A stretch of 64,000 nucleotides of DNA. It comes from Oscillospiraceae bacterium (lineage in GTDB: Bacteria > Bacillota > Clostridia > Oscillospirales > CAG-382). The notes under the pieces were generated by a model that saw only the letters and a list, made by a program, of their open reading frames with translations, did no database searches and was not told the DNA's origin. Location of the stretch: positions 1-64,000 of the forward strand of contig SVRI01000004.1 of assembly GCA_015064895.1 (NCBI GenBank), read 5' to 3'. This document shows positions 1 through 64,000 of the stretch, one piece after another. The position numbers and the translations under genes were made by a program. Within the stretch, counting starts at the first letter, position 1. Each line of letters begins with the position of its first letter.

Positions 1-69
1 ACAAGACTTAAGGTATACGCAGGCAGCGAACACAACAATGCGGCTCAGCAGCCTATTGTTCTTGACTAA
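1..69 (+). CDS. rplM: Ribosomal protein L13, C-terminal end (partial)
   Basis: The window opens inside a reading frame that ends with TAA at 67-69. The last 22 residues include [16 protein letters not shown], which matches the conserved tail of ribosomal protein L13 (large-subunit assembly protein). It lies 20 bases upstream of rpsI; rplM-rpsI is the standard bacterial pair and is co-transcribed. Only the 3' end is present, so the start, promoter and any autoregulatory leader lie outside the window. The identification rests on the short tail plus the neighbour. Confidence 0.85.
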
Positions 70-89
70 GAGTGAAAGGAGTAATGACA

Positions 90-491
90 ATGTATACAAG
101 TGCAAAACCTTATTTCTACGGTACAGGTAGAAGAAAGAGCTCCGTAGCTCGTGTACGTCTTTACGCTGGTAAGGGCGCAATCACAATCAACGGTAGAGAT
201 ATCGACGATTATTTCGGTCTTGAAACATTAAAGCTCATCGTTAGACAGCCCTTCGGCGTTACAGGTACAGAAGGTACATTTGATATCGTATGTAATGTAA
301 ACGGCGGCGGTGTTGCAGGCCAGGCTGGTGCTATCCGTCACGGCGTAGCAAGAGCACTTCTTCAGGCTGATCCTAACTACAGAGCAGCCCTCAAGAAGGC
401 AGGCTTCTTAACAAGAGACCCCAGAATGAAGGAAAGAAAGAAGTACGGCTTAAAGGCAGCAAGACGTGCTCCCCAGTTCTCAAAGAGATAG
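90..491 (+). CDS. rpsI: 30S ribosomal protein S9
   Basis: This is small-subunit ribosomal protein S9, 133 residues, whose C-terminal tail reaches the P-site tRNA. Family marks are [14 protein letters not shown] near the N-terminus, the [17 protein letters not shown] segment in the middle, and the basic end [16 protein letters not shown] with the invariant terminal Lys-Arg. I take ATG at 90 as the start because AAAGGAG at 75-81 sits about 8 bases upstream. The in-frame GTG at 72 and ATG at 84 are too far or too close. It is co-transcribed with rplM and followed by two tandem intrinsic terminators, which close the operon. Confidence 0.97.
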
Positions 492-519
492 TCGGGAACG
501 CCCGACAGCGAATTTTCGC
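491..519 (+). other. Two small hairpins just after rpsI
   Basis: Directly behind the rpsI stop are GTCGGG-AACG-CCCGAC (491-506) and GCGAA-TT-TTCGC (508-519). Neither has a T-run. The first nine bases, GTCGGGAAC, are also the exact complement of the left arm (565-573) of the downstream terminator, so this segment could pair with that arm and compete with terminator formation. Whether that happens is not known. Confidence 0.45.
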
Positions 520-564
520 GGGGCAGCTTTTACAATTTCAAATCTTTATATTCGCGCAAATATT

Positions 565-600
565 GTTCCCGACCTCAGGACTCGACGGTCGGGAACTTTT
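565..600 (+). terminator. Intrinsic terminator 1 after rpsI
   Basis: A perfect 10-bp stem, GTTCCCGACC at 565-574 and GGTCGGGAAC at 587-596, with a 12-base loop is followed by TTTT. It ends the rplM-rpsI transcript. Confidence 0.8.
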
Positions 601-606
601 CATTTA

Positions 607-635
607 CAGCACTCACATATGTGGGTGCTGTTTTT
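607..635 (+). terminator. Intrinsic terminator 2 after rpsI
   Basis: CAGCACTCAC (607-616) pairs with GTGGGTGCTG (621-630), a 10-bp stem with one G-U pair and an ATAT loop, followed by TTTTT. It is a back-up to the terminator ending at 600. Confidence 0.85.
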
Positions 636-693
636 GTATGTTTTAAAATATCCGCTTACGACATCAGAATATAATTTTTGTCCGTGCCGTATA

Positions 694-721
694 TTGACTT
701 ATTATGTTTTTATGATATACT
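694..721 (+). promoter_or_regulatory. Sigma-A-type promoter of the first rhamnosidase-like gene
   Basis: TTGACT at 694-699 and TATACT at 716-721 are separated by 16 bases. The predicted start of transcription is near 728, about 28 bases before the chosen ATG at 756. Confidence 0.7.
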
Positions 722-755
722 TTCACTGTAACTAATGTTTAAATCGGGGGTTTAT

Positions 756-2666
756 ATGGCAAATTGGATATGGCTAAAAGACGGTGAAATGATAAACAGC
801 TTTGGCGAATTTTATATACCGTTTAATTACACATCGGGGAATGTCAGTGTGAAGATTTCCGTTGATTCAGAGTATGCGCTTTATATTAACGGGGAATATG
901 TTAGTTCTAATCAATACAGCGATTTTCCTCACTATAAAATTTATGATGAAATTGATATAACAAAGTATCTTAAGTGCGGCGAAAACTCGATTGCCGCCAT
1001 TGTTTGGTACATGGGTGTTGGAAATGCTTCATATTTTCCGGGTAGAGCAGGCCTTTGGTACGAGATTTATTGTGATGATAAAAAGGTGCATGAGTCTGAT
1101 GTAAATACGCTTTCACGCATGAGCCGTACTTTTGAAAACGGACTTGATAAGAAAATATGCAATGAACTTGGGTTTACATATCATTATGATGCTAATAATG
1201 AGGATAATTGGAAAACAGGAGAACTTAACGGATTTACTGAAAGTGTAATAACCGAGGCAATGCAGCCGCTTCCAAGACCGGTTAAACGCCTTGAGATTCT
1301 CACGTTTCGTAATGGAAAACAGATTAAATCTGTAAATGAAAAATCATACCTTTATGACTTGGGCGAAGAAGAGGTAGGTTATCTTAAATTCAAGATAAGC
1401 TCACCAAAAAAACAGCGCATAAATATTGCTTTTGGCGAGCATATAAAGGACGGCGGAGTAAGAAGATTTTACGATCACCGCGATTTCAGCTACGAAGTAA
1501 CTCTCAAAGAAGGGGTTACTGAGTTTGCAAATTATATGCGCAGAATTGGTGCAAGATACCTTGAAATTACGTCAGATAATGATATTGATGTTGAATATAT
1601 AGGTCTCGTTCCTTGTGTATATCCTCTTAAAAAGGTTAAATGTGACTTCGGAAGCGAGCTTCGCAATAGAATATACGAGGTTGGCGTGAGAACCCTTGAG
1701 CTTTGTATCCACGACCATTTTGAGGATTGCCCTTCAAGAGAACAGGGACTTTATACAATGGATTCAAGAAATCAGATGCTTTGCGGCTATTATGCTTTTA
1801 GCGAATTTGAAATGCCGAGAGCTTCGCTTCTTCTCATAAGTAAGGATAACCAAAGAGATGATTATCTGCTTCCTACCTGTGCACCCGAAAAAGCTGATTT
1901 ATGTATCCCTTCATTTGTTCTTCATTATTTCAGACAACTCTATGAATATGCTCTCTATTCGAAGGATATTAGCCTTATAAAAGAGGTTATGCCGAGAATA
2001 AAGCCCATGCTTGATACCTTCTTGAAGAACATGAAGGACGGACTTGTTCTCACCTTTAAGGGTAAGAAGTATTGGAACTTCTATGAATGGAAAAGAGAGC
2101 TTAAATGTGCAGATGAGACAGAAACGGCAATCAGAGTTCATACAGAGGATGAAGTTGAAGCACCGCTTAATTTCCTTCTTTCCATGGCACTTGATTTCAT
2201 GCAGAAAATGTGTGACATGATTGGTGAAAGTGCAGATTATTTGTCGATAAAGAGTGAGCTTGATAAGAGAGCATTTGAAAAGTTCTATAATAAGGAAAAA
2301 GGGCTTTTTGTTATTCGTGAGGGAAAAGAGGAGTACAGCGAGCTTGTAAATGCTTTTGCAATTCTCTGCGGCGCCGCTAAGGGAGAAGTTGCAGAAAACA
2401 TTGCACAAAAACTTGCAAGCGACAACGATATGGTTGAATGTACTCTCAGCATGAGATGCTTCAAGTATGACGCTCTTCTTATGATTGATAAAGAAAAGTA
2501 TAAGGATTATATACTGTCGGATATAGATGAGAGATATAAGAAGATGCTCGATGAGGGTGCGACAACCTTCTGGGAAACAGAGCTTGGCGCAGACGATATA
2601 AATGCAGGAAGCCTCTGCCATGGCTGGAGTGCTATGCCTGTTTATTACTATAATATTTTACTGTAA
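756..2666 (+). CDS. GH78-like alpha-L-rhamnosidase-type protein
   Basis: A 636-residue protein with the plan of glycoside hydrolase family 78: an N-terminal beta-sandwich region (ALYINGEYV, GENSIAAIVWYMG) and an (alpha/alpha)6 barrel. The barrel carries EDCPSREQGLYTMDSRNQ, the equivalent of the family's DCPxRxE general-acid motif, and the C-terminal TTFWETE...SLCHGWSA segment. Family members cut terminal alpha-L-rhamnose, but here substrate is inferred. No signal peptide is visible, so the enzyme probably acts inside the cell on imported sugar. ATG 756 is preferred because GGGGG precedes it by about 5 bases and the family sequence begins with MANWIW; ATG 735 would add seven residues and has no ribosome site. 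It has its own promoter and terminator. A second, distant relative lies at 7367-9490. Confidence 0.75.
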   Translation: MANWIWLKDGEMINSFGEFYIPFNYTSGNVSVKISVDSEYALYINGEYVSSNQYSDFPHYKIYDEIDITKYLKCGENSIAAIVWYMGVGNASYFPGRAGLWYEIYCDDKKVHESDVNTLSRMSRTFENGLDKKICNELGFTYHYDANNEDNWKTGELNGFTESVITEAMQPLPRPVKRLEILTFRNGKQIKSVNEKSYLYDLGEEEVGYLKFKISSPKKQRINIAFGEHIKDGGVRRFYDHRDFSYEVTLKEGVTEFANYMRRIGARYLEITSDNDIDVEYIGLVPCVYPLKKVKCDFGSELRNRIYEVGVRTLELCIHDHFEDCPSREQGLYTMDSRNQMLCGYYAFSEFEMPRASLLLISKDNQRDDYLLPTCAPEKADLCIPSFVLHYFRQLYEYALYSKDISLIKEVMPRIKPMLDTFLKNMKDGLVLTFKGKKYWNFYEWKRELKCADETETAIRVHTEDEVEAPLNFLLSMALDFMQKMCDMIGESADYLSIKSELDKRAFEKFYNKEKGLFVIREGKEEYSELVNAFAILCGAAKGEVAENIAQKLASDNDMVECTLSMRCFKYDALLMIDKEKYKDYILSDIDERYKKMLDEGATTFWETELGADDINAGSLCHGWSAMPVYYYNILL

Positions 2667-2670
2667 AAAT

Positions 2671-2701
2671 ACCCCCAACCGTAAAAGCGACGGTTGGGGG
2701 T
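2671..2701. terminator. Bidirectional terminator between convergent genes
   Basis: A perfect 12-bp stem, ACCCCCAACCGT / ACGGTTGGGGGT, has a 7-base loop. On the minus strand it is followed by ATTTTTAC, so it works best for the DHHW gene; on the plus strand the trailing sequence is less T-rich. Confidence 0.85.
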
Positions 2702-2719
2702 GTATTATACTGTTTTGTA

Positions 2720-4165
2720 TTATTTCATTTTAGATATGGAGTTTCTGATTGGGGCAGAAACAACTGCAATAGGGTAGTTGATAAAGACAACATCGGTAGC
2801 ACCGACAGTCTTGCAAAAGCTGTTTAAATTAAGCTGTGTGTAGTTGCCGTTAAAACCGTTGAATCTTCTTGGGTCGATTACACAAACACGTTTAAAATCA
2901 TTCATTGCCCATGTAGCAAAGGGGTTTCCGTATGACTCTTTAATTATAACAAGAGTTTTGTCACTGTCTGCAGTAGTATCATAAATAATGATAGGATTGT
3001 CGCCGCCAATGAAACATGTGTATGAATTGTTGTTGGTGTTGACAGCCTTGTAACTGCCGGTCCAACGTGTTAGGGCAGGTGTTGTATAAACAACGCCGCT
3101 GTCAGCATATCTTGGGATAAATCTTTCTAAAAGTTCAGGGCTTGAACTCATAATGTTACCGGCGGTTGTTCCTTTTGCAAATGATGCAAATGAGCCAACA
3201 AAATTGTATGAAGGTACATTTTTAAATGTATCAAGCTCAGGAACTGTTATGCCCTTATAAGACATAAATTCCCTATAAGCATAGTAGGCTCCGCGCTGTG
3301 TCCAATGGTGATCTGTTTTGAAATACAGCTTTTCATCGGCATGCTCAGCAAGAGTGTCGAATATGTTTACCGATGTAACTCTGTCACCCAGGTTTTCATA
3401 AACCCGCTGAATGCCATAGAGATGATTCGGATAGTAATTGAGAGGGGCATAAAACTCTGCTGCCGTCGGAACAACTATGTTGTAAACATTGATGCTTTCA
3501 TCAAGAGAATTGGCTACATCCGTAATAGTCTTTGCATATGCTTTTGCGTTTGCTTCATTGATGAGAGGTAATTCCATACCAAAGCCGTCAATTACAAATA
3601 CGTTTCCGCCATAGTAGACATTTGTACCTGCCAGACGGTAGTCATCACATCTTTCGGAATAAAGAATGCTTTTTCCGTCTTTGTATTCACACGGCTGAGC
3701 GTTAACTGTCAAAGATCCGTCAGGAAAGAATTTATAAAACATTTCTTCTGACATGTAGGCTCTGCCGTTTACTGTCAGAGGTTTGTGGTCAAATATATAC
3801 TCTGTCGGACCTACCCATATGTTGTTTCTGAACGGAAATAAATACGAAACCACGCCGTCTTTCAATAATGTAACTGCACTTAAATCCGAATCCCAGCCAA
3901 CAGAATATCCGAGTGTCGGAAATACGTCTACGATAGGGAAGAAAACATGTTCTTTGTAGGTATAACACTTTGACAGTAACGGAACGTCATTTCCGTTTAC
4001 GGTACAAATGAGATTATCTCCGTTTATTGCAATAACTGTTGGCTGTGTATTTGCGACAGACGTTGCTTGTGTTTTGCCGCCTAAAAGCATGGCAAGAGAA
4101 ATTACGGTGATACAAATTAATATCAAAAACAGAATTCTGCTTGCTTTGAATGTTGAAAGTTTCAT
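2720..4165 (-). CDS. DHHW-family (AlgX/AlgJ-like) protein with copper-amine-oxidase-like N domain
   Basis: A 481-residue exported protein. Residues ~10-32 form a signal peptide or signal anchor. Residues ~45-150 resemble the copper-amine-oxidase N-terminal-like stalk domain common in Clostridia surface proteins (FFPIVDVFPTLGYSVGWD, VNGRAYMSEEMF). The rest is a DHHW domain, named for KTDHHWTQRGAYYAY; DHHW proteins are SGNH-type relatives of the AlgX/AlgJ alginate O-acetylation factors. A role in acetylating an extracellular or wall polysaccharide, or in binding it, is inferred; no MBOAT acyltransferase partner is in the window. The ATG follows a strong promoter (TTGACA-N17-TATACT), and a terminator follows the stop. 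The gene appears monocistronic. Confidence 0.7.
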   Translation of the reverse strand: MKLSTFKASRILFLILICITVISLAMLLGGKTQATSVANTQPTVIAINGDNLICTVNGNDVPLLSKCYTYKEHVFFPIVDVFPTLGYSVGWDSDLSAVTLLKDGVVSYLFPFRNNIWVGPTEYIFDHKPLTVNGRAYMSEEMFYKFFPDGSLTVNAQPCEYKDGKSILYSERCDDYRLAGTNVYYGGNVFVIDGFGMELPLINEANAKAYAKTITDVANSLDESINVYNIVVPTAAEFYAPLNYYPNHLYGIQRVYENLGDRVTSVNIFDTLAEHADEKLYFKTDHHWTQRGAYYAYREFMSYKGITVPELDTFKNVPSYNFVGSFASFAKGTTAGNIMSSSPELLERFIPRYADSGVVYTTPALTRWTGSYKAVNTNNNSYTCFIGGDNPIIIYDTTADSDKTLVIIKESYGNPFATWAMNDFKRVCVIDPRRFNGFNGNYTQLNLNSFCKTVGATDVVFINYPIAVVSAPIRNSISKMK

Positions 4166-4203
4166 TTTTTATATCTCGCTTTGTTTATGTTTGTTGTTAT
4201 TAC

Positions 4204-4232
4204 AGTATAATGCAATAATCGACAAATGTCAA
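4204..4232 (-). promoter_or_regulatory. Promoter of the DHHW-family gene
   Basis: Read on the minus strand: TTGACA (4232-4227), 17 bases, TATACT (4209-4204). It lies about 40 bases upstream of the ATG at 4165. Confidence 0.75.
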
Positions 4233-4274
4233 TTGTTAATAGGTATATATTTTTAAAGATTTTTATTGTCAGAT

Positions 4275-4309
4275 AAAAATAAAGGAGCATGAATATCATG
4301 CCCCTTTTT
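4275..4309 (-). terminator. Terminator of the zinc-ribbon membrane protein gene
   Basis: On the minus strand GGGGCATG-ATATT-CATGCTCC (one G-U pair) is flanked by A-rich sequence before and TTTATTTTT after. It lies right behind the stop at 4315. Confidence 0.75.
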
Positions 4310-4314
4310 CAAAT

Positions 4315-6369
4315 TTATTTCTCGATTTCTTTAAGAAATTTTTCAACAAAATCAGTAACTTTTTCTTCATTCCAATCAAGAACGTTTACGCGTTCTCCGT
4401 TCTTGATTTTAAGATTTGCTGCATTGCTGAGTTTAAGATCGATTACAACATTTGTTATGTCTTCAACGTAAACTTCGTAGCCTTCTTCGTAATCATAAAT
4501 GTCGTAAGCATACTCATAGCCGTAATATTCTTCAAGATATACTTCGAATTCCCAACCGGGTTCATCATAATACTCGGCATTGTTATTATACCACGAAGAA
4601 TAGCTGGTGTAAGAAGAATCTTGATACATGTCATATAAGAAATCGTCACCGAGATCTTCATATTTTTCATCTAACCAAGTCTGGTAATCAGTGTGGTGTG
4701 CGAAGTCTGTGTAGGAAAAGTCGAATTCGTGATCAAACCCGAACTGTACACCGTCTTTGGTCTTTTTGCAGGTTCCTTCGATTTTACCTTCATCATCGTG
4801 TGTATACTCGTCACCGTCGGAATATTCATTTTTGTATTTTTCACTGAATCCTGCTTTCCATTTTCCGATGGAATAATCGATGTCAAGCCATAATTTATTT
4901 GTACTACTGCTTCTCCATCCATCATCGTTTTTATCGTCTTCTTTGATGAGAATCTCTACAGAAATATTTTCATTTTCATCTACCCAGTTTGCAACAAGCT
5001 CAACTTCGCTGACGGATTTTCCCTTTTCGGAATAATCATAATCACTGTCATTATCTTCGCAGTCGTATTCGCTTTCTGAAACGATTTTGATGCCGTTAAG
5101 AAGATGCTTCTTGTCGGTTGAGGAAATTGTTACGGTGTCCTTTGACATGTATTTGTCCCAATATTTGCTGTCATTTTGCTCTGTTTCAACAGATATTGAT
5201 ACGATTTTACCCTTATACTCAATTAATGTCAGTTTTCCGTTCTTGATGTTTGTATCTTTCTTTTCGTCCTTGAGGGCGTCTATCAGTTCATCAATTGAAT
5301 TTAGTTCGGATTTGCATAAGACACCCGTAACAGCTTTGTTCTTTTTTAGATCTTTGAGTGTATTAATACAAAAATCAAAAAAATCCTTTGTTTTATAATC
5401 TATTGTGGTTTGATGTGCTTTAACCGTTGCATCGTCAAAATCGTATTCAATTCTTTCTCTTTCACCGATTTCACTGTATTTAAGGAACTCGATTAAGTTG
5501 TCGCCAACAACACTCTTAAACTCTTTGGTGGCGTCTTTATCATTAAAAATTCCGGTCGTGATATGTGCATAAGAAAAATCTTTGTTTTTGAGTAATTTAT
5601 CTATTTGCTCATATCTGTATCCATAGTCTTCATCAGAAACCAAAGTATTCCAAGAATCGGAAATATATCCATCACTTTCTGAAAATTCCTTGCCGAAATT
5701 TTTTGAAGGAACAGAAAGGTAATCTCCGTCAGAACCGGGAAGACTTACACCTATATATTCATCATCAATAAAACCTTGAGCTGTTATTTTTTTATCGTCA
5801 AATTCGGCAGTACCGTCAACAAGTAATTCTTTTTTGTCGGGATAGTTTGCAATGGTTGCATTGGCTTTAACCTGTTTATCACCGTTCTTTGTGTTCAAAT
5901 CTAAGTTAAGGGTGAATTCCTTGTCAAAAGAAGGTTCGAACCCGAATATGTTATTTTGTATGTCGGAGGTTTCTTGTGAAATTTCGGAAATTGTATCGGA
6001 AATAAGCTTTGCAGTATAAGCCTCCGGAGCAACAGCATTTATAATAGGTCTCCATGCAATAAGTACTATACCCGCAATAACAGCCAAAGCTGTTAAAATA
6101 ATTCCGATAATGAGCAGAACTTTTTTGGTTGAACCTTTTTTCTTCTTAACAGGCTTTGTAACAGGAGGTTCTGTTGTTGTATTGTTATCATTTTGAAGAT
6201 CCGTGTTATTCTGAACATTTTTGTAATCGGACTGAGCTTGAGAAGAAAGGCTGTTCTGATTCGACTGATTCAAACTGCTTTGTGAGTTTGTCTGCTCAAG
6301 TTTTGTACCGCATTCAGTACAAAAAAGAAATTTGTCGGGAATGGTTTTGCCACAATTAGGACATGTCAT
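4315..6369 (-). CDS. Zinc-ribbon single-span membrane protein, function unknown
   Basis: A 684-residue protein. Residues 3-20 form a zinc ribbon (CPNCG...CTECG). Residues ~25-75 are a Gln/Asn/Ser-rich linker, then a Lys-rich stop-transfer stretch (KPVKKKKGSTKK) and one hydrophobic span at ~84-106. The remaining ~570 residues would lie outside the cell. They contain lipoprotein-like beta-rich sequence and an end very rich in Asp, Glu and Tyr (for example YEDLGDDFLYDMYQD, YEEGYEVYVED). ATG 6369 is preferred because AGG lies 8-9 bases upstream and the zinc-ribbon family begins MxCPNCG; the ATG at 6405 lacks a ribosome site. Such zinc-ribbon membrane proteins are common in Clostridia but largely uncharacterised, and I assign no function. 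It has its own promoter and terminator. Confidence 0.6.
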   Translation of the reverse strand: MTCPNCGKTIPDKFLFCTECGTKLEQTNSQSSLNQSNQNSLSSQAQSDYKNVQNNTDLQNDNNTTTEPPVTKPVKKKKGSTKKVLLIIGIILTALAVIAGIVLIAWRPIINAVAPEAYTAKLISDTISEISQETSDIQNNIFGFEPSFDKEFTLNLDLNTKNGDKQVKANATIANYPDKKELLVDGTAEFDDKKITAQGFIDDEYIGVSLPGSDGDYLSVPSKNFGKEFSESDGYISDSWNTLVSDEDYGYRYEQIDKLLKNKDFSYAHITTGIFNDKDATKEFKSVVGDNLIEFLKYSEIGERERIEYDFDDATVKAHQTTIDYKTKDFFDFCINTLKDLKKNKAVTGVLCKSELNSIDELIDALKDEKKDTNIKNGKLTLIEYKGKIVSISVETEQNDSKYWDKYMSKDTVTISSTDKKHLLNGIKIVSESEYDCEDNDSDYDYSEKGKSVSEVELVANWVDENENISVEILIKEDDKNDDGWRSSSTNKLWLDIDYSIGKWKAGFSEKYKNEYSDGDEYTHDDEGKIEGTCKKTKDGVQFGFDHEFDFSYTDFAHHTDYQTWLDEKYEDLGDDFLYDMYQDSSYTSYSSWYNNNAEYYDEPGWEFEVYLEEYYGYEYAYDIYDYEEGYEVYVEDITNVVIDLKLSNAANLKIKNGERVNVLDWNEEKVTDFVEKFLKEIEK

Positions 6370-6421
6370 AGCTATACCTGCTTTCACTAAATTCTGTAAT
6401 GACATTAAATAACACTTTGAT

Positions 6422-6477
6422 GTTTACAACAAAATTCTACATCATTTTACAAACAAAGTCAACAAGTTGTTGTAAAC
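6422..6477. promoter_or_regulatory. Inverted repeat around the zinc-ribbon gene promoter
   Basis: GTTTACAACA (6422-6431) and its exact complement TGTTGTAAAC (6468-6477) bracket a minus-strand promoter: TTGACT (6462-6457), 17 bases, TAGAAT (6439-6434). The arms sit just outside the -35 and -10 boxes. This could be a two-site operator or chance; no regulator gene is adjacent. Confidence 0.5.
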
Positions 6478-6517
6478 AATGGTGTGTTGAAGTTTTTTAT
6501 TATGTTTTGAGACTCTA

Positions 6518-6545
6518 TTGAAATTGAATGATTTTGTGATATAAT
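6518..6545 (+). promoter_or_regulatory. Promoter of the HAD phosphatase / rhamnosidase operon
   Basis: TTGAAA (6518-6523), 16 bases, TATAAT (6540-6545). The first ATG of the operon is at 6568. Confidence 0.75.
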
Positions 6546-6567
6546 TAGATGTGAATGAGGTGATTCG

Positions 6568-7374
6568 ATGAAACACATAGTCGCATCTGACTTTGACGGC
6601 ACACTCTGTCAGAGTTATCCAAATGGGTATAGAATTAATGAAAAAACGCTTGAAGCAATTAAAGAATTCAGAAGTAAAGGCAATCTGTTCGGCATAGTTA
6701 CGGGGCGCAGTTATATCTGGGCATACCCTGTGTTCAAAGAGCAGAACTCTTTTGAGTTTGACTATATCATTTCCGATAACGGTGCACAGTGCTTTGATAG
6801 AGACGGAAATACCGTATTCAGTAATAAAATCAAAGCGTATCGCGGATTTGCAAAGGACTACGTTAATACTGTTCTTGAATTTTCTGATGAAGTCGAAGAA
6901 TCGGGCATTTGTTTTGAAAAGGACCGATTCAATTTTGAAAATAATAACCCATGTGGTAACGGCGGATATTACAGTAACTATTCTGTCCTTAATGAACTCT
7001 ATGAAAAAGATGAATTTGTAATGGTAAATGCCGTATGTAAAAATGATGAAGCGGCGGTAAAGCTTAAGCAAAAAATTGTATCAGAATTCGGCGAATATCT
7101 TGACCCTGCTCAGAACGGCAGATGCCTTGATATTACGGCTAAAGGCATAAGTAAAGCCTCGGGCATAAGTCAATATGCAAGGATTATGAATGTTCCGCAT
7201 GATAACATCTATTCGGCAGGTGATAACTATAACGATCTGCCCATGATTAAGGCATTTCACGGCTGTGCCGTAAAGGGTGCGGTTGATGAACTTAAAAACG
7301 AGGCAGAATTTGTACTTGATGATGTCGGAAGCCTTATAAATATAATACTTCAAAAGGAGAAAAACAATGATTAA
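6568..7374 (+). CDS. Cof-type HAD hydrolase (sugar-phosphate phosphatase type)
   Basis: A 268-residue HAD-superfamily phosphatase of the Cof/IIB subclass. Motif I is DFDGTL (nucleophile Asp9), motif II is the Thr in GIVTGRS, and motif IV is GDNYNDLPMI near residue 218, with the substrate-sorting cap between. Members remove phosphate from small sugar phosphates or cofactors in the cytoplasm, and the true substrate cannot be read from sequence. GAGGTG lies 6 bases before ATG 6568. The stop overlaps the start of the rhamnosidase-like gene by 8 bases, so the two are translationally coupled. This suggests a role in handling phosphorylated sugars from the same pathway. Confidence 0.85.
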   Translation: MKHIVASDFDGTLCQSYPNGYRINEKTLEAIKEFRSKGNLFGIVTGRSYIWAYPVFKEQNSFEFDYIISDNGAQCFDRDGNTVFSNKIKAYRGFAKDYVNTVLEFSDEVEESGICFEKDRFNFENNNPCGNGGYYSNYSVLNELYEKDEFVMVNAVCKNDEAAVKLKQKIVSEFGEYLDPAQNGRCLDITAKGISKASGISQYARIMNVPHDNIYSAGDNYNDLPMIKAFHGCAVKGAVDELKNEAEFVLDDVGSLINIILQKEKNND

Positions 7375-9490
7375 ATATAATTTTAAAAAAGCACTTCCTG
7401 TATGGGAAAAGGGAAAAGAAAAAGAAAAAGAAATGAACTATAATCTCGTTTTCCGTGCAGTTGTAGATAAGTCGGATGATGTGATAATTGCACTTTCCGC
7501 ATCGAGTATGTACCAGATGTTCGTGAACGGCAATCTTGTGTCGGAAGGCCCTGCACGTGCAGGACACGGCTGGTATAGGGTTGACGAGATTGATATATCA
7601 AAGTTCATGTCGCAGGAAAAGAATATAGTTTGTATATATGTTGACGGATATAATGTTGAAAACTATTACCTTATCAAACAGCCCTCATTCCTTTGTGCTG
7701 AAATAGTATCAGACGGCAAGGTTGTCGCCGCAACAGGTTGTGACGGTTTTGAAGCAAAGTATCACTCTGACAGAATCAGGAATGTAGTCCGTTATTCCTT
7801 CCAGAGAACATTTGTCGAAGCATACGATATTGACGAGCACTTCCGTGATTTTGAAACAAAGCTTGAAGTTTCTTTTGTACCTGTTGAGCTTGCATTGCAG
7901 GATGAAAAGAAGTTTATCGAAAGAGGCGTTGCCCTCGCAAGATATGATGAATGTGATGCTTTTGAAGTTATTTCAAGAGGTAGTGCTGTATTCTCTGATA
8001 CTTGTGATAATCCCTTCAGAATAGGCTATGCCGTGCCGAGTGCGGATACAAGTGCGTTTGCCGATGCAAAGGTACACGTCTTTGATGAAATCAGAAAAGG
8101 TACATATACCTGCACCTCCACACAAACAGAAAAAACTGATAGGGTTGAGATTGGTGCAAATGAATATGTTATCTATAAAATGCCGACCGAAAAATCAGGT
8201 TTTATCCGTTTTGGCATTACTGCCGAGGAAGATTCTGAAATCATAGTCCATTTTGATGAAGTACTAAAGGACGGAGACGTTACACCCGAAAGACTTGTCA
8301 CTCATCAGAGAGGTGCAATCTGGTTTTTGAAGAAGGGTACATATTCCATAATTACAAATGAACCCTATACCATAAACTACCTTAAATTCATCAATAAGTC
8401 AGATGGAAAGGTTACGGTAATAAACCTCGGCATTACTGAATTTGCCGCAGATATCGAATATAAGCCTCTGAACAGCGGAAACGAAAACCTTGACCTTATC
8501 CACAAGGCTGCGATTGAAACATATAAGCAGAACGCAATTGACGTTTTTACCGACTGTCCTTCAAGAGAAAGAGCAGGCTGGCTTTGCGACTCATTCTTCA
8601 CTGCACGTGTTGAAAGATTACTCACAGGTAAGAGTGATCTTGAACGAAACTTCCTGGAAAACTTTCTTATAGCTGAGGATGTGGGGCATATTGATTCACG
8701 AATGTTCCCCATGTGTTTCCCGGCAGACCATATAAATGAAAACTTTATTCCCAACTGGGCAATGTGGTATGTTCTCGAGCTCGAGGAATACTTGGAAAGA
8801 AGCGGTGACAGAGAGCTTGTAGATATGGCAAAGGATAAAATTCTCACGCTTTGCGAATATTTTGAAGAGTTTGAAAACTCCGACGGACTTCTTGAAAACC
8901 TCGAAAAGTGGGTGTTTGTCGATTGGTCAAAGGCAAATGACTATGTTGACGGTGTAAACTATCCCTCTAATATGCTTTATGCAAGAATGCTTGAAATCGT
9001 GACAAACCTTTACGGCGATAAAAAGTACGCACAAAAGGCGGCAAAAATAAAGGCTGAAATCTGTAAGCAGTCTTATGCCGATGGCTTTTTCAGAGATCAT
9101 GCCGTAAGAGATGAAAACGGCAATCTTGTCCTAAAACTCGAAGATGTCACCGAATCCTGCCAGTACTATGCTTTCTTCACAAAGACGGCAACTGCTGAGT
9201 CTCATCCCGAACTTTGGAAAACGCTTGTCGATGAATTCGGCCCAGGCAGAATGGAAAAGGGACTTCATACAGATGTTGCACCCTCCAATGCCTTCATGGG
9301 ACTGTATATCCGCCTTGATTTGCTCTCGGAAATGGGGGATAGGGAAACTGTGCTTTCAAATATCGAAGGCTTCTTTATCCATATGGCAAAGGCTACGGGA
9401 ACTCTCTGGGAAGATAAGGACGGTGCGGCAAGCTGTAATCACGGTTTTGCAAGCCATGTTCTTGTGTGGATGGATAAGTTCATAGAATGA
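7367..9490 (+). CDS. GH78-like alpha-L-rhamnosidase-type protein
   Basis: A 707-residue protein. The N-terminal half is beta-sandwich (SMYQMFVNGNLVSEGPARA resembles the lectin-like domain of GH78). The C-terminal half is the (alpha/alpha)6 catalytic domain with FTDCPSRERAGWLCDSFF, the equivalent of the DCPxRxE general-acid motif, and TLWEDKDG...SCNHGFAS at the end. Family members hydrolyse alpha-L-rhamnosides. No signal peptide is visible, so action is predicted in the cytoplasm. AAAAGGAG at 7352-7359 gives 7-base spacing to ATG 7367, which overlaps the end of the HAD gene. The GNAT gene follows after 17 bases. It is longer than and only distantly similar to the 756-2666 protein, so this is not a recent duplication. 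Confidence 0.78.
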   Translation: MIKYNFKKALPVWEKGKEKEKEMNYNLVFRAVVDKSDDVIIALSASSMYQMFVNGNLVSEGPARAGHGWYRVDEIDISKFMSQEKNIVCIYVDGYNVENYYLIKQPSFLCAEIVSDGKVVAATGCDGFEAKYHSDRIRNVVRYSFQRTFVEAYDIDEHFRDFETKLEVSFVPVELALQDEKKFIERGVALARYDECDAFEVISRGSAVFSDTCDNPFRIGYAVPSADTSAFADAKVHVFDEIRKGTYTCTSTQTEKTDRVEIGANEYVIYKMPTEKSGFIRFGITAEEDSEIIVHFDEVLKDGDVTPERLVTHQRGAIWFLKKGTYSIITNEPYTINYLKFINKSDGKVTVINLGITEFAADIEYKPLNSGNENLDLIHKAAIETYKQNAIDVFTDCPSRERAGWLCDSFFTARVERLLTGKSDLERNFLENFLIAEDVGHIDSRMFPMCFPADHINENFIPNWAMWYVLELEEYLERSGDRELVDMAKDKILTLCEYFEEFENSDGLLENLEKWVFVDWSKANDYVDGVNYPSNMLYARMLEIVTNLYGDKKYAQKAAKIKAEICKQSYADGFFRDHAVRDENGNLVLKLEDVTESCQYYAFFTKTATAESHPELWKTLVDEFGPGRMEKGLHTDVAPSNAFMGLYIRLDLLSEMGDRETVLSNIEGFFIHMAKATGTLWEDKDGAASCNHGFASHVLVWMDKFIE

Positions 9491-9507
9491 TGAAAGGATA
9501 GAATAAT

Positions 9508-10074
9508 ATGCTAACCCACAAAGGTACCCAAACGATTAAAACCGAAAGACTTATTCTTCGCCGATTTACGGTTGACGATGCCGACCTTGCCTTCAAAAAC
9601 TGGGAAAGCGACGAGAGGGTTACAAAATTTCTGTCATGGGATCCTCATAAATCACCCGAAGAAACAAGAAATCTTTTTGCTGCGTGGTGTGAAGCCTATG
9701 AAAATCCCACTACATATAACTGGGCAATAGAATATGAGGGACAACCAATTGGCAGTATATCTGTTGTACGAATAAGCTCAAATCATGAATATGCAGAGCT
9801 TGGCTATTGCATGGGCTTTGACTTTTGGGGCAAAGGAATAATGACCGAAGCCGTAAAGGGCGTAATAGGTTTTCTCTTTGAAGAAGTCGGTATGCATAGA
9901 ATTGCAATTTGTCATGCTTCTCAAAATCCTGCCTCAGGTAAAGTTGCTGAAAAGTGCGGTCTTACACTTGAAGGAACTCAGAGAGAAAGGTTTAAAAGCA
10001 GATGGGGAGAATATCTCGATATAAAAGTGTGGAGTATTCTCAAGAACGAATGGATGAGTATGTCTGATAATTAA
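9508..10074 (+). CDS. GNAT-family N-acetyltransferase (RimJ/RimL-like)
   Basis: A 188-residue acetyltransferase of the Acetyltransf_3 type. TERLILRRFTVDDAD at the N-terminus, the beta-4 GSISVVRI and ELGYCMGFDFWGKGIMTEA (acetyl-CoA binding), and NPASGKVAEKCGLTLEGT are typical of RimJ/RimL relatives. These acetylate protein N-termini or small amines using acetyl-CoA; the acceptor here is unknown. It follows the rhamnosidase-like gene by 17 bases with AAAGGA upstream, so it is probably the last gene of that operon. The link may be only transcriptional. A terminator follows. Confidence 0.85.
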   Translation: MLTHKGTQTIKTERLILRRFTVDDADLAFKNWESDERVTKFLSWDPHKSPEETRNLFAAWCEAYENPTTYNWAIEYEGQPIGSISVVRISSNHEYAELGYCMGFDFWGKGIMTEAVKGVIGFLFEEVGMHRIAICHASQNPASGKVAEKCGLTLEGTQRERFKSRWGEYLDIKVWSILKNEWMSMSDN

Positions 10075-10090
10075 TTAAGATATAAAAATT

Positions 10091-10120
10091 ACTCCCAACC
10101 GTTGAGGTCGGGAGTTTTTA
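10091..10120. terminator. Bidirectional terminator (GNAT gene / DUF554 gene)
   Basis: ACTCCCAACC (10091-10100) pairs with GGTCGGGAGT (10106-10115) with one mismatch and a 5-base loop. TTTTTAATT follows on the plus strand and AATTTTTAT on the minus strand. Its arms resemble the terminators at 2671 and 565. Confidence 0.8.
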
Positions 10121-10121
10121 A

Positions 10122-10823
10122 TTACATTATGATTTCAATAAACTTGTTAAGCAAAGGAGTTATGGCAGGAGCAATAAACATTGCAGGAATAAAGTTTGCC
10201 ACCTTGATTTTGGTAACACCTATTATATTAAGTCCAAGACCAATAATCATGACAGAGCCGGCACATATCATTTCGTTCTGCATTGATACAGATAAGAAAT
10301 CACCGGCAAATGAAGCAATGAGAACGAGTGCTCCCTGAAACACAAACACAAAAGCAGAGGATAACAGAACACCGACACCGAATGTGGAAGCAAGTGCAAG
10401 CGAGGAAACAAGGTCAAGCATTGCTTTTGTAATTAACATTGTGTTGTCACCGCTGACACCTGCTTGAATAGAACCGACAAGAGTCATTGCACCTACACAG
10501 AAAATGAGACAGGCGGTCACAAAACCTTCTGATGCACTTGATGTGTCATTACCTTTGAATCTTCTTGTTGCAAAATCCGCAAATTTGTTGATTTTTCCGT
10601 CTATGTCGAGTAGAAAACCAATAGCCGTACCTATTGCCATTGAAAGAATAAGCACAAGAGTGTTGTCACCCTTCAAAGCACCGTCAATACCGATGTATAT
10701 GGTGCATAAACCTATTGCAACCATTATACCGTCTGTTAATCTTTTTGGTATTAAATTTTTGAATATCATACCGACTATACTGCCGATAATCACCGTAATG
10801 CAATTGATTAAAACGCCAAGCAT
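10122..10823 (-). CDS. DUF554 family integral membrane protein
   Basis: A 233-residue, very hydrophobic protein with about six or seven membrane spans. It matches the DUF554 (YdfK/YqgA-type) family: GVLINCITVIIGSIVG at the start, an LTDGIMVAIGLCTIYIGIDGAL segment, and a long small-residue-rich helix with MTLVGSIQAGVSGD. Function in this family is not established; transport is assumed. ATG 10823 is chosen because GGAGGG precedes it by 5 bases; an upstream ATG at 10850 would add nine non-family residues. It stands alone on the minus strand behind a promoter at 10855-10882. Confidence 0.82.
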   Translation of the reverse strand: MLGVLINCITVIIGSIVGMIFKNLIPKRLTDGIMVAIGLCTIYIGIDGALKGDNTLVLILSMAIGTAIGFLLDIDGKINKFADFATRRFKGNDTSSASEGFVTACLIFCVGAMTLVGSIQAGVSGDNTMLITKAMLDLVSSLALASTFGVGVLLSSAFVFVFQGALVLIASFAGDFLSVSMQNEMICAGSVMIIGLGLNIIGVTKIKVANFIPAMFIAPAITPLLNKFIEIIM

Positions 10824-10854
10824 TGGAACCCTCCAAGTAAAAAATAACACAATT

Positions 10855-10882
10855 ATTATAGCATTTTGTCACTTTTTGTCAA
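10855..10882 (-). promoter_or_regulatory. Promoter of the DUF554 gene
   Basis: On the minus strand: TTGACA (10882-10877), 16 bases, TATAAT (10860-10855). Both boxes match consensus. Confidence 0.8.
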
Positions 10883-10911
10883 GCCATGCAAATGCAATTT
10901 TTCTTTGATTA

Positions 10912-10940
10912 TTGATTTATTCATTATTTATGTATATAAT
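10912..10940 (+). promoter_or_regulatory. Promoter of dut
   Basis: TTGATT (10912-10917), 17 bases, TATAAT (10935-10940). It leads directly into the dut ribosome site AAGGGTG. Confidence 0.65.
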
Positions 10941-10960
10941 AATATACAAGGGTGATTTAT

Positions 10961-11404
10961 ATGAAAACAGTATTGAATTTTAAAAAGCTTGATGAACGTG
11001 CAACAACACCGACGTACGGCTCTGAATTTTCTGCAGGTGCCGATTTATATGCCGTTTGTGATAATGATGTTGTAATTGAACCCGGTAAAACTGTTCTTAT
11101 TCATACAGGTATTGCAATGGAAATACCAATGGGCTTCGGCGGCTTTATTTTTGCACGTAGCGGGCTTGCCTCCAAAAAAGGTTTGGCTCCCGCAAATAAA
11201 GTGGGCGTTGTAGATGCTGACTATAGGGGAGAAATACTTGTTGCTCTTCATAATCATTCTGATATTCCGCAAACAGTATCCCACGGCGAGAGAATAGCAC
11301 AGCTTGTTGTAATGCCTTTTCTTGCCTGTGAATTTGTCGAATGTGAAGTGCTGTCAGATACTGTAAGAGGCAGCGGCGGTTTTGGTTCGACAGGAAGTAA
11401 ATAA
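10961..11404 (+). CDS. dut: dUTP diphosphatase
   Basis: This is trimeric-type dUTPase, 147 residues. It hydrolyses dUTP to dUMP and pyrophosphate, keeping uracil out of DNA and supplying dUMP for dTMP synthesis. All five family motifs are visible: SAGADLYA (1), ARSGLASKKGL (2), GVVDADYRGEI (3, with the catalytic Asp), GERIAQLV (4) and RGSGGFGSTG (5, the flexible C-terminal arm). ATG 10961 is taken over the in-frame GTG at 10952 because AAGGGTG ends about 6 bases upstream. The next gene starts 36 bases downstream and may share the transcript. Confidence 0.95.
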   Translation: MKTVLNFKKLDERATTPTYGSEFSAGADLYAVCDNDVVIEPGKTVLIHTGIAMEIPMGFGGFIFARSGLASKKGLAPANKVGVVDADYRGEILVALHNHSDIPQTVSHGERIAQLVVMPFLACEFVECEVLSDTVRGSGGFGSTGSK

Positions 11405-11440
11405 TTAAAACAAATAAATATATTTTAAGGAGAAAATCAC

Positions 11441-11674
11441 ATGAAAAAGATTATCTGCAAAAAAGAGTATGACACAGCAACGGCAACAGTTGTAAAGAAG
11501 GTTACATTCGGCGAGTTCGGCCAGCCCGACGGTTACGAAGAAACACTTTACCAGACACCCGAAGGACTTTACTTCGTTTATGTAAACGGCGGTGAAGATT
11601 CTGTTCATCCTGCTGAAGATATTTCCAGAATGTCCAAGGCAAAGGCTGAAGAATGGCTCAAGGCACACGAATAA
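11441..11674 (+). CDS. Small conserved-looking protein of unknown function (77 aa)
   Basis: A 77-residue soluble, mildly acidic protein with a good ribosome site (AAGGAG, 8 bases before ATG). It has an N-terminal beta-type stretch (ATATVVKKVTFGEFG), a central LYQTPEGLYFVYVNGG segment and a C-terminal helix (SRMSKAKAEEWLKAHE). No signal peptide, membrane span or metal motif is seen, and I do not recognise a named family. It lies between dut and a terminator, so it is either the second gene of a dut operon or a separately initiated small gene. Codon use resembles its neighbours, supporting a real gene. Confidence 0.7.
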   Translation: MKKIICKKEYDTATATVVKKVTFGEFGQPDGYEETLYQTPEGLYFVYVNGGEDSVHPAEDISRMSKAKAEEWLKAHE

Positions 11675-11688
11675 TAGTACAAGAAAAG

Positions 11689-11718
11689 AAGGGTACCGAT
11701 TTTGTCGGTACCCTTTTT
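11689..11718 (+). terminator. Terminator after the 77-aa gene
   Basis: AAGGGTACCGA / TCGGTACCCTT, an 11-bp stem with a 5-base loop, is followed by TTTCT. The stem's own A-rich left flank means it can also serve the converging minus-strand gene. Confidence 0.85.
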
Positions 11719-11723
11719 CTGTA

Positions 11724-12554
11724 TTAAAACTCAATTTCCATGCCATCATATGAAACTGAAAATCCAATTTCCCCGGCTATTTTTGTCAGCTCATCATACG
11801 TCACATGACCGTTGTGTGAAAAGTGATTAAGTACAAAAATCGTGTTTTCATCGGCACATCCGAGTTCTATCAGTTTTTCTTTTGTATTTGCACAGTCTTC
11901 GACATTCATGTGATGATGTCCTGAACTTGCGGCAACACCCATTGTGCAGTCAAGAGAAACAAGATCGAAGCAGGGTTTGTTTTCCTTAAGATAATTCCAT
12001 GTCTCTTCAAGGAAAACTCCTGTATCATGACCGTAAAGCATTCTCTTTTCACCGTCAAAGATTTCGTAGATTAAAGGATATGTGGAAAAATCATGATTTG
12101 CTTTGTAGGGGACTATATCAAATCCGTCAATGGTGACTTTGCAAAAAGGCATAAGCTCGTTGAGATTCCACTTGCCTCTTTCAAGAACACCCGCCTTTCT
12201 TAACTCGTCAAAAATCAAATCAATTGAAGGCATAGATCCGTAAATGTTTATCGGCGGTATTTCATGCATTACAAAACCCTTGCATCTGACATTAAGAGTC
12301 GGTGGATGAAGGTGGTCGGGATGCTTGTGCGTAATAAGTACATGCTGAATATCGTTGAGTGGAAGACCCAAATGCTGAAAATGATAAAGAGTATCCGGAG
12401 GCAGGTCAATCAATAACTTGTCATTTACAAGCGCCTGACTTCTGGTTCTGATATTCTTTCCGCCTGTTTCTCTTGATTTTTTACATGTATCACAGCTACA
12501 CCATATAGCAGGAATACCTTCGGCAGCCGCAGTGCCGTAATATTTCAACTTCAT
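11724..12554 (-). CDS. Metallo-beta-lactamase-fold hydrolase (PhnP-like)
   Basis: A 276-residue MBL-fold protein. The metal-binding HxHxDH appears as THKHPDHLHP near residue 78, with further ligands in YGHDTGVF and LNHFSHNG; the start (LKYYGTAAAEGIP, WCSCDTCKKSRETGGKNIRTRSQALV) resembles PhnP-type phosphodiesterases, including their Cys pair. PhnP cleaves cyclic ribose phosphates in phosphonate breakdown, but no phn genes are nearby, so only a hydrolase on a small phosphodiester or similar is suggested. AGAGGGT precedes ATG 12554. The gene lies 22 bases after thiN on the same strand and is likely co-transcribed with it. Confidence 0.8.
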   Translation of the reverse strand: MKLKYYGTAAAEGIPAIWCSCDTCKKSRETGGKNIRTRSQALVNDKLLIDLPPDTLYHFQHLGLPLNDIQHVLITHKHPDHLHPPTLNVRCKGFVMHEIPPINIYGSMPSIDLIFDELRKAGVLERGKWNLNELMPFCKVTIDGFDIVPYKANHDFSTYPLIYEIFDGEKRMLYGHDTGVFLEETWNYLKENKPCFDLVSLDCTMGVAASSGHHHMNVEDCANTKEKLIELGCADENTIFVLNHFSHNGHVTYDELTKIAGEIGFSVSYDGMEIEF

Positions 12555-12576
12555 TTTTTACCCTCTTTAGATTATT

Positions 12577-13200
12577 TTAGTTTGTTTTCCATATAATAAT
12601 CAGTGTTCCATCCATAACGGAGATACATGCTTTTTCATCAGTAAACTCGTTGCTGACGCCTAAGGTAGGATTGCCGGAGTCAAGAACGGCGTTTTCAAGT
12701 GAATATTTAAGTCCCGTTTCTGTTACACCTTTTGCCATACCGAAAGCAGGAAATACTGATATAAACCCTTTTTCTTTTCCGCTGAATGTTAATGACGAAT
12801 TGTGGATTGACTTTATAATATATTGTCCGTCTGTAAGGGTAATACCGTAACCTCTTTCTGCGTAAGAAGCGGAAAGCGAAATGTTGGCAATTGTGTGTTC
12901 AAGTCTTTTCCCTCCGATAGCACCGCAAATTACAAATTGAGTGTATCCTTGATTAACACCTTCTATAATGGCAAGCTCGGTGTCGGTATAATCTTTTTCT
13001 TTAGGAAACTGCTTGATATTTGGATGACATGGAACAAGGCCTATGGTATCAAAATCGCCGAGCAGTATATCGGGAATTATATTCAGTTTTTCAAGATGAT
13101 GATATCCGGCATCTGCTGCTATTATAAGGTCACCGTCTTGTATTTTGATGTCACCGTTAAAATCTCCGGCGGCAAATATATAGCAAATGTTTTGATTCAT
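12577..13200 (-). CDS. thiN: Thiamine pyrophosphokinase
   Basis: A 207-residue thiamine pyrophosphokinase, which transfers pyrophosphate from ATP to thiamine to make the cofactor TPP. Family marks: AADAGYHHLEKLNIIPDILLGDFD (substrate and Mg binding), PKEKDYTDTELAI, and GAIGGKRLEHTIANISL. The C-terminal beta domain with KGFISVFP is also present. ATG 13200 follows GGTGATT; the in-frame GTG at 13209 is part of that site. No TPP riboswitch was seen in the short upstream region. It is first in a two-gene unit with the MBL-fold hydrolase. The split transketolase at 52-54 kb is a TPP user. Confidence 0.88.
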   Translation of the reverse strand: MNQNICYIFAAGDFNGDIKIQDGDLIIAADAGYHHLEKLNIIPDILLGDFDTIGLVPCHPNIKQFPKEKDYTDTELAIIEGVNQGYTQFVICGAIGGKRLEHTIANISLSASYAERGYGITLTDGQYIIKSIHNSSLTFSGKEKGFISVFPAFGMAKGVTETGLKYSLENAVLDSGNPTLGVSNEFTDEKACISVMDGTLIIIWKTN

Positions 13201-13228
13201 TTTAATCACCGTTAATTTGTTTTTAATG

Positions 13229-13257
13229 ATTATAACACATTGTCAAAAATAATGCAA
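13229..13257 (-). promoter_or_regulatory. Promoter of thiN
   Basis: On the minus strand: TTGCAT (13257-13252), 17 bases, TATAAT (13234-13229). Confidence 0.6.
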
Positions 13258-13318
13258 ACATAATTGTAATATAATGTTAAATTAACAAATTCATAACATA
13301 CAACGTCTGTGATTATTG

Positions 13319-13324
13319 TATAAT
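13319..13324 (+). promoter_or_regulatory. Probable -10 box of the V-ATPase operon
   Basis: TATAAT at 13319-13324 lies about 34 bases before the TTG start of the first V-ATPase gene. No convincing -35 hexamer is seen 16-18 bases upstream, so a weak or activated promoter is possible. A second TATAAT is at 13270-13275. Confidence 0.4.
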
Positions 13325-13357
13325 ATAACCACAAAATTTATAATGGGGTGATTTGAG

Positions 13358-13669
13358 TTGGCAGCAGAAATGCTGGATAAGATTCTTGCGGCAGAGAATA
13401 GTGCTAAAAATAAGCTTGTCGAGGCTGAAACTAATGCTGAAAAGATTGTTTCCGAAGCAGAGACTAAGGCAAAAGCTTTAATAAAAGCGGGAATTGATAA
13501 AGCAGAAAACGACGGAAAACAACTTCTCGCAGAATGTGAAAAGAACAGAGAGGTTCTTCTTAAGAAAAAGCAGGAGGAGGCATGCATTTACTGTAAAGAG
13601 CTTGCCGATAACTGCAGTTTGAAATCAAAGGAATGTGTTGAATTGGTGCTTGATAAAATATTTGCATAA
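13358..13669 (+). CDS. V-type ATPase stalk subunit (G/H type)
   Basis: A 103-residue, almost entirely helical protein rich in Ala, Glu and Lys with heptad character (AENSAKNKLVEAETNAEKIVSEAETKAKALI). This fits the small peripheral-stalk subunit that pairs with subunit E to form the stator of A/V-type ATPases. TTG at 13358 is the likely start because GGGGTG lies 7 bases upstream; ATG 13370 has no site. It is first in a nine-gene operon in the order stalk-I-K-E-C-F-A-B-D, the same order as the Enterococcus hirae ntp operon. Naming differs between species (NtpF, G or H), so no symbol is given. Confidence 0.82.
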   Translation: MAAEMLDKILAAENSAKNKLVEAETNAEKIVSEAETKAKALIKAGIDKAENDGKQLLAECEKNREVLLKKKQEEACIYCKELADNCSLKSKECVELVLDKIFA

Positions 13670-13709
13670 TTCGGTACATTCAGACTCTCTACTTTGGAGG
13701 TGATTATAT

Positions 13710-16158
<2,449 letters not shown>

Positions 16159-16177
16159 TTTGTTCAGGAGAATTTCA

Positions 16178-16768
16178 ATGGATGGACTTACAAATATAAT
16201 CGATAAAATCAATGAGCAGAATGATGCAGATTGCACCCTTATTATCGAGTCCGCCGAAGAAAAGGCAAAAAAGATTCTTGAAGATGCTGAAATAACGCTT
16301 AAAAAGAGTGTTGATGAAATCAATGCTTCATACAAAACACGAGCAGATATAATAAACACAAAGGCAGTTTCCGGTGCACAACTGGAATATAAGCGTATGG
16401 TTCTTTCTGAAAAGAGCAGAATCATTGAAAGCTGTATTGAAGGGACGCTCAAAGAAATGTGTGAAGCACCCGATGATGTTTATTTCGGATACTTTGAAAA
16501 GCTTGTTGTCTTGCATGCACTTTCAGGTGAAGGTGTAATGAAAATGTCTCAGCGTGATATTGACAGACTGCCCGGCGGCTTTGATAAAAAGCTTTGCAGC
16601 CTTCTTCCGAAGGATAAAACATTGGTTGTATCAAAAGATTCAATACAATGTGACGGTGGGTTTGTTATTGAGTATCCTGAGATGAGGGTAGACTGTACAT
16701 TCAGATCGCTTATTGAAGATAAAATTGATGAGATACGCGACAGTATAAGCAGTTATCTGTTCGCATAG
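16178..16768 (+). CDS. ntpE: V-type ATPase subunit E (peripheral stalk)
   Basis: A 196-residue protein with a long helical N-terminal half (ESAEEKAKKILEDAEITLKK) and a globular C-terminal half that contacts the catalytic head (DSIQCDGGFVIEYPEMRVDCTF resembles the conserved E-subunit end). With the small stalk subunit it forms the stator that resists rotation. CAGGAG lies 7 bases before ATG 16178. It is fourth in the operon, 19 bases after subunit K and 11 bases before subunit C. Confidence 0.9.
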   Translation: MDGLTNIIDKINEQNDADCTLIIESAEEKAKKILEDAEITLKKSVDEINASYKTRADIINTKAVSGAQLEYKRMVLSEKSRIIESCIEGTLKEMCEAPDDVYFGYFEKLVVLHALSGEGVMKMSQRDIDRLPGGFDKKLCSLLPKDKTLVVSKDSIQCDGGFVIEYPEMRVDCTFRSLIEDKIDEIRDSISSYLFA

Positions 16769-16779
16769 GAGGTGCTTTT

Positions 16780-17751
16780 ATGATGAAAGACACCGAATTT
16801 GCCTTTGCTGTTGCAAAAATTCGTTCAAATGAATATAAACTTCTCACTTCAAATACCATAGAAGCTTTGATTAGTGCACAAAATTATAATGAGTGTATTA
16901 AGATTTTGTCCGAAGCAGGATACGAAGGGTTTGATAAAAACGATGAGGATACGGTTCTTTCTGAAAGACAAAGAACTGCATTTGAATTGATTTACTCCTC
17001 GGCACCAGATAAGCATTGTCTTGATTTTCTCATTGTGAAAAACGATTTTCATAATTTTAAGGCAATTCTTAAGTCAAAAGTAACGGGTGCTGACTTCACA
17101 AAGCTTGTTGTTTCTCCATCATGTATTTTACCCGGTACCGTTTCAAAGGCTGTTGATGAAAAGGATTATAGCGTTATTGACGGTGAATTTGGAGCTGTTT
17201 TAAAAGAAGCATACGGTATTCTTACCGAGACAATGGACGGTCAGATGCTTGAGGTTTTTCTTGACAGAAAGTGCCTTGAGATGTCGGTTAAGCTGGCAGA
17301 AGAATCAAAGGATGATTTTGCTGCAACGCTTGCAAATCTTATGTGTGCTCTTACAAATATCAGAATTGCTCTTCGTTGCATAAAGACCGGCAAAGATACA
17401 TCATTTGTGATGAACGCACTTGCTGACAGCAGTATTGTTGATAAGAAGCAACTTGCCGAGTGCTGTGCAGTTGGCATAGACGAATTGGCAGAATATGTAA
17501 AACGTATCGGCTATAATTCTGTGGCTCATGCGATGACTTTGGGCTATGCCGCATTTGAAAAACAATGCGATGATATTCTCATAGAAAAGATACGCTTTGC
17601 AAAATATCAGAATCTTGGTATAGCACCGCTTATTGCGTATTATTTTGCAACCGATGCAGAAATCAAGACTGTAAGGATTATTCTTTCATGTAAGAAAAAC
17701 GGTATTGATACGGAAATTATCAGGGAAAGGGTGCGTGAGCTATATGTATAA
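16780..17751 (+). CDS. ntpC: V-type ATPase subunit C (d/AC39 type)
   Basis: A 323-residue helical protein of the vATP-synt_AC39 family, the socket that couples the central D-F shaft to the K ring. Family features include the N-terminal FAVAKIRSNEYKLLTSNTIEALI, the middle CLDFLIVKNDFHNFKAILKSK, and the C-terminal APLIAYYFATDAEIKTVRIILSCKKNGI. AGGAGGTG precedes ATG 16780. The stop overlaps the ATG of subunit F by 8 bases. Confidence 0.93.
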   Translation: MMKDTEFAFAVAKIRSNEYKLLTSNTIEALISAQNYNECIKILSEAGYEGFDKNDEDTVLSERQRTAFELIYSSAPDKHCLDFLIVKNDFHNFKAILKSKVTGADFTKLVVSPSCILPGTVSKAVDEKDYSVIDGEFGAVLKEAYGILTETMDGQMLEVFLDRKCLEMSVKLAEESKDDFAATLANLMCALTNIRIALRCIKTGKDTSFVMNALADSSIVDKKQLAECCAVGIDELAEYVKRIGYNSVAHAMTLGYAAFEKQCDDILIEKIRFAKYQNLGIAPLIAYYFATDAEIKTVRIILSCKKNGIDTEIIRERVRELYV

Positions 17752-18055
17752 AATAGCGGTTGTTGGAGATAAAGATTCCATATACGGCTTTGCATCCTTA
17801 GGTCTTGGTATATTTCCTTGCGATGATGAAGACAGTGCTTCAAAAACAATAAAGGAGCTTGCAAAAAACGGATATGGTGTAATTTATGTTACAGAAGAGC
17901 TTTTTGAACTTCTCGGTGATGAAGTTGAGCACTTTCGCAATATGCCTTTGCCTGCAATTATTCCAATACCCGGTGTTAAAGGTAATACGGGAATCGGAAT
18001 GAGAAATGTTTCTGTGTCAGTAGAAAAGGCAGTTGGCTCCGATATCATTTCTTAA
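17744..18055 (+). CDS. V-type ATPase subunit F (central shaft)
   Basis: A 103-residue Rossmann-like protein typical of subunit F: start [19 protein letters not shown], middle [11 protein letters not shown], end [30 protein letters not shown]. It binds subunit D in the rotor and can modulate ATP hydrolysis. ATG 17744 is inside the end of subunit C. In E. hirae this gene is called ntpG, elsewhere atpF, so no symbol is assigned. Subunit A starts 25 bases downstream. Confidence 0.92.
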
Positions 18056-18080
18056 ATTTATCATATTTACGAGGTATAAA

Positions 18081-19847
18081 ATGGCAACTGGAAAAGTATT
18101 AAAGGTTTCAGGACCTCTTGTTATTGCCGAAGGTATGCGTGATGCCAACATGTTTGACGTTGTGCGTGTTTCGGATAAGAGACTGATTGGTGAAATAATT
18201 GAAATGCATGGAGACAGAGCCTCTGTGCAGGTATATGAGGAAACTTCGGGTCTCGGTACGGGTGAACCTGTTGTATCTACAGGCGAGCCCATGAGTGTTG
18301 AACTCGGTCCCGGTCTTATCGGTGCTATATTTGACGGTATTCAGAGACCTCTTGATGATATCATGAGGGTTTCTGGCAATAACATAGCACGTGGTGTTGA
18401 GGTTGCATCTCTCAAACGTGATAAGGTGTGGAAGTTTACGCCCACGGTTGAAATCGGTGCAAGTGTTGTTGCCGGTGACGTTGTGGGTACCGTTCAGGAA
18501 ACCGACGTTGTTCTTCATAAAATCATGGTTCCTTACGGTGTGGAGGGTGTTGTTACATCTATAAAAGAAGACGAATATAAGGTTGACGAGGTTGTCTGTG
18601 TAATTAAGACTTCTAAAGGCGACTATAATATGACGCTTATGCAGAAGTGGCCGGTAAGACGCGGAAGACCTTATGCAAAGAAGCTCTCACCCGATAAGCC
18701 TCTTATAACGGGGCAGAGAGTTGTCGATACAATGTTCCCCATAGCAAAGGGCGGTGTTGCGGCAATCCCCGGTCCTTTCGGAAGCGGTAAGACGGTAACA
18801 CAGCACCAGCTTGCCAAATGGGCGGAAGCTGATATTGTGGTATATATCGGCTGCGGTGAACGCGGTAACGAAATGACCGACGTTCTTAATGAGTTCCCCG
18901 AACTTATCGACCCCCATACAGGTAAGAGCCTTATGGAAAGAACGGTGCTTATTGCAAATACATCTGATATGCCCGTTGCGGCACGTGAGGCATCCATCTA
19001 TACAGGTATCACAATCGCCGAATACTTTAGAGATATGGGCTACTCGGTAGCTCTTATGGCTGACTCCACTTCTCGTTGGGCAGAGGCACTTCGCGAAATG
19101 TCGGGACGACTTGAAGAAATGCCCGGTGAAGAAGGCTATCCCGCATATCTCGGCTCGAGACTTGCTCAGTTCTATGAAAGAGCGGGAAGAGTTATTTCAC
19201 TCGGTTCAAAGGGCAGAGAAGGGGCACTCAGCGCAATCGGTGCCGTATCTCCTCCCGGTGGTGATATTTCAGAACCCGTTTCGCAGGCAACCTTGCGAAT
19301 CGTAAAGGTGTTCTGGGGACTTGATGCTTCGCTTGCTTATAAGAGACATTTCCCGGCAATCAACTGGCTCACAAGCTATTCGCTTTATCTTGACCTTCTT
19401 TCGGGCTGGTTCAAGGAAAACGTTTCGGAAGATTGGATGTTGCTTCGCGGCAGAATGATGGGTCTTCTTCAGGACGAGGCAGAGCTTGATGAAATTGTAA
19501 AGCTCGTCGGTATGGACGCACTTTCTGCTTCCGACAGACTCAAGATGGAAACTGCAAGAAGCATCCGTGAAGACTTCCTTCATCAGCTTGCCTTCCATGA
19601 GGTTGACACATATACAAGCCTTGAAAAACAGCTTCTTATGATGAGACTTATCCTTAAGTATTACGATGAAGCGGCAGATGTTCTCACAAAGGGCGGAGAT
19701 ATTGAAAAGATTGCTTCTCTTGCTGTACGTGAACAGATAGGCAGATTCAAGTATGTTGAAGAAAAGGATATTAAGGCTGAATACGAAAAGGTAAATTCTG
19801 AGATTTCAAAGCAGATGCAGACTACTATCGTAAAGGAGGAATTCTGA
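18081..19847 (+). CDS. ntpA: V-type ATPase catalytic subunit A
   Basis: A 588-residue catalytic subunit. The order is an N-terminal beta barrel ([16 protein letters not shown]), the non-homologous bulge region specific to A subunits (~residues 110-180), the Walker A motif GPFGSGKT near 235, Walker B ending in [15 protein letters not shown], and a C-terminal helical domain. The [22 protein letters not shown] signature is intact. It hydrolyses or makes ATP at the A/B interface. CGAGGT precedes ATG 18081. Subunit B begins one base after its stop. Confidence 0.97.
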
Positions 19848-19848
19848 T

Positions 19849-21222
19849 ATGGCAAAAGAATATAGAACAATTGAAGAAGTATCAGGTCCTCTTATGCTTG
19901 TTCGCGGTGTTGAGGGCGTATGCTACAATGAGCTTGGCGAAATCGAGCTTGAAAACGGTGAAAAAAGACGTTGCCGTGTTCTTGAAATCAACGGAAGTAA
20001 CGCCCTTGTTCAGCTTTTTGAAAGCTCTACTGGTATTAACCTTTCCAACAGTACTGTAAAATTCCTCGGACGTCAGATGGAGCTTGGTGTTTCCGAGGAT
20101 ATGCTCGGCAGAGTTTTTGACGGTCTCGGAAGACCTATTGATAACGGTCCCGAAATCATACCCGATAAACGTATGGACGTAAACGGCTCGCCTATAAATC
20201 CTGCTGCCCGTGCTTACCCTAACGAGTTTATTCAGACAGGCATTTCGGCAATTGACGGACTTAATACACTTGTAAGAGGTCAGAAGCTTCCTATCTTCTC
20301 AGCCTCCGGTCTTCCTCATTCAAACCTTGCCGCGCAAATTGCCAGACAGGCAAAGGTTAGAGGTACAGATGAACAGTTCGCCGTTGTATTTGCGGCTATG
20401 GGTATCACATTTGAAGAATCCAACTTCTTTGTAGAATCCTTCAAGGAAACGGGTGCTATTGACAGAACGGTTCTCTTTGTAAATCTTGCAAACGACCCTG
20501 CAATTGAAAGAATTGCAACACCTAAAATGGCACTTACTGCGGCAGAGTACCTTGCCTTTGAAAAGGATATGCACGTGCTTGTTATCCTTACTGATATTAC
20601 AAACTATGCGGATGCTCTTCGTGAGGTTTCCGCGGCTCGTAAGGAAGTTCCCGGACGACGCGGTTATCCCGGTTATATGTACACTGACCTTGCTACCATA
20701 TACGAAAGAGCAGGAAGACAGCAGGGCAAGAAGGGTTCAATCACAATGATTCCCATTCTCACCATGCCCGAAGACGATAAGACACATCCTATCCCTGACC
20801 TTACAGGCTATATCACAGAAGGACAGATTATCCTCGCACGTGACCTTTACAGAAAGGGTATAACTCCTCCTGTTGACGTTCTTCCGTCGCTTTCCCGTCT
20901 TAAGGATAAGGGTATAGGCGAGGGCAAGACAAGAGCCGATCACTCCAATACCATGAATCAGCTCTTCTCAGCGTATGCGAGAGGTAAGGATGCAAAGGAA
21001 CTTATGGTTATCCTCGGTGAATCGGCGCTTACCGATATTGATAAGCTGTATGCAAAGTTTGCCGATGAGTTTGAAAAGAAGTATGTTTCGCAGGGTTATG
21101 AAACAGACAGAAGCATTGAGGAAACCCTTGATATCGGCTGGGAGCTTTTAAGAATACTTCCCAGAAGCGAACTCAAGCGTATTTCCGATAAATTCCTTGA
21201 TATGTATTATGAAAAGAAATAA
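19849..21222 (+). CDS. ntpB: V-type ATPase regulatory subunit B
   Basis: A 457-residue non-catalytic nucleotide-binding-fold subunit. The P-loop is replaced by [18 protein letters not shown], as expected for B subunits, followed by [16 protein letters not shown] and the [23 protein letters not shown] signature. It alternates with subunit A in the head and supplies the arginine finger. AAAGGAGG lies about 9 bases before ATG 19849 and within the end of the A gene, so the two are tightly coupled, matching their 1:1 need. Confidence 0.97.
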
Positions 21223-21234
21223 CGGGGTGAGATT

Positions 21235-21912
21235 ATGGCAGTAATGAATGTCAATCCTACCCGAATGGAGCTTACAAACCTTAAGAGAAAACTTGTAACA
21301 GCTCGCCGTGGTCATAAGCTTTTGAAGGATAAACGCGATGAACTTATGAGACGCTTCCTTGATATGGTGCGTGAGAATAAAGAACTCCGCCGCGAAGTTG
21401 AGCAAGCTATTCTTGAGGCAAATAAGCATATTTCCGTTGCCCGTTCCGTAATGTCGGGTGAAGCACTTGACGTATCTTTGATGATGCCAAAACAGGAATT
21501 GAGTCTTGATGTTACAAGCCGTAATGTCATGAGCGTAAATATTCCTGTATTTGATGTTCAGATGAGAAGTGCCAACGAAAGTGATGCATACTCCTATGGC
21601 TTCGGTTTTACTTCGGGAGACCTTGATGAGGCTGTTGAAAACCTTTCTGAAGTTTTTAAAAAAATGGTACGTCTTGCCGAAATTGAAAAATCTTGTCAGA
21701 TGATGTCGGCTGAGATTGAAAAGACAAGAAGAAGGGTAAATGCTCTTGAGCATGTACTGATACCTCAGTATATGGATACAATCAAGTACATTACCATGAA
21801 GCTTGACGAAAATGAAAGGAGCACAACGACCCGTCTCATGAAGGTCAAGGATATGATGATGAAACAGCAAATTGAATTGCAGAAAAAACAGGATAATCTT
21901 AAAAATGCATAA
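21235..21912 (+). CDS. ntpD: V-type ATPase subunit D (central shaft)
   Basis: A 225-residue protein with long N- and C-terminal helices forming the antiparallel coiled coil that rotates inside the A3B3 head. The conserved start NPTRMELTNLKRKLVTARRGHKLLKDKRDEL and the C-terminal TRRRVNALEHVLIPQYMDTIKYI are both intact. GGGGTGAG precedes ATG 21235. It is the last gene of the operon and is followed by a strong bidirectional terminator. Confidence 0.95.
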   Translation: MAVMNVNPTRMELTNLKRKLVTARRGHKLLKDKRDELMRRFLDMVRENKELRREVEQAILEANKHISVARSVMSGEALDVSLMMPKQELSLDVTSRNVMSVNIPVFDVQMRSANESDAYSYGFGFTSGDLDEAVENLSEVFKKMVRLAEIEKSCQMMSAEIEKTRRRVNALEHVLIPQYMDTIKYITMKLDENERSTTTRLMKVKDMMMKQQIELQKKQDNLKNA

Positions 21913-21916
21913 ATTA

Positions 21917-21944
21917 AAAGCAGACCACGCGGTCTGCTTTTTTT
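21917..21944. terminator. Bidirectional terminator of the V-ATPase operon and MscS gene
   Basis: AAAGCAGACC / GGTCTGCTTT is a perfect 10-bp stem with an ACGC loop, followed by TTTT on the plus strand and TTTTAATTT on the minus strand. Confidence 0.9.
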
Positions 21945-21945
21945 C

Positions 21946-22752
21946 TTAATTTGTTGTTTTTGGAGGAGAGATAATACGATTGTGTGGAATAGAAATATCA
22001 TTTTTCGCAAACTCGGCTCTCACTTGTTCAATAAGGTCAAAATAAAGAGTCCAGTAATCTTCGGATTTGCACCATACACGTGTAGTTATGTCAATGGAAT
22101 TTACTGTGTGTGCAGATTCTCTTACGAATGGCTCTTCGGGTTCGGTAAGGGATAAATCATGCTCAAGTGCAATTTTGAAAATAATGTCTTCGGCAAGCCT
22201 TGCATCGTCGCTGTGGCAGATTGAAAAAACAAGATCAACTCTTCTTGTGTCGGCATTGGAATAATTGATTACTGTGCTGTTAACTACAACGCCGTTTGGC
22301 ATAATTATTTCTCTGTTGTCGACAGTTTTGAGCACTGTATGAATAAGCTGAATATCCGTTACTGTGCCGGTGTTGTCGGAAATTTCGATGAAATCTCCGG
22401 TTTTGAAAGGTCTTGTCATAAGTATGAATATTCCGCCGGCAATATTAGAGAGAGAGCCTTGAAGTGCAAGGGCAATTGCTGCGGCTAGAGCAGATAAACC
22501 TGCAATAAGACCTGTTGTAGGAATATTCAAAATTCCAAGGGTGCTTATAAGCGTGAAAACGACAATTGATATCTGTGCACTTCTTGCCAAAAATCTTATA
22601 AGTGAAACATCAAAATTGGATTTTGACATCGCTTTTGTTATAACAGATTTTGTAAAAGAAGAGAGCGTAAAACCAATGCACAGAACAGCAATAATTTTGA
22701 TAATGGGATAGATAAATGTGTTAAGTACATACGTTAGTGTCAAATCAAACAT
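21946..22752 (-). CDS. MscS-family small-conductance mechanosensitive channel
   Basis: A 268-residue channel with three N-terminal membrane helices. The pore helix is Ala/Gly-rich (GLIAGLSALAAAIALALQGSLSNIAGGIFI), then the beta domain (RPFKTGDFIEISDNTGTVTDIQL, MPNGVVVNSTVINYS) and an alpha/beta cytoplasmic cage. It opens on membrane tension to protect against osmotic down-shock. ATG 22752 directly touches AAAGG, leaving almost no spacing; the TTG four codons in (22743) would have 8-base spacing and may be the true start. It stands alone with its own promoter. Confidence 0.9.
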   Translation of the reverse strand: MFDLTLTYVLNTFIYPIIKIIAVLCIGFTLSSFTKSVITKAMSKSNFDVSLIRFLARSAQISIVVFTLISTLGILNIPTTGLIAGLSALAAAIALALQGSLSNIAGGIFILMTRPFKTGDFIEISDNTGTVTDIQLIHTVLKTVDNREIIMPNGVVVNSTVINYSNADTRRVDLVFSICHSDDARLAEDIIFKIALEHDLSLTEPEEPFVRESAHTVNSIDITTRVWCKSEDYWTLYFDLIEQVRAEFAKNDISIPHNRIISPPKTTN

Positions 22753-22775
22753 CCTTTCTTGTTTTAATGAATACT

Positions 22776-22804
22776 ATTGTATCATTAAATATGGCGTGCA
22801 ACAA
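22776..22804 (-). promoter_or_regulatory. Promoter of the MscS gene
   Basis: On the minus strand: TTGTTG (22804-22799), 17 bases, TACAAT (22781-22776). Confidence 0.5.
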
Positions 22805-22835
22805 CAAGAATTTGTGAATTTTTGTTATATTTATC

Positions 22836-22864
22836 TCGACAAAAGATATATGTTATGATATAAT
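22836..22864 (+). promoter_or_regulatory. Promoter of the polyprenyl synthetase / uppS pair
   Basis: TCGACA (22836-22841), 17 bases, TATAAT (22859-22864), 30 bases before the first ATG. Confidence 0.65.
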
Positions 22865-22893
22865 CAAATTAGTATGATAATCAGAGGTAAAAT

Positions 22894-23934
22894 ATGAAAA
22901 ACATTTTTATCGATAATTTAAAAAACTTCAAAATTAAATGCGACGGCTTCATTTCCTGCGGCGGTCTTAGTGATTTTCTTTCCACATTCGGACTTGACGG
23001 CGTTATGGGAGAGTATATTGACGCACTTATCCGCCATTCCGACGGAGGAAAGAGGATAAGAGCATATCTTGTTTCTCTCGGATACGGGCTCTTTAAAGGA
23101 CTTAACAGAATTGACGACGTTCTTGTTCCTTCGCTTTCTTATGAGCTGTTTCAGACGGGTATTCTTGCCCATGACGATATAATTGATAACAGCGATTACC
23201 GCAGATTTAAGCCGTCAATGCATAAAGACCTCGGTGAGGGTCACGACGGTGTTTCAAAATCCATATGTGTCGGTGATTTCGGCATTGTGTCTGCTATTGA
23301 AATCCTCGATAAGTGCAGTTTTTCGGCAGAAACAAAGCTTCGTGCAATTTCACATCAGAACAAAGTGTTTTCTGCGACAATAGCCGGAGAACTTAAGGAT
23401 ATTGAGTTTTCGTATAAGGAAAGAGCAGAGGAGCGGGAGATTCTCGAAATGTACCGACTCAAAACGGCACAGTATACCGTGTCGGGTCCGCTTGTGCTGG
23501 GTGCAATTCTTGCAGGAGCTGATGATGAAGAAATCAGACTTATTTCGGAGTTTGGCGATGCTGTCGGTATTTCATTCCAGATAAGAGATGATATTCTCGG
23601 AATGTTCGGCGAAGAGGATAAGCTCGGTAAATCCAACATTTCGGATATGTGTGAAGGTAAAAAGACGGTGCTTGTGTCCCACTTTGATAAAACAGCATCT
23701 GACGAATTGAAGGATGAGTTTTATTCTGTTTACGGCAGGGAAGACAGCGGTGAGACAGAACTGCTTGCGGCAAGAAAAATGCTGGAAGATACCGGTTCTC
23801 TCAAGTATGCAGAGGACTTGTGCAAGGCTTATACCGATAAGGCAAAGAAAGTTCTTGATAATATGAAGATAACAGACGATAAGAGAGAACTTCTTGACGG
23901 ACTACTTACATATATGACAAGCAGAAATAACTGA
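22894..23934 (+). CDS. Trans-polyprenyl diphosphate synthase
   Basis: A 346-residue all-helical isoprenoid synthase that joins isopentenyl diphosphate to an allylic diphosphate. The first Asp-rich motif is HDDIIDNSDYRR near residue 91, the second is IRDDILGMFGEEDKLGKS near 230. The chain-length region before the first motif (YELFQTGILA) has Phe-Gln rather than the short-chain Tyr/Phe pair, so product length (C15, C20 or longer) is not clear. AGAGGT precedes ATG 22894. It lies directly before uppS in a two-gene operon, suggesting that it makes the allylic starter used there. Confidence 0.9.
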   Translation: MKNIFIDNLKNFKIKCDGFISCGGLSDFLSTFGLDGVMGEYIDALIRHSDGGKRIRAYLVSLGYGLFKGLNRIDDVLVPSLSYELFQTGILAHDDIIDNSDYRRFKPSMHKDLGEGHDGVSKSICVGDFGIVSAIEILDKCSFSAETKLRAISHQNKVFSATIAGELKDIEFSYKERAEEREILEMYRLKTAQYTVSGPLVLGAILAGADDEEIRLISEFGDAVGISFQIRDDILGMFGEEDKLGKSNISDMCEGKKTVLVSHFDKTASDELKDEFYSVYGREDSGETELLAARKMLEDTGSLKYAEDLCKAYTDKAKKVLDNMKITDDKRELLDGLLTYMTSRNN

Positions 23935-23948
23935 CAGAGGTGAATGAT

Positions 23949-24662
23949 ATGGCTGAAAAGGCAACTCAGATTAACCATATAGGCGTTATCATGGACGGCA
24001 ACAGACGTTGGGCAAGACAGCATAAATTTGAAACTGTTATCAAGGGACATGAAAAGGGTGTCGATAAGTTTATGGAACTGTGTATGTGGTGTCAGGAAAG
24101 GTCCATAAAGCACCTGACAGTATATGCATTCTCTTATGATAACTGGAACAGAACAAGTGAAGAGGTTGACGGTCTTATGGACCTTATGGAACGCTTTTTC
24201 ACCAGTAAGGTTCAGACATGTATAAGACGCGGAATACGTCTTGTGCCTATCGGTAACTTTTCCATAATGAAGGAAAAGAACAGAGAGACTCTTTTCAAGG
24301 CTGCCGAAATGACAAAGGATTGTACATCTCTTACCGTGAATGTTGCCATAAGCTACGGCGGACACGATGAAACGGTGAGAATTGCAAAGAGAATTGCCAT
24401 GGATGTTGCAGACGGTAAAATCGGTATTGAAGACATAACACAGGAAACATACAGTAAGTACCTTGATGTAGCACATTCGGGTGAAATGGAACTTGTTATC
24501 CGTACAGGCGGAGATTTCAGACTTTCGGGATTTTTCCCTTGGGAAACCTGTTATGCCGAAATCATGTGCCTTGACGTACTTTGGCCTGACTTTTCGCATG
24601 AACAGTTCGACTACTGCATCGACAGTTATTATGAAAAGACGAGAATTAATAAAGGTAAATAA
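23949..24662 (+). CDS. uppS: Cis-prenyl transferase (undecaprenyl diphosphate synthase type)
   Basis: A 237-residue cis-prenyl transferase that extends an allylic diphosphate to the long lipid carrier needed for wall polymers. Motifs: IGVIMDGNRRWARQH (catalytic Asp), LTVYAFSYDNWNR, AISYGGHDE, and the C-terminal ELVIRTGGDFRLSGFFPWETCYAEI. The usual family forms are DGNGRWA and SGDLRxSNFLLWQ. Here the sequence reads DGNRRWA and GGDFRLSGFFPWE, a variant that may alter chain length or partner choice. AGAGGTG lies 7 bases before ATG 23949; the in-frame GTG at 23940 overlaps that site. It shares a terminator with the convergent tyrS. Confidence 0.88.
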   Translation: MAEKATQINHIGVIMDGNRRWARQHKFETVIKGHEKGVDKFMELCMWCQERSIKHLTVYAFSYDNWNRTSEEVDGLMDLMERFFTSKVQTCIRRGIRLVPIGNFSIMKEKNRETLFKAAEMTKDCTSLTVNVAISYGGHDETVRIAKRIAMDVADGKIGIEDITQETYSKYLDVAHSGEMELVIRTGGDFRLSGFFPWETCYAEIMCLDVLWPDFSHEQFDYCIDSYYEKTRINKGK

Positions 24663-24690
24663 AAAAAGCTTCCGAGAGGAAGCTTTTTTT
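24661..24690. terminator. Bidirectional terminator between uppS and tyrS
   Basis: AAAAAAGCTTCC-GAGA-GGAAGCTTTTTT is a perfect 12-bp inverted repeat with T-runs on both strands. Confidence 0.92.
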
Positions 24691-24706
24691 GATATTTATA
24701 TGAAAA

Positions 24707-25927
24707 TTAAAGTGTAACCTTGTGGTAATCCTTCTTACCCTTCTTGATGATAACCTCATCCTTGAAGAAGTCCTTGTCGTAGGCTGCCGCAAAGTCTGTT
24801 ACTTTTGCATCGTTAACCGAAACGCCGCCCTGCTTGATAAGTCTTTTTGCTTCGCTGTTGGAAGGACAAAGCTCTGTCTTAACAAGAAGCGCCGAAAGGG
24901 AAATCTTGCCGTCTGTGAAATCTTCGTCGGAAAGGGTAGTGGTGGGCATGTTGTCCATGTTGCCGCCTGCACCGAAGAGTGCACGGGCAGATTCAAGAGA
25001 TGCCTTTGCATCTTCTTCGCCGTGAACAAGGGCTGTGAGTTCATATGCAAGCTTTTCTTTAGCCTTGTTGAGTTCGCTTCCTTCAAGCTTTTCGTATTCT
25101 GCGATTTCTTCAAGAGAAAGGAATGTGAGCATCTTCATGCACTTGATAACGTCGGCATCCGATACGTTTCTCCAGTACTGGAAGAATTCGTAGGGAGTTG
25201 TCTTGTTTCTGTCAAGCCATACTGCACCGTTTGCGGTTTTGCCCATCTTCTTGCCTTCGGAGTTGAGAAGAAGTGTGATTGTCATGGCAAATGCATCCTT
25301 GCCGAGCTTCTTTCTGATAAGCTCTGTACCGCCGAGCATGTTACTCCACTGGTCGTCGCCGCCGAACTGCATGTTACAGCCGTAGTGCTGATAGAGGTGA
25401 TAGAAGTCGTAGGACTGCATAATCATATAGTTAAATTCAAGGAAGGAAAGACCCTTTTCCATTCTCTGCTTGTAGCATTCGGCTCTGAGCATGTTGTTTA
25501 CAGAGAAGCAAGCACCTACTTCGCGAAGAAGCTCAACGTAATTGAGGTTTAAGAGCCATTCTGCGTTATTAACCATCATAGCCTTGTCTTCGCCGAACTC
25601 GATAAATCTTGACATCTGTTCTTTAAAGCAGTCGCAGTTGTGCTGAATCTGCTCGGCAGTCATCATGCTTCTCATGTCGGTTCTACCCGAAGGGTCGCCG
25701 ATGTGACCTGTACCGCCGCCGATGAGGGCGATGGGACGGTTGCCTGCCATCTGAAGTCTCTTCATAAGACAGAGAGCCATGAAGTGACCTACGTGAAGCG
25801 AGTCGGCAGTAGGGTCAAAGCCTATGTAAAAAACAGCCTTGCCGTTGTTGATAAGTTCTTTGATTTCTTTTTCGTCTGTTACCTGAGCAATAAGACCTCT
25901 GGCAACCAATTCTTCGTAAATCTGCAT
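24707..25927 (-). CDS. tyrS: Tyrosine--tRNA ligase
   Basis: A 406-residue class I synthetase charging tRNA-Tyr. The HIGH motif is HVGH in DPTADSLHVGHFMAL, the tyrosine pocket is in YDFYHLYQHYGCNMQFGGDDQWSN, and the KMSKS motif is KKMGKT. A C-terminal S4 RNA-binding domain starts near residue 340 (LCPSNSEAKRLIKQGGVSVNDAKV). AAGGAGGCAAAATAA precedes ATG 25927. No T-box leader is present: the consensus promoter lies only about 50 bases upstream. Confidence 0.97.
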   Translation of the reverse strand: MQIYEELVARGLIAQVTDEKEIKELINNGKAVFYIGFDPTADSLHVGHFMALCLMKRLQMAGNRPIALIGGGTGHIGDPSGRTDMRSMMTAEQIQHNCDCFKEQMSRFIEFGEDKAMMVNNAEWLLNLNYVELLREVGACFSVNNMLRAECYKQRMEKGLSFLEFNYMIMQSYDFYHLYQHYGCNMQFGGDDQWSNMLGGTELIRKKLGKDAFAMTITLLLNSEGKKMGKTANGAVWLDRNKTTPYEFFQYWRNVSDADVIKCMKMLTFLSLEEIAEYEKLEGSELNKAKEKLAYELTALVHGEEDAKASLESARALFGAGGNMDNMPTTTLSDEDFTDGKISLSALLVKTELCPSNSEAKRLIKQGGVSVNDAKVTDFAAAYDKDFFKDEVIIKKGKKDYHKVTL

Positions 25928-25976
25928 TTATTTTGCCTCCTTGAATGAGTAAATACCATTCATAAATATTCATAAT

Positions 25977-26005
25977 ATTTTATCATATAGAAATCGTACT
26001 GTCAA
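25977..26005 (-). promoter_or_regulatory. Promoter of tyrS
   Basis: On the minus strand: TTGACA (26005-26000), 17 bases, TAAAAT (25982-25977). Confidence 0.8.
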
Positions 26006-26034
26006 GCATTTGTAAAAATAATTATAAAATCACA

Positions 26035-26100
26035 ACTCCAAACTCCTAACTCCTAACTCCTAACTCCTAACTCATAACTCCTAACTCCTAACTCATAACT
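26035..26100. repeat. Heptanucleotide tandem repeat (ACTCCTA, nine copies)
   Basis: Nine head-to-tail 7-base units run from 26035 to 26097: one ACTCCAA, six ACTCCTA and two ACTCATA (units 6 and 9), then a partial ACT. On the minus strand the unit reads TAGGAGT, so each carries an AGGAG. The array begins at the stop codon of the cytidine-deaminase-like gene and ends about 30 bases from the tyrS -35 box. Regular spacing of the ACTCATA variant (units 6 and 9) suggests copying of blocks. Confidence 0.93.
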
Positions 26101-26498
26101 TACCTGATCCACCATTCCGGGCATAAATCTTTCATTTTCATAATTCTTCCCGAATCAAAGTCCATCATAATTTCGATTTCGCCGTATGTCTTTGGCATAA
26201 GCTGAACCATAAGCTCTCGGCAGGCACCGCAGGGAGCACCGCCAATTTTGCCGTCGGGCATTATGCAAATTACCTTGTCTATTTCCTGCTCGCCATTTGT
26301 TATCATGTTGAATATTGCATTTCTCTCGGCACATATGCCAAGGGTTGAACAGGTGTCAATGCACACTCCTGTGTAAATCCTGCCCGACTTTGAAAGCACC
26401 GCCGCCGATACCTCGCCGCAGGTGACGTAGTCGGAGATTCTTCTTGTGTTAAAAACTTCTTTTGCCGCCTTATACATTTCATTCCATATCTTGTCCAT
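26100..26498 (-). CDS. Cytidine-deaminase-like protein
   Basis: A 132-residue zinc deaminase of the cytidine deaminase fold. Zinc ligands and the catalytic Glu are in GICAERNAIF and GGAPCGACRE. Family members turn cytidine or deoxycytidine into uridine forms; the C-terminal part (DFDSGRIMKMKDLCPEWW) differs from standard Cdd and resembles blasticidin-deaminase-type relatives, so the substrate is uncertain. ATG 26498 is chosen because GGAGGAATAG lies just upstream; the longer frame starting at 26552 would run into the M20 gene. It is the last gene of a four-gene minus-strand operon, and its stop abuts a heptamer repeat. Confidence 0.82.
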   Translation of the reverse strand: MDKIWNEMYKAAKEVFNTRRISDYVTCGEVSAAVLSKSGRIYTGVCIDTCSTLGICAERNAIFNMITNGEQEIDKVICIMPDGKIGGAPCGACRELMVQLMPKTYGEIEIMMDFDSGRIMKMKDLCPEWWIR

Positions 26499-26500
26499 GT

Positions 26501-27694
26501 CTATTCCTCCGTCGTCAATAGTTTGATTGCATTGTAAGCAAATACCTTGCACCCGACTTCAAGTGCCCTCTCATCAAAGGTAACCTTTGGGTTGTGAAGG
26601 GGAAGTGTGAAGCCGTCTTTTATGCTTCCCGCCGCTATTGCAACACTCACCGACGGCACAGCCTGACTTATATACGCAAAATCCTCCGAGCCTTGAATTT
26701 TTGATTTTGTGTCTTTGATTTTAATAACATTTTCTTCTCCCAGAAGCTCTGTCATGTTATGGGCTGTTCTTGCAAGAAGCTGCTGATTGTTAATTAAACT
26801 CGGGCATCCCGAAGTGTATTTAATCTTGCATTTGCACCTGAAGGCTTTGGCAATGCACTGTGAGATTTCCTCAAACCGTTGTTTGTAAAATGCTCTTGTG
26901 TTTTCATCAAAGCATCTTAGGGTTCCTCTCAGAGTAACCTCGTCGGGGATGGCATTTGCGCTGTTGCCGCCTGAAATCTGACCGAATGTGAGAACAGCCT
27001 TGTCGTGTATTCCGAGTTCATACGCTTTGATGTGCTGGAGATCGCTTACTATTCTGCAGGCGCAGGTAATCGGGTCAATGCCGATGCTCGGCGATGAGCC
27101 GTGACAGCCTTTGCCGGTTATCTTCATTTCGAAGAAGTCTGCGGACGGTGCAGAGGGGGAGTCGTAGGAAAGAAGTATACTTCCCGTCGCAATGTCGCTC
27201 GCTGTCATTACGTGAAGAGTCATTGCATAGTCAACTCCGTCAAGGACACCGTTTTTTATTGTCATCTCTGCTCCCGACAGTATTTCCTCGGCGGGCTGAA
27301 ATAAGAGCCTTATGTTCCCGCAAAAATCATGTTTTACCGACTGAAGAAGCTCGGCAGCACCAAGGAGCATTGCCGCATGCATATCGTGACCGCAGGCGTG
27401 CATATTTCCGAGCTTGCAGGCATAGGAAAGCCCGGTTTGCTCGGTAATCGGCAGAGCGTCAATGTCGGCTCTTAAAAGAACGGTTTTGCCGTTTTTTTCG
27501 CCTTTTATATCTCCAACTACGGCATTTTTGCCTAAAAAACGACACTCTACGCCAAGAGTGCAGAGTGTGTCGTAAATGTATTTTGAAGTTTTAATTGTGT
27601 CAAAGCCGACCTCGGCATTCTGATGAAGAAAACGTCTGTGTTCAATAAGTTTTTGTGATAATTCCTTACTGTTACGTAATATTGTGTTTATCAT
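26501..27694 (-). CDS. M20-family amidohydrolase (hippurate hydrolase / aminoacylase type)
   Basis: A 397-residue metallo-amidohydrolase. HRRFLHQNAEVGFDT at the start, the metal and catalytic residues in GNMHACGHDMHAAMLLG, LFQPAEEILSGA, and GSEDFAYISQ near the end define the IAL/AgaB-like branch of M20, which cleaves N-acyl amino acids or similar amides. The small dimerisation domain lies in the middle (FFEMKITGKGCHGSSP). The ATG overlaps the stop of the S26 peptidase gene by 4 bases, so it belongs to that operon. Whether it works on a product of the kinase/peptidase pair is unknown. Confidence 0.88.
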   Translation of the reverse strand: MINTILRNSKELSQKLIEHRRFLHQNAEVGFDTIKTSKYIYDTLCTLGVECRFLGKNAVVGDIKGEKNGKTVLLRADIDALPITEQTGLSYACKLGNMHACGHDMHAAMLLGAAELLQSVKHDFCGNIRLLFQPAEEILSGAEMTIKNGVLDGVDYAMTLHVMTASDIATGSILLSYDSPSAPSADFFEMKITGKGCHGSSPSIGIDPITCACRIVSDLQHIKAYELGIHDKAVLTFGQISGGNSANAIPDEVTLRGTLRCFDENTRAFYKQRFEEISQCIAKAFRCKCKIKYTSGCPSLINNQQLLARTAHNMTELLGEENVIKIKDTKSKIQGSEDFAYISQAVPSVSVAIAAGSIKDGFTLPLHNPKVTFDERALEVGCKVFAYNAIKLLTTEE

Positions 27695-28140
27695 TTCTTA
27701 CCCTTCAGCATGCGTTTGATTTTGTTTATGACTCTTTTTACAAATTTTCTTGATTCAAGTTTTGCGACGGTTACCTTTGAGGTGAGCTTGTTGTAGTTAA
27801 TAACCGAACCGTCTTTTTTTCTGACTTCCGATACCTTTGCAATTACCTTGTCAATAGTCGTTTTTTCAGTCCAGTTCTGATTGTCACCCTTGATTATATA
27901 CTCTCCGTTTTTAATGTTGATTATTCGATGAAGAACATATTTTCCGTTGGGACGTGTAAATAAAATCAAATCATACTTTTTGATGTTTTTCGGCTCAACA
28001 AGAACAACGCAGTCCTCATTCGGAATAACGGTAGGAAGCATACTGATACCCGTCGGATAAAAGACGAACTGACCTCCGTCGCGTATTGACTCGCAGATAA
28101 GGGGGAGCAGTTCTGTCATGTTTTTCTCACTTAATTCCAT
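27691..28140 (-). CDS. S26/S24-type serine peptidase without membrane anchor
   Basis: A 149-residue protein with the signal-peptidase catalytic core. The nucleophile Ser is in PTGISMLPT (~residue 34), and the general-base Lys is expected in RPNGKYVLHRI (~residue 87). The box-D-like GEYIIKGDNQNW follows. Unlike signal peptidase I there is no N-terminal membrane helix; the C-terminus is strongly basic (KFVKRVINKIKRMLKGKK). This form is found beside HprK-like kinases in Firmicutes gene sets, some linked to peptide maturation. It lies 3 bases after the kinase gene and overlaps the M20 gene by 4 bases. The substrate is unknown. Confidence 0.75.
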   Translation of the reverse strand: MELSEKNMTELLPLICESIRDGGQFVFYPTGISMLPTVIPNEDCVVLVEPKNIKKYDLILFTRPNGKYVLHRIINIKNGEYIIKGDNQNWTEKTTIDKVIAKVSEVRKKDGSVINYNKLTSKVTVAKLESRKFVKRVINKIKRMLKGKK

Positions 28141-28143
28141 AAT

Positions 28144-28848
28144 TTATGCCTTCATCCCCTCATAGGCAACATGAGCCGCCTGTATATCCATGTTACAGCC
28201 GAGACTGTAGAATTTGACCCTGTCAAAAATTACATTCAGCATACTGAAGAATTTGTCTGTCTGCGCTTCGCTATCGGGCAAAAGAAGCTGGGTGAAAATT
28301 TTGGGAAGAGCCGTGTTCGGGTCAATTCTTTCAATGCTGTTTTCCTTTGCTCTTGAAATAAAGCAGATTGAATAAAGCTCAGCCTTGGTATTGGCATTGT
28401 AGCCTTCTTTGCCGCACCAGGGAGTGCCGTAGGCGTAAAGCCTGCCGTCAATAAGACGAAGCAGAGGCTTGTCGCCGTTGACTATTTTTACCTTATCGCC
28501 GAATGCCTCTTTCCAAAGACGAATGTGGGTTGATTTTCCCGTGCCGCTGGGTGCGGAGAAGGCATAAGCCTTGCCGTCAACCGAAATTACTGCCGCATGA
28601 AGAATGATTCCGTCGTACTCGAGAAGCTTTTTCGCTATCTGCCTGTAAACCGAAATTGATTCAAGATACCCGTCGGAATAGCCTTCGAGACATTCCTTGT
28701 CCTTGTCGTAGTCGTCGGGGCTGGCGGATACTTCAAAATCTATTTCTGCGTTCTGATTCTCGTGGAGATAGTTTCTGCACAGCTTTGTAAGATAGTCATG
28801 CTTATGATTGATTTTTATGTTAAGGTCAGCAATTCTGTAAAGAGCCAT
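28144..28848 (-). CDS. HprK-like (HPr serine kinase C-domain-like) P-loop kinase
   Basis: A 234-residue protein with a Walker A motif FSAPSGTGKSTHIRLW near residue 110 and the downstream VNGDKPLLR segment. These match the HPr kinase/phosphorylase C-terminal fold used by PEP carboxykinase-like and RiPP-associated kinases. It lacks the HprK N-terminal domain and the HPr-recognition signature, so it is not the catabolite-repression HprK. The first ~100 residues (LYRIADLNIKINHKHDYLTKLCRNYL) are typical of the SynChlorMet/lasso-type HprK-like group. The gene begins a four-gene operon with an S26-type peptidase, M20 amidohydrolase and deaminase, behind a consensus promoter. No PqqD/RRE, cyclase or precursor gene is seen beside it. 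Confidence 0.75.
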   Translation of the reverse strand: MALYRIADLNIKINHKHDYLTKLCRNYLHENQNAEIDFEVSASPDDYDKDKECLEGYSDGYLESISVYRQIAKKLLEYDGIILHAAVISVDGKAYAFSAPSGTGKSTHIRLWKEAFGDKVKIVNGDKPLLRLIDGRLYAYGTPWCGKEGYNANTKAELYSICFISRAKENSIERIDPNTALPKIFTQLLLPDSEAQTDKFFSMLNVIFDRVKFYSLGCNMDIQAAHVAYEGMKA

Positions 28849-28877
28849 AATGTACCTCGTACTTTCTTTATGGTGCT

Positions 28878-28906
28878 ATTATATATCAAAAATGTTTTTG
28901 TGTCAA
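28878..28906 (-). promoter_or_regulatory. Consensus promoter of the kinase-peptidase operon
   Basis: On the minus strand: TTGACA (28906-28901), 17 bases, TATAAT (28883-28878). Both boxes match the sigma-A consensus perfectly, predicting strong, constitutive expression. Confidence 0.88.
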
Positions 28907-28954
28907 TGATTTGAAGTTCTATATGTGATTTTGGTTAAATATTGCTTTTTTGTA

Positions 28955-28983
28955 TTGCAAAAAAAACACTCGTATGTTAAAAT
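28955..28983 (+). promoter_or_regulatory. Promoter of the first DUF4091 gene
   Basis: TTGCAA (28955-28960), 17 bases, TAAAAT (28978-28983). It diverges from the kinase promoter, with about 48 bases between the two -35 boxes. Confidence 0.55.
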
Positions 28984-29020
28984 AACGTATACTATTTTTA
29001 ATTTGTCGGAGGAAAGAAAT

Positions 29021-30697
29021 ATGGATATTCTTCTTAAAAATATTTCAAGCCTTGAAAAGGTCAGAAGTGTGCCCGAACTTGAGGCACTTAATGAAGTAAA
29101 CTCTGCAAAGGTGCTTGCAGGCGAAAACTATTCGTATCAGGTGTGCGGTATCTTTACACAAAAGCCCGACCCCAATAACCCTTATACTCCTTATAAGGCT
29201 GATACATATGTGTTTGTTGATTCACCCTTGAAGGATTATATCAACGCATACTGCATTAAGGACGCTGTTGCCGACTGTGTTGTTCCTCACGATGACGACG
29301 TTATTATGACAGAGCCGGGCATTGTTCCCGATATTCTTGTACCCCTTGAAATGCAGAACGGCAGAATGGCAATTTCAAATACTGTAACTTCTCTCTGGAT
29401 TGAAGTAAAAGTGCCCTCATATATGAAAGCAGGCACATATCCCATCACCATCAGAATGGAAAGTAATCTTGACAGAAGCGACTGCTTAGAAAAGAGCTTT
29501 GAAATTGAGGTTCTTCCTGCTACACTTCCTTCACAGTCTACAATCTTTACCCAGTGGCTGTATGCCGACTGTATTGCAACGGCACACAATGTTGAAGTTT
29601 ATTCCGAAGAGCATTGGGAACTCATTGAAAAGTATGTAAAGCTTGCAAGAGAAGTGGGCATTAACATGATTCTTACTCCCATTATCACACCTCCTCTTGA
29701 TACCGAAACAGGACTCAAGAGAGTATGCGTTCAGCTTCTTAAAATAGAAAAGTGCGGCGACAAGTATTACTTTGACTTCTCTCTTCTTGATAGATGGATT
29801 GACATGTGCAAGCGTTGCGGCATTGAATACTTTGAAATGGCACATCTCTTCTCCCAGTGGGGACTTCAGTACACAGCCAACATCAAGGTAAAGGAAAACG
29901 GTGTTGAGGACTATATTTTCGACACCCGAGTAAAGTCAACCGATCCCGAATACGGCAATTTCCTCCGTCAGATGCTTCCTGCACTCGTTAAGTTCTTAAA
30001 GTCTAAGGAAGTGTTCGATAGCTGCTTCTTCCACATCTCCGACGAGCCTTACGACGGCCACCTTGAGGCTTATCAGTTCGGAAGAGACGTTCTTGCACCC
30101 ATTGTAGGCGAAGAAAGAATGATGGATGCCATGAGCAGGGTTGAGTATTATGACAGAGGTCTTACAAAGCTTCCCGTCGTTTCCATCAATCACATGCCCG
30201 ATTTTCTCAGCCGTGACATTGAAAACAGATGGGGCTACTACTGCTGCAGTCAGTGGGATAAGGTAAGTAACAACTTCCTTGCTATGCCCGGATACAGAAA
30301 CAGAATTATCGGTCTTCAGATTTATAAGTTCAATCTTGTAGGCTTCCTCAATTGGGGCTTTAACTACTATAACAGCCAGGTGTCCCGTTATCTTATCAAT
30401 CCTTACATGACATCCTCTGCCGATAAGGCTTTCCCCTCGGGTGACGCTTTCAGAGTATATCCCATGGAAAAGGGTCCTGTTCCTTCCATGAGAGCTATTA
30501 TTTTCAAAGAGGCACTTCAGGATGTTGACGTATGTAAGAGACTTGAAAAGTATATCGGCAAAGAAGCTGTTATCAAGATGATAGATGAAGAAGCAGGAAT
30601 GAATGTTACCTTCTTTGACTATCCCAGAAACAGCGACTATATCCCGACTCTTATGAACAAAATGAAGGAAATGATTGCAGAGCACCAGGCAAAATAA
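29021..30697 (+). CDS. DUF4091 family protein (putative glycoside-hydrolase-like), copy 1
   Basis: A 558-residue protein. An N-terminal beta domain (~1-170, ending in a THDPSYMKAGTYPITI-like sandwich strand) is followed by a TIM-barrel-like region with FTQWLYADCIA, REVGINMILTP and FFHISDEP (the DEP is a candidate catalytic acid). The C-terminal DUF4091 domain contains WGYYCCSQWDKVSNN and YRNRIIGLQIYKF. DUF4091 proteins often sit in sugar-degradation loci and are treated as likely glycosidases, but no reaction is established. No signal peptide is seen. GGAGG lies 8-9 bases before ATG 29021. A homologue follows after a small hairpin. Confidence 0.8.
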   Translation: MDILLKNISSLEKVRSVPELEALNEVNSAKVLAGENYSYQVCGIFTQKPDPNNPYTPYKADTYVFVDSPLKDYINAYCIKDAVADCVVPHDDDVIMTEPGIVPDILVPLEMQNGRMAISNTVTSLWIEVKVPSYMKAGTYPITIRMESNLDRSDCLEKSFEIEVLPATLPSQSTIFTQWLYADCIATAHNVEVYSEEHWELIEKYVKLAREVGINMILTPIITPPLDTETGLKRVCVQLLKIEKCGDKYYFDFSLLDRWIDMCKRCGIEYFEMAHLFSQWGLQYTANIKVKENGVEDYIFDTRVKSTDPEYGNFLRQMLPALVKFLKSKEVFDSCFFHISDEPYDGHLEAYQFGRDVLAPIVGEERMMDAMSRVEYYDRGLTKLPVVSINHMPDFLSRDIENRWGYYCCSQWDKVSNNFLAMPGYRNRIIGLQIYKFNLVGFLNWGFNYYNSQVSRYLINPYMTSSADKAFPSGDAFRVYPMEKGPVPSMRAIIFKEALQDVDVCKRLEKYIGKEAVIKMIDEEAGMNVTFFDYPRNSDYIPTLMNKMKEMIAEHQAK

Positions 30698-30703
30698 AGA
30701 TGC

Positions 30704-30726
30704 AGGCGGTATTTTTACCGCCTTGA
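30704..30726 (+). other. Hairpin between the two DUF4091 genes
   Basis: AGGCGGTA-TTTT-TACCGCCT, an 8-bp stem at 30704-30723, is followed by TTG rather than a T-run. It is a poor terminator; it may trim or partly terminate the message between the two paralogues. Confidence 0.6.
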
Positions 30727-30745
30727 TTGATACGGAGGTATAAAA

Positions 30746-32374
30746 ATGGGTATATATGCCGATATGAAAATAGTATCGTCTCTTGAGAAGATGCGTCCTA
30801 TGGACGAGCTTCCAGGTACGGATATCAAGAAAATTACTGCCCTTAAAGGCGAAAACGTTAACTTTCAGGTTTATGTGAAAATAGCTGAAAGACTGACTCT
30901 GCCCGTAACCGTTGAGAGCGAGCTTTCAAAATATGCAACACTCTATCAGGTAAGGGATACAATTGTTGACTTTATCTGGTTCTGCGATGAAGATGTAATA
31001 ACCGACAAGCCCGGCATTATGCCCGATATTCTCATTCCGCTTTCAGACCAGAACGGTTATTATTCGGCATCAAGATACGGCTCATGTATGTGGGTGAATA
31101 TAAAGCTGCCGGAAGATATAGGTGCAGGGGAATATGACTTTATGGTACACTTCGGAGAAGATTGTGCAAGTGTCAGCATTGAAGTTGTTGACGCGGTTCT
31201 TGAAGAAAACACGCTTAAGTATACCCAGTGGTTCCATCCCGACTGTATTGCGAGTACTCATAATGTAGCAATGTACTCCGATGAGCATTGGAAGCTTATT
31301 GAAAATTATATGCTTCTTGCAAAGGAAACGGGTATCAATATGGTGCTTACACCTGTACTGCCTCTTAATCTTGATACTGACCGCGGCTTTAATGTAAAAC
31401 GCCCCGACTGTTCGCTTACGGATATTACCGTGATAAACGGCACTTATTCTTTCGGATTTGACAGACTCGGCAGGTATATTGACCTTGCTCTCAAATGCGG
31501 TATGCAGTATTTTGAAATATCCCACCTTTATCATGCAGGCGGTGCAGAGTGGTGTATAAATATAGAGGCTGATGTTGACGGCGAAAGAAAATATATATTC
31601 GATTCGTCAATGCGTGCGGATACCGAGGAATATGTAGGTTTTCTCAAAGCCTTTGTTCCTGCACTTACATCTTTCCTTAAAGATAAAGGTGTATTTGATA
31701 AGTGCTACTTTCATATTTCCGATGAGCCCAATAAGAATAATATTGACATCTATGAATACGCAAACAAGCAGATAAAACCGCTTTTTGAGGGAAGACCACT
31801 AATGGATGCACTTTCCGAGGTTGATTTTGTAGAACGCGGTCTTATGGATGTTGCCGTTGCGGAAATTGCACACATTGAAGACTTTATTAATAAGGATTTC
31901 GAAGAGAAGTGGTGCTACTACTGCTGCGGTGACTGGGATAAGGTCAGCAACAGACTTCTTTTCATGCCCTCGTACCGTAACAGGATTATAGGACTTCAGA
32001 TATATAAATACGGCTTTGACGGCTTTTTGCATTGGGGATATAATTTCACCTACGTTTCGGGCTCGATGTTTGATATAAACCCTTATGTGTCTCAGTCATC
32101 CAGCAACATGTTCCCGTCGGGTGATGCGGCGAGTGTTTATCCGTCAAAGAACGGCGCATATCCTTCAATAAGGGCACTTGTTTTCAAGGAAGCAATCGAG
32201 GACATTCAGCTTTGCCGTACACTTGAAAAGTATATCGGTAAAGAGAGGGTAGTAGAGCTTATAGATAAAGAAGCAGGCATGAACCTTACATTTAAGGATT
32301 ATCCGAGAAATGCAGAATTTCTGCCCCGCCTTGCCGACAAAATGAGACAAATGATTAAGGAGCTTTCAAAATGA
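30746..32374 (+). CDS. DUF4091 family protein (putative glycoside-hydrolase-like), copy 2
   Basis: A 542-residue paralogue of the upstream gene with the same domain order. Matching segments include YTQWFHPDCIASTHNV, KETGINMVLTPV, YFHISDEP, WCYYCCGDWDKVSNR and YRNRIIGLQIYKYGF, so the likely active site is kept. The N-terminal domain is shorter and more diverged, which suggests an old duplication with changed specificity. GGAGG precedes ATG 30746. The stop overlaps the start of the esterase gene by 4 bases, so the two are co-translated. It is predicted to be cytoplasmic. Confidence 0.8.
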   Translation: MGIYADMKIVSSLEKMRPMDELPGTDIKKITALKGENVNFQVYVKIAERLTLPVTVESELSKYATLYQVRDTIVDFIWFCDEDVITDKPGIMPDILIPLSDQNGYYSASRYGSCMWVNIKLPEDIGAGEYDFMVHFGEDCASVSIEVVDAVLEENTLKYTQWFHPDCIASTHNVAMYSDEHWKLIENYMLLAKETGINMVLTPVLPLNLDTDRGFNVKRPDCSLTDITVINGTYSFGFDRLGRYIDLALKCGMQYFEISHLYHAGGAEWCINIEADVDGERKYIFDSSMRADTEEYVGFLKAFVPALTSFLKDKGVFDKCYFHISDEPNKNNIDIYEYANKQIKPLFEGRPLMDALSEVDFVERGLMDVAVAEIAHIEDFINKDFEEKWCYYCCGDWDKVSNRLLFMPSYRNRIIGLQIYKYGFDGFLHWGYNFTYVSGSMFDINPYVSQSSSNMFPSGDAASVYPSKNGAYPSIRALVFKEAIEDIQLCRTLEKYIGKERVVELIDKEAGMNLTFKDYPRNAEFLPRLADKMRQMIKELSK

Positions 32375-33000
32375 TAAATAAAGTATATAACCATCCCTAT
32401 TTCGGCGAGTTTTATTACAGCATAGATATTCCCGAACAGTTCAATGGTAAAGAAAACGTTCCCATGCTTCTGTTTTTAAACGGTGCCGGAGAGAGGGGAC
32501 ACGACTATGAGGTGCTTCGCAGAATTGCCGTACCGAGACTTCTTCACGAAGGAAAAATCAAAGTTAATGCAATTACCGTTTGCCCCCAGTGTCCGGAAGG
32601 TGTGACATGGGTAAACCTTACATATATGCTTGTTGATTTCCTTGAATATGTGATTAAGGAATATAAAATCGACAGAAACAGAATATCTATGACCGGCGTC
32701 AGCATGGGCGGCTACGGCACATGGGAAATGGCAATGTTTGCTCCCAAATATTTCAAGAAAATCGCACCCGTCTGCGGCGGCGGTACACCCTGGAGAGTAA
32801 ATCTCATTGAGGCAGACATCTGGGCGTTCCACGGAGACTGCGACACAACCGTTCCCACAAGCTGTTCTTTGGAAATGGTAGATGCTGCTCTTAGCTGCGG
32901 CAAAAACGCAAGACTTACGCTTTTCCATAACGTGTATCACAATTCATGGGATGAAGCTTATCTTGACAGCCGTGTTCTTGAATGGTTGACAGAGTTTTAA
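32371..33000 (+). CDS. Alpha/beta-hydrolase esterase (CE1 / prolyl-oligopeptidase-like)
   Basis: A 209-residue serine hydrolase. The oxyanion region is LLFLNGAGERGHDYE, the nucleophile elbow is GVSMGGYGTW (Ser ~111), the Asp is in FHGDCDTTVP, and the His is probably in FHNVYHNSWDEAY. This resembles small carbohydrate or feruloyl-type esterases and the PHB-depolymerase-like group. Its ATG overlaps the DUF4091 stop (ATGA), so it most likely removes acyl groups from the same glycan that the DUF4091 proteins act on. This link is inferred from context. No signal peptide is present. Confidence 0.83.
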   Translation: MINKVYNHPYFGEFYYSIDIPEQFNGKENVPMLLFLNGAGERGHDYEVLRRIAVPRLLHEGKIKVNAITVCPQCPEGVTWVNLTYMLVDFLEYVIKEYKIDRNRISMTGVSMGGYGTWEMAMFAPKYFKKIAPVCGGGTPWRVNLIEADIWAFHGDCDTTVPTSCSLEMVDAALSCGKNARLTLFHNVYHNSWDEAYLDSRVLEWLTEF

Positions 33001-33034
33001 CTTACTTCTTCTTTTCCGAAAAAGAAGAAGTAAG
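33001..33034. repeat. 15-bp perfect inverted repeat at the esterase stop codon
   Basis: CTTACTTCTTCTTTT (33001-33015) and AAAAGAAGAAGTAAG (33020-33034) are exact complements with a CCGA loop, beginning at the base after the TAA. One arm is all-purine except for T, the other nearly all-pyrimidine. No T-run follows on either strand, so it is not a standard terminator. Confidence 0.8.
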
Positions 33035-33080
33035 CAAGAAGAAAAGAACTTAGCACCAAATTTTTTTTGTAACAGTCCAA

Positions 33081-33135
33081 TTCAATCACACGATTGAACG
33101 ACCCGTGTACAAAACAACGGCACACGGGTCTGTTT
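33081..33135 (+). terminator. Hairpin plus terminator after the esterase gene
   Basis: A short hairpin TTCAATC-ACAC-GATTGAA (33081-33098) is followed by ACCCGTGT (33101-33108) pairing with ACACGGGT (33122-33129), then CTGTTTATTTATT. It probably ends the DUF4091-esterase transcript and could also stop the convergent serpin message. Confidence 0.65.
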
Positions 33136-33137
33136 AT

Positions 33138-34922
33138 TTATTCGGCATATGCGTATCTACCAACAAAGAGAATTTCACCGTTTGTATCATCTCGGATTAC
33201 GAAATAGAAAGGCTTGTCAAACTTTACTATGATTGGTTCTTCTGGCTTTGCACTTGTGGCACCATCCATCGCAACAGCCGTAACAGCCGCCGCTTCCGTG
33301 CCTTCTTCGTCAATGGAAATGTATGTCTTGTGAATAACCGTATCTATCCATAAACGCTCCTCGGGTGAAAGGGTTATCATGTCTGAAAAATCAGCCGATA
33401 TTTTGCTGAAGGGTTTGTGCATGCCGATACGCATCAACATATCGTTAAGCTCGGTGTCATATTCAATCTTGAATTTTGGAACAAACAAACTCAATCTTTC
33501 GTATGTCATTTTAGCTTTATCAAGGACACTTTCGACATCTGTGCTTTCTGTCATAATGAGATACATGGAAATGTTCAGCTTTTCAACTATATCTACTTCA
33601 ACATTGCCATTTTCATCTTCTATGTAGAAGCTTGTCTTATATGGCATTTTTACCATTTCAGCATTATTTGATTTAAAGTATGAAAAATAATCTGTCTGAT
33701 GCATGAAATCTATCTGAGTTTCTTTTCCGTCAGCCGAAGTAAAAGTGTTTGGCTTTGTTAGGTTTTCGTTAAAATCATTTTCCCATGCACCTTTGAAATA
33801 TATTGCGTTTACCAGAGCTGTCCAAAAATCGGGTTCATCAATAACGGTAGGAATCCTTCCAACTGTTTTATCATTTACCCAGCCGTTGATTCGTTTTACG
33901 GCATTATTGTTGTTTACAGTTTCGGCTTCTGCGTTATAATACTCTGAAATTGTTTTCTTATATTCATCCTTGAAATCATGCGGACAGTTGTCGGTGTTTA
34001 CCCAGACAGAATTTGCAACATTCAGCATAAGTTTTTCAGACTGAAAGTACTTTTCCATAAGCTCTTTTGAAAATGTATTGAATTTGTCGAGATCTTCTAT
34101 TTGTAAAGCATCGATAATTTGTTCTTTTGTTTCACCGACTGCACCATTCGCTGCAAGAGCAAGTGCCATTTTTATTGAAATAGGGGAAAACATATAGTTT
34201 TCATCTTTTGGCATCTGCATATTCAGTTTATCTGCAAAACTTGCATTTTCCGGAATTGGCTTTGTCTTTTCAATAATGTCGTATGTTCTCATGGCAATTA
34301 CAACTGCCTCCTCTGTCGAAAGATTGGATTTAGGGTAGAACACATTTCCGCTGTATCCGTTCATTAGACCTATATGAGATACAAGCTGGATGCCGTTCCA
34401 TGCCCAATCTGAGATACTTTCATCGTCGTCGTATTCGATTATGTCATCGGTATATACAAGGTCACAGCCCATTAGATTTATAAGTCTGTCAAAGATAACT
34501 GCCGCTTCTTCACGGGTTAATAAATCATTTGGAGCAAAGAAGCCATTTCCTTTGCCGTTGATTATACCGTTAATGTACAAATTCAGAATAGCCGGGTTGT
34601 TTGTATCTTCAAAAGGATTTTCAATATTAATTGAAGTCGTTTCAGGTTGCTTTGATTCAATGCCGCAAAGTCGGTAGATAAGTTCGCAAAACTCTTCTCT
34701 CGTAATATAGCTTCCATAGTAATACGTCTTATCAGAATCCAGTATTCCAAGCCCAAGTGCCTTTTCTACATCTTCCTTTGCCCAGTCGGCGGGGGTGGTG
34801 CTTGCAGAGGCATTGGAAGCATCGCTTACTTTCTTCGGACCGTCAATGCCGTCGGCAGAAACACTAAGCATGCATGATACTGCAAAGATAAGAGACAAAA
34901 TTGTACATAACAGTTTTTTCAT
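33138..34922 (-). CDS. Surface (SLH-domain) serpin protease inhibitor
   Basis: A 594-residue exported protein: signal peptide (~1-23), three SLH repeats (~45-90, 97-142, 155-205; for example YITREEFCELIYRL, LLTREEAAVIFDRLI), then a full serpin domain (~218-594). SLH repeats anchor proteins to cell-wall polymers, so the inhibitor would face the outside. Serpin marks include FSPISIKMALALAANGA, LVNAIYFKGAWENDF and FDKPFYFVIRD. The hinge GTEAAAVTAV (from residue 541) has the small residues needed for loop insertion, so it should be inhibitory. Counting from the hinge puts P1-P1' near A555-T556, suggesting an elastase-like target. The loop is about five residues longer than in human alpha-1-antitrypsin, so P1 is uncertain. 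It has its own consensus promoter. Confidence 0.9.
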   Translation of the reverse strand: MKKLLCTILSLIFAVSCMLSVSADGIDGPKKVSDASNASASTTPADWAKEDVEKALGLGILDSDKTYYYGSYITREEFCELIYRLCGIESKQPETTSINIENPFEDTNNPAILNLYINGIINGKGNGFFAPNDLLTREEAAVIFDRLINLMGCDLVYTDDIIEYDDDESISDWAWNGIQLVSHIGLMNGYSGNVFYPKSNLSTEEAVVIAMRTYDIIEKTKPIPENASFADKLNMQMPKDENYMFSPISIKMALALAANGAVGETKEQIIDALQIEDLDKFNTFSKELMEKYFQSEKLMLNVANSVWVNTDNCPHDFKDEYKKTISEYYNAEAETVNNNNAVKRINGWVNDKTVGRIPTVIDEPDFWTALVNAIYFKGAWENDFNENLTKPNTFTSADGKETQIDFMHQTDYFSYFKSNNAEMVKMPYKTSFYIEDENGNVEVDIVEKLNISMYLIMTESTDVESVLDKAKMTYERLSLFVPKFKIEYDTELNDMLMRIGMHKPFSKISADFSDMITLSPEERLWIDTVIHKTYISIDEEGTEAAAVTAVAMDGATSAKPEEPIIVKFDKPFYFVIRDDTNGEILFVGRYAYAE

Positions 34923-34944
34923 AACTATCTACCTCCGTAGTTTT

Positions 34945-34973
34945 ATTATATAATACTCTGTTTTTGCTGTCAA
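34945..34973 (-). promoter_or_regulatory. Promoter of the serpin gene
   Basis: On the minus strand: TTGACA (34973-34968), 17 bases, TATAAT (34950-34945). It begins at the base after the stop codon of the upstream lipoprotein gene, so the serpin is transcribed independently. Confidence 0.85.
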
Positions 34974-36632
34974 TCAACCATTGGTATAAACATTCTCTGT
35001 CACAATAAGCCGAGTTATGCCGTCAAAGTTGAGATAAACTGTCTGCGTTGGTGTTTTAATTTCTGAACCATCAGAGTTATCAGTCATTACAAGGTTTCCG
35101 TTTTCGTCTTCTGAAATGAATCTATGCCAGGTAGTGCCGGGAAAAACGATTTTATGAAGCTCCTCGCCGTTTTCGGGATTTATTCCACACCAATAACTTA
35201 TACTATGCATAGATACTTGATCAATACCTAATTCTCTCATTGCAAGCTCTACTGCCACAGCAGTATTTTCGGCGTTGAGCGTCATGGTGTTGTTTATAAA
35301 ACCGTCGGTTTTAATGCTGTAATTTCCGTTTGAATATTTTTCTAAATCTTCCTCATATGAAAAAGTAGTCATAACATCTGAAGTTATATAATCTGAGCCA
35401 TATGGTTTTTCAAAATAAGCATAATATATTTGCTTATCAAAATCGCCTGTTTCTCTGAAGTCCATTACTTCCTTTGCAATTCTGTACCTGCCGCCGCCAA
35501 GTGCACCGTATAGCCAATGCCAGTCAGTCCGAAGTTCTGTTTCTCCATCACTGTCTATTCCGTATGCTGCCATATTAAACGCATAGTCGATAAGAGGCAA
35601 TGTATCAACGGCAACCCACTTGCCGCCATCCATTTTTTCAAGCCAGAATGCCTCACCTGTCTGGAGCCTGCCTGTCACATCCGCTTCAAACGGGTCAAAT
35701 ACGATTGTTGCACCGTCAAAGCTTACATCTCTTGCTTCAAGCCTTAACCCCCAGTCTTTCCAAAGATAAGCACCAATACAAACAGCAGTCGCATTCTTTG
35801 CGTTTATGTCCATATCATTTGTACCGATGTATATATCTCTGTTTCCGTCGAGGGTGTGATATTTTAATATCTTAAATCCGTCACAACTGTATAAGATTGA
35901 GCCACCGTCATCGTAACTTACAGCAGGGTATTTCCAGTTACATCCTGCAATCAGTCCGTCAAGTGTAATCTTGCCGTAGTGTAGTGCTTCTTTTAAAGGA
36001 AGTGTATCTCCGTCAACCTTTACATAAACATCGTGAAGACCGTAGTAATATAAATTATAGTCGCTGGCATCTTCGTCAAAATCCCTGTTGTTGGCTACAA
36101 GTGTAAGAAGACCGGCATACTGAATTTCTGCAAATCTTGCAGGGATGCTGTCCTGTCTGTACTGAACGGAAAGCTCAAATTCCGCAAATCCGTCGTGTCT
36201 TATGTCATCGGTTGTAATAGTAGAACCGCCGGTAATGGGAGGAATATAGGTTATAACAACCTTTCTTCCTATTCCGTATAAATAGTCAACGTGGTCGTGT
36301 AGGTATTCTACACGGATTTTTTTTGAAATCTCATATTCTTCTTCGTCTGCATTCGGCTCGACTACCATGTAATATGTATCTTCTTCGACAACTGTTCCCA
36401 CAAAACTTTCGGGAGGAAGCTCGTTTTCAACGACATCTGAGTCTGTGCCCGGTTCAGAAATGTTTTTGTCGGGTAGCACTGCTACTATCTTATCATCCTT
36501 ATCATCATTTGCCTGAGGAAGAATCAGGTCTTTATTCTTTGTTTCTTTTTTATCACAAGAAATAAGAATTGTAGCCGTTAAAGTAATGCTTAACATGATT
36601 GAGACAAGTATTAAAAAGCTGCTCTTTTTCAT
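34974..36632 (-). CDS. Lipoprotein with a bacterial Ig-like (Big_14-like) region, function unknown
   Basis: A 552-residue lipoprotein. The signal peptide ends in the lipobox LISC (Cys ~26), followed by an acidic linker (~30-80) that would span the wall. The part with GRLQTGEAFWLEKMDGGKWVAVDTLP and GGGRYRIAKEVMDFRE (~320-420) resembles the Big_14 immunoglobulin-like domain of Clostridia surface lipoproteins. I recognise no enzyme motif. The N-terminal third resembles OB-like small beta domains (TYYMVVEPNADE, GIGRKVVITYIPP) but is not assigned. GGAGGAA lies upstream of ATG 36632. The serpin gene follows 51 bases downstream on the same strand but with its own promoter. Confidence 0.65.
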   Translation of the reverse strand: MKKSSFLILVSIMLSITLTATILISCDKKETKNKDLILPQANDDKDDKIVAVLPDKNISEPGTDSDVVENELPPESFVGTVVEEDTYYMVVEPNADEEEYEISKKIRVEYLHDHVDYLYGIGRKVVITYIPPITGGSTITTDDIRHDGFAEFELSVQYRQDSIPARFAEIQYAGLLTLVANNRDFDEDASDYNLYYYGLHDVYVKVDGDTLPLKEALHYGKITLDGLIAGCNWKYPAVSYDDGGSILYSCDGFKILKYHTLDGNRDIYIGTNDMDINAKNATAVCIGAYLWKDWGLRLEARDVSFDGATIVFDPFEADVTGRLQTGEAFWLEKMDGGKWVAVDTLPLIDYAFNMAAYGIDSDGETELRTDWHWLYGALGGGRYRIAKEVMDFRETGDFDKQIYYAYFEKPYGSDYITSDVMTTFSYEEDLEKYSNGNYSIKTDGFINNTMTLNAENTAVAVELAMRELGIDQVSMHSISYWCGINPENGEELHKIVFPGTTWHRFISEDENGNLVMTDNSDGSEIKTPTQTVYLNFDGITRLIVTENVYTNG

Positions 36633-36689
36633 AAATATTCCTCCTGAATTTTAGTTGTTTGTAAATTTAGACGTACTTTTTTCCAAAAA

Positions 36690-36724
36690 GTTCCAAAAAA
36701 ATAAAAACGCAGGTTGCCCTGCGT
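36690..36724 (-). terminator. Terminator of the amidase gene
   Basis: On the minus strand ACGCAGG-GCAA-CCTGCGT is followed by TTTTATTTTTTT. It lies 6 bases after the stop at 36730. Confidence 0.88.
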
Positions 36725-36729
36725 AAAAT

Positions 36730-37488
36730 TTATGCATTCGGTATGTCGATATACTGTGCCGAAGCAAAGCCGAGAATGCCTCCGTATTCAACGACATACC
36801 ATAGTCCCGTGGTACAGTAAACATCAACTGTTTCACCGTTTGGAATTTGTGTAAGAACCGTTGCCTCAAGATTCGGTCTTTCTCTTACATTAAGCCTGCC
36901 GCCCGAGGTTGTGACAATGCCTTTTTTCACACCGCTGTATTCGTTAGGGGCAACAAACAGTACACCGAGATATTCGGCAATACCCTGTACAAGATTTTTT
37001 GCAATTGCTTCAATGTTGTTTTTTATCCATTCGGCATCGCCCGCATTGTCGTGATATGCAATCTCAACAAGTACTGCAGGTGCTTTTGTTCTGACTACCT
37101 CTGCAAGACTTGTTGTCGGTACGATTTTAACGGCCGAGGGATTAGGATAAATACTCATATAGTTGTCGGCAAGTATTGTTGCCGCTTCTCGTCCCTGACG
37201 GCTTCGTGTGTAGTAATAAAAGTCGCTGCCCGATAATTGCCCCTGAAGTCTGTCGGGAGATGCGTTTGAATGCAGTGCAAGATGTAAATCATAATTTCCT
37301 GCGTTTGATTCAAGAATTGCCTGACGCACTGTGTTGTATCTGTTGTTTCGTGTGTAATTAATACCTGATGCTATTAGATATGGTTCCATAGCATCTGCTA
37401 TCAGATTCATGTAGTATTCTTCACTGCCCGAACCGTCGTAATAGTTATTGAACTCCTGGGTTGACGGGCTTAAATAGATTGATGGCAT
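36730..37488 (-). CDS. N-acetylmuramoyl-L-alanine amidase (Amidase_3) with SH3 domain
   Basis: A 252-residue peptidoglycan hydrolase. The Amidase_3 domain (~1-180) shows GSEEYYMNLIADAMEP (Glu), YDLHLALHSNAS (His) and APAVLVEIAYHDN (catalytic Glu). A bacterial SH3 domain follows (~195-250; GGRLNVRERP, GLWYVVEYGGILGFASAQYI). It cuts the bond between muramic acid and the stem peptide. The usual first zinc His near the N-terminus is not evident; the position reads IYLSPSTQ, as I recall for a Clostridia subfamily. No signal peptide is seen, so release by lysis, a holin, or a role in the mother cell of spores is possible. GGAGGG precedes ATG 37488. It is divergent from spmA. Confidence 0.85.
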   Translation of the reverse strand: MPSIYLSPSTQEFNNYYDGSGSEEYYMNLIADAMEPYLIASGINYTRNNRYNTVRQAILESNAGNYDLHLALHSNASPDRLQGQLSGSDFYYYTRSRQGREAATILADNYMSIYPNPSAVKIVPTTSLAEVVRTKAPAVLVEIAYHDNAGDAEWIKNNIEAIAKNLVQGIAEYLGVLFVAPNEYSGVKKGIVTTSGGRLNVRERPNLEATVLTQIPNGETVDVYCTTGLWYVVEYGGILGFASAQYIDIPNA

Positions 37489-37572
37489 AGTATCCCTCCG
37501 TATTGTTGATATTACATTCTATTCACGGTTCTTTTAAACTGTTACTCTGAATAGGATTAAACAGGTGATAAT

Positions 37573-38154
37573 ATGCTTGGTAAAACATTTTCTTTTATGA
37601 TTGTTGTTTCGTTCTTTTCAGCCCTGTTGACAGGAAGAGTTTATGAGATGGGAATTGGATTTGCTTCCTCATTGTCGGATGCTGTAAATCTTTGTATTTC
37701 TCTTCTTGGCATGATGTGTTTTTGGTCAGGATTTATGAATGTCCTGCGTGAATCGGGAGCTTTGAATCTTTTGTCAAAGGCTTTCAAACCATTTTTGAGA
37801 ATCATTTACGGTAAAGACCTTACCAATGAAAATCTTCAAACTCTTTCTGCATCCGTTAGTGCTAATTTTTTAGGGCTTGGGAATGCAGCACTTCCGTTGG
37901 GAATTAAAGCTGTCAACAGCTTCGAAAAGAATAATAAAACAGGAGTTGCTTCGGATAATACGATAATGTTTGCGGTTCTGAATACCGTGCCGTTTCAGCT
38001 GATTCCGTCAACGCTTATTGCCTTACGTACAAATTACGGTTCTGAAAACCCTTTTGATGTTGTTCCGTATATTTGGCTGTGTTCGGTGTTGATAAATGTA
38101 TTTGCGGTTATTGTATGTAAAATGATGTCTTTGAAGCGGGGAAGTAAACGATGA
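37573..38154 (+). CDS. spmA: Spore maturation protein A
   Basis: A 193-residue membrane protein of the nucleoside-recognition (Gate) family. The conserved segment SANFLGLGNAALPLGIKA and the MMCFWSGFMNVLRESGALNLLSKAF region identify SpmA, which with SpmB promotes dehydration of the spore core in Bacillus and Clostridium. About five membrane spans are visible. CAGGTG lies 7 bases before ATG 37573. The stop overlaps the spmB start by 4 bases. It suggests the organism sporulates or descends from sporulators. Confidence 0.9.
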   Translation: MLGKTFSFMIVVSFFSALLTGRVYEMGIGFASSLSDAVNLCISLLGMMCFWSGFMNVLRESGALNLLSKAFKPFLRIIYGKDLTNENLQTLSASVSANFLGLGNAALPLGIKAVNSFEKNNKTGVASDNTIMFAVLNTVPFQLIPSTLIALRTNYGSENPFDVVPYIWLCSVLINVFAVIVCKMMSLKRGSKR

Positions 38155-38678
38155 CGTTTTTTCTCGGTATAACAAAGTATATCATGCCTTTATTGCTGTT
38201 GTTATTTGCTTTTGTTTTTATATTCTCAAAGAATAACCCGATTGACAGTTTTATAAAAGGGGCGAAAGAAGGTGCGTTGTGTTGTTATAATCTTTTGCCG
38301 TCACTTTTGCTTATTATGTGTGGTGTTTCAGCCTTATTCTCAAGCGGCGCTGTCGACCTTGCTTGCGATGCACTGAGTCCCGTACTCGATTTTTTAGGTG
38401 TGCCGCAAGAAATGCTTTCAACCATTGTGTTAAGACCGTTTTCGGGAAGTGCAGTTACGGCCGTGGCGGATAAGATGTTTAATCAATATGGTGCAGACAG
38501 CGATGCTTCAAAAATTGCCTGCTTGCTAATGGGTTCTACCGATACAATTATCTACACTTTAAGTATGTATTTTTCTGCTGTTAATATAAAAAGAACGCGG
38601 TATGCTTTGCCCGCGTCCTTGTTGGTATTTATTTTTAGTGTTTTTGTATGTGTGACGGTGGGAAACCATATGCTATGA
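38151..38678 (+). CDS. spmB: Spore maturation protein B
   Basis: A 175-residue membrane protein, partner of SpmA. Family segments: FIKGAKEGALCCYNLLPSLLLIMCGVSALFSSGA, VLRPFSGSAVTAV and CLLMGSTDTIIYTLSMYFSAV. ATG 38151 overlaps the spmA stop. Its stop overlaps that of the convergent MATE gene by about 6 bases and no terminator lies between, so the two messages must run into each other. Confidence 0.9.
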   Translation: MTFFLGITKYIMPLLLLLFAFVFIFSKNNPIDSFIKGAKEGALCCYNLLPSLLLIMCGVSALFSSGAVDLACDALSPVLDFLGVPQEMLSTIVLRPFSGSAVTAVADKMFNQYGADSDASKIACLLMGSTDTIIYTLSMYFSAVNIKRTRYALPASLLVFIFSVFVCVTVGNHML

Positions 38679-40061
38679 GTTATCATTTACAATGTTTCTA
38701 GCCCATTTGCCTTTTATTATGATGTTGAAACCTATTATTACCTTAAAAACCTCAATTGCAAGACTCAGAGCATAAAGCGGAACGATATTTATATCCGTAA
38801 GATGTGCAAGAGCAAATGTAAAAGGAACACTTACACAAAGCATGTATACACTGTCAAATATAAACGTAATAACTGTTTTACCGCCGCTTCTGATTGCGAA
38901 GTAAAAGGCGTTCATTAAAGCATTAAACGGTAAATATACGGCATAACAGATTATAAATGAGGACGCAAGTTGTTTAACTGAGTCTTCCGTGTTATAGATT
39001 TCGGGGAAATATGGTGCAACAATAATAAGCAGACATCCGAGAATTACGGCAATAACAAATGACATGAATGTCATTTTTGCATTTGTGTCTTTTGCTTCTT
39101 TAATTTTGCCTGCACCCAGTAATCCGCCCACAATGATTGAAATAGCAGAACCGAATGCAATAACCGATACCATGAAGACATTGGAAATTGTTGAAGTGAT
39201 GCTGGCAGCAGCAACGACATCAAGACCTCTTACAGAATATGCATTGTTTAGTGATGCAATACCCAAAGACCAGCAAAACTCATTCATAAGTAAAGGTATT
39301 GCCTTAGGCAAAACTTTTGCTACTGTTTCTAACGGAACTTTGAATCCTCTGTAGAGCCCCTTGATGAAGGTGAATTCATTATGTTTGATGTGACATATGA
39401 AAACAGTGACAAAGCATTCAACAAATCTTGATATTACGGTTGCAATTGCCGCACCTGCAACACCCAGCTTCGGGAAACCAAGGTGTCCGAAAATGAGAAG
39501 ATAGTTGAAGATAAGATTTACAAAAACAGCGATAATGCCTGATACCATTGGTATTATAGGTTTTTCAACCTCTCTGAGTGTGCCGCCGTAGACCTGAGCA
39601 ATTACAAATGGGATAAGACCTATCAACATAATTGACAGATATTCTTTACCTACCGATAAAGCAAGTTTTGGGTCAATACCTTCATTACTGTCATGTAAAT
39701 ATGAATTAATAAGTGCGGTTCCTGCAAACGAAAAAATGAATAATGCCGCAATCAGAATAATAAGTGCACATATAAGTTTTAATCTTACTGTTTCTTTAAT
39801 GCCTTTAGTGTCGTTCTTTCCGAAATACTGGGCGGTAAAGATGCCTATGCCGCTGATTATTCCGAAAATAGCCAGGTTGAAAACAAATAAAAGCTGATTT
39901 ACAATGGCAACGGCAGACATCTCGGCAGTACCCACAGAACCAACCATTATATTGTCAACCATGCTGACAAGATTGGTTATACCGTTCTGAAGCATTATGG
40001 GGAGGACAAGCATTAAAACCTTCTTGTAAAATGCTTTGTCACCGATAAACTTTTTTAACAT
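38673..40061 (-). CDS. MATE-family multidrug/toxin efflux transporter
   Basis: A 462-residue integral membrane antiporter with twelve predicted spans in two similar halves. The N-terminal MLVLPIMLQNGITNLVSMVDNIMVGSVGTAEMSAVAIVNQL and the second-half IPLLMNEFCWSLGIASLNNAYSVRG are typical of MATE exporters, which use H+ or Na+ gradients to expel cationic drugs and dyes. With the Na+-based energetics inferred here, Na+ coupling is plausible but not shown. AAAGGAG lies 8-9 bases before ATG 40061; the longer frame to 40085 enters the tRNA terminator and is rejected. Confidence 0.92.
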   Translation of the reverse strand: MLKKFIGDKAFYKKVLMLVLPIMLQNGITNLVSMVDNIMVGSVGTAEMSAVAIVNQLLFVFNLAIFGIISGIGIFTAQYFGKNDTKGIKETVRLKLICALIILIAALFIFSFAGTALINSYLHDSNEGIDPKLALSVGKEYLSIMLIGLIPFVIAQVYGGTLREVEKPIIPMVSGIIAVFVNLIFNYLLIFGHLGFPKLGVAGAAIATVISRFVECFVTVFICHIKHNEFTFIKGLYRGFKVPLETVAKVLPKAIPLLMNEFCWSLGIASLNNAYSVRGLDVVAAASITSTISNVFMVSVIAFGSAISIIVGGLLGAGKIKEAKDTNAKMTFMSFVIAVILGCLLIIVAPYFPEIYNTEDSVKQLASSFIICYAVYLPFNALMNAFYFAIRSGGKTVITFIFDSVYMLCVSVPFTFALAHLTDINIVPLYALSLAIEVFKVIIGFNIIIKGKWARNIVNDNS

Positions 40062-40085
40062 AAATTTTCTCCTTTCTGCAGGCAT

Positions 40086-40118
40086 AAAAAAAGTCTCGGC
40101 AAACAGCCGAGACTTTTT
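40086..40118 (-). terminator. Terminator of tRNA-Pro
   Basis: On the minus strand AAAAAGTCTCGGC-TGTTT-GCCGAGACTTTTTTT is a 13-bp stem with a T-run, 4 bases past the CCA end of the tRNA and 25 bases before the MATE ATG. Confidence 0.92.
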
Positions 40119-40121
40119 AAC

Positions 40122-40197
40122 TGGTCTGAGTGGCGGGACTTGAACCCACGGCCTCTACCACCCCAAGGTAGCGCTCTACCACCTGAGCCACACCCAG
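40122..40197 (-). tRNA. tRNA-Pro (anticodon GGG)
   Basis: A 76-base cloverleaf read on the minus strand. The acceptor stem CTGGGTG pairs with CACTCAG (one G-U), the D stem is GCTC/GAGC, the anticodon stem is CTACC/GGTAG with loop TTGGGGT (anticodon GGG, reading CCC and CCU), and the T arm is GTGGG-TTCAAGT-CCCGC. The discriminator A and CCA are encoded. It is preceded by a consensus promoter and followed by a strong terminator. Confidence 0.95.
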
Positions 40198-40239
40198 ATA
40201 CCATAAAGTTGTGAAAGGGTCTTGCTCACAACGTGTGAT

Positions 40240-40268
40240 ATTATAACATAGAGAAAATGGTTTGTCAA
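40240..40268 (-). promoter_or_regulatory. Promoter of tRNA-Pro
   Basis: On the minus strand: TTGACA (40268-40263), 17 bases, TATAAT (40245-40240), a perfect sigma-A consensus. It lies about 43 bases before the mature 5' end. Confidence 0.88.
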
Positions 40269-40462
40269 TAGTATTTTTGAAAAAAATTCTTTTTTTAATT
40301 TTGTTTGAAAAACATCTTGGTTTTTTGATAATTTGATGTTAATGTTGCCTAATCCTGCTTTAAAATAACCATTTATTTTGCCGGTATTCCTATGTAAAAT
40401 ACACTATAAAATGAGGGTGAGTTTTTGTCACTCTTCTTTTTGTATTTTTTTATGTTTTGCTA

Positions 40463-40491
40463 TTGAAATAGTGCTTTTTTAATGCTATAAT
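40463..40491 (+). promoter_or_regulatory. Promoter of cca and the division cluster
   Basis: TTGAAA (40463-40468), 17 bases, TATAAT (40486-40491), 33 bases before the TTG start of cca. The next genes are closely spaced, so it may drive the run to divIVA. Confidence 0.78.
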
Positions 40492-40523
40492 AAAATTTAA
40501 TGTAGAATAGGGGGTGTTGTAAT

Positions 40524-41717
40524 TTGAATTTTCCCGAATATGTTGCTTTTACGCTTGACAGGCTCGAAGAAAACGGTTACAGCGCATACCTTGTCGGCGG
40601 TTGTGTAAGGGATTATATTATGGGGATTGATCCTCATGATTTTGACGTTACAACAAATGCAAAACCTGAGCAGATTGAAGAATGCTTTTCTGATATCAAA
40701 ACCCTTGATGTCGGAAAAAAACACGGTACAATCTCTCTTGTTTTCGATAAAGAAATTGTTGAGGTCACAACCTACCGTATTGACGGTGAGTATAAAGACT
40801 CGCGTCATCCTGAAAGCGTTACATTTACAGATAAAATCGAGGATGACCTTGCTCGACGCGATTTTACAATGAATGCTATAGCATTTTCTCCCAAACGCGG
40901 CTTTGTTGACCCGTTTGACGGCAGAGGAGATATAGGAAAGCAAAGAATTGTCTGCGTTGGTAATCCAAATATAAGATTTGACGAGGATGCACTCAGAATA
41001 CTGCGTGCTCTCAGGTTTTCTTCAAGACTTGGCTTCTGTATAGAAGAAAATACAAAATGTGCTATTCTTGAAAAACGTAATCTTCTTCTAAACATTGCTT
41101 TTGAGAGGATAAACAGCGAATTTGTAGGTATTCTTGACGGTAAGGATGCTGCAGGTGTAATTGCGGAATATACGGAAGTGTTTCGCACTTTTATTCCTTC
41201 TCTTGCAAGTATTGATTGTCCGAGCATAGACAATGCAAAAAAATACAGCATTGCTGTTAAACTTTGCCTGTTCTTTTCACATTATGATAACGCAAAAGAG
41301 CTTGAGGCTCTTATGAAAAATCTGAAATTTGATAACACAACGGTAAAGACTGTAACAAGTGTTGTTCCGCTGTACAATAATTATTTTTCAAAATACAAGG
41401 ACAGCGATATAAAACGTGCCGTATCAATAATAGGTGTTGACAATACTCAGATTCTCTATCAGGCTCTTTACTGTCGCACAAATAATAGTGCACACATTGT
41501 TGCACTTCAGCATTTAGCCGAATTTATTGGCGAGGGTGCATGTATGTGTGTATCTGCTCTTGCTGTAAAAGGCAACGAAATAATAGAGACGTATAAAATA
41601 AATCCGTCTGATACGGGTAGAATACTCTCTAAATTACTTGATGACGTCATAAGCGAAATTATACCAAATGAAAAACACGCTTTGCTTGAAAGAGCAAAAA
41701 TATATATTCGGCAATAA
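40524..41717 (+). CDS. cca: CCA tRNA nucleotidyltransferase
   Basis: A 397-residue class II nucleotidyltransferase that adds or repairs CCA on tRNA 3' ends. The head domain carries LVGGCVRDYIMG and DPHDFDVTT (catalytic Asp pair), with RRDFTMNAIA and EDALRILRALRFSSRLGF from the nucleotide-binding neck. The tail helices are less conserved, and no HD phosphohydrolase motif is seen. The start is TTG 40524 with GGGGGTG 7 bases upstream; no nearby in-frame ATG precedes the conserved head. A poly(A) polymerase relative cannot be excluded, but full neck motifs favour CCA addition. Confidence 0.88.
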   Translation: MNFPEYVAFTLDRLEENGYSAYLVGGCVRDYIMGIDPHDFDVTTNAKPEQIEECFSDIKTLDVGKKHGTISLVFDKEIVEVTTYRIDGEYKDSRHPESVTFTDKIEDDLARRDFTMNAIAFSPKRGFVDPFDGRGDIGKQRIVCVGNPNIRFDEDALRILRALRFSSRLGFCIEENTKCAILEKRNLLLNIAFERINSEFVGILDGKDAAGVIAEYTEVFRTFIPSLASIDCPSIDNAKKYSIAVKLCLFFSHYDNAKELEALMKNLKFDNTTVKTVTSVVPLYNNYFSKYKDSDIKRAVSIIGVDNTQILYQALYCRTNNSAHIVALQHLAEFIGEGACMCVSALAVKGNEIIETYKINPSDTGRILSKLLDDVISEIIPNEKHALLERAKIYIRQ

Positions 41718-41737
41718 CCTAAGGAGTACTCTTACCA

Positions 41738-42676
41738 ATGCAGAATCAAAAACTTAAAGGAACTATTTATATACTTATTGCAACAGTAATCTGGGGCAGT
41801 GCATTTGTTGCACAGTCGGCATCTACAGTCGGACCCTTTACATATCAGGGGGTACGTTCAATGATAGGCGCGGCTTTTCTTGTGGTTCTTTCTTTGGTAC
41901 TTGATATCGGTGTTAAAAAACGAGGCGACGGTCATAAAGTAATGAAATGGACGGATAAGACACTTGTTCAGGGCGGCGTTGTCTGCGGACTTGTTTTGTT
42001 TGGGGCCATGAATCTTCAGCAATTTGGTCTTCACAACGGCACTGCACCCGGTAAGGCGGGGTTTATTACCGCTATGTACATACTTATCGTTCCGATAATC
42101 GGACTTTTCTTTAAGAAAAAGGTTTCACCGAATGTTTGGATTGGAATTGCCGTTGCGGTTGTGGGGCTTTTCCTTTTGTGTATGAACCCTGAAGAAGGCT
42201 TTGGTTTCAGCGGCAGTGATATCTATGTGATTCTCTGTGCAGTTGTGTTTGCATTCCATATTACTGCTGTAGATTTTTATGCACCCAAGGTTGACGGTGT
42301 AAAGCTCTCTTGTATTCAATTTATTGTTGCAGGCGGTATTTCCTGCATTTGTATGTTTGTATTTGAAGATCCGAAGATGAGCGAAATAATTGATAATACG
42401 GTTCCCATACTTTATGCCGGAATCGGTTCCAGCGGTATTGCATATACACTTCAGATTATCGGACAGAAGTATTCACCGCCAACTTTGGCATCACTTGCCA
42501 TGAGCTTTGAATCGGTGTTTGCGGTTATTTCTCAGGTTGTTGTTGCTTTCATAGTATTTGTTGCAGGAAGAGGACCGCTTGTTCTTCCTTCTGTCAGAGA
42601 ACTCGTTGGATGCTTAATAATGTTTGCGGCAATTATGCTTGCACAATTTGAATTTCCCAAAAGAAGAAATTTGTAA
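41738..42676 (+). CDS. EamA/DMT-family transporter
   Basis: A 312-residue membrane protein with ten spans made of two EamA repeats. ATVIWGSAFVAQSAS and the GVRSMIGAAFLVVLS region mark repeat one; IGSSGIAYTLQIIGQKYSPPTLASLAMSFESVFAVI marks repeat two. Members move amino acids, nucleotide sugars or other metabolites; the substrate is unknown. AAGGAG lies before ATG 41738. It lies between cca and miaA, its stop just 13 bases before the miaA start. Confidence 0.9.
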   Translation: MQNQKLKGTIYILIATVIWGSAFVAQSASTVGPFTYQGVRSMIGAAFLVVLSLVLDIGVKKRGDGHKVMKWTDKTLVQGGVVCGLVLFGAMNLQQFGLHNGTAPGKAGFITAMYILIVPIIGLFFKKKVSPNVWIGIAVAVVGLFLLCMNPEEGFGFSGSDIYVILCAVVFAFHITAVDFYAPKVDGVKLSCIQFIVAGGISCICMFVFEDPKMSEIIDNTVPILYAGIGSSGIAYTLQIIGQKYSPPTLASLAMSFESVFAVISQVVVAFIVFVAGRGPLVLPSVRELVGCLIMFAAIMLAQFEFPKRRNL

Positions 42677-42689
42677 TGGAGAATGTGCT

Positions 42690-43634
42690 TTGAAAAAAAT
42701 GTTGGCTGTTGTAGGTCCTACCGCTTCCGGAAAGAGCGACCTTGCAATTTGGTTGTGTAAAAAATACGGCGGCGAGGTTGTTTCCTGTGACTCTATGCAG
42801 ATTTATAAAAGAATGAATATAGGTACTGCAAAGCCGACAAAAGAGGAAATGCAGGAGGTTAAACATCATTTGATTGATTTTCTTGAGCCGGGAACAGAGT
42901 ATTCTGTCTCGGATTATGTTGCAGATGCCGAAAAATGCGTGAACGATCTCGAAAGCAGGGGAATTTTGCCGGTATTTTGCGGCGGTACAGGACTTTATAT
43001 CGACAGCTTTGTGTCAGGTGTGAAGTTTTCCGAATTTGAAAATGACCCTGCTGTGAGAAAGAAACTTGAGGACGAGTTTCATGATAGTGGTATAGAAGGA
43101 ATATATAACAGGCTTTCGATTGTTGACCCTGAAATCGCAAAGTCCGTTGATATTCATAATACCAAAAGAGTTATCCGTGCTCTTGAAGTATATGAAACTA
43201 CGGGTATTACAATGACCGAGTGGAATAAACGCTCAAAGATAAATGCCGATAAAAAGGAATGTTTGATTGTAGGTCTTGACTATGAAGACAGACAAACTCT
43301 TTATAACAGAATTGATATGCGTGTTGATTTGATGCTTGACAAGGGTCTGCTTGAAGAAGCGAAAAAACTTTATGATGAAGGCTTGTTCAATACAAAAACG
43401 GCAAGTCAGGCAATTGCATACAAAGAATTTCTGCCTTATTTCAAAGGGGAAGAAGGGCTTGAAAACTGCGTTGAGGTTCTTAAACGTAATTCCCGCAGAT
43501 ATGCCAAACGGCAGTTAACCTGGTTCCGACGAAATAAAGACATTTGTTGGATATTTAAAGACGGGAAAACTATGGACGATATATTGAATGAGGTATTTGT
43601 CATTACAGACCAATACTTTTCGGAGGAAATTTGA
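42690..43634 (+). CDS. miaA: tRNA dimethylallyltransferase
   Basis: A 314-residue enzyme that transfers a dimethylallyl group to A37 of tRNAs reading UNN codons. The P-loop is VVGPTASGKSDLAI, followed by VSCDSMQIYKRMNIGTAKP (catalytic Asp), FCGGTGLYIDSFV and the tRNA-binding RRYAKRQLTWFRR. The start is TTG 42690, about 8 bases after GGAG; ATG 42699 would be 17 bases away. It uses dimethylallyl diphosphate, from the isoprenoid pathway that also feeds the 22.9-24.7 kb genes. Its stop overlaps the next ATG (TGATG). Confidence 0.95.
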   Translation: MKKMLAVVGPTASGKSDLAIWLCKKYGGEVVSCDSMQIYKRMNIGTAKPTKEEMQEVKHHLIDFLEPGTEYSVSDYVADAEKCVNDLESRGILPVFCGGTGLYIDSFVSGVKFSEFENDPAVRKKLEDEFHDSGIEGIYNRLSIVDPEIAKSVDIHNTKRVIRALEVYETTGITMTEWNKRSKINADKKECLIVGLDYEDRQTLYNRIDMRVDLMLDKGLLEEAKKLYDEGLFNTKTASQAIAYKEFLPYFKGEEGLENCVEVLKRNSRRYAKRQLTWFRRNKDICWIFKDGKTMDDILNEVFVITDQYFSEEI

Positions 43635-44917
43635 TGGATAGATTTTCAAAGTTTTTTTGTGATCCGTTTAAAGTTTTAAAACTGCTGTTTGCAGTTTTAG
43701 CCGGTACGGTTATCATATTTTATGCTTATCATCAGGTATCCGGCGGATTTGATGATAAGGTTGAAACGGAAATGTCAATCCTTGTGAATATTAATGATTC
43801 GGTGTCTGCCGATGCATATGTTTTCAGAGATGAATATGTTTTGAAAGATGCAGTTGACGGTGTGATTGTTACTCTTGTTTCCGATGGAGACAGAGTGTCA
43901 AAGGGACAGTTGATTGCAAATGTATATGCCGATGAAAGTGACGCAGCTTTACAGGATGATATAAATAGGCTTCAGAGAAGACTTGATATTCTTGAAGACA
44001 GCTCTGTTGATACCGATTTTGTCATCTCAGATATTACTAAACTCGATAATGAAATTTCAGAGGTATTGACTGATATATATTATGATTCTTCAAAGGGGGA
44101 TCTTGCCTCTGTTATTGATTCATCTTCGCAGCTTCTTGTAAAATTTAATAAACGAGATTTGATTGTGGATTCAGACTTTGATTTTTCGTCTGAAAAAGAA
44201 AAGATTGAAACTGATATGAGTTCACTTGAGGCTCGCATCAGTTCCGTTTCAACATCTATTACAGCACCTTCTGCAGGATATTTTTACGGTGATGTTGACG
44301 GTTATGAAAGTGTTTTTCTTACCGATTCGGTTGGTGAAATGAGTATTCGTGACTTTGAGGAATTGACTCATTCAAAGACGGAAAATGTATCTTCTGAAAA
44401 CGGCATAAAAATTGTGAGAGATTTTGTTTGGTATCTTGTGTGTTCGGTTGATTCAGATCAGCTTGTGAACCTGAAGTCGGGTAATAGTTATACGGTTTCT
44501 TTCCCTGAAAATGCCGATTATCAAATGGACATGTTACTTGACAGAACCGTTAAGGAAACCAACTCTTCAAAGGCTCTTGCAATATTCAGAGTCAATATTC
44601 TTCCCAATCAATTTGATTACAAAAGATATCAAAAGGCTGAGATTGTTCTCAACGAAAAGGAAGGTTTGACTGTTCCGAAGAAAGCATTCAGAGTTGTCAA
44701 TGGTGTTGAGGGTGTTTATATCCTTGTGGGTGATGTTGTACGATTCAGAAAGATAGAACGCATTGGAGAAAAGGATGACTATTATATTGTTCGGTATGAC
44801 AGTCAGCCAAATTACTTTGAAGATGAGAATTCGGCTGATAATACTCCGTATCTTTCTTTGTACGATAACATAATTGTCAGCGGTAAAAACTTGTTTGACG
44901 GAAAAATTGTTGGATAA
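43634..44917 (+). CDS. HlyD-like membrane-fusion protein in the division cluster, function unknown
   Basis: A 427-residue protein with one membrane span (~15-36) and an outside part like HlyD/MFP adaptors: a split lipoyl-type hairpin (LKDAVDGVIVTLVSDGDRVSKGQLIANVYADE), a coiled coil (~100-200; DDINRLQRRLDILED, EKEKIETDMSSLEARISS), a returning half (ITAPSAGYFYGDVDG), and a C-terminal barrel with GLTVPKKAFRVVNGVEGVYILVG. No ABC transporter is nearby. It lies between miaA and yggS-sepF-yggT-ylmH-divIVA, a place where similar proteins occur in other Clostridia, so a wall or division role is possible. GGAGG precedes ATG 43634. Confidence 0.7.
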   Translation: MDRFSKFFCDPFKVLKLLFAVLAGTVIIFYAYHQVSGGFDDKVETEMSILVNINDSVSADAYVFRDEYVLKDAVDGVIVTLVSDGDRVSKGQLIANVYADESDAALQDDINRLQRRLDILEDSSVDTDFVISDITKLDNEISEVLTDIYYDSSKGDLASVIDSSSQLLVKFNKRDLIVDSDFDFSSEKEKIETDMSSLEARISSVSTSITAPSAGYFYGDVDGYESVFLTDSVGEMSIRDFEELTHSKTENVSSENGIKIVRDFVWYLVCSVDSDQLVNLKSGNSYTVSFPENADYQMDMLLDRTVKETNSSKALAIFRVNILPNQFDYKRYQKAEIVLNEKEGLTVPKKAFRVVNGVEGVYILVGDVVRFRKIERIGEKDDYYIVRYDSQPNYFEDENSADNTPYLSLYDNIIVSGKNLFDGKIVG

Positions 44918-44931
44918 CGGGCGGTGAAAAA

Positions 44932-45708
44932 ATGGAAGGAAAGTTTTCAAAAGAAACTGTACTTGAGAAAATTGTAGAAGTTAAACAGAAGATTCGCAAT
45001 GCGGCTGAACTTTCCGGTCGTAACTTCAATGATGTAACTATTCTTGCAGCGACCAAAACGGTTGATGCTGATACAATTAATTTTGCAATTGAGAACGGAA
45101 TTAGCTGTATTGGCGAAAACCGTGTTCAGGAATTGATTGAAAAGTATGATTCGATAAACAAAGAAAATGTGGCTGTTCATTTTATCGGAAGGCTTCAAAC
45201 CAATAAAGTCAAATATATATGCGATAAGGTTTCCATGATTCATTCGGTTGATTCCGTAAAGCTTGCACGGGAAATTGATAAACAATGTGCTAAAATTGAT
45301 AAAGTTATGGACGTACTTGTTGAAGTTAATATTGCAGGTGAAGAATCAAAAGGGGGAATTGAGCCGGAAAACCTTGAAGAGTTTCTTGTTGAAATCTCAC
45401 GGTTTTCTAACATCAGGGTTGTTGGTTTGATGTGTATTCCTCCTGTATGCCGTAATGATGCAGCTATCAACGAAAACGGCGGTTTTACCTCTAAAAGTGA
45501 AGAAAATATATCGAGTACAAAAAAAAGTTACAAAAATAATGAGTTTTTTGAAAAAATTATGAAATTATTCCTTGACATATCGCAAAAAAAATTAGATAAT
45601 ATATATATGCAAGAATTATCAATGGGCATGTCCGATGATTTTGAGCAGGCAGTTCTGCAGGGCTCGACAATTGTTAGAATCGGACGAGGTCTTTTTGGCT
45701 CAAGATAA
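44932..45708 (+). CDS. YggS-family PLP-binding protein (PLP homeostasis protein)
   Basis: A 258-residue fold-III-like PLP protein. The PLP lysine is in ILAATKTV (~residue 40), with ENRVQELIEKY, HFIGRLQTNKVKY and LSMGMSDDFEQAVLQGSTIVRIGRGLFG. Members carry PLP without a classic enzyme activity and keep vitamin B6 and amino-acid pools in balance. A stretch at ~175-205 (NENGGFTSKSEENISSTKKSYKNNEFF) is longer and more polar than usual, probably a surface loop. The gene begins the conserved yggS-sepF-yggT-ylmH-divIVA cluster of Gram-positive bacteria. Confidence 0.93.
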   Translation: MEGKFSKETVLEKIVEVKQKIRNAAELSGRNFNDVTILAATKTVDADTINFAIENGISCIGENRVQELIEKYDSINKENVAVHFIGRLQTNKVKYICDKVSMIHSVDSVKLAREIDKQCAKIDKVMDVLVEVNIAGEESKGGIEPENLEEFLVEISRFSNIRVVGLMCIPPVCRNDAAINENGGFTSKSEENISSTKKSYKNNEFFEKIMKLFLDISQKKLDNIYMQELSMGMSDDFEQAVLQGSTIVRIGRGLFGSR

Positions 45709-45734
45709 TAAAATTATATTAGGAGGTTCTAATA

Positions 45735-46202
45735 ATGGGACTTAGAGAATTTGGAAAGAAGCTTTTCCCCGATGCTATTGAAGCAGACGATAACTACGCA
45801 CAGGATATCTATGATGATGTAGAGGAGCAGTATCAGGAAGATGATAGAAATGTTCGTACATCTGATTCTTACGGATCCAGAGGTATTGGTATTTCTACAG
45901 GCGGCTCTTCTATCGAAATGAAGGTTGTAACTCCCAAGAGCTATGACACTGTTACACAGATTGCAGATCTTCTTCTTGCGAAGAAAACAGTTCTTTTGAA
46001 TCTTGAAAGCACAAACCGTGAAACAGCAAGACGTCTTATCGATTTTCTTTCCGGTGTTGCTTATGCTCTCGGCGGTGGTGTTCAGAAGGTTGCTGATAAC
46101 ACTTATGCCATTACTCCCAGCAATGTTGCTGTATCCAAGGAAAATATCGGCGGTGTAGCTGCAAGTGCTGCTCCTGAGGCTGATAACAGCTCTGCGTTTT
46201 AA
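45735..46202 (+). CDS. sepF: Cell division protein SepF
   Basis: A 155-residue protein that anchors FtsZ filaments to the membrane and aligns the septum. The N-terminal amphipathic stretch (LREFGKKLF) is followed by an acidic linker with EEQYQEDD (~25-45). The SepF core is SIEMKVVTPKSYDTVTQIADLLLAKKTVLLNLESTNRETARRLIDFLSGVAYALGG. The C-terminal ~30 residues are Ala/Ser-rich and variable. AGGAGG precedes ATG 45735. It lies between yggS and yggT, the standard order. Confidence 0.95.
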   Translation: MGLREFGKKLFPDAIEADDNYAQDIYDDVEEQYQEDDRNVRTSDSYGSRGIGISTGGSSIEMKVVTPKSYDTVTQIADLLLAKKTVLLNLESTNRETARRLIDFLSGVAYALGGGVQKVADNTYAITPSNVAVSKENIGGVAASAAPEADNSSAF

Positions 46203-46210
46203 TTTGAATA

Positions 46211-46477
46211 ATGCAGATTGCATTGGCTTTACTGAGAGGCACGGCCGGACTTGTTATTGAAGTTTTGCGTTTTATGATGTTTGCCCGTGCAATTGTTTCA
46301 TGGATTCCCAGTCTTTCTGAGTCAAGGATTGCTGACTTTTTGTTTGCGGTTACTGAGTTTCTTATCACACCGGTAAGGATTTTGTTTGACAAGATGGGTT
46401 GGAACAATTCCATGATGATTGACATACCTTTCTTTGTTACCTTTATTTTTCTTACTTTTATCGGAGTTTTTATATGA
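46211..46477 (+). CDS. YggT-family membrane protein
   Basis: An 88-residue protein with two membrane spans and the family segment FARAIVSWIPSL, then LITPVRILF in the loop. YggT proteins are tied by context to division and osmotic tolerance but lack a known mechanism. ATG 46211 has only a weak ribosome site and lies 8 bases after sepF, so translational coupling is likely. Its stop overlaps the ylmH ATG by 4 bases. Confidence 0.88.
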   Translation: MQIALALLRGTAGLVIEVLRFMMFARAIVSWIPSLSESRIADFLFAVTEFLITPVRILFDKMGWNNSMMIDIPFFVTFIFLTFIGVFI

Positions 46478-47268
46478 GTAAGAATGATTATGGTTCCGAT
46501 TCTTTATTTTTGCAAAGACTTGAGGATATGGTGTGCGTATGTACTGAAAAGTATGTTCCGCAATTTACTCATTTTCTTGACGGTAAAAGCTTGAAAATTG
46601 CCTTAGAATACCTTTCTCGTTGCAGCGATATTGTAGTGCTGTGTAATGGCGGATTTGTCAATGCCGAACGATGTGTGATTGGTATATATCCAAAAGATAT
46701 TTATGGGTATGTTGATTGTGCGACCGATGAAATGACAGAACTTATGAATATTAAGGGACTTGTCATTGAAGGGTCTGGTTTTTCATCCTTTTCCCATAGA
46801 GATTGTATGGGGGCGGTTCTTGCTCTTGGTATCAAAAGAGAAGTGTTGGGTGACATATATCTCCCGAAAGACTCATCGCTTGCTTATATATGCCTTACTG
46901 AAGTTGCTGCCAACTATCTTTGCGAAAACATAGAGTTTATCGGTAAAGATAAAGTTAAGACTCGTATAATAGATGTGAGTTTGTTGCCTGAAATCGTACG
47001 AGAGTTTGTTGTAATATCCGGTACAGTCGCTTCTGATCGCCTTGACAGTATTGTTTCACTGGCAACAAAGCTTTCCAGGGAAAAGGCAAAGCAACTTGTC
47101 AGCTCAGGAATGATCAAAGTAAATCATTTTGAAGAAATAAGAGCAGATTTTCAGGTTGATGAGGGTGACGTTCTCTCCATCAGAGGTTTCGGACGTTATG
47201 TGGTTTCTGAACTTCCAGGTATTACCAAAAAAGGAAGAAATAAAGTTATCATTCATAAAATGATTTAA
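46474..47268 (+). CDS. ylmH: YlmH-family S4-domain RNA-binding protein
   Basis: A 264-residue protein with an N-terminal alpha/beta part (CSDIVVLCNGGFVNAERCVIGIYP) and a C-terminal S4 domain (LDSIVSLATKLSREKAKQLVSSGMIKVNHFEEIRADF). YlmH has been linked to ribosome-associated quality control (binding 50S-peptidyl-tRNA) in Bacillus. It overlaps yggT by 4 bases and precedes divIVA by 17 bases. The symbol follows B. subtilis naming by domain layout and place. Confidence 0.9.
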   Translation: MSKNDYGSDSLFLQRLEDMVCVCTEKYVPQFTHFLDGKSLKIALEYLSRCSDIVVLCNGGFVNAERCVIGIYPKDIYGYVDCATDEMTELMNIKGLVIEGSGFSSFSHRDCMGAVLALGIKREVLGDIYLPKDSSLAYICLTEVAANYLCENIEFIGKDKVKTRIIDVSLLPEIVREFVVISGTVASDRLDSIVSLATKLSREKAKQLVSSGMIKVNHFEEIRADFQVDEGDVLSIRGFGRYVVSELPGITKKGRNKVIIHKMI

Positions 47269-47285
47269 GATAGGATGAGTTGATT

Positions 47286-47885
47286 ATGGTTTCACCAAAG
47301 GAATTAAAAAAGACCGGATTTTCAAAAACTATAAAAGGCTATTCAGTAAATGAAGTTGATGAGTATGTTACATACCTTTTATCAAGGTATAATGAGGCAT
47401 ATAACGAACATGCTGAGCTTGAACGTAAGTACAGTGCAGCTCTTATTCAGCTTAACGAAGTGAAGTCCGAGGAAGTTGTCGTTACTGAAACCATTCTTAA
47501 TGCACAGAAAATGGCAGAGGCAATAATTCAGGATGCAAAGCAAAAAGCCAATGAGATTAAAGGCTCCGTTTCGGAAAGCTGTAACAAAATTCTGGATGTT
47601 TACAGAACAAAAGTTGCTGCTGAAAGAGACAAGTTGGTCGAATGTGAAAAGGCTGTCGCCGAGTTCAAGGATTCCTTGTATGATGCATACAGAAAACATA
47701 TCTCATTTATTGATAATATAATGCCTGACGAAGAGCCGACGCCGTATTTTACAGATGATGAACTAGAAGATAAGGCGATTGAGCTTGCAAATAAAAAAAT
47801 TAACCCGGAAACGGCTGAACAAGTTATGTCCGATGTAGAACAGGCATCAGACGTTCAGGACGGTGTTGATGATACTAACGTATAA
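47286..47885 (+). CDS. divIVA: DivIVA-domain protein
   Basis: A 199-residue coiled-coil protein. The lipid-binding head has SPKELKKTGFSKTIKGYSVNEVDEYV; long helices follow (HAELERKYSAALIQLNEVKSEE, KMAEAIIQDAKQKANEI), and the acidic C-terminal tail is disordered. DivIVA senses negative membrane curvature at poles and septa and recruits division or wall factors. ATG 47286 is preferred over TTG 47280 because AGGATG lies about 10 bases upstream. It is the last gene before a weak hairpin and ileS. Confidence 0.9.
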   Translation: MVSPKELKKTGFSKTIKGYSVNEVDEYVTYLLSRYNEAYNEHAELERKYSAALIQLNEVKSEEVVVTETILNAQKMAEAIIQDAKQKANEIKGSVSESCNKILDVYRTKVAAERDKLVECEKAVAEFKDSLYDAYRKHISFIDNIMPDEEPTPYFTDDELEDKAIELANKKINPETAEQVMSDVEQASDVQDGVDDTNV

Positions 47886-47895
47886 TAACATAAAA

Positions 47896-47926
47896 TGTCG
47901 GCACGGCTTTTGTCATGCCGATATTT
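47896..47926 (+). terminator. Weak terminator after divIVA
   Basis: TGTCGGCA (47896-47903) pairs with TGCCGATA (47916-47923) with one G-U pair and a 12-base loop, followed by only TTT. It is probably leaky. A TATAAT at 47954-47959 may be the -10 of ileS, without a good -35. Confidence 0.5.
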
Positions 47927-47993
47927 GCGTGTTAAAATATAATTATTTTTGTTTATAATTAATACTTTTTTACAATAAAGGAGCACTCTTAAA

Positions 47994-50816
47994 ATGTCAA
48001 AAGACTTTGGAAAGACACTTAATCTTCCTAAGACAGAATTCTCTATGAGAGCAAATCTTCCTCAGAGAGAGCCTGCCACAAAGGAAAAATGGGAAGAACA
48101 GAACGTATACGCTAAAATGCTTGAGAAAAATAAGGGCAATCAGAGCTTTATTATTCATGACGGCCCTCCTTTCTCCAACGGTAATATCCATATGGGTACC
48201 GCCATGAATAAGGTTCTTAAGGACATTATCAATAAGTCCAAGTCCATGCAGGGCTATTATGTACCTTATATTCCCGGTTGGGATAATCATGGTATGCCTA
48301 TTGAGAGTGCCATTATTAAAAAGAGCAAGCTTGACAGAAAAAAGATGTCTGACTCTGAATTCAGATCTGCTTGTCAGGAATTTGCTGCAAACTTTGTTGA
48401 TATTCAGATGACATCCTTCAAACGCCTCGGCGTTCTTGCAGATTGGGATCATCCTTATCTTACAATGAATCCTTCTTTCGAAGCTAAGGAAGTAAAGGTT
48501 TTCGGTGAGATGTATAAGAAGGGCTATATTTATAAGGGCCTTAAGCCCGTTTATTGGTGTCCTTCCGACGAAACAGCTCTTGCTGAAGCTGAAATCGAAT
48601 ACGCAGAGGATAAGTGTACATCTATTTATGTAAAGTTCCAGCTTAATGATGACAAGGGATTCTTTGACGGCGTTTGCGATAAGGAAAAGACATACTTCAT
48701 TATCTGGACAACAACAACATGGACTCTTCCCGGTAACGTAGCCATTACTGTTCATCCCAGAGAAACTTACGTTCTCATCAAGGCTGCTGACGGTAACTAC
48801 TATATTACTGCTGAAGCTCTAGCGTTTAAGACAATGGCGGCAGGCGAAATAGAAGGCTTTGAGGTTGTTAAGGAATTTAAGGGTCAGGACCTTGAATATA
48901 TGACAGCAAAGCATCCCTTCCTTGATAGAGACAGTCTTCTTACCGTTGCTGAATACGTTACAATGGACAGCGGTACAGGTTGTGTTCATACAGCTCCTTC
49001 CTACGGTGCAGATGACTATTTCACAGGTATGAGATACGGTCTTCCCATAGACGTTGCTGTTGATGACAGGGGCTATCAGAATGAGCTTGCAGGAAAATTT
49101 GCAGGACTCAGATATGACGAATCCAATGAAGCGATTCTTAATGATATGAAGGAAAGCGGCGCACTTTTCTCAAGCGAAGAAATTGTGCACCAGTATCCTC
49201 ACTGCTGGAGATGTAAGAATCCTATTATCTTCAGAGCAACACCTCAGTGGTTCTGTTCTGTTGAAGCATTCAGAGATGATGCCGTTAAGGCATGTGAATC
49301 TGTTCAGTGGCTTCCCGAATGGGGCGGAAACAGAATGGTTTCCATGATTAAAGAACGTGCAGACTGGTGTATTTCCAGACAGAGAAAGTGGGGTCTTCCT
49401 ATCCCTGTATTCTACTGTGAAGATTGCGGTGAAATCATTTGCACAGAAGAAACAATTGATAAGGTTTCCAAGATTTTCGGCGAAAAGGGTTCAAATGCGT
49501 GGTTTGATATGACAGCTTCCGAGCTTCTTCCCGAAGGTTTTGTATGTCCTAAGTGCGGAAAGACTCACTTTGTAAAGGAAACAGACACCCTTGACTGTTG
49601 GTTTGACTCCGGTTCAACACACTTTGGTGTACTTTCTGACGAAGAATGGCCCGCAGACCTTTATCTTGAAGGTGCTGACCAGTACAGAGGCTGGTTCCAG
49701 TCTTCACTTCTTACAGCTGTCGGTGCAAAGGGTATGGGTGCTCCTTACAGAGCTGTTCTTACTCACGGTTGGGTAGTTGACGGTGAAGGTAAGGCAATGC
49801 ATAAGTCTCTCGGAAACTCCGTATATCCTGAAGATGTAATCAAGGTATACGGCGGCGATCTTCTTCGACTTTGGGTTGCTTCCAGCGACTACAGAGTTGA
49901 CGTCAGAGTTTCCGATCCTATATTTAAGCAGCTTTCCGAAATCTATAGAAAAATCAGAAATACAGCAAGAATCCTTCTTGCAAACCTCGGTACAATTGAA
50001 GAAGACTTCGATCCTAACAAGGATATGGTTGATGTTAATGACCTTATGCCTATTGATAAGTGGATTGTATCCCAGTTCAATGACCTCGTTGCAAGAGTTA
50101 TGAAGGCTTATAACGACTACGAGTTCCATCTTATTTATCACGATGTTCACGACTTCTGTGCAGGTGAACTTTCAAAGCTCTACATTGATATTTCCAAGGA
50201 TAGAGTATATGTAGAAGCTAAGGACTCTGCTCTCAGAAGAAGTGCTCAGACAGCGATGTATATTGTTCTTCACGGTCTTACAAAGCTTCTTGCACCTATT
50301 CTTTCCTACACTGCAGAAGAAATGTGGCAGTTTATGACACATCTTGATTCCGACAATAAGGAAAGCGTATTCCTTAACAATGTTCCCGAATACAAGGCAG
50401 AACTTGAATTTAAGGACGTAGCTGAAAAGTATAACCAGCTCTTCGTATACAGAGACGATGTAATGAAGGCACTTGAACTTGCACGTGCCGAAAAGCTTAT
50501 CGGTAAGAGCCTTGATGCATCCGTAACCATCTACGTTAAGGATGAAAAGGTCATGGAATTCTTCAAGGGCTTTGTAGATGAGCTTAAGGATATCTTCATC
50601 TGCTCTGAAGTTAATCTTTCTGCAGAAGAACCCGCAGACGGTGCATTTACCGAAACAGAAACAGGAATTGCTGTTAAGGTTGATGCTATGCAGGGTACAA
50701 AGTGTGACAGATGTTGGTATGTAAAGAATGATTGTACAGACCTTGGCGAAGGTGAAAACCTCTGTCAGAGATGCATGAACATCGTAAAGGCATCTTTCCC
50801 TGAAATTCTTGCATAA
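47994..50816 (+). CDS. ileS: Isoleucine--tRNA ligase
   Basis: A 940-residue class I synthetase. HIGH is HMGT in GPPFSNGNIHMGTAMNKVL. The editing domain includes TWTLPGNVAI and GTGCVHTAPSYGADD, the KMSKS loop reads GKAMHKSLGN, and a C-terminal zinc finger is CDRCWYVKN...CQRCM. It charges tRNA-Ile and hydrolyses Val-tRNA-Ile. AAAGGAG lies about 11 bases before ATG 47994. The 108-base leader is too short for a T-box and none is seen. The AMHKS form of the KMSKS loop occurs in Clostridia-type enzymes. Confidence 0.97.
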   Translation: MSKDFGKTLNLPKTEFSMRANLPQREPATKEKWEEQNVYAKMLEKNKGNQSFIIHDGPPFSNGNIHMGTAMNKVLKDIINKSKSMQGYYVPYIPGWDNHGMPIESAIIKKSKLDRKKMSDSEFRSACQEFAANFVDIQMTSFKRLGVLADWDHPYLTMNPSFEAKEVKVFGEMYKKGYIYKGLKPVYWCPSDETALAEAEIEYAEDKCTSIYVKFQLNDDKGFFDGVCDKEKTYFIIWTTTTWTLPGNVAITVHPRETYVLIKAADGNYYITAEALAFKTMAAGEIEGFEVVKEFKGQDLEYMTAKHPFLDRDSLLTVAEYVTMDSGTGCVHTAPSYGADDYFTGMRYGLPIDVAVDDRGYQNELAGKFAGLRYDESNEAILNDMKESGALFSSEEIVHQYPHCWRCKNPIIFRATPQWFCSVEAFRDDAVKACESVQWLPEWGGNRMVSMIKERADWCISRQRKWGLPIPVFYCEDCGEIICTEETIDKVSKIFGEKGSNAWFDMTASELLPEGFVCPKCGKTHFVKETDTLDCWFDSGSTHFGVLSDEEWPADLYLEGADQYRGWFQSSLLTAVGAKGMGAPYRAVLTHGWVVDGEGKAMHKSLGNSVYPEDVIKVYGGDLLRLWVASSDYRVDVRVSDPIFKQLSEIYRKIRNTARILLANLGTIEEDFDPNKDMVDVNDLMPIDKWIVSQFNDLVARVMKAYNDYEFHLIYHDVHDFCAGELSKLYIDISKDRVYVEAKDSALRRSAQTAMYIVLHGLTKLLAPILSYTAEEMWQFMTHLDSDNKESVFLNNVPEYKAELEFKDVAEKYNQLFVYRDDVMKALELARAEKLIGKSLDASVTIYVKDEKVMEFFKGFVDELKDIFICSEVNLSAEEPADGAFTETETGIAVKVDAMQGTKCDRCWYVKNDCTDLGEGENLCQRCMNIVKASFPEILA

Positions 50817-50818
50817 TT

Positions 50819-51319
50819 ATGCTGTCGGTAATTATTGCAGTTGCAGTTGTTTTACTTGACCAACTGTCAAAAATACTTGTTGTAAAAAATCTCAAGCCTA
50901 TCGGAAGTTTTACTGTAATAAAGGATGTTCTGAATTTAACATATGTTGAAAACAAGGGTGCGGCTTTCGGTATTCTTTCTGAAAACAGATTTGTTTTTAT
51001 GATAGCTTCAATATTGATAATTGCACTTTTAGGTTTTGTTGTGTATAAGTACCATGGGCAAAGTAAGTTGTTTGACATTTGCCTTGGTCTTATACTCGGC
51101 GGCGGCGTTGGTAATATGATTGACAGAGTCATATACGGCTATGTGATTGATTTTGTTGACTTTTGTGCATTTGATTTTTGGAAGTATGTCTTTAATGTAG
51201 CCGACAGTGCGGTTGTTGTCGGATGCATTTTGGCAATCATTTTTCTTGCTTTTGATAAGAAGACAAAAATTTTCAATGAAACATCTAATGATCCCAGCGG
51301 AGATAACACTGATGAATAA
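50819..51319 (+). CDS. lspA: Lipoprotein signal peptidase
   Basis: A 166-residue aspartyl membrane peptidase with four spans that cleaves prolipoproteins before the lipidated Cys. Catalytic Asp residues are in GNMIDRVIYGYVIDFVDF and FNVADSAVVVG; LLDQLSKILVV and ENKGAAFGI are also typical. ATG 50819 is 2 bases after the ileS stop with no clear ribosome site, so translation probably depends on ileS. It would process the lipoprotein encoded at 34974-36632. Confidence 0.95.
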   Translation: MLSVIIAVAVVLLDQLSKILVVKNLKPIGSFTVIKDVLNLTYVENKGAAFGILSENRFVFMIASILIIALLGFVVYKYHGQSKLFDICLGLILGGGVGNMIDRVIYGYVIDFVDFCAFDFWKYVFNVADSAVVVGCILAIIFLAFDKKTKIFNETSNDPSGDNTDE

Positions 51320-52259
51320 TGCTTCATTAAATGATAGAGAAATTATAGAGCTTTGTTCTCAGAGTGACGGTGTGAGGCTTGATTTATATGTTTCGCAAAT
51401 GTGCGAACTGACAAGAAATGCAGCATCTAAGCTTATAGAAGCAGGTAATGTTTCGGTTAACGGAAAGACTGTAACAAAAAAGAGCTTTCCCATAAAAAAC
51501 GGGCAGCGTATAACGGTTGAATTGCCTGCTGTCGAGGCTTGTTCTGCAATCCCGCAACAAATGGATTTGGATATTGTTTATGAGGATGACGATATAATTA
51601 TTGTAAACAAGCCTCAGGGGATGGTTGTGCATCCGGCACCGGGAAATCCCGACAAAACGCTCGTCAACGGTCTTATGTACCACTGCGAGGGTCACCTTTC
51701 GGGAATTAACGGAGTAATCCGCCCGGGCATTGTCCATAGAATTGATAAAGACACAAGCGGTCTTCTTGTTGTTGCAAAAAACGATAATGCCCATAATAAT
51801 TTAGCGGCACAGATAAAGGAACATTCCTTTAAACGTGTGTATAAGGCAGTTGTTATCGGCTCTTTCAATGAACAAGAGGGCAGAATAGATCTGCCAATCG
51901 GAAGACATCATACTAACCGTAAAAAAATGACTGTCACTTCCCAAAATTCAAAGGCAGCGGCAACAAATTATAAAACTGTTGAAGTGTTCAGAGGCTATTC
52001 ACTTTGCGAATTCAGGCTGGAAACGGGTAGAACACATCAGATACGTGTTCATGCATCCCATTTCGGACATGCCGTCGTCGGTGATCCTTTGTATGCACCT
52101 CTTGAAGGTAAAAATCCGTTTAATCTGACAGGACAGTGCCTTCATGCTGAAATTCTCGGCATAGTTCACCCGACAACAGGGGAGTATATGGAGTTTAAAG
52201 CTCCTTTGCCTTCTCACTTTGAGAGAACACTTGAACTTTTAAGAAAAAACTATAACTAA
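51312..52259 (+). CDS. RluA-family rRNA pseudouridine synthase
   Basis: A 315-residue enzyme that changes specific uridines of 23S rRNA into pseudouridine. An S4 domain (~18-75; RLDLYVSQMCELTRNAASKLIEAGNVSVNGK) is followed by the catalytic domain with HRIDKDTSGLLVVAK (catalytic Asp) and FRLETGRTHQIRVH. The layout is that of RluD, but RluA, RluC and RluD are hard to separate by motif alone. ATG 51312 lies inside the end of lspA with GGAG upstream; longer frames would read through lspA. lspA-rluD is a common pair. Confidence 0.93.
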   Translation: MNNASLNDREIIELCSQSDGVRLDLYVSQMCELTRNAASKLIEAGNVSVNGKTVTKKSFPIKNGQRITVELPAVEACSAIPQQMDLDIVYEDDDIIIVNKPQGMVVHPAPGNPDKTLVNGLMYHCEGHLSGINGVIRPGIVHRIDKDTSGLLVVAKNDNAHNNLAAQIKEHSFKRVYKAVVIGSFNEQEGRIDLPIGRHHTNRKKMTVTSQNSKAAATNYKTVEVFRGYSLCEFRLETGRTHQIRVHASHFGHAVVGDPLYAPLEGKNPFNLTGQCLHAEILGIVHPTTGEYMEFKAPLPSHFERTLELLRKNYN

Positions 52260-52286
52260 TATAAGCAAATAACTGGAGGAAGTCCC

Positions 52287-53111
52287 ATGGATAAGACTAA
52301 GCTTTCGGCAATAGCCAATGAAATCCGTAAGGGTGCGCTTACTGCAGTATACTCGGCACAGTCCGGTCATCCCGGCGGCTCGTTGGGTATCGCTGACATT
52401 CTCGCTTACCTTTACTTTGAAGAAATGAATGTAGACCCCAAGAATCCCAAAATGGAAGACAGAGACAGATTTGTTCTTTCAAAAGGTCATACATCACCTG
52501 CACTTTATGCAACACTTGCCGAAAAGGGCTTTTTCCCTAAAGAAGATTTAAAGACATTCAGACACAAGGACAGCTATCTTCAGGGTCATCCTGATATGAA
52601 GCACATTCCCGGTGTAGATATGTCTACAGGTTCGCTCGGTCTCGGCATTTCCGCTGCCTGCGGTATGGCACTTAGCGGCAAGATTTCCGAAAAGTCTTAC
52701 AGAGTATGGGCAATCCTCGGTGACGGTGAAAGCCAGGAAGGTCAGGTATGGGAGGCTGCAATGTTTGCTTCTCACTACGGACTTAATAACCTTGCAATTT
52801 TTGTTGACTGCAACGGTCTTCAGATTGACGGTGCAACAGCTGAAGTCATGAACCCCGAACCCTTTGATGAAAAATTCAAGGCATTCGGCTGGAATGTCGT
52901 GGTAATTGACGGTCATGATTTTGACCAGATTGATGCTGCTGTAAAGTCGGCTAAAGCATCCGATAAGCCTTTTGCGATTATCGCAAAGACTGTCAAGGGC
53001 AAGGGTGTTTCCTATATGGAGAATAAGTGCGAATGGCACGGTAGCGCACCTAAGACAGAACAATATGAAATCGGTATGCAGGACTTGGAAAATGCAGTGC
53101 TTGTAAAGTAA
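52287..53111 (+). CDS. Transketolase, N-terminal half subunit
   Basis: A 274-residue TPP-binding half of a split transketolase. HPGGSLGIADILAYLYF, SKGHTSPALYATLAEKG, the TPP motif GDGESQEGQVWEAAMFA...VDCN, and WHGSAPK are present. With the next gene it moves two-carbon units between sugar phosphates in the non-oxidative pentose phosphate pathway. Split transketolases are normal in many Clostridia. TGGAGG precedes ATG 52287, and the partner starts 13 bases downstream. It needs TPP, which thiN makes. Confidence 0.94.
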   Translation: MDKTKLSAIANEIRKGALTAVYSAQSGHPGGSLGIADILAYLYFEEMNVDPKNPKMEDRDRFVLSKGHTSPALYATLAEKGFFPKEDLKTFRHKDSYLQGHPDMKHIPGVDMSTGSLGLGISAACGMALSGKISEKSYRVWAILGDGESQEGQVWEAAMFASHYGLNNLAIFVDCNGLQIDGATAEVMNPEPFDEKFKAFGWNVVVIDGHDFDQIDAAVKSAKASDKPFAIIAKTVKGKGVSYMENKCEWHGSAPKTEQYEIGMQDLENAVLVK

Positions 53112-53124
53112 GGAGGTAAGAGTT

Positions 53125-54060
53125 ATGTCAGAAAAAATCGCAACAAGAGACGGTTACGGCAAGGCTCTTGCTGAACTCAGTGAAAAATATGATTTTGTAG
53201 TTCTTGATGCTGACCTTGCGGCGGCTACAAAGACAGGTGTATTTAAAAAGGCATGTCCCTCAAAGTTCTTTGACTGCGGTATCGCAGAAGGTAACATGAT
53301 GGGCGTTGCGGCAGGTATTGCTTCAACAGGAAAGACTGTATTTGCATCTTCTTTTGCAATGTTTGCAGCCGGCCGTGCTTTTGAACAGGTAAGAAATATA
53401 ATCGGCTATCCTCACCTTAATGTTAAAATCGGTGCAACTCATGCAGGTATAACTGTTGGTGAAGACGGTGCAACACATCAGTGTAATGAAGATATTGCAC
53501 TTATGAGAACTATTCCCGGTATGGTTATCCTCAATCCCGCAGATGCAGTTGAAGCAAAGGCTTGCGTCGAAGCTGCTCTTAACCATGAAGGTCCCGTATA
53601 TCTCAGATTCGGCAGACTTGCTGTTCCCGTAATCTACGAAGAAGGACATAAGGTTGAAATAGGCAAGGGAAGTATTATCGAGGAAGGTACAGACGTTACA
53701 ATTATTGCAACCGGTCTTATGGTTTCAATTGCTCTTGAAGCAAATGAAATTTTAAAGTCTGAGGGCATTTCTGCAAGAATTGTAAATATGCCTTGCATCA
53801 AGCCTATTGATACTGAACTTATTAAAGAATCTGCTGAAAAGACAGGCGTTATCGTTACTTGTGAGGAACATAACATCATCGGCGGTCTTGGAAGTGCAGT
53901 TGCAGAAGTTGTCTGTGAATCCAAGCCTGTTCCCGTTGTTAGAGTCGGTGTAAACGATACTTACGGTAAATCCGGTAAGGCACAGGATCTTATTCCTGTA
54001 TTCGGTCTTGATGCACAGTCGGTTGTAAACCGTGTTAAAGAAGCTATTAAATTAAAGTAA
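53125..54060 (+). CDS. Transketolase, C-terminal half subunit
   Basis: A 311-residue second half of the split transketolase: pyrimidine-binding domain (DADLAAATKTGVF, DCGIAEGNMMGVAAGIAS, SFAMFAAGRAFEQVRN) and C-terminal domain (IVTCEEHNIIGGLGSAVAEV). It completes the TPP site with the upstream protein. AAGGAGGTAAGAGTT precedes ATG 53125. ackA follows after 20 bases, placing sugar-phosphate and acetate steps in one operon. Confidence 0.94.
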   Translation: MSEKIATRDGYGKALAELSEKYDFVVLDADLAAATKTGVFKKACPSKFFDCGIAEGNMMGVAAGIASTGKTVFASSFAMFAAGRAFEQVRNIIGYPHLNVKIGATHAGITVGEDGATHQCNEDIALMRTIPGMVILNPADAVEAKACVEAALNHEGPVYLRFGRLAVPVIYEEGHKVEIGKGSIIEEGTDVTIIATGLMVSIALEANEILKSEGISARIVNMPCIKPIDTELIKESAEKTGVIVTCEEHNIIGGLGSAVAEVVCESKPVPVVRVGVNDTYGKSGKAQDLIPVFGLDAQSVVNRVKEAIKLK

Positions 54061-54080
54061 TAAATAAAGGAGAAAAGACA

Positions 54081-55289
54081 ATGAAGGTATTAGTTATCAA
54101 TGCAGGCAGCTCGTCCATCAAGTATCAGCTTATTGATATGACAAACGAAGCTCTCCTTGCAAAAGGTCAGTGCGACAGAATTGGCATCGACGGAGGTAAC
54201 TTCAAGCAGAAGAACGCTGACGGTACAGAATATAAGGTAGAGGTTGATATTCCCGATCATGCGGCAGGTATTAAGCTTGTTGTAGATGCTCTTACAGATA
54301 AGGACCACGGTGTAATTGATTCTATGTCTGAAATCGGTGCAGTTGGTCACAGAGTAGTTCACGGCGGAGAAAAGTTCTCGGGTTCCGTTGTTATCACAGA
54401 AGACGTAATTGAAGCTGTTAAGGAATGTTCCGTTCTCAGTCCTCTCCATAACCCCGCAAACCTCACTGGCATCAGAGCTTGTCAGGAAATCATGGGTATG
54501 GATGTTCCTCAGGTAGGTGTATTCGATACATCCTTCCATCAGACAATGCCTGATTTTGCATATATGTATGCTATTCCTTATGAATACTACGAAAAGTATA
54601 AGCTTAGAAGATACGGCTTCCACGGTACTTCCCACAGATATGTAACAGCTCGTGCTGCTGCTATGCTCGGCAAGAAGCCCGAAGAAATCAATATCGTAAC
54701 ATGCCACCTCGGTAACGGTTCTTCTATCGCTGCTGTCAAGGGCGGTAAGTGCTTCGATACAACAATGGGTGTTACACCTCTTGAAGGTCTCATGATGGGT
54801 ACACGTTGCGGAAATATTGACCCTGCAATCATTCCTTTCCTTATGGAAAAAGAAGGTATGACTGCTAAGGATATCGATACAATGATGAATAAAAAGTCGG
54901 GTATTCTCGGTGTTACCGGCGGCGTTACAAGTGATAACAGAGATATCGAAGAAGGCGCAAGAAACGGTAATGAAAGATATAAGCTCATTGAGAGCATGCT
55001 TTGCCATCAGATCACAAAGTTTGTAGGCGGATATGCTGCAGCAATGGGCGGAGTTGACGCAATCGTATTCACAGGCGGTATTGGTGAAAATAATCCTCAG
55101 TACAGATCAAGAGTTGGCGGAAATCTTAAGTTTATGGGCGTTGAAATCGATGAAGAAGTTAACGCTAAGGCTAAGAGAACAAGCGATGAAAATGATATTT
55201 CCACAGCTGATGCTAAGGTTAAGGTGCTTGTAATTCCTACAAATGAAGAACTTATGATTGCAAGAGACACATACGAACTTGTAAAGTAA
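54081..55289 (+). CDS. ackA: Acetate kinase
   Basis: A 402-residue ASKHA-fold kinase that makes ATP and acetate from acetyl phosphate. Motifs: VLVINAGSSSIKYQLID at the start, GHRVVHGGEKFS, DTSFHQTMP, HLGNGSSIAAV, GVTPLEGLMMGTRCGNIDPAI and TGGIGENNPQYR. No pta gene is nearby; acetyl phosphate may come from a phosphotransacetylase elsewhere. AAGGAG precedes ATG 54081, and a strong terminator follows. Confidence 0.97.
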   Translation: MKVLVINAGSSSIKYQLIDMTNEALLAKGQCDRIGIDGGNFKQKNADGTEYKVEVDIPDHAAGIKLVVDALTDKDHGVIDSMSEIGAVGHRVVHGGEKFSGSVVITEDVIEAVKECSVLSPLHNPANLTGIRACQEIMGMDVPQVGVFDTSFHQTMPDFAYMYAIPYEYYEKYKLRRYGFHGTSHRYVTARAAAMLGKKPEEINIVTCHLGNGSSIAAVKGGKCFDTTMGVTPLEGLMMGTRCGNIDPAIIPFLMEKEGMTAKDIDTMMNKKSGILGVTGGVTSDNRDIEEGARNGNERYKLIESMLCHQITKFVGGYAAAMGGVDAIVFTGGIGENNPQYRSRVGGNLKFMGVEIDEEVNAKAKRTSDENDISTADAKVKVLVIPTNEELMIARDTYELVK

Positions 55290-55298
55290 GATAAAGTC

Positions 55299-55337
55299 AA
55301 AACACATGGAGAGTTTCTTGCTTTCCATGTGTTTTTT
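55299..55337 (+). terminator. Terminator after ackA
   Basis: AAAACACATGGA (55299-55310) pairs perfectly with TCCATGTGTTTT (55324-55335), 12 bp with a 13-base loop, and ends in a T-run. Confidence 0.88.
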
Positions 55338-55349
55338 ATAGGAGTATAT

Positions 55350-55646
55350 ATGAATATTGTAGTGCTGTCAATAAATATTATTGTATTTGTTTTATTCGGT
55401 ATTGATAAATTTGCTTCCAAACAAAAGGGGAGAAGAATACCGGAAGCAGTTCTTCTTGTATTATCCTTTTTTTTCGGTGCGAACGGTGCAGCTTTGGGCA
55501 TGATTTTGTTCAATCACAAAAGCAATAAGATGCTTTTCAGAATACTTGTGCCCTTGTTTGTAATTGTAAATTACATATTGTTTATAGATTCTTTTAATGT
55601 TATTGAAAACTTTTTATCTGCTATCGTTGGGATTTTTTCAAAATAA
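55350..55646 (+). CDS. DUF1294 family small membrane protein
   Basis: A 98-residue protein with three hydrophobic spans. The FGIDKFASKQKGRRIPEAVLLVLSFFFGANGAALGMILFNHKS segment is the DUF1294 core; the DK-x-AS motif is typical. Function is unknown in the family. TAGGAG lies 5 bases before ATG 55350; the longer in-frame start at 55329 would lie inside the ackA terminator. It starts 13 bases after that terminator, so it depends on read-through or an unseen promoter. Confidence 0.85.
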   Translation: MNIVVLSINIIVFVLFGIDKFASKQKGRRIPEAVLLVLSFFFGANGAALGMILFNHKSNKMLFRILVPLFVIVNYILFIDSFNVIENFLSAIVGIFSK

Positions 55647-55689
55647 CAAAAAATTAACAATTTTTATGTAACAATTTGGAACATTACTA

Positions 55690-55718
55690 TTGAAAAAAAT
55701 TTAACAATGATATATAAT
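55690..55718 (+). promoter_or_regulatory. Promoter of the Na+ decarboxylase operon
   Basis: TTGAAA (55690-55695), 17 bases, TATAAT (55713-55718). About 60 bases of leader separate the predicted start from ATG 55791; it includes GGGGCGGAAGTTGGG but no recognised riboswitch. Confidence 0.78.
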
Positions 55719-55790
55719 TAATTCATAATGGGGCGGAAGTTGGGAAACTTTCGGTTTTACCATTTTGAATATCTATATGGAGGTAACGAT

Positions 55791-57278
55791 ATGGATTTAC
55801 AGAAGAGAAGCGAAAGCCTCGTCAAAGCAAAAAAATCCCTTGTTGACAAGACTGTTGCTGACAAACTCCATAAGGCAGGAAAATTTACCGCTTATGACCT
55901 TGTAGCACAGCTTTTTGATGACGGAACATTTGTTGAGACAAATGCTTATGTCAAGGCTTATGCTAATGAAATTTCAACAGCTGATACCGCTGAATATGAA
56001 GGCGTTGTTTGCGGTTACGGTGCTGTTGACGGAAGACTCACATTTGTTTATGCACAGAATGCCGCAAGACTTAACGGTGCGTTTTCCAAGGCTGCTGCAG
56101 AAAAGATTGCAGCACTCTATGATATGGCAAAGAAAAACGGTGCACCTGTGGTATCTGTTTTTGATTCAAACGGTGCAAAAGTTGAAGAAGGAATCGATGT
56201 ACTTGCCGGTTACGGTAAGGTTATGAAGAAGGCCTGTGCCCTGAAGGGAAAGGTTCCTCAGATAGCAGTTATCGTCGGTAACTGTGCAGGCGCTGCTGCT
56301 ACTGTTGCGGCTTTGGCAGATGTTACGGTAATGGCAGAAGGTGCTTCTTATTCAGTAACTCCTGCAAGTGTTCTCGAATCGAACGGTGCCTCCGAAAATG
56401 TTGCTAGCGCTGAATATGCTTCTTCTAAAGGTATGGTTTCCTTGACAGCAACGACAACTGCTGAAGCATTTGCTTCTGTTAAGGAAGTTCTTTCTTTCCT
56501 TCCTTCCAATAAGCTCGATACAAATGTTTATACAGGTGTTGAAGACAATCCCAACCGTGCTACACCTGAGGTTGCTTCTGTTGTAGCAGGTGCATCTTAT
56601 GATATGCATGCGGTAATTTCTGCAATTGCAGACGGTGCAAAGTTCCTTGAACTCGGTGCCGGTAAAGGCAAGGCTATTGTAACAGGTTTCGCAACTGTTA
56701 ACGGTATTGTTGTTGGTGTTGTGGCAAATAACCCTGCGGCCAAGGATGCAAAACTTTGTGCCGGTTGTATGAAGAAGGCAGCCGACTTTATCGGTCTTTG
56801 CGATACTTTCGGTATTTCTGTTCTTACTCTTGTAGATACAAACGGCTTCTGTGCAGAATGTGAAGCAAAGGGCAAGGATTTTGTCTCGGCTTCTGCACTT
56901 CTTGCAGAAAGTTATTGTAAGGCATCGGTTCCCATGGTTACGGTTAATGTAGGTGAGGCTTACGGCTCTGCATTTACACTTATGGGTTCAAAAGAACTTG
57001 GTGCTGATATGGTTATCGCACTTGATTCTGCAAAGATTGGTGTTCTTAAGCCCGGTGCCGGCGTAGCTATGATGTGGTCTGAAAAGATGGCAGGTGCCAA
57101 GGCTCCCATTGAAAAGAGAAAAGCTCTCGAAGAAGAATGGGAACTTCTTATGTCTACACCTATTCTCGCTGCTGAAGCTGGTCAGGTTGATGATATTATT
57201 CCTGCAGAAGATCTCAGAATTAAGATTGCATCTGCTCTTGAAATGCTCTCTATGAAGAGAGAATTTGCATCCCTTTAA
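55791..57278 (+). CDS. Divergent acyl-CoA carboxyltransferase-family subunit
   Basis: A 495-residue protein with the double crotonase fold of MmdA/12S/AccD-type carboxyltransferases: GTFVETNAYV, YEGVVCGYGAVDGRLTFVYAQNAARLNGAFSKAAAEKI, and VVANNPAAKDAKLCAGCMKKAADFIGLCDTFGISVLTLVDTNGF. The motifs forming the two oxyanion holes differ: the usual NDSGGARIQEG reads FDSNGAKVEEG, and the usual VPGFLPG reads TNGFCAECEAKG. The acyl-CoA specificity is therefore uncertain and the protein may be partly structural. GGAGG precedes ATG 55791. It opens an operon with gamma, biotin carrier, beta and OadA-type subunits. Confidence 0.8.
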   Translation: MDLQKRSESLVKAKKSLVDKTVADKLHKAGKFTAYDLVAQLFDDGTFVETNAYVKAYANEISTADTAEYEGVVCGYGAVDGRLTFVYAQNAARLNGAFSKAAAEKIAALYDMAKKNGAPVVSVFDSNGAKVEEGIDVLAGYGKVMKKACALKGKVPQIAVIVGNCAGAAATVAALADVTVMAEGASYSVTPASVLESNGASENVASAEYASSKGMVSLTATTTAEAFASVKEVLSFLPSNKLDTNVYTGVEDNPNRATPEVASVVAGASYDMHAVISAIADGAKFLELGAGKGKAIVTGFATVNGIVVGVVANNPAAKDAKLCAGCMKKAADFIGLCDTFGISVLTLVDTNGFCAECEAKGKDFVSASALLAESYCKASVPMVTVNVGEAYGSAFTLMGSKELGADMVIALDSAKIGVLKPGAGVAMMWSEKMAGAKAPIEKRKALEEEWELLMSTPILAAEAGQVDDIIPAEDLRIKIASALEMLSMKREFASL

Positions 57279-57296
57279 TGAATAGGTGGTGTAATT

Positions 57297-57647
57297 ATGA
57301 GTCAAATGCTGTATATGACTGATGAAGCTGTTGCTTCCGGACACGGTCTTCCTTTTTCACTCTTTGGCTTTGCAACTGTATTTTTTGTTCTTGCTCTGAT
57401 AATGTTTGTCATCATAATATTCGGTAAGATTTTTGGTACAGCTGCTGAAAATAAGCCTTCAAAAAAGGCTCCCGCTCCAAAGAAAGAAGTGAAGGTTGAG
57501 ACAGTTCCTATAGCTCAGACTGTTGAATCTATACCTGTAAGTAATGACGCGGCCATTGTTGCTGCAATTACAGCGGCGATTTCCGCTTATAGGAGTTCAA
57601 CAGGCGAGGGCAGCTTCAGAGTAGTTTCGTTTAAGAAGAGAAAGTAA
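57297..57647 (+). CDS. OadG-like gamma subunit of Na+-translocating decarboxylase
   Basis: A 116-residue protein with one membrane span (~20-47; FGFATVFFVLALIMFVIIIFGKI) and a basic, Pro/Lys-rich cytoplasmic tail. This matches OadG/MmdD gamma subunits, which hold the alpha, biotin and beta parts together. The tail has a conserved AAIVAAITAAISAYRSS helix and ends in FKKRK. TAGGTGGTG precedes ATG 57297. It lies in its usual place between the carboxyltransferase and biotin-carrier genes. Confidence 0.85.
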   Translation: MSQMLYMTDEAVASGHGLPFSLFGFATVFFVLALIMFVIIIFGKIFGTAAENKPSKKAPAPKKEVKVETVPIAQTVESIPVSNDAAIVAAITAAISAYRSSTGEGSFRVVSFKKRK

Positions 57648-57682
57648 TAAAACATCTTTTATTTAAAAAGGAGAAAATAATT

Positions 57683-58087
57683 ATGGCTAAGCAATATAGT
57701 GTTACAGTAAACGGCGTTGTATATGACGTTGTTGTAGAAGAAGTTGGCGCAGTAGCCTCTGCACCCGTTGTAGCAGCTGCTCCCGTTGCAGCACCTGTGG
57801 CTGCACCTGTTGCGGCTCCCGCAGCTCCCGCTGCAGCTCCTGCACCTGCGGCAGCTCCCGCAGCACCCGGTGCCGGCGAACCCGTAAATGCACCTCTTAA
57901 CGGTACCGTTCTTAAGATCAATGTTGAAAACGGTGCTTCTGTTAAGGCCGGTGACGTGCTCTGCGTACTTGAAGCTATGAAGATGGAAAATGATATCGTA
58001 GCTCCCAGAGACGGTAAGATTACTTCTGTTGTTGCTCAGAAGGGTGCTTCTGTTAACTCAGGCGACGTTCTCTTTACTCTCGCATAA
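57683..58087 (+). CDS. Biotin carrier protein of Na+-translocating decarboxylase
   Basis: A 134-residue biotinyl carrier. A short N-terminal beta segment (KQYSVTVNGVVYDVVVEE) is followed by an Ala/Pro-rich flexible arm (~25-65) and a biotinyl domain with the acceptor Lys100 in LEAMKMEND. The swinging arm carries carboxyl groups from the carboxyltransferase to the beta pump. The low-complexity linker, repeated PVAAP units, is likely variable between strains. AAAGGAG precedes ATG 57683. Confidence 0.95.
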   Translation: MAKQYSVTVNGVVYDVVVEEVGAVASAPVVAAAPVAAPVAAPVAAPAAPAAAPAPAAAPAAPGAGEPVNAPLNGTVLKINVENGASVKAGDVLCVLEAMKMENDIVAPRDGKITSVVAQKGASVNSGDVLFTLA

Positions 58088-58115
58088 GTTATACTAATTT
58101 CAGAGGTGCATACAA

Positions 58116-59342
58116 ATGTTAGATAATTTAACTTTGTTATGGGAGACTACCGGTATTTATAAGCTGTTTTACCACGAGGTAAATGGCATCATGCAGTTCA
58201 ATACCGACTTCTTTAAGACTCTCATAATGATTGCTATTGCAGGCATACTTATTTACCTTGCAATAGGTAAGGGGTTTGAACCTTTGCTTTTGCTTCCTAT
58301 TGCTTTTGGTATGCTTCTTGCAAATCTTCCCGGAATCGGGCTTTTCCATAAAGAGTTTTTTATAGACCCCGCCAATCCGTCTGCACCAATCAACTGGGCA
58401 GAGATCGGTAATCACGGTGGTCTTATGGACTACTTATACCTAGGTGTAAAACTGGGAATATATCCTTCACTGATATTCCTCGCAATCGGTGCGATGACCG
58501 ATTTTACGCCCCTTATCGCTAGACCCACAAGTCTGCTTCTCGGTGCAGGTGCTCAGTTTGGTGTTTTTGCAGCTTTTATGGGTGCTCTTGCTCTCGGTTT
58601 TACTCCACAGGAAGCGGCTTCTATCGGTATCATAGGTGGTGCCGACGGTCCTACTGCTATTCTTGTTACTAAGTCAATGGCACCCAGACTTTTGCCGGCT
58701 ATTGCTGTTGCAGCATATTCATACATGGCACTGATACCAATTATTCAGCCTCCTATTATGAAGCTTTGTACAACAAAGAAGGAAAGACTGATAAAGATGG
58801 ATATGTCTACTTTAAGACCTGTTTCTAAGGTTGAAAAGATTGTATTTCCCGTACTTGTAACAGCTGTTGTTGCTCTTATTATTCCGGATGCAGCACCGCT
58901 TGTAGGCTTCCTTATGCTCGGTAATCTCTTTAATGTCTGCGGTGTTACTGACAGACTTTCAAAGACTGCTCAGAATGAACTTTGTAATATTGTTACAATT
59001 TTCCTCGGTGTTTCGGTAGGTATTACAGCTGACGCTGCAAGTTTCCTTCATCCTGACACTATCAAGATTATTTGTCTTGGTCTTTGTGCTTTTGCATTTG
59101 CTACATTCGGTGGTCTTATTTGCGGTAAAATTATGTGCTTCGTTACACGTGGTAAGGTTAATCCGCTTATAGGTTCTGCGGGTGTTTCTGCCGTTCCTAT
59201 GGCTGCTCGAGTTGCGCAAACAGTCGGACAGAAAGAGAATCCCTCTAACTTCCTGCTCATGCACGCAATGGGTCCCAATGTTGCGGGGGTAATCGGTTCT
59301 GCAGTAGCAGCCGGTGTATTCCTTGCAATGATTTCTCACTAA
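58116..59342 (+). CDS. oadB: Na+-translocating decarboxylase beta subunit
   Basis: A 408-residue integral membrane protein that removes CO2 from carboxybiotin and exports Na+. The key motif GIIGGADGPTAILVTKSMAP (essential Asp in GADGPT) is intact, as are the N-terminal LPIAFGMLLANLPG and the C-terminal NPLIGSAGVSAVPMAARVAQ...MGPNVAGVIGSAVAAG. About ten membrane segments are expected. CAGAGGTG precedes ATG 58116. The symbol follows the oxaloacetate decarboxylase name; mmdB or gcdB are equivalent. Confidence 0.95.
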   Translation: MLDNLTLLWETTGIYKLFYHEVNGIMQFNTDFFKTLIMIAIAGILIYLAIGKGFEPLLLLPIAFGMLLANLPGIGLFHKEFFIDPANPSAPINWAEIGNHGGLMDYLYLGVKLGIYPSLIFLAIGAMTDFTPLIARPTSLLLGAGAQFGVFAAFMGALALGFTPQEAASIGIIGGADGPTAILVTKSMAPRLLPAIAVAAYSYMALIPIIQPPIMKLCTTKKERLIKMDMSTLRPVSKVEKIVFPVLVTAVVALIIPDAAPLVGFLMLGNLFNVCGVTDRLSKTAQNELCNIVTIFLGVSVGITADAASFLHPDTIKIICLGLCAFAFATFGGLICGKIMCFVTRGKVNPLIGSAGVSAVPMAARVAQTVGQKENPSNFLLMHAMGPNVAGVIGSAVAAGVFLAMISH

Positions 59343-59376
59343 TCATTTCTGTTTCATTTAAGAAAGGAAATTTATA

Positions 59377-60768
59377 ATGGCAGTAAAAATTATGGAAACA
59401 GCTCTGCGTGACTCGCATCAGTCCCTTGTTGCGACACGTATGACTACAGAAGAAATGCTTCCGATTCTCGATTCACTCGATGAAATCGGTTATTATGCAA
59501 TGGAAGTATGGGGCGGTGCTACATTTGACTCCTGCCTCAGATTCCTCAATGAAGACCCCTGGCAGAGACTCAGAACCATCAGAAGCCATATAAAGAACTC
59601 CAAGCTTCAGATGCTCTTCAGAGGTCAGAACATTCTCGGTTACAGACACTACGCAGATGACGTTGTTGAATACTTTGTTCAGAAGTCTATCGCTAACGGT
59701 ATTGATATCATCAGAATTTTTGATGCTCTCAATGATGTTCGTAACCTCAAGACAGCTATCAATGCTACTAAGAAGGAAGGCGGTCACGTTCAGGCGGCTC
59801 TTTCCTATACAACAGGTGCTACATTTACAGAGGAATACTATGTAAAGTATGCTAAGCAGCTTGAAGAAATGGGCGCTGACTCTATCTGTATCAAGGATAT
59901 GGCAGGCCTTCTTAAGCCTTATACAGCTTATAGCCTTGTTAAGGCTCTTAAGGAAAATGTAAAGGTTCCGATTCAGCTCCATACCCACTATACAGCAGGT
60001 CTTGCTTCCATGACTGTCCTCAAGGCAGTTGAAGCGGGCGTTGATATCATCGATACTGCGATGTCTCCTCTTGCTATGGGTACATCCCAGCCTCCGACAG
60101 AGCCTATCGTTGCATCTCTTGCAGGTACAGAGTACGATACAGGCCTTTCTCTTGAAAAGCTTGATAAGGCTTCCAAGCAGTTTGACGCACTCAGAGAAAA
60201 GTATTTAGCTAGCGGCCTTCTTGATCCTAAGGTACTCAAGGTTGACGTTAACGCACTTCTTTACCAGGTTCCCGGCGGTATGCTTTCCAACCTCGTTTCT
60301 CAGCTTAAGAACGCAGGTAAGTCCGATAAGCTTCTCGAAGTTCTTGAAGAAGTGCCGAGAGTAAGACAGGATGTTGGTAATCCTCCTCTTGTTACTCCTT
60401 CCAGCCAGATTGTTGGTACACAGGCAGTTATGAACGTAATTGCAGGTGAAAGATATAAGATGGTTACTAAGGAATTTAAGGGTCTTGTCAGAGGTGAATA
60501 CGGTAAGACACCCGAACCCATTTCCGAAGAAATCAAGAAGAAGGTTATCGGTGACGAAAAGCAGATTACTTGCAGACCGGCTGATAACATTAAGCCTGAA
60601 CTTGAAAAGTTGAAGGCAGAGTGTGCTCAGTATGTAATGCAGGACGAAGACGTGCTCAGCTACGCACTCTTCGATCAGGTTGCAGTTAAGTTCTTTGAAG
60701 AAAGAAAGCTTACTGTAAACGGTCTTGACAAGAATACTGATATCGACAACAAGATTACTACTGTTTAA
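59377..60768 (+). CDS. oadA: Oxaloacetate decarboxylase alpha-type carboxyltransferase (5S/PycB-like, no biotin domain)
   Basis: A 463-residue TIM-barrel carboxyltransferase that swaps a carboxyl group between oxaloacetate/pyruvate and biotin. TALRDSHQSLVATRM (substrate and metal), SICIKDMAGLL (the Lys carboxylated in this family), QLHTHYTAGLA (metal His pair) and NALLYQVPGGMLSNL are present. The C-terminal biotin domain found in Klebsiella OadA is missing; the carrier is the separate gene at 57683. This makes it like the 5S subunit of propionibacterial transcarboxylase. AAAGGAAA precedes ATG 59377. It is last in the operon. Confidence 0.92.
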   Translation: MAVKIMETALRDSHQSLVATRMTTEEMLPILDSLDEIGYYAMEVWGGATFDSCLRFLNEDPWQRLRTIRSHIKNSKLQMLFRGQNILGYRHYADDVVEYFVQKSIANGIDIIRIFDALNDVRNLKTAINATKKEGGHVQAALSYTTGATFTEEYYVKYAKQLEEMGADSICIKDMAGLLKPYTAYSLVKALKENVKVPIQLHTHYTAGLASMTVLKAVEAGVDIIDTAMSPLAMGTSQPPTEPIVASLAGTEYDTGLSLEKLDKASKQFDALREKYLASGLLDPKVLKVDVNALLYQVPGGMLSNLVSQLKNAGKSDKLLEVLEEVPRVRQDVGNPPLVTPSSQIVGTQAVMNVIAGERYKMVTKEFKGLVRGEYGKTPEPISEEIKKKVIGDEKQITCRPADNIKPELEKLKAECAQYVMQDEDVLSYALFDQVAVKFFEERKLTVNGLDKNTDIDNKITTV

Positions 60769-60781
60769 TTGATAATATTAT

Positions 60782-60820
60782 GGCTGTAATTGTGAATCAA
60801 AAGGCACGATTACAGCCTTT
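60782..60820. terminator. Bidirectional hairpin between the decarboxylase operon and the YlmC-like gene
   Basis: GGCTGTAATTGTG (60782-60794) pairs with CACGATTACAGCC (60805-60817), 13 bp with one G-U pair and a 10-base loop. TTTAGTT follows on the plus strand, a modest T-run. Confidence 0.7.
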
Positions 60821-61115
60821 AGTTCTTAAATAGTCTCGAAATCAGTGACTTTTTTTCAGTGTTGTTTTCAATAGGCGGGGGCAAAATATAGTCGGCGATT
60901 ATTAAATCGTCACCTATTTTCTTTATACATTCCCAAGGTATTACAATAGTGTTTCTTTTTAATTGAAAACAACTTGATGGTAGTTCTACTACTACCGAAA
61001 TAATCTGTGCATTTTCAAGCTGGATGTTTAAATCGACGATAAATCCGAGCCTTGAACAGTCCATGCAGCTTATTACTTCCTTTTTTGAAAGTTCCTGTAA
61101 TGAACAAATTCGCAT
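60819..61115 (-). CDS. YlmC/YmxH-family (PRC-barrel-like) sporulation protein
   Basis: A 98-residue soluble protein with a small beta-barrel pattern: ICSLQELSKKEVISCMDCSRLGFIVDL and RNTIVIPWECIKKIGDDLIIADY. This matches the YlmC/YmxH family, whose members sit near sporulation or division genes in Firmicutes but have no firm function. The start AAAGGAGTG is a good ribosome site for ATG 61115. The stop lies within the shared terminator. It is divergent from hflX. Confidence 0.82.
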   Translation of the reverse strand: MRICSLQELSKKEVISCMDCSRLGFIVDLNIQLENAQIISVVVELPSSCFQLKRNTIVIPWECIKKIGDDLIIADYILPPPIENNTEKKSLISRLFKN

Positions 61116-61181
61116 AAAAACACTCCTTTGGTGTTATTTTATGCTTAACAACTATTTTTCTTTACTTTTGCGGAGGTGCAA

Positions 61182-62531
61182 ATGCAAAACTTATCCGATA
61201 ATAACAACGATAAACTGTATATTACCGAAAATAAAGAGCATGTAAATGTTTTGCTTGCTGCTATTTATCCCGATAATGACTTGCTATCATATTGTGAGCA
61301 GTCGCTGGATGAGCTTAGACTTCTTGCTGAAACATCTATAGGTGATGATGCTGTAAACTCTAAGTTTTTTACCATGACTCAGTGCCGTGAAAAGCCTGAC
61401 GTTGCAACATATCTTGGATACGGCAAAGCAATCGAAGCCGGTAAGCTTTGTTTTGATAATAACATTTCTCTTGTTGTAATAGACGGTGAAATGAGTCCTT
61501 CGCAGATAAGAAATCTTGAAAAAGAAATTGTAGGATGCTTTGAGGACAAAACTAAGGCAAATGTCAAGGTTATAGACAGAACAATGCTCATACTTGACAT
61601 TTTTGCGAAGCACGCTGTAACCGGTGAAGGTAAACTTCAGGTTGAAATTGCACAGCTTAAATATACGGCACCGCGTCTGACAGGCCGTGGCGTTGACCTT
61701 TCAAGACAGGGCGGTACAAGCGGTTCTATCGGCTCAAGAGGACCCGGTGAAACTAAACTTGAAACAGACCGCAGACACATTCAAAGACGCATTATAGCCT
61801 TAAAAAATGCACTTTCTGAAATGGAAAAGGACAGAAGCACAAAGAGAAGTAAACGAATTAAGAGTAATGTGCCTTTGGCTGTAATTTCGGGTTATACCAA
61901 TGCAGGTAAATCTACTTTGCTGAATTATCTGACTGATGCAAATATTTTAGCCGAAGATAAACTTTTTGCAACTCTTGACCCGACCGTCAGAAAACTAACT
62001 TTGCCTTCAGGACGAAATATACTTCTTTCTGATACGGTAGGTTTTATATCCCGTCTGCCTCATGGGCTTGTTGAAGCATTTAAATCTACTCTTGATGAGG
62101 TAAGATATGCAGATATCGTTCTGATAGTTATTGATGCATCTGATGAAAACGCTCAGGAAAAGACAAGAGTTACAGAAGATATTCTCTGCCAGCTTGACTC
62201 GGGAGACAAACCCACAATTTATGTTTTCAATAAATGTGACAGACTTGAAGTAATTCCTGCAGTAGATGCCCTTAAAGAGCATGATACTGTTTGCATATCT
62301 GCAAAGACCGGCGACGGTGTTGATAATCTTCTAAATATGATTGATGAAATACTTGCAAAGTCTAAGAAGCAGGTCAAGTTTTTGTTCCCGTACGATAAAC
62401 AGGGGGCCGTAAACAATTTATATGAAAATTCCACTGTTGTTTCAACAGAATACGTCGACGGTGGTGTTCTTGTTGAGGCAATAGTCGACGCAAAGTGCTA
62501 TGGAATGTATGAAAATTACATTTTTGAGTAA
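61182..62531 (+). CDS. hflX: Ribosome-associated GTPase HflX
   Basis: A 449-residue GTPase that splits or rescues stalled ribosomes. The N-terminal HflX domain ends with GVDLSRQGGTSGSIGSRGPGETKLETDRR; the G domain has G1 GYTNAGKST, G3 DTVGF and G4 NKCD. GGAGG precedes ATG 61182; the in-frame GTG at 61176 overlaps the ribosome site. The protein has an extra C-terminal region after the G domain (KFLFPYDKQGAVNNLYENS), normal for the family. It is in the same direction as the dGTPase-like gene and dnaG. Confidence 0.95.
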   Translation: MQNLSDNNNDKLYITENKEHVNVLLAAIYPDNDLLSYCEQSLDELRLLAETSIGDDAVNSKFFTMTQCREKPDVATYLGYGKAIEAGKLCFDNNISLVVIDGEMSPSQIRNLEKEIVGCFEDKTKANVKVIDRTMLILDIFAKHAVTGEGKLQVEIAQLKYTAPRLTGRGVDLSRQGGTSGSIGSRGPGETKLETDRRHIQRRIIALKNALSEMEKDRSTKRSKRIKSNVPLAVISGYTNAGKSTLLNYLTDANILAEDKLFATLDPTVRKLTLPSGRNILLSDTVGFISRLPHGLVEAFKSTLDEVRYADIVLIVIDASDENAQEKTRVTEDILCQLDSGDKPTIYVFNKCDRLEVIPAVDALKEHDTVCISAKTGDGVDNLLNMIDEILAKSKKQVKFLFPYDKQGAVNNLYENSTVVSTEYVDGGVLVEAIVDAKCYGMYENYIFE

Positions 62532-62618
62532 TTTTAATTAAATAATGTCAAATTTCTGTAATTTAAAAAAGTGTTTTTCTTTTTTTTTCAGTATAATATT
62601 ATGTAAGGAGTTGATAGT

Positions 62619-63650
62619 GTGTCGGAAATGACTGATATTTACTGCGGTCTGGACGGTTTTGAACTGTGTGAATTTGCTACTCTTTCGTCTAATTCGAAGG
62701 GACGAGTTAGAAATGAAGACGGCGATTATTGCGACATACGTACTCCGTTTATGAGAGACCGCGACAGGATTATCCATTCTAAATCCTTCAGACGTCTAAT
62801 GCATAAAACTCAATGTTTTCTTTCGCCTGAAGGCGACCATTACAGGACAAGACTTACCCATACTCTTGAGGTGTCTCAGATATCAAGAACCATTGCAAGG
62901 GCTTTACACCTTAATGAAGATTTGACCGAAGCTATTGCTCTTGGTCATGACCTCGGTCATACACCCTTCGGTCATGCAGGTGAACGTGAGCTTGATAAGC
63001 TGTGCCCCGACGGATTTCAGCATAATGTACAGAGCCTCAGAGTTGTTGATGTTATTGAACGTGAAGGCATGGGGCTTAATCTTACATATGAGGTTCGTGA
63101 CGGTATTCTTTGTCATACGGGTGAAAATGATGCTTTTACTCCTGAAGGTCAGATAATTAAGCTTGCTGACCGAATCGCATATATCAATCATGATATAGAT
63201 GATGCTGTCAGAGCAGGGGTTCTCAGTGCCAATGATATACCTTTCGGTCTTCGTGCGGTGCTTGGCGACACTCATTCCAAGAGAATTGACACAATGGTTA
63301 AGAGCATTATCAGGGCAACTAATAAGAATTTTAAAAATGGTATTTGTAAAGTTGCTATGGAAGCCAATATGTACGACAGCACTATGGCTTTGCGTAAATT
63401 CCTGTTTGATAATGTATACTTTAATCCTGTTGCTAAAAGTGAAGAAACAAAAGCATGTGATATGATTAATAAAATGTATGAGTATTTTTGTATTCATACC
63501 GATAAAATACCTTTTGAGTATAGGAAGAATTTGGAAATAGGAGATAGTGTAGAAAGAACTGTTTGCGATTATATTGCCTGTATGACAGACAGATTTGCAG
63601 TTCAGACATTCCAAAACTTATTTATACCCAAGAAGTGGGCGATACTGTAA
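62619..63650 (+). CDS. dGTPase-like HD-domain triphosphohydrolase
   Basis: A 343-residue HD phosphohydrolase of the deoxyguanosinetriphosphate triphosphohydrolase-like family. RTPFMRDRDRIIHSKSFRRLMHKTQ, RTRLTHTLEVSQISRTIARAL (H) and AIALGHDLGHTPFGHAGE (HD), then ADRIAYINHDIDDA (D), complete the metal site. Family members cut dNTPs to nucleosides and triphosphate. GTG 62619 is preferred since AAGGAG lies 8 bases upstream; ATG 62628 would be 17 away. A TATAAT at 62592-62597 may be its -10, without a clear -35. dnaG follows 20 bases after, the usual order in Clostridia. Confidence 0.92.
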   Translation: MSEMTDIYCGLDGFELCEFATLSSNSKGRVRNEDGDYCDIRTPFMRDRDRIIHSKSFRRLMHKTQCFLSPEGDHYRTRLTHTLEVSQISRTIARALHLNEDLTEAIALGHDLGHTPFGHAGERELDKLCPDGFQHNVQSLRVVDVIEREGMGLNLTYEVRDGILCHTGENDAFTPEGQIIKLADRIAYINHDIDDAVRAGVLSANDIPFGLRAVLGDTHSKRIDTMVKSIIRATNKNFKNGICKVAMEANMYDSTMALRKFLFDNVYFNPVAKSEETKACDMINKMYEYFCIHTDKIPFEYRKNLEIGDSVERTVCDYIACMTDRFAVQTFQNLFIPKKWAIL

Positions 63651-63670
63651 TGAATTAGGGAGGTGAACGT

Positions 63671-64000
63671 ATGGCTTATCCACAAGGCTTTATACAAGAA
63701 TTAAAAATGCGTTCACCTGTTCAGGACGTAATAGGTCGTTATGTTGAATTGAAAAGGGCAGGCAGAAATCTTGTCGGCAGATGTCCTTTTCATAGTGAAA
63801 AAACTCCTTCATTTACAGTTTTTGAAGATAATTTTCATTGTTTCGGTTGTGGCGCAGGCGGTGATGTTATTACCTTCGCCATGCGCATTGAAAATCTTGA
63901 CTACCGCGACGCTGTTCAGTTTCTTGCAGATAGATGCGGTATGACGGTGCCGCAGGATGAAAAGCGATATTCCAATATTGAAAAGCCAAAGCTTTCCCGT
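63671..64000 (+). CDS. dnaG: DNA primase, N-terminal part (partial)
   Basis: The first 110 codons of DnaG, the primase that makes RNA primers at the replication fork; the window ends inside it. The CHC2 zinc-binding domain is complete: GRCPFHSEKTPSF (Cys, His) and FHCFGCGAGGD (Cys, Cys), followed by the start of the linker to the TOPRIM domain. GGGAGGTG precedes ATG 63671. In relatives rpoD follows dnaG, but that lies outside the window. Confidence 0.97.
   Translation, partial: MAYPQGFIQELKMRSPVQDVIGRYVELKRAGRNLVGRCPFHSEKTPSFTVFEDNFHCFGCGAGGDVITFAMRIENLDYRDAVQFLADRCGMTVPQDEKRYSNIEKPKLSR

What the first reader, a model, noticed from the sequence alone, without database searches (positions are those of the whole stretch)
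33138..34922. Cell-surface serpin carrying three SLH repeats
Seen: signal peptide, three SLH repeats and a full-length serpin domain with an intact inhibitory hinge (GTEAAAVTAV). Known: serpins are rare in bacteria, and gut Clostridia serpins that block elastase-like host proteases have been described. Inference: a wall-tethered inhibitor against host or microbial serine proteases. P1 near A555 suggests small-residue (elastase-type) specificity; the reactive loop is about five residues longer than in alpha-1-antitrypsin.
Basis: partly seen in the sequence, partly recalled or inferred. Interest (0 to 1): 0.6.

Follow-up and report, generated by a model that had tools for sequence, protein, structure and literature searches.

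The report
Wall-anchored bacterial serpin (protease trap)
A gut-type Clostridia bacterium encodes a secreted serpin, a one-shot protease trap, fused to cell-wall-binding SLH repeats, and the same fusion recurs in many Clostridia families with a loop that keeps tiny residues at the bait site, as expected for an anti-elastase-type surface shield.

Summary
The minus-strand CDS 33138-34922 encodes 594 aa: signal peptide, three SLH repeats (two above Pfam's cut-off, the first divergent) and a full serpin domain (Pfam E 1e-84) with a perfect inhibitory hinge. It is the genome's only serpin. The genome has 71 SLH matches and CsaB, the pyruvyltransferase that makes the SLH ligand, so wall anchoring is plausible. 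It is not a one-off. SLH-serpins occur in the sister species, two named MAGs, other families of the order and at least 18 of 291 sampled genomes across the class. Most serpins of its own family are instead lipoproteins or membrane-anchored. Over 30 relatives the hinge is near-invariant. The bond region is small ([A/G/T][S/T][A/S]) and followed by an alpha-1-antitrypsin-like x-P-P-E. In the window the bait residue is A555 (counted from the hinge) or S557 (counted from PPE); both are small. This supports elastase/proteinase-3-type specificity, but the target is unproven. The genome's own dockerin-bearing subtilase is a rival target. Mechanism known, architecture apparently undescribed in the literature searched: a new variant of a known kind. 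Structure prediction failed (pLDDT 37).

The parts
33138..34922 (-). SLH-serpin CDS, 594 aa
34854..34922 (-). signal peptide, residues 1-23, predicted cleavage SVSA|DG
   Evidence: sequence inspection; counterpart leaders in orthologs
34659..34793 (-). SLH repeat 1 (residues ~44-88, ITREEF motif at 73), divergent, below the Pfam threshold
   Evidence: alignment with orthologs; helix pair in AF2 model (low confidence)
34473..34613 (-). SLH repeat 2 (residues ~104-150, LTREEA at 135)
   Evidence: Pfam SLH 110-141; 34500-34595 in the genome scan
34305..34433 (-). SLH repeat 3 (residues ~164-206, LSTEEA at 201)
   Evidence: genome scan SLH hit
33150..34247 (-). serpin domain, residues 226-591
   Evidence: Pfam PF00079 E 1.1e-84; the only serpin in the genome
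33279..33308 (-). reactive-loop hinge EEGTEAAAVT, residues 539-548
33243..33278 (-). bond region of the reactive loop AVAMDGATSAKP, residues 549-560; candidate P1 A555 or S557 (V550 by Siropin analogy)
   Evidence: for the Siropin sites
34945..34973 (-). perfect sigma-70-type promoter TTGACA-17-TATAAT between the upstream gene's stop and the serpin start; suggests its own transcription
   Evidence: 12 of 12; not found in the sister species
34931..34936 (-). ribosome-binding site GGAGGT
   Evidence: sequence

Best explanation
A secreted serpin held on the cell wall by three SLH repeats that bind a pyruvylated secondary wall polymer. A protease that attacks the exposed reactive loop cleaves at a small residue (A555 or S557). 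The hinge EEGTEAAAVT then inserts into the main sheet and the protease is trapped covalently and irreversibly. Because it is tethered, it protects the cell's own surface layer and surface enzymes rather than the bulk medium. The most likely targets are small-residue (elastase / proteinase 3 type) serine proteases of the host gut or of neighbouring microbes. Shown here by sequence: architecture, hinge, CsaB, conservation of small bond residues. Inferred: wall binding, trapping, identity of the target.
For: Serpin and SLH domains over curated cut-offs. Hinge invariant or nearly so in 30 relatives, P15-P8 all small except P13 Glu. CsaB over its NCBIfam cut-off and 71 SLH matches in the same genome; pyruvylated ManNAc made by CsaB is the known SLH ligand (abstracts of PMC6030368 and PMC10435577). 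The columns at the bond (554-558) are 93-100% A/G/S/T/V over the relatives (columns 555 and 556 are gapped in many, filled in 15 and 3 of 30), and no run of four such columns occurs in the serpin body. In most relatives the hinge-anchored P1 and the PPE-anchored P1 coincide on Ser/Thr followed by Ala/Ser-x-P-P-E, as in alpha-1-antitrypsin Met-Ser-Ile-Pro-Pro-Glu (A1AT loop recalled). Gut Siropins of the same fold are cut by human neutrophil elastase and proteinase 3 at Val bonds P6-P5 or P3-P2. The only basic residue of the bond region, K559, precedes Pro, so trypsin-like cleavage is disfavoured.
Against: No biochemistry. AF2 gave pLDDT 37, so there is no structural support. SLH repeat 1 is divergent. 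Small residues near the bond could reflect loop flexibility, not target choice. Siropins needed testing to find targets and did not inhibit subtilisin or pancreatic elastase. The host or habitat of the window genome is unknown.
Confidence: 0.6

Rival explanations
1. Self-protection of a surface enzyme complex: the serpin controls the bacterium's own or competitors' subtilisin-like proteases at the wall, as proposed for the dockerin-bearing cellulosomal serpins of Clostridium thermocellum, but with a direct SLH anchor.
For: The genome encodes an exported S8 subtilase with a type I dockerin, an SLHx3-cohesin protein and further cohesin proteins. PinA of C. thermocellum is a dockerin serpin reported as a broad inhibitor of subtilisin-like proteases and thought to protect cellulosomes (reference list and text of PMC5301203 and PMC12484212).
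Against: Only three dockerins in the genome, so a minimal system. Conserved small residues at the bond are not the usual subtilisin preference. The serpin is not next to protease or scaffoldin genes, and its neighbourhood is conserved only within the genus.
Confidence: 0.27
2. Secreted serpin that is not stably wall-bound: the SLH part is degenerate or the protein is a lipoprotein, and it acts in the medium or at the membrane.
For: SLH1 is weak. In one family of the order (f13) the N-terminal module has decayed below Pfam thresholds. Cys17 fits a loose lipobox. Most serpins of the family have lipoprotein-like or membrane N-termini. One sister serpin lacks SLH altogether (G032).
Against: The TREE-like SLH motifs are kept in the window and G056 and the SLH region is the most conserved part between them. 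CsaB is present.
Confidence: 0.1
3. Non-inhibitory serpin (for example a binding or structural protein).
For: Some serpins lost inhibition (general knowledge of the family).
Against: The hinge is fully inhibitory-type and near-invariant over 30 relatives; non-inhibitory serpins typically lose it.
Confidence: 0.03

Closest known systems
Miropin (Tannerella forsythia serpin, PDB 5NCS)
   Same: best PDB match, E 2.5e-42; identical hinge EEGTEAAAVTAV; similar long loop (25 against 26 residues P15 to strand)
   Different: no SLH; made by a Gram-negative oral bacterium; bond region V-K-T rather than A-T-S; broad inhibition shown by experiment
Siropins 1 and 2 (Eubacterium siraeum gut serpins)
   Same: bacterial gut serpins; inhibit neutrophil elastase and proteinase 3; cleaved at Val bonds in the hinge-proximal loop
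   Different: no SLH or S-layer mentioned in the paper; mapped Val-Met and Val-Glu bonds resemble the other, lipoprotein-type serpins of this lineage (TxVEM) more than the SLH clade (my reading)
Dockerin-bearing cellulosomal serpins (C. thermocellum PinA, R. flavefaciens Doc-serpin, C. clariflavum Clocl_3968)
   Same: clostridial serpins recruited to the cell surface
   Different: recruited indirectly by dockerin-cohesin to SLH or sortase scaffoldins; here the SLH repeats are in the serpin polypeptide itself
SLH-anchored IPI-like inhibitor Chte0880 of C. thermocellum
   Same: SLH repeats combined with protease-inhibitor-like domains (PMC3901451)
   Different: IPI/BsuPI Ig-like fold, not a serpin
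Alpha-1-antitrypsin
   Same: serpin fold; the loop after the bond S-I-P-P-E resembles S/A-x-P-P-E in the SLH clade
   Different: Met at P1, loop five residues shorter, soluble plasma protein

Membership tests
Serpin superfamily (PF00079) | full-length serpin domain over the curated cut-off | tested here: met
   residues 226-591, profile 3-368 of 370, 285 bits against 27
Serpin superfamily (PF00079) | inhibitory hinge, P17-P8 E-x-G-T-E-A-A-A-x-T | tested here: met
   EEGTEAAAVT, near-invariant in 30 relatives
Serpin superfamily (PF00079) | serpin fold by structure | tested here: inconclusive
   AF2 with 4 sequences, mean pLDDT 37.4; no fold search was run on such a model
Serpin superfamily (PF00079) | covalent trapping of a protease | not testable with these tools
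   needs biochemistry
SLH wall-anchored proteins | three SLH repeats | tested here: met
   two repeats over the Pfam threshold; the third supported by ortholog alignment and predicted helix pair only
SLH wall-anchored proteins | export signal | tested here: met
   n/h/c regions and SVSA|DG by inspection; no signal-peptide program available
SLH wall-anchored proteins | CsaB pyruvyltransferase in the genome | tested here: met
   TIGR03609 267 bits against cut-off 213
SLH wall-anchored proteins | binding to the wall polymer | not testable with these tools
   needs an experiment
Cellulosomal serpin (PinA type) | dockerin module | tested here: not met
   no dockerin in the protein; the three dockerin hits of the genome are elsewhere
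Siropin / lipoprotein-type serpins of the lineage | GTKAGA-type hinge and lipoprotein or membrane N-terminus | tested here: not met
   GTEAAA hinge and SLH; the tree separates the SLH clade (17 rows, 97) from that group of 64

The most novel reading that the evidence does not exclude
A class-wide, anciently fused family of wall-tethered serpins in Clostridia that works as a surface anti-elastase shield. The loop is kept constant for small-residue proteases instead of being hypervariable, and the anchor half is exchanged between species by recombination separately from the inhibitor half.
Probability: 0.3. Interest if true: 0.6.

Novelty: new variant of a known kind. Interest (0 to 1): 0.42.

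Why it matters
Characterised gut bacterial serpins are discussed mostly as soluble anti-inflammatory factors. A serpin built into the wall would give the producing cell private protection, would make 'who is protected, the cell or the host' testable, and offers a family with one predicted target class. It also adds a direct-anchoring route beside the dockerin route known from cellulosomes.

Tried and rejected
Conserved operon partner: the upstream Big_14 gene and the amidase gene travel with the serpin only in the sister species; other SLH-serpins sit beside unrelated genes such as M20 peptidase, 5'-nucleotidase, rhamnosidase and ThrRS, so no functional partner is claimed. Intragenomic gene conversion of the SLH part: no near-identical SLH paralog in the genomes searched, rejected. 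Hypervariable loop under positive selection: not supported in general, the bond columns are conserved in type although residues 549-554 vary; dN/dS on such short stretches is too noisy. Literature: searches for serpin with SLH or S-layer found no description of an SLH-serpin; the library lacks most subscription journals, so absence is weak evidence.

Full report
What is there. The window's minus-strand ORF 33138-34922 encodes 594 residues. It starts with a signal peptide (MKKLLCTILSLIFAVSCMLSVSA|DG), followed by an SLH region (residues ~44-212) and a complete serpin domain (226-591, Pfam E 1.1e-84). Two SLH repeats pass Pfam. The first repeat is divergent but keeps an ITREEF motif and aligns with the orthologs. 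The gene has a good ribosome-binding site and a perfect TTGACA-17-TATAAT promoter in the 51-base gap after the upstream gene, so it is probably transcribed on its own. That promoter is not found in the sister species.

Anchoring. The genome (2.28 Mb, 98% complete) has 71 SLH matches and one CsaB over its curated cut-off. SLH trimers bind wall polymers that CsaB pyruvylates (abstracts). The machinery for SLH display is therefore present. Wall binding of this protein is inferred. A loose lipobox around Cys17 is noted, but most orthologs have no Cys there; RGIG2041 and G064 do have lipobox-like leaders.

Reactive loop. The hinge is EEGTEAAAVT (539-548), G541 = P15 and hinge-anchored P1 = A555. 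Among PDB sequences miropin is the closest, with the same hinge. I aligned the window protein with 29 relatives, 30 rows in all: two named MAGs, others of its family and order, and fourteen from the rest of the class; two of the rows (G032, G621) lack SLH. The hinge is near-invariant. Residues 549-554 vary. The columns at the bond (554-558) are 93-100% Ala/Gly/Ser/Thr/Val (555 and 556 are gapped in many rows), then comes a variable residue and P-P-E-P. No stretch of four such small columns occurs in the serpin body; in the rest of the protein only the hinge has one. In most relatives the loop is one to two residues shorter than in the window, and in the shortest the hinge count and the C-terminal count agree on P1 = Ser/Thr, P1' = Ala/Ser, then x-P-P-E, like alpha-1-antitrypsin's M-S-I-P-P-E (recalled). 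In the window the extra residues make P1 either A555 or S557. By analogy with the mapped Siropin 2 site (Val-Glu at P6-P5), V550-A551 is a third candidate. All three are small or Val, which fits elastase or proteinase 3. The only basic residue, K559, is followed by Pro, which argues against trypsin.

Distribution and origin. Serpins are common in this lineage: 40 of 63 genomes of the family. Most of those are lipoprotein-like or membrane-anchored, often with a GTKAGA hinge. The SLH-serpins form a separate group in a quick tree (17 rows, SH-aLRT 97; two of the 17 lack SLH), which contains the window, G056 (75% identical), G049, G051, G150, two MAGs (Oscillospiraceae SIG457; Clostridia RGIG2041, goat colon), a family whose N-terminal module has decayed, and G194. 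In a sample of 291 genomes of the class I count 18 further genomes outside the order, in eight families, whose match spans both the SLH and serpin parts (my reading); the ones scanned pass Pfam for both domains. The best of them (G518, 49%) is as close as SIG457. The fusion is therefore old or has spread horizontally; the data do not decide.

Modularity. Relatives G662 and G605 carry a family 3 solute-binding domain between signal peptide and SLH, and G492 a PBP-like domain between SLH and serpin. The window's leader ADGIDGPKK matches the start of that insert (ADGIDGPMQKA), which suggests the window's 20-residue linker is what remained after loss of a solute-binding domain (inferred). Between G049 and G051 the DNA from about -60 to +600 is 95-100% identical while the flanks on either side are mostly 65-89%; synonymous divergence there is near zero against 0.4-1.0 in neighbouring genes. 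The window and G056 show the same for residues ~67-165 (dS 0.1-0.3 against 1.1-2.2 in neighbours). No SLH paralog in the genomes searched could be the donor. Recombination of the anchor part between lineages is the simplest reading.

How it most likely works. A tethered suicide inhibitor: loop cleaved at a small residue, hinge inserts, protease trapped at the wall. The most likely prey is a small-residue serine protease from host or neighbours. The main rival is control of subtilisin-like enzymes at the bacterium's own surface: the genome has an exported S8 protease with a dockerin and cohesin proteins, one of them SLHx3-cohesin. Dockerin serpins of C. thermocellum are thought to protect cellulosomes from such proteases. 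Sequence cannot decide between these.

Comparison and novelty. Each part is known: bacterial serpins, SLH anchoring and surface recruitment by dockerins. I found no paper describing serpin and SLH in one polypeptide (a limited library). I file it as a new variant of a known kind. The protein is a serpin by domain and hinge; inhibition, target and wall binding remain untested.

Limits. No reliable structure. The tree is a quick one. Counts come from a sample.

Noticed in passing
L114/L115 (G049, G051) and window 34428-34724 against L071 (G056): The SLH half of the serpin gene is far more similar in DNA between species (95-100%; dS near 0 to 0.3) than the serpin half and flanking genes (dS about 0.4-2): apparent recombination of the anchor module between lineages.
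   Followed up: partly
L147, L148, L152, L140: SLH-serpins with an added solute-binding domain (SBP_bac_3 or PBP_like_2), or a truncated remnant of it in L140; the window's leader ADGIDGPKK looks like a shorter remnant.
   Followed up: partly
L138 (G000:C21) and L139 (G000:C10): Cohesin proteins: one SLHx3-cohesin, one cohesin with a MACPF (perforin-like) domain and Listeria-Bacteroides repeats, one with LRR, one with cohesins, a dockerin and Big_2 repeats; only three dockerins in the genome. A small cellulosome-like or surface-display system of unclear role.
   Followed up: partly
L078 (G000:C5:68241-69452): Exported S8 subtilase with a C-terminal type I dockerin, a candidate own target of the serpin.
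   Followed up: partly
window 34974-36632: Upstream gene: secreted protein with a Big_14 (Ig-like) domain. Big_14 is fused to serpins in relatives L013, L016 and L030. Conserved next to the serpin only in the genus.
   Followed up: partly
L032, L024, L015, L046, L013: Lipoprotein-type serpins with an extra ~150-residue domain (AQYIRTDGYH...GSGSIRHEVKS) before or after the serpin that gets no Pfam hit where scanned.
   Followed up: no
window 28925-32374: Two adjacent genes that look like GH123-type glycoside hydrolase paralogs (only the first was scanned), followed by an S9-type esterase.
   Followed up: no
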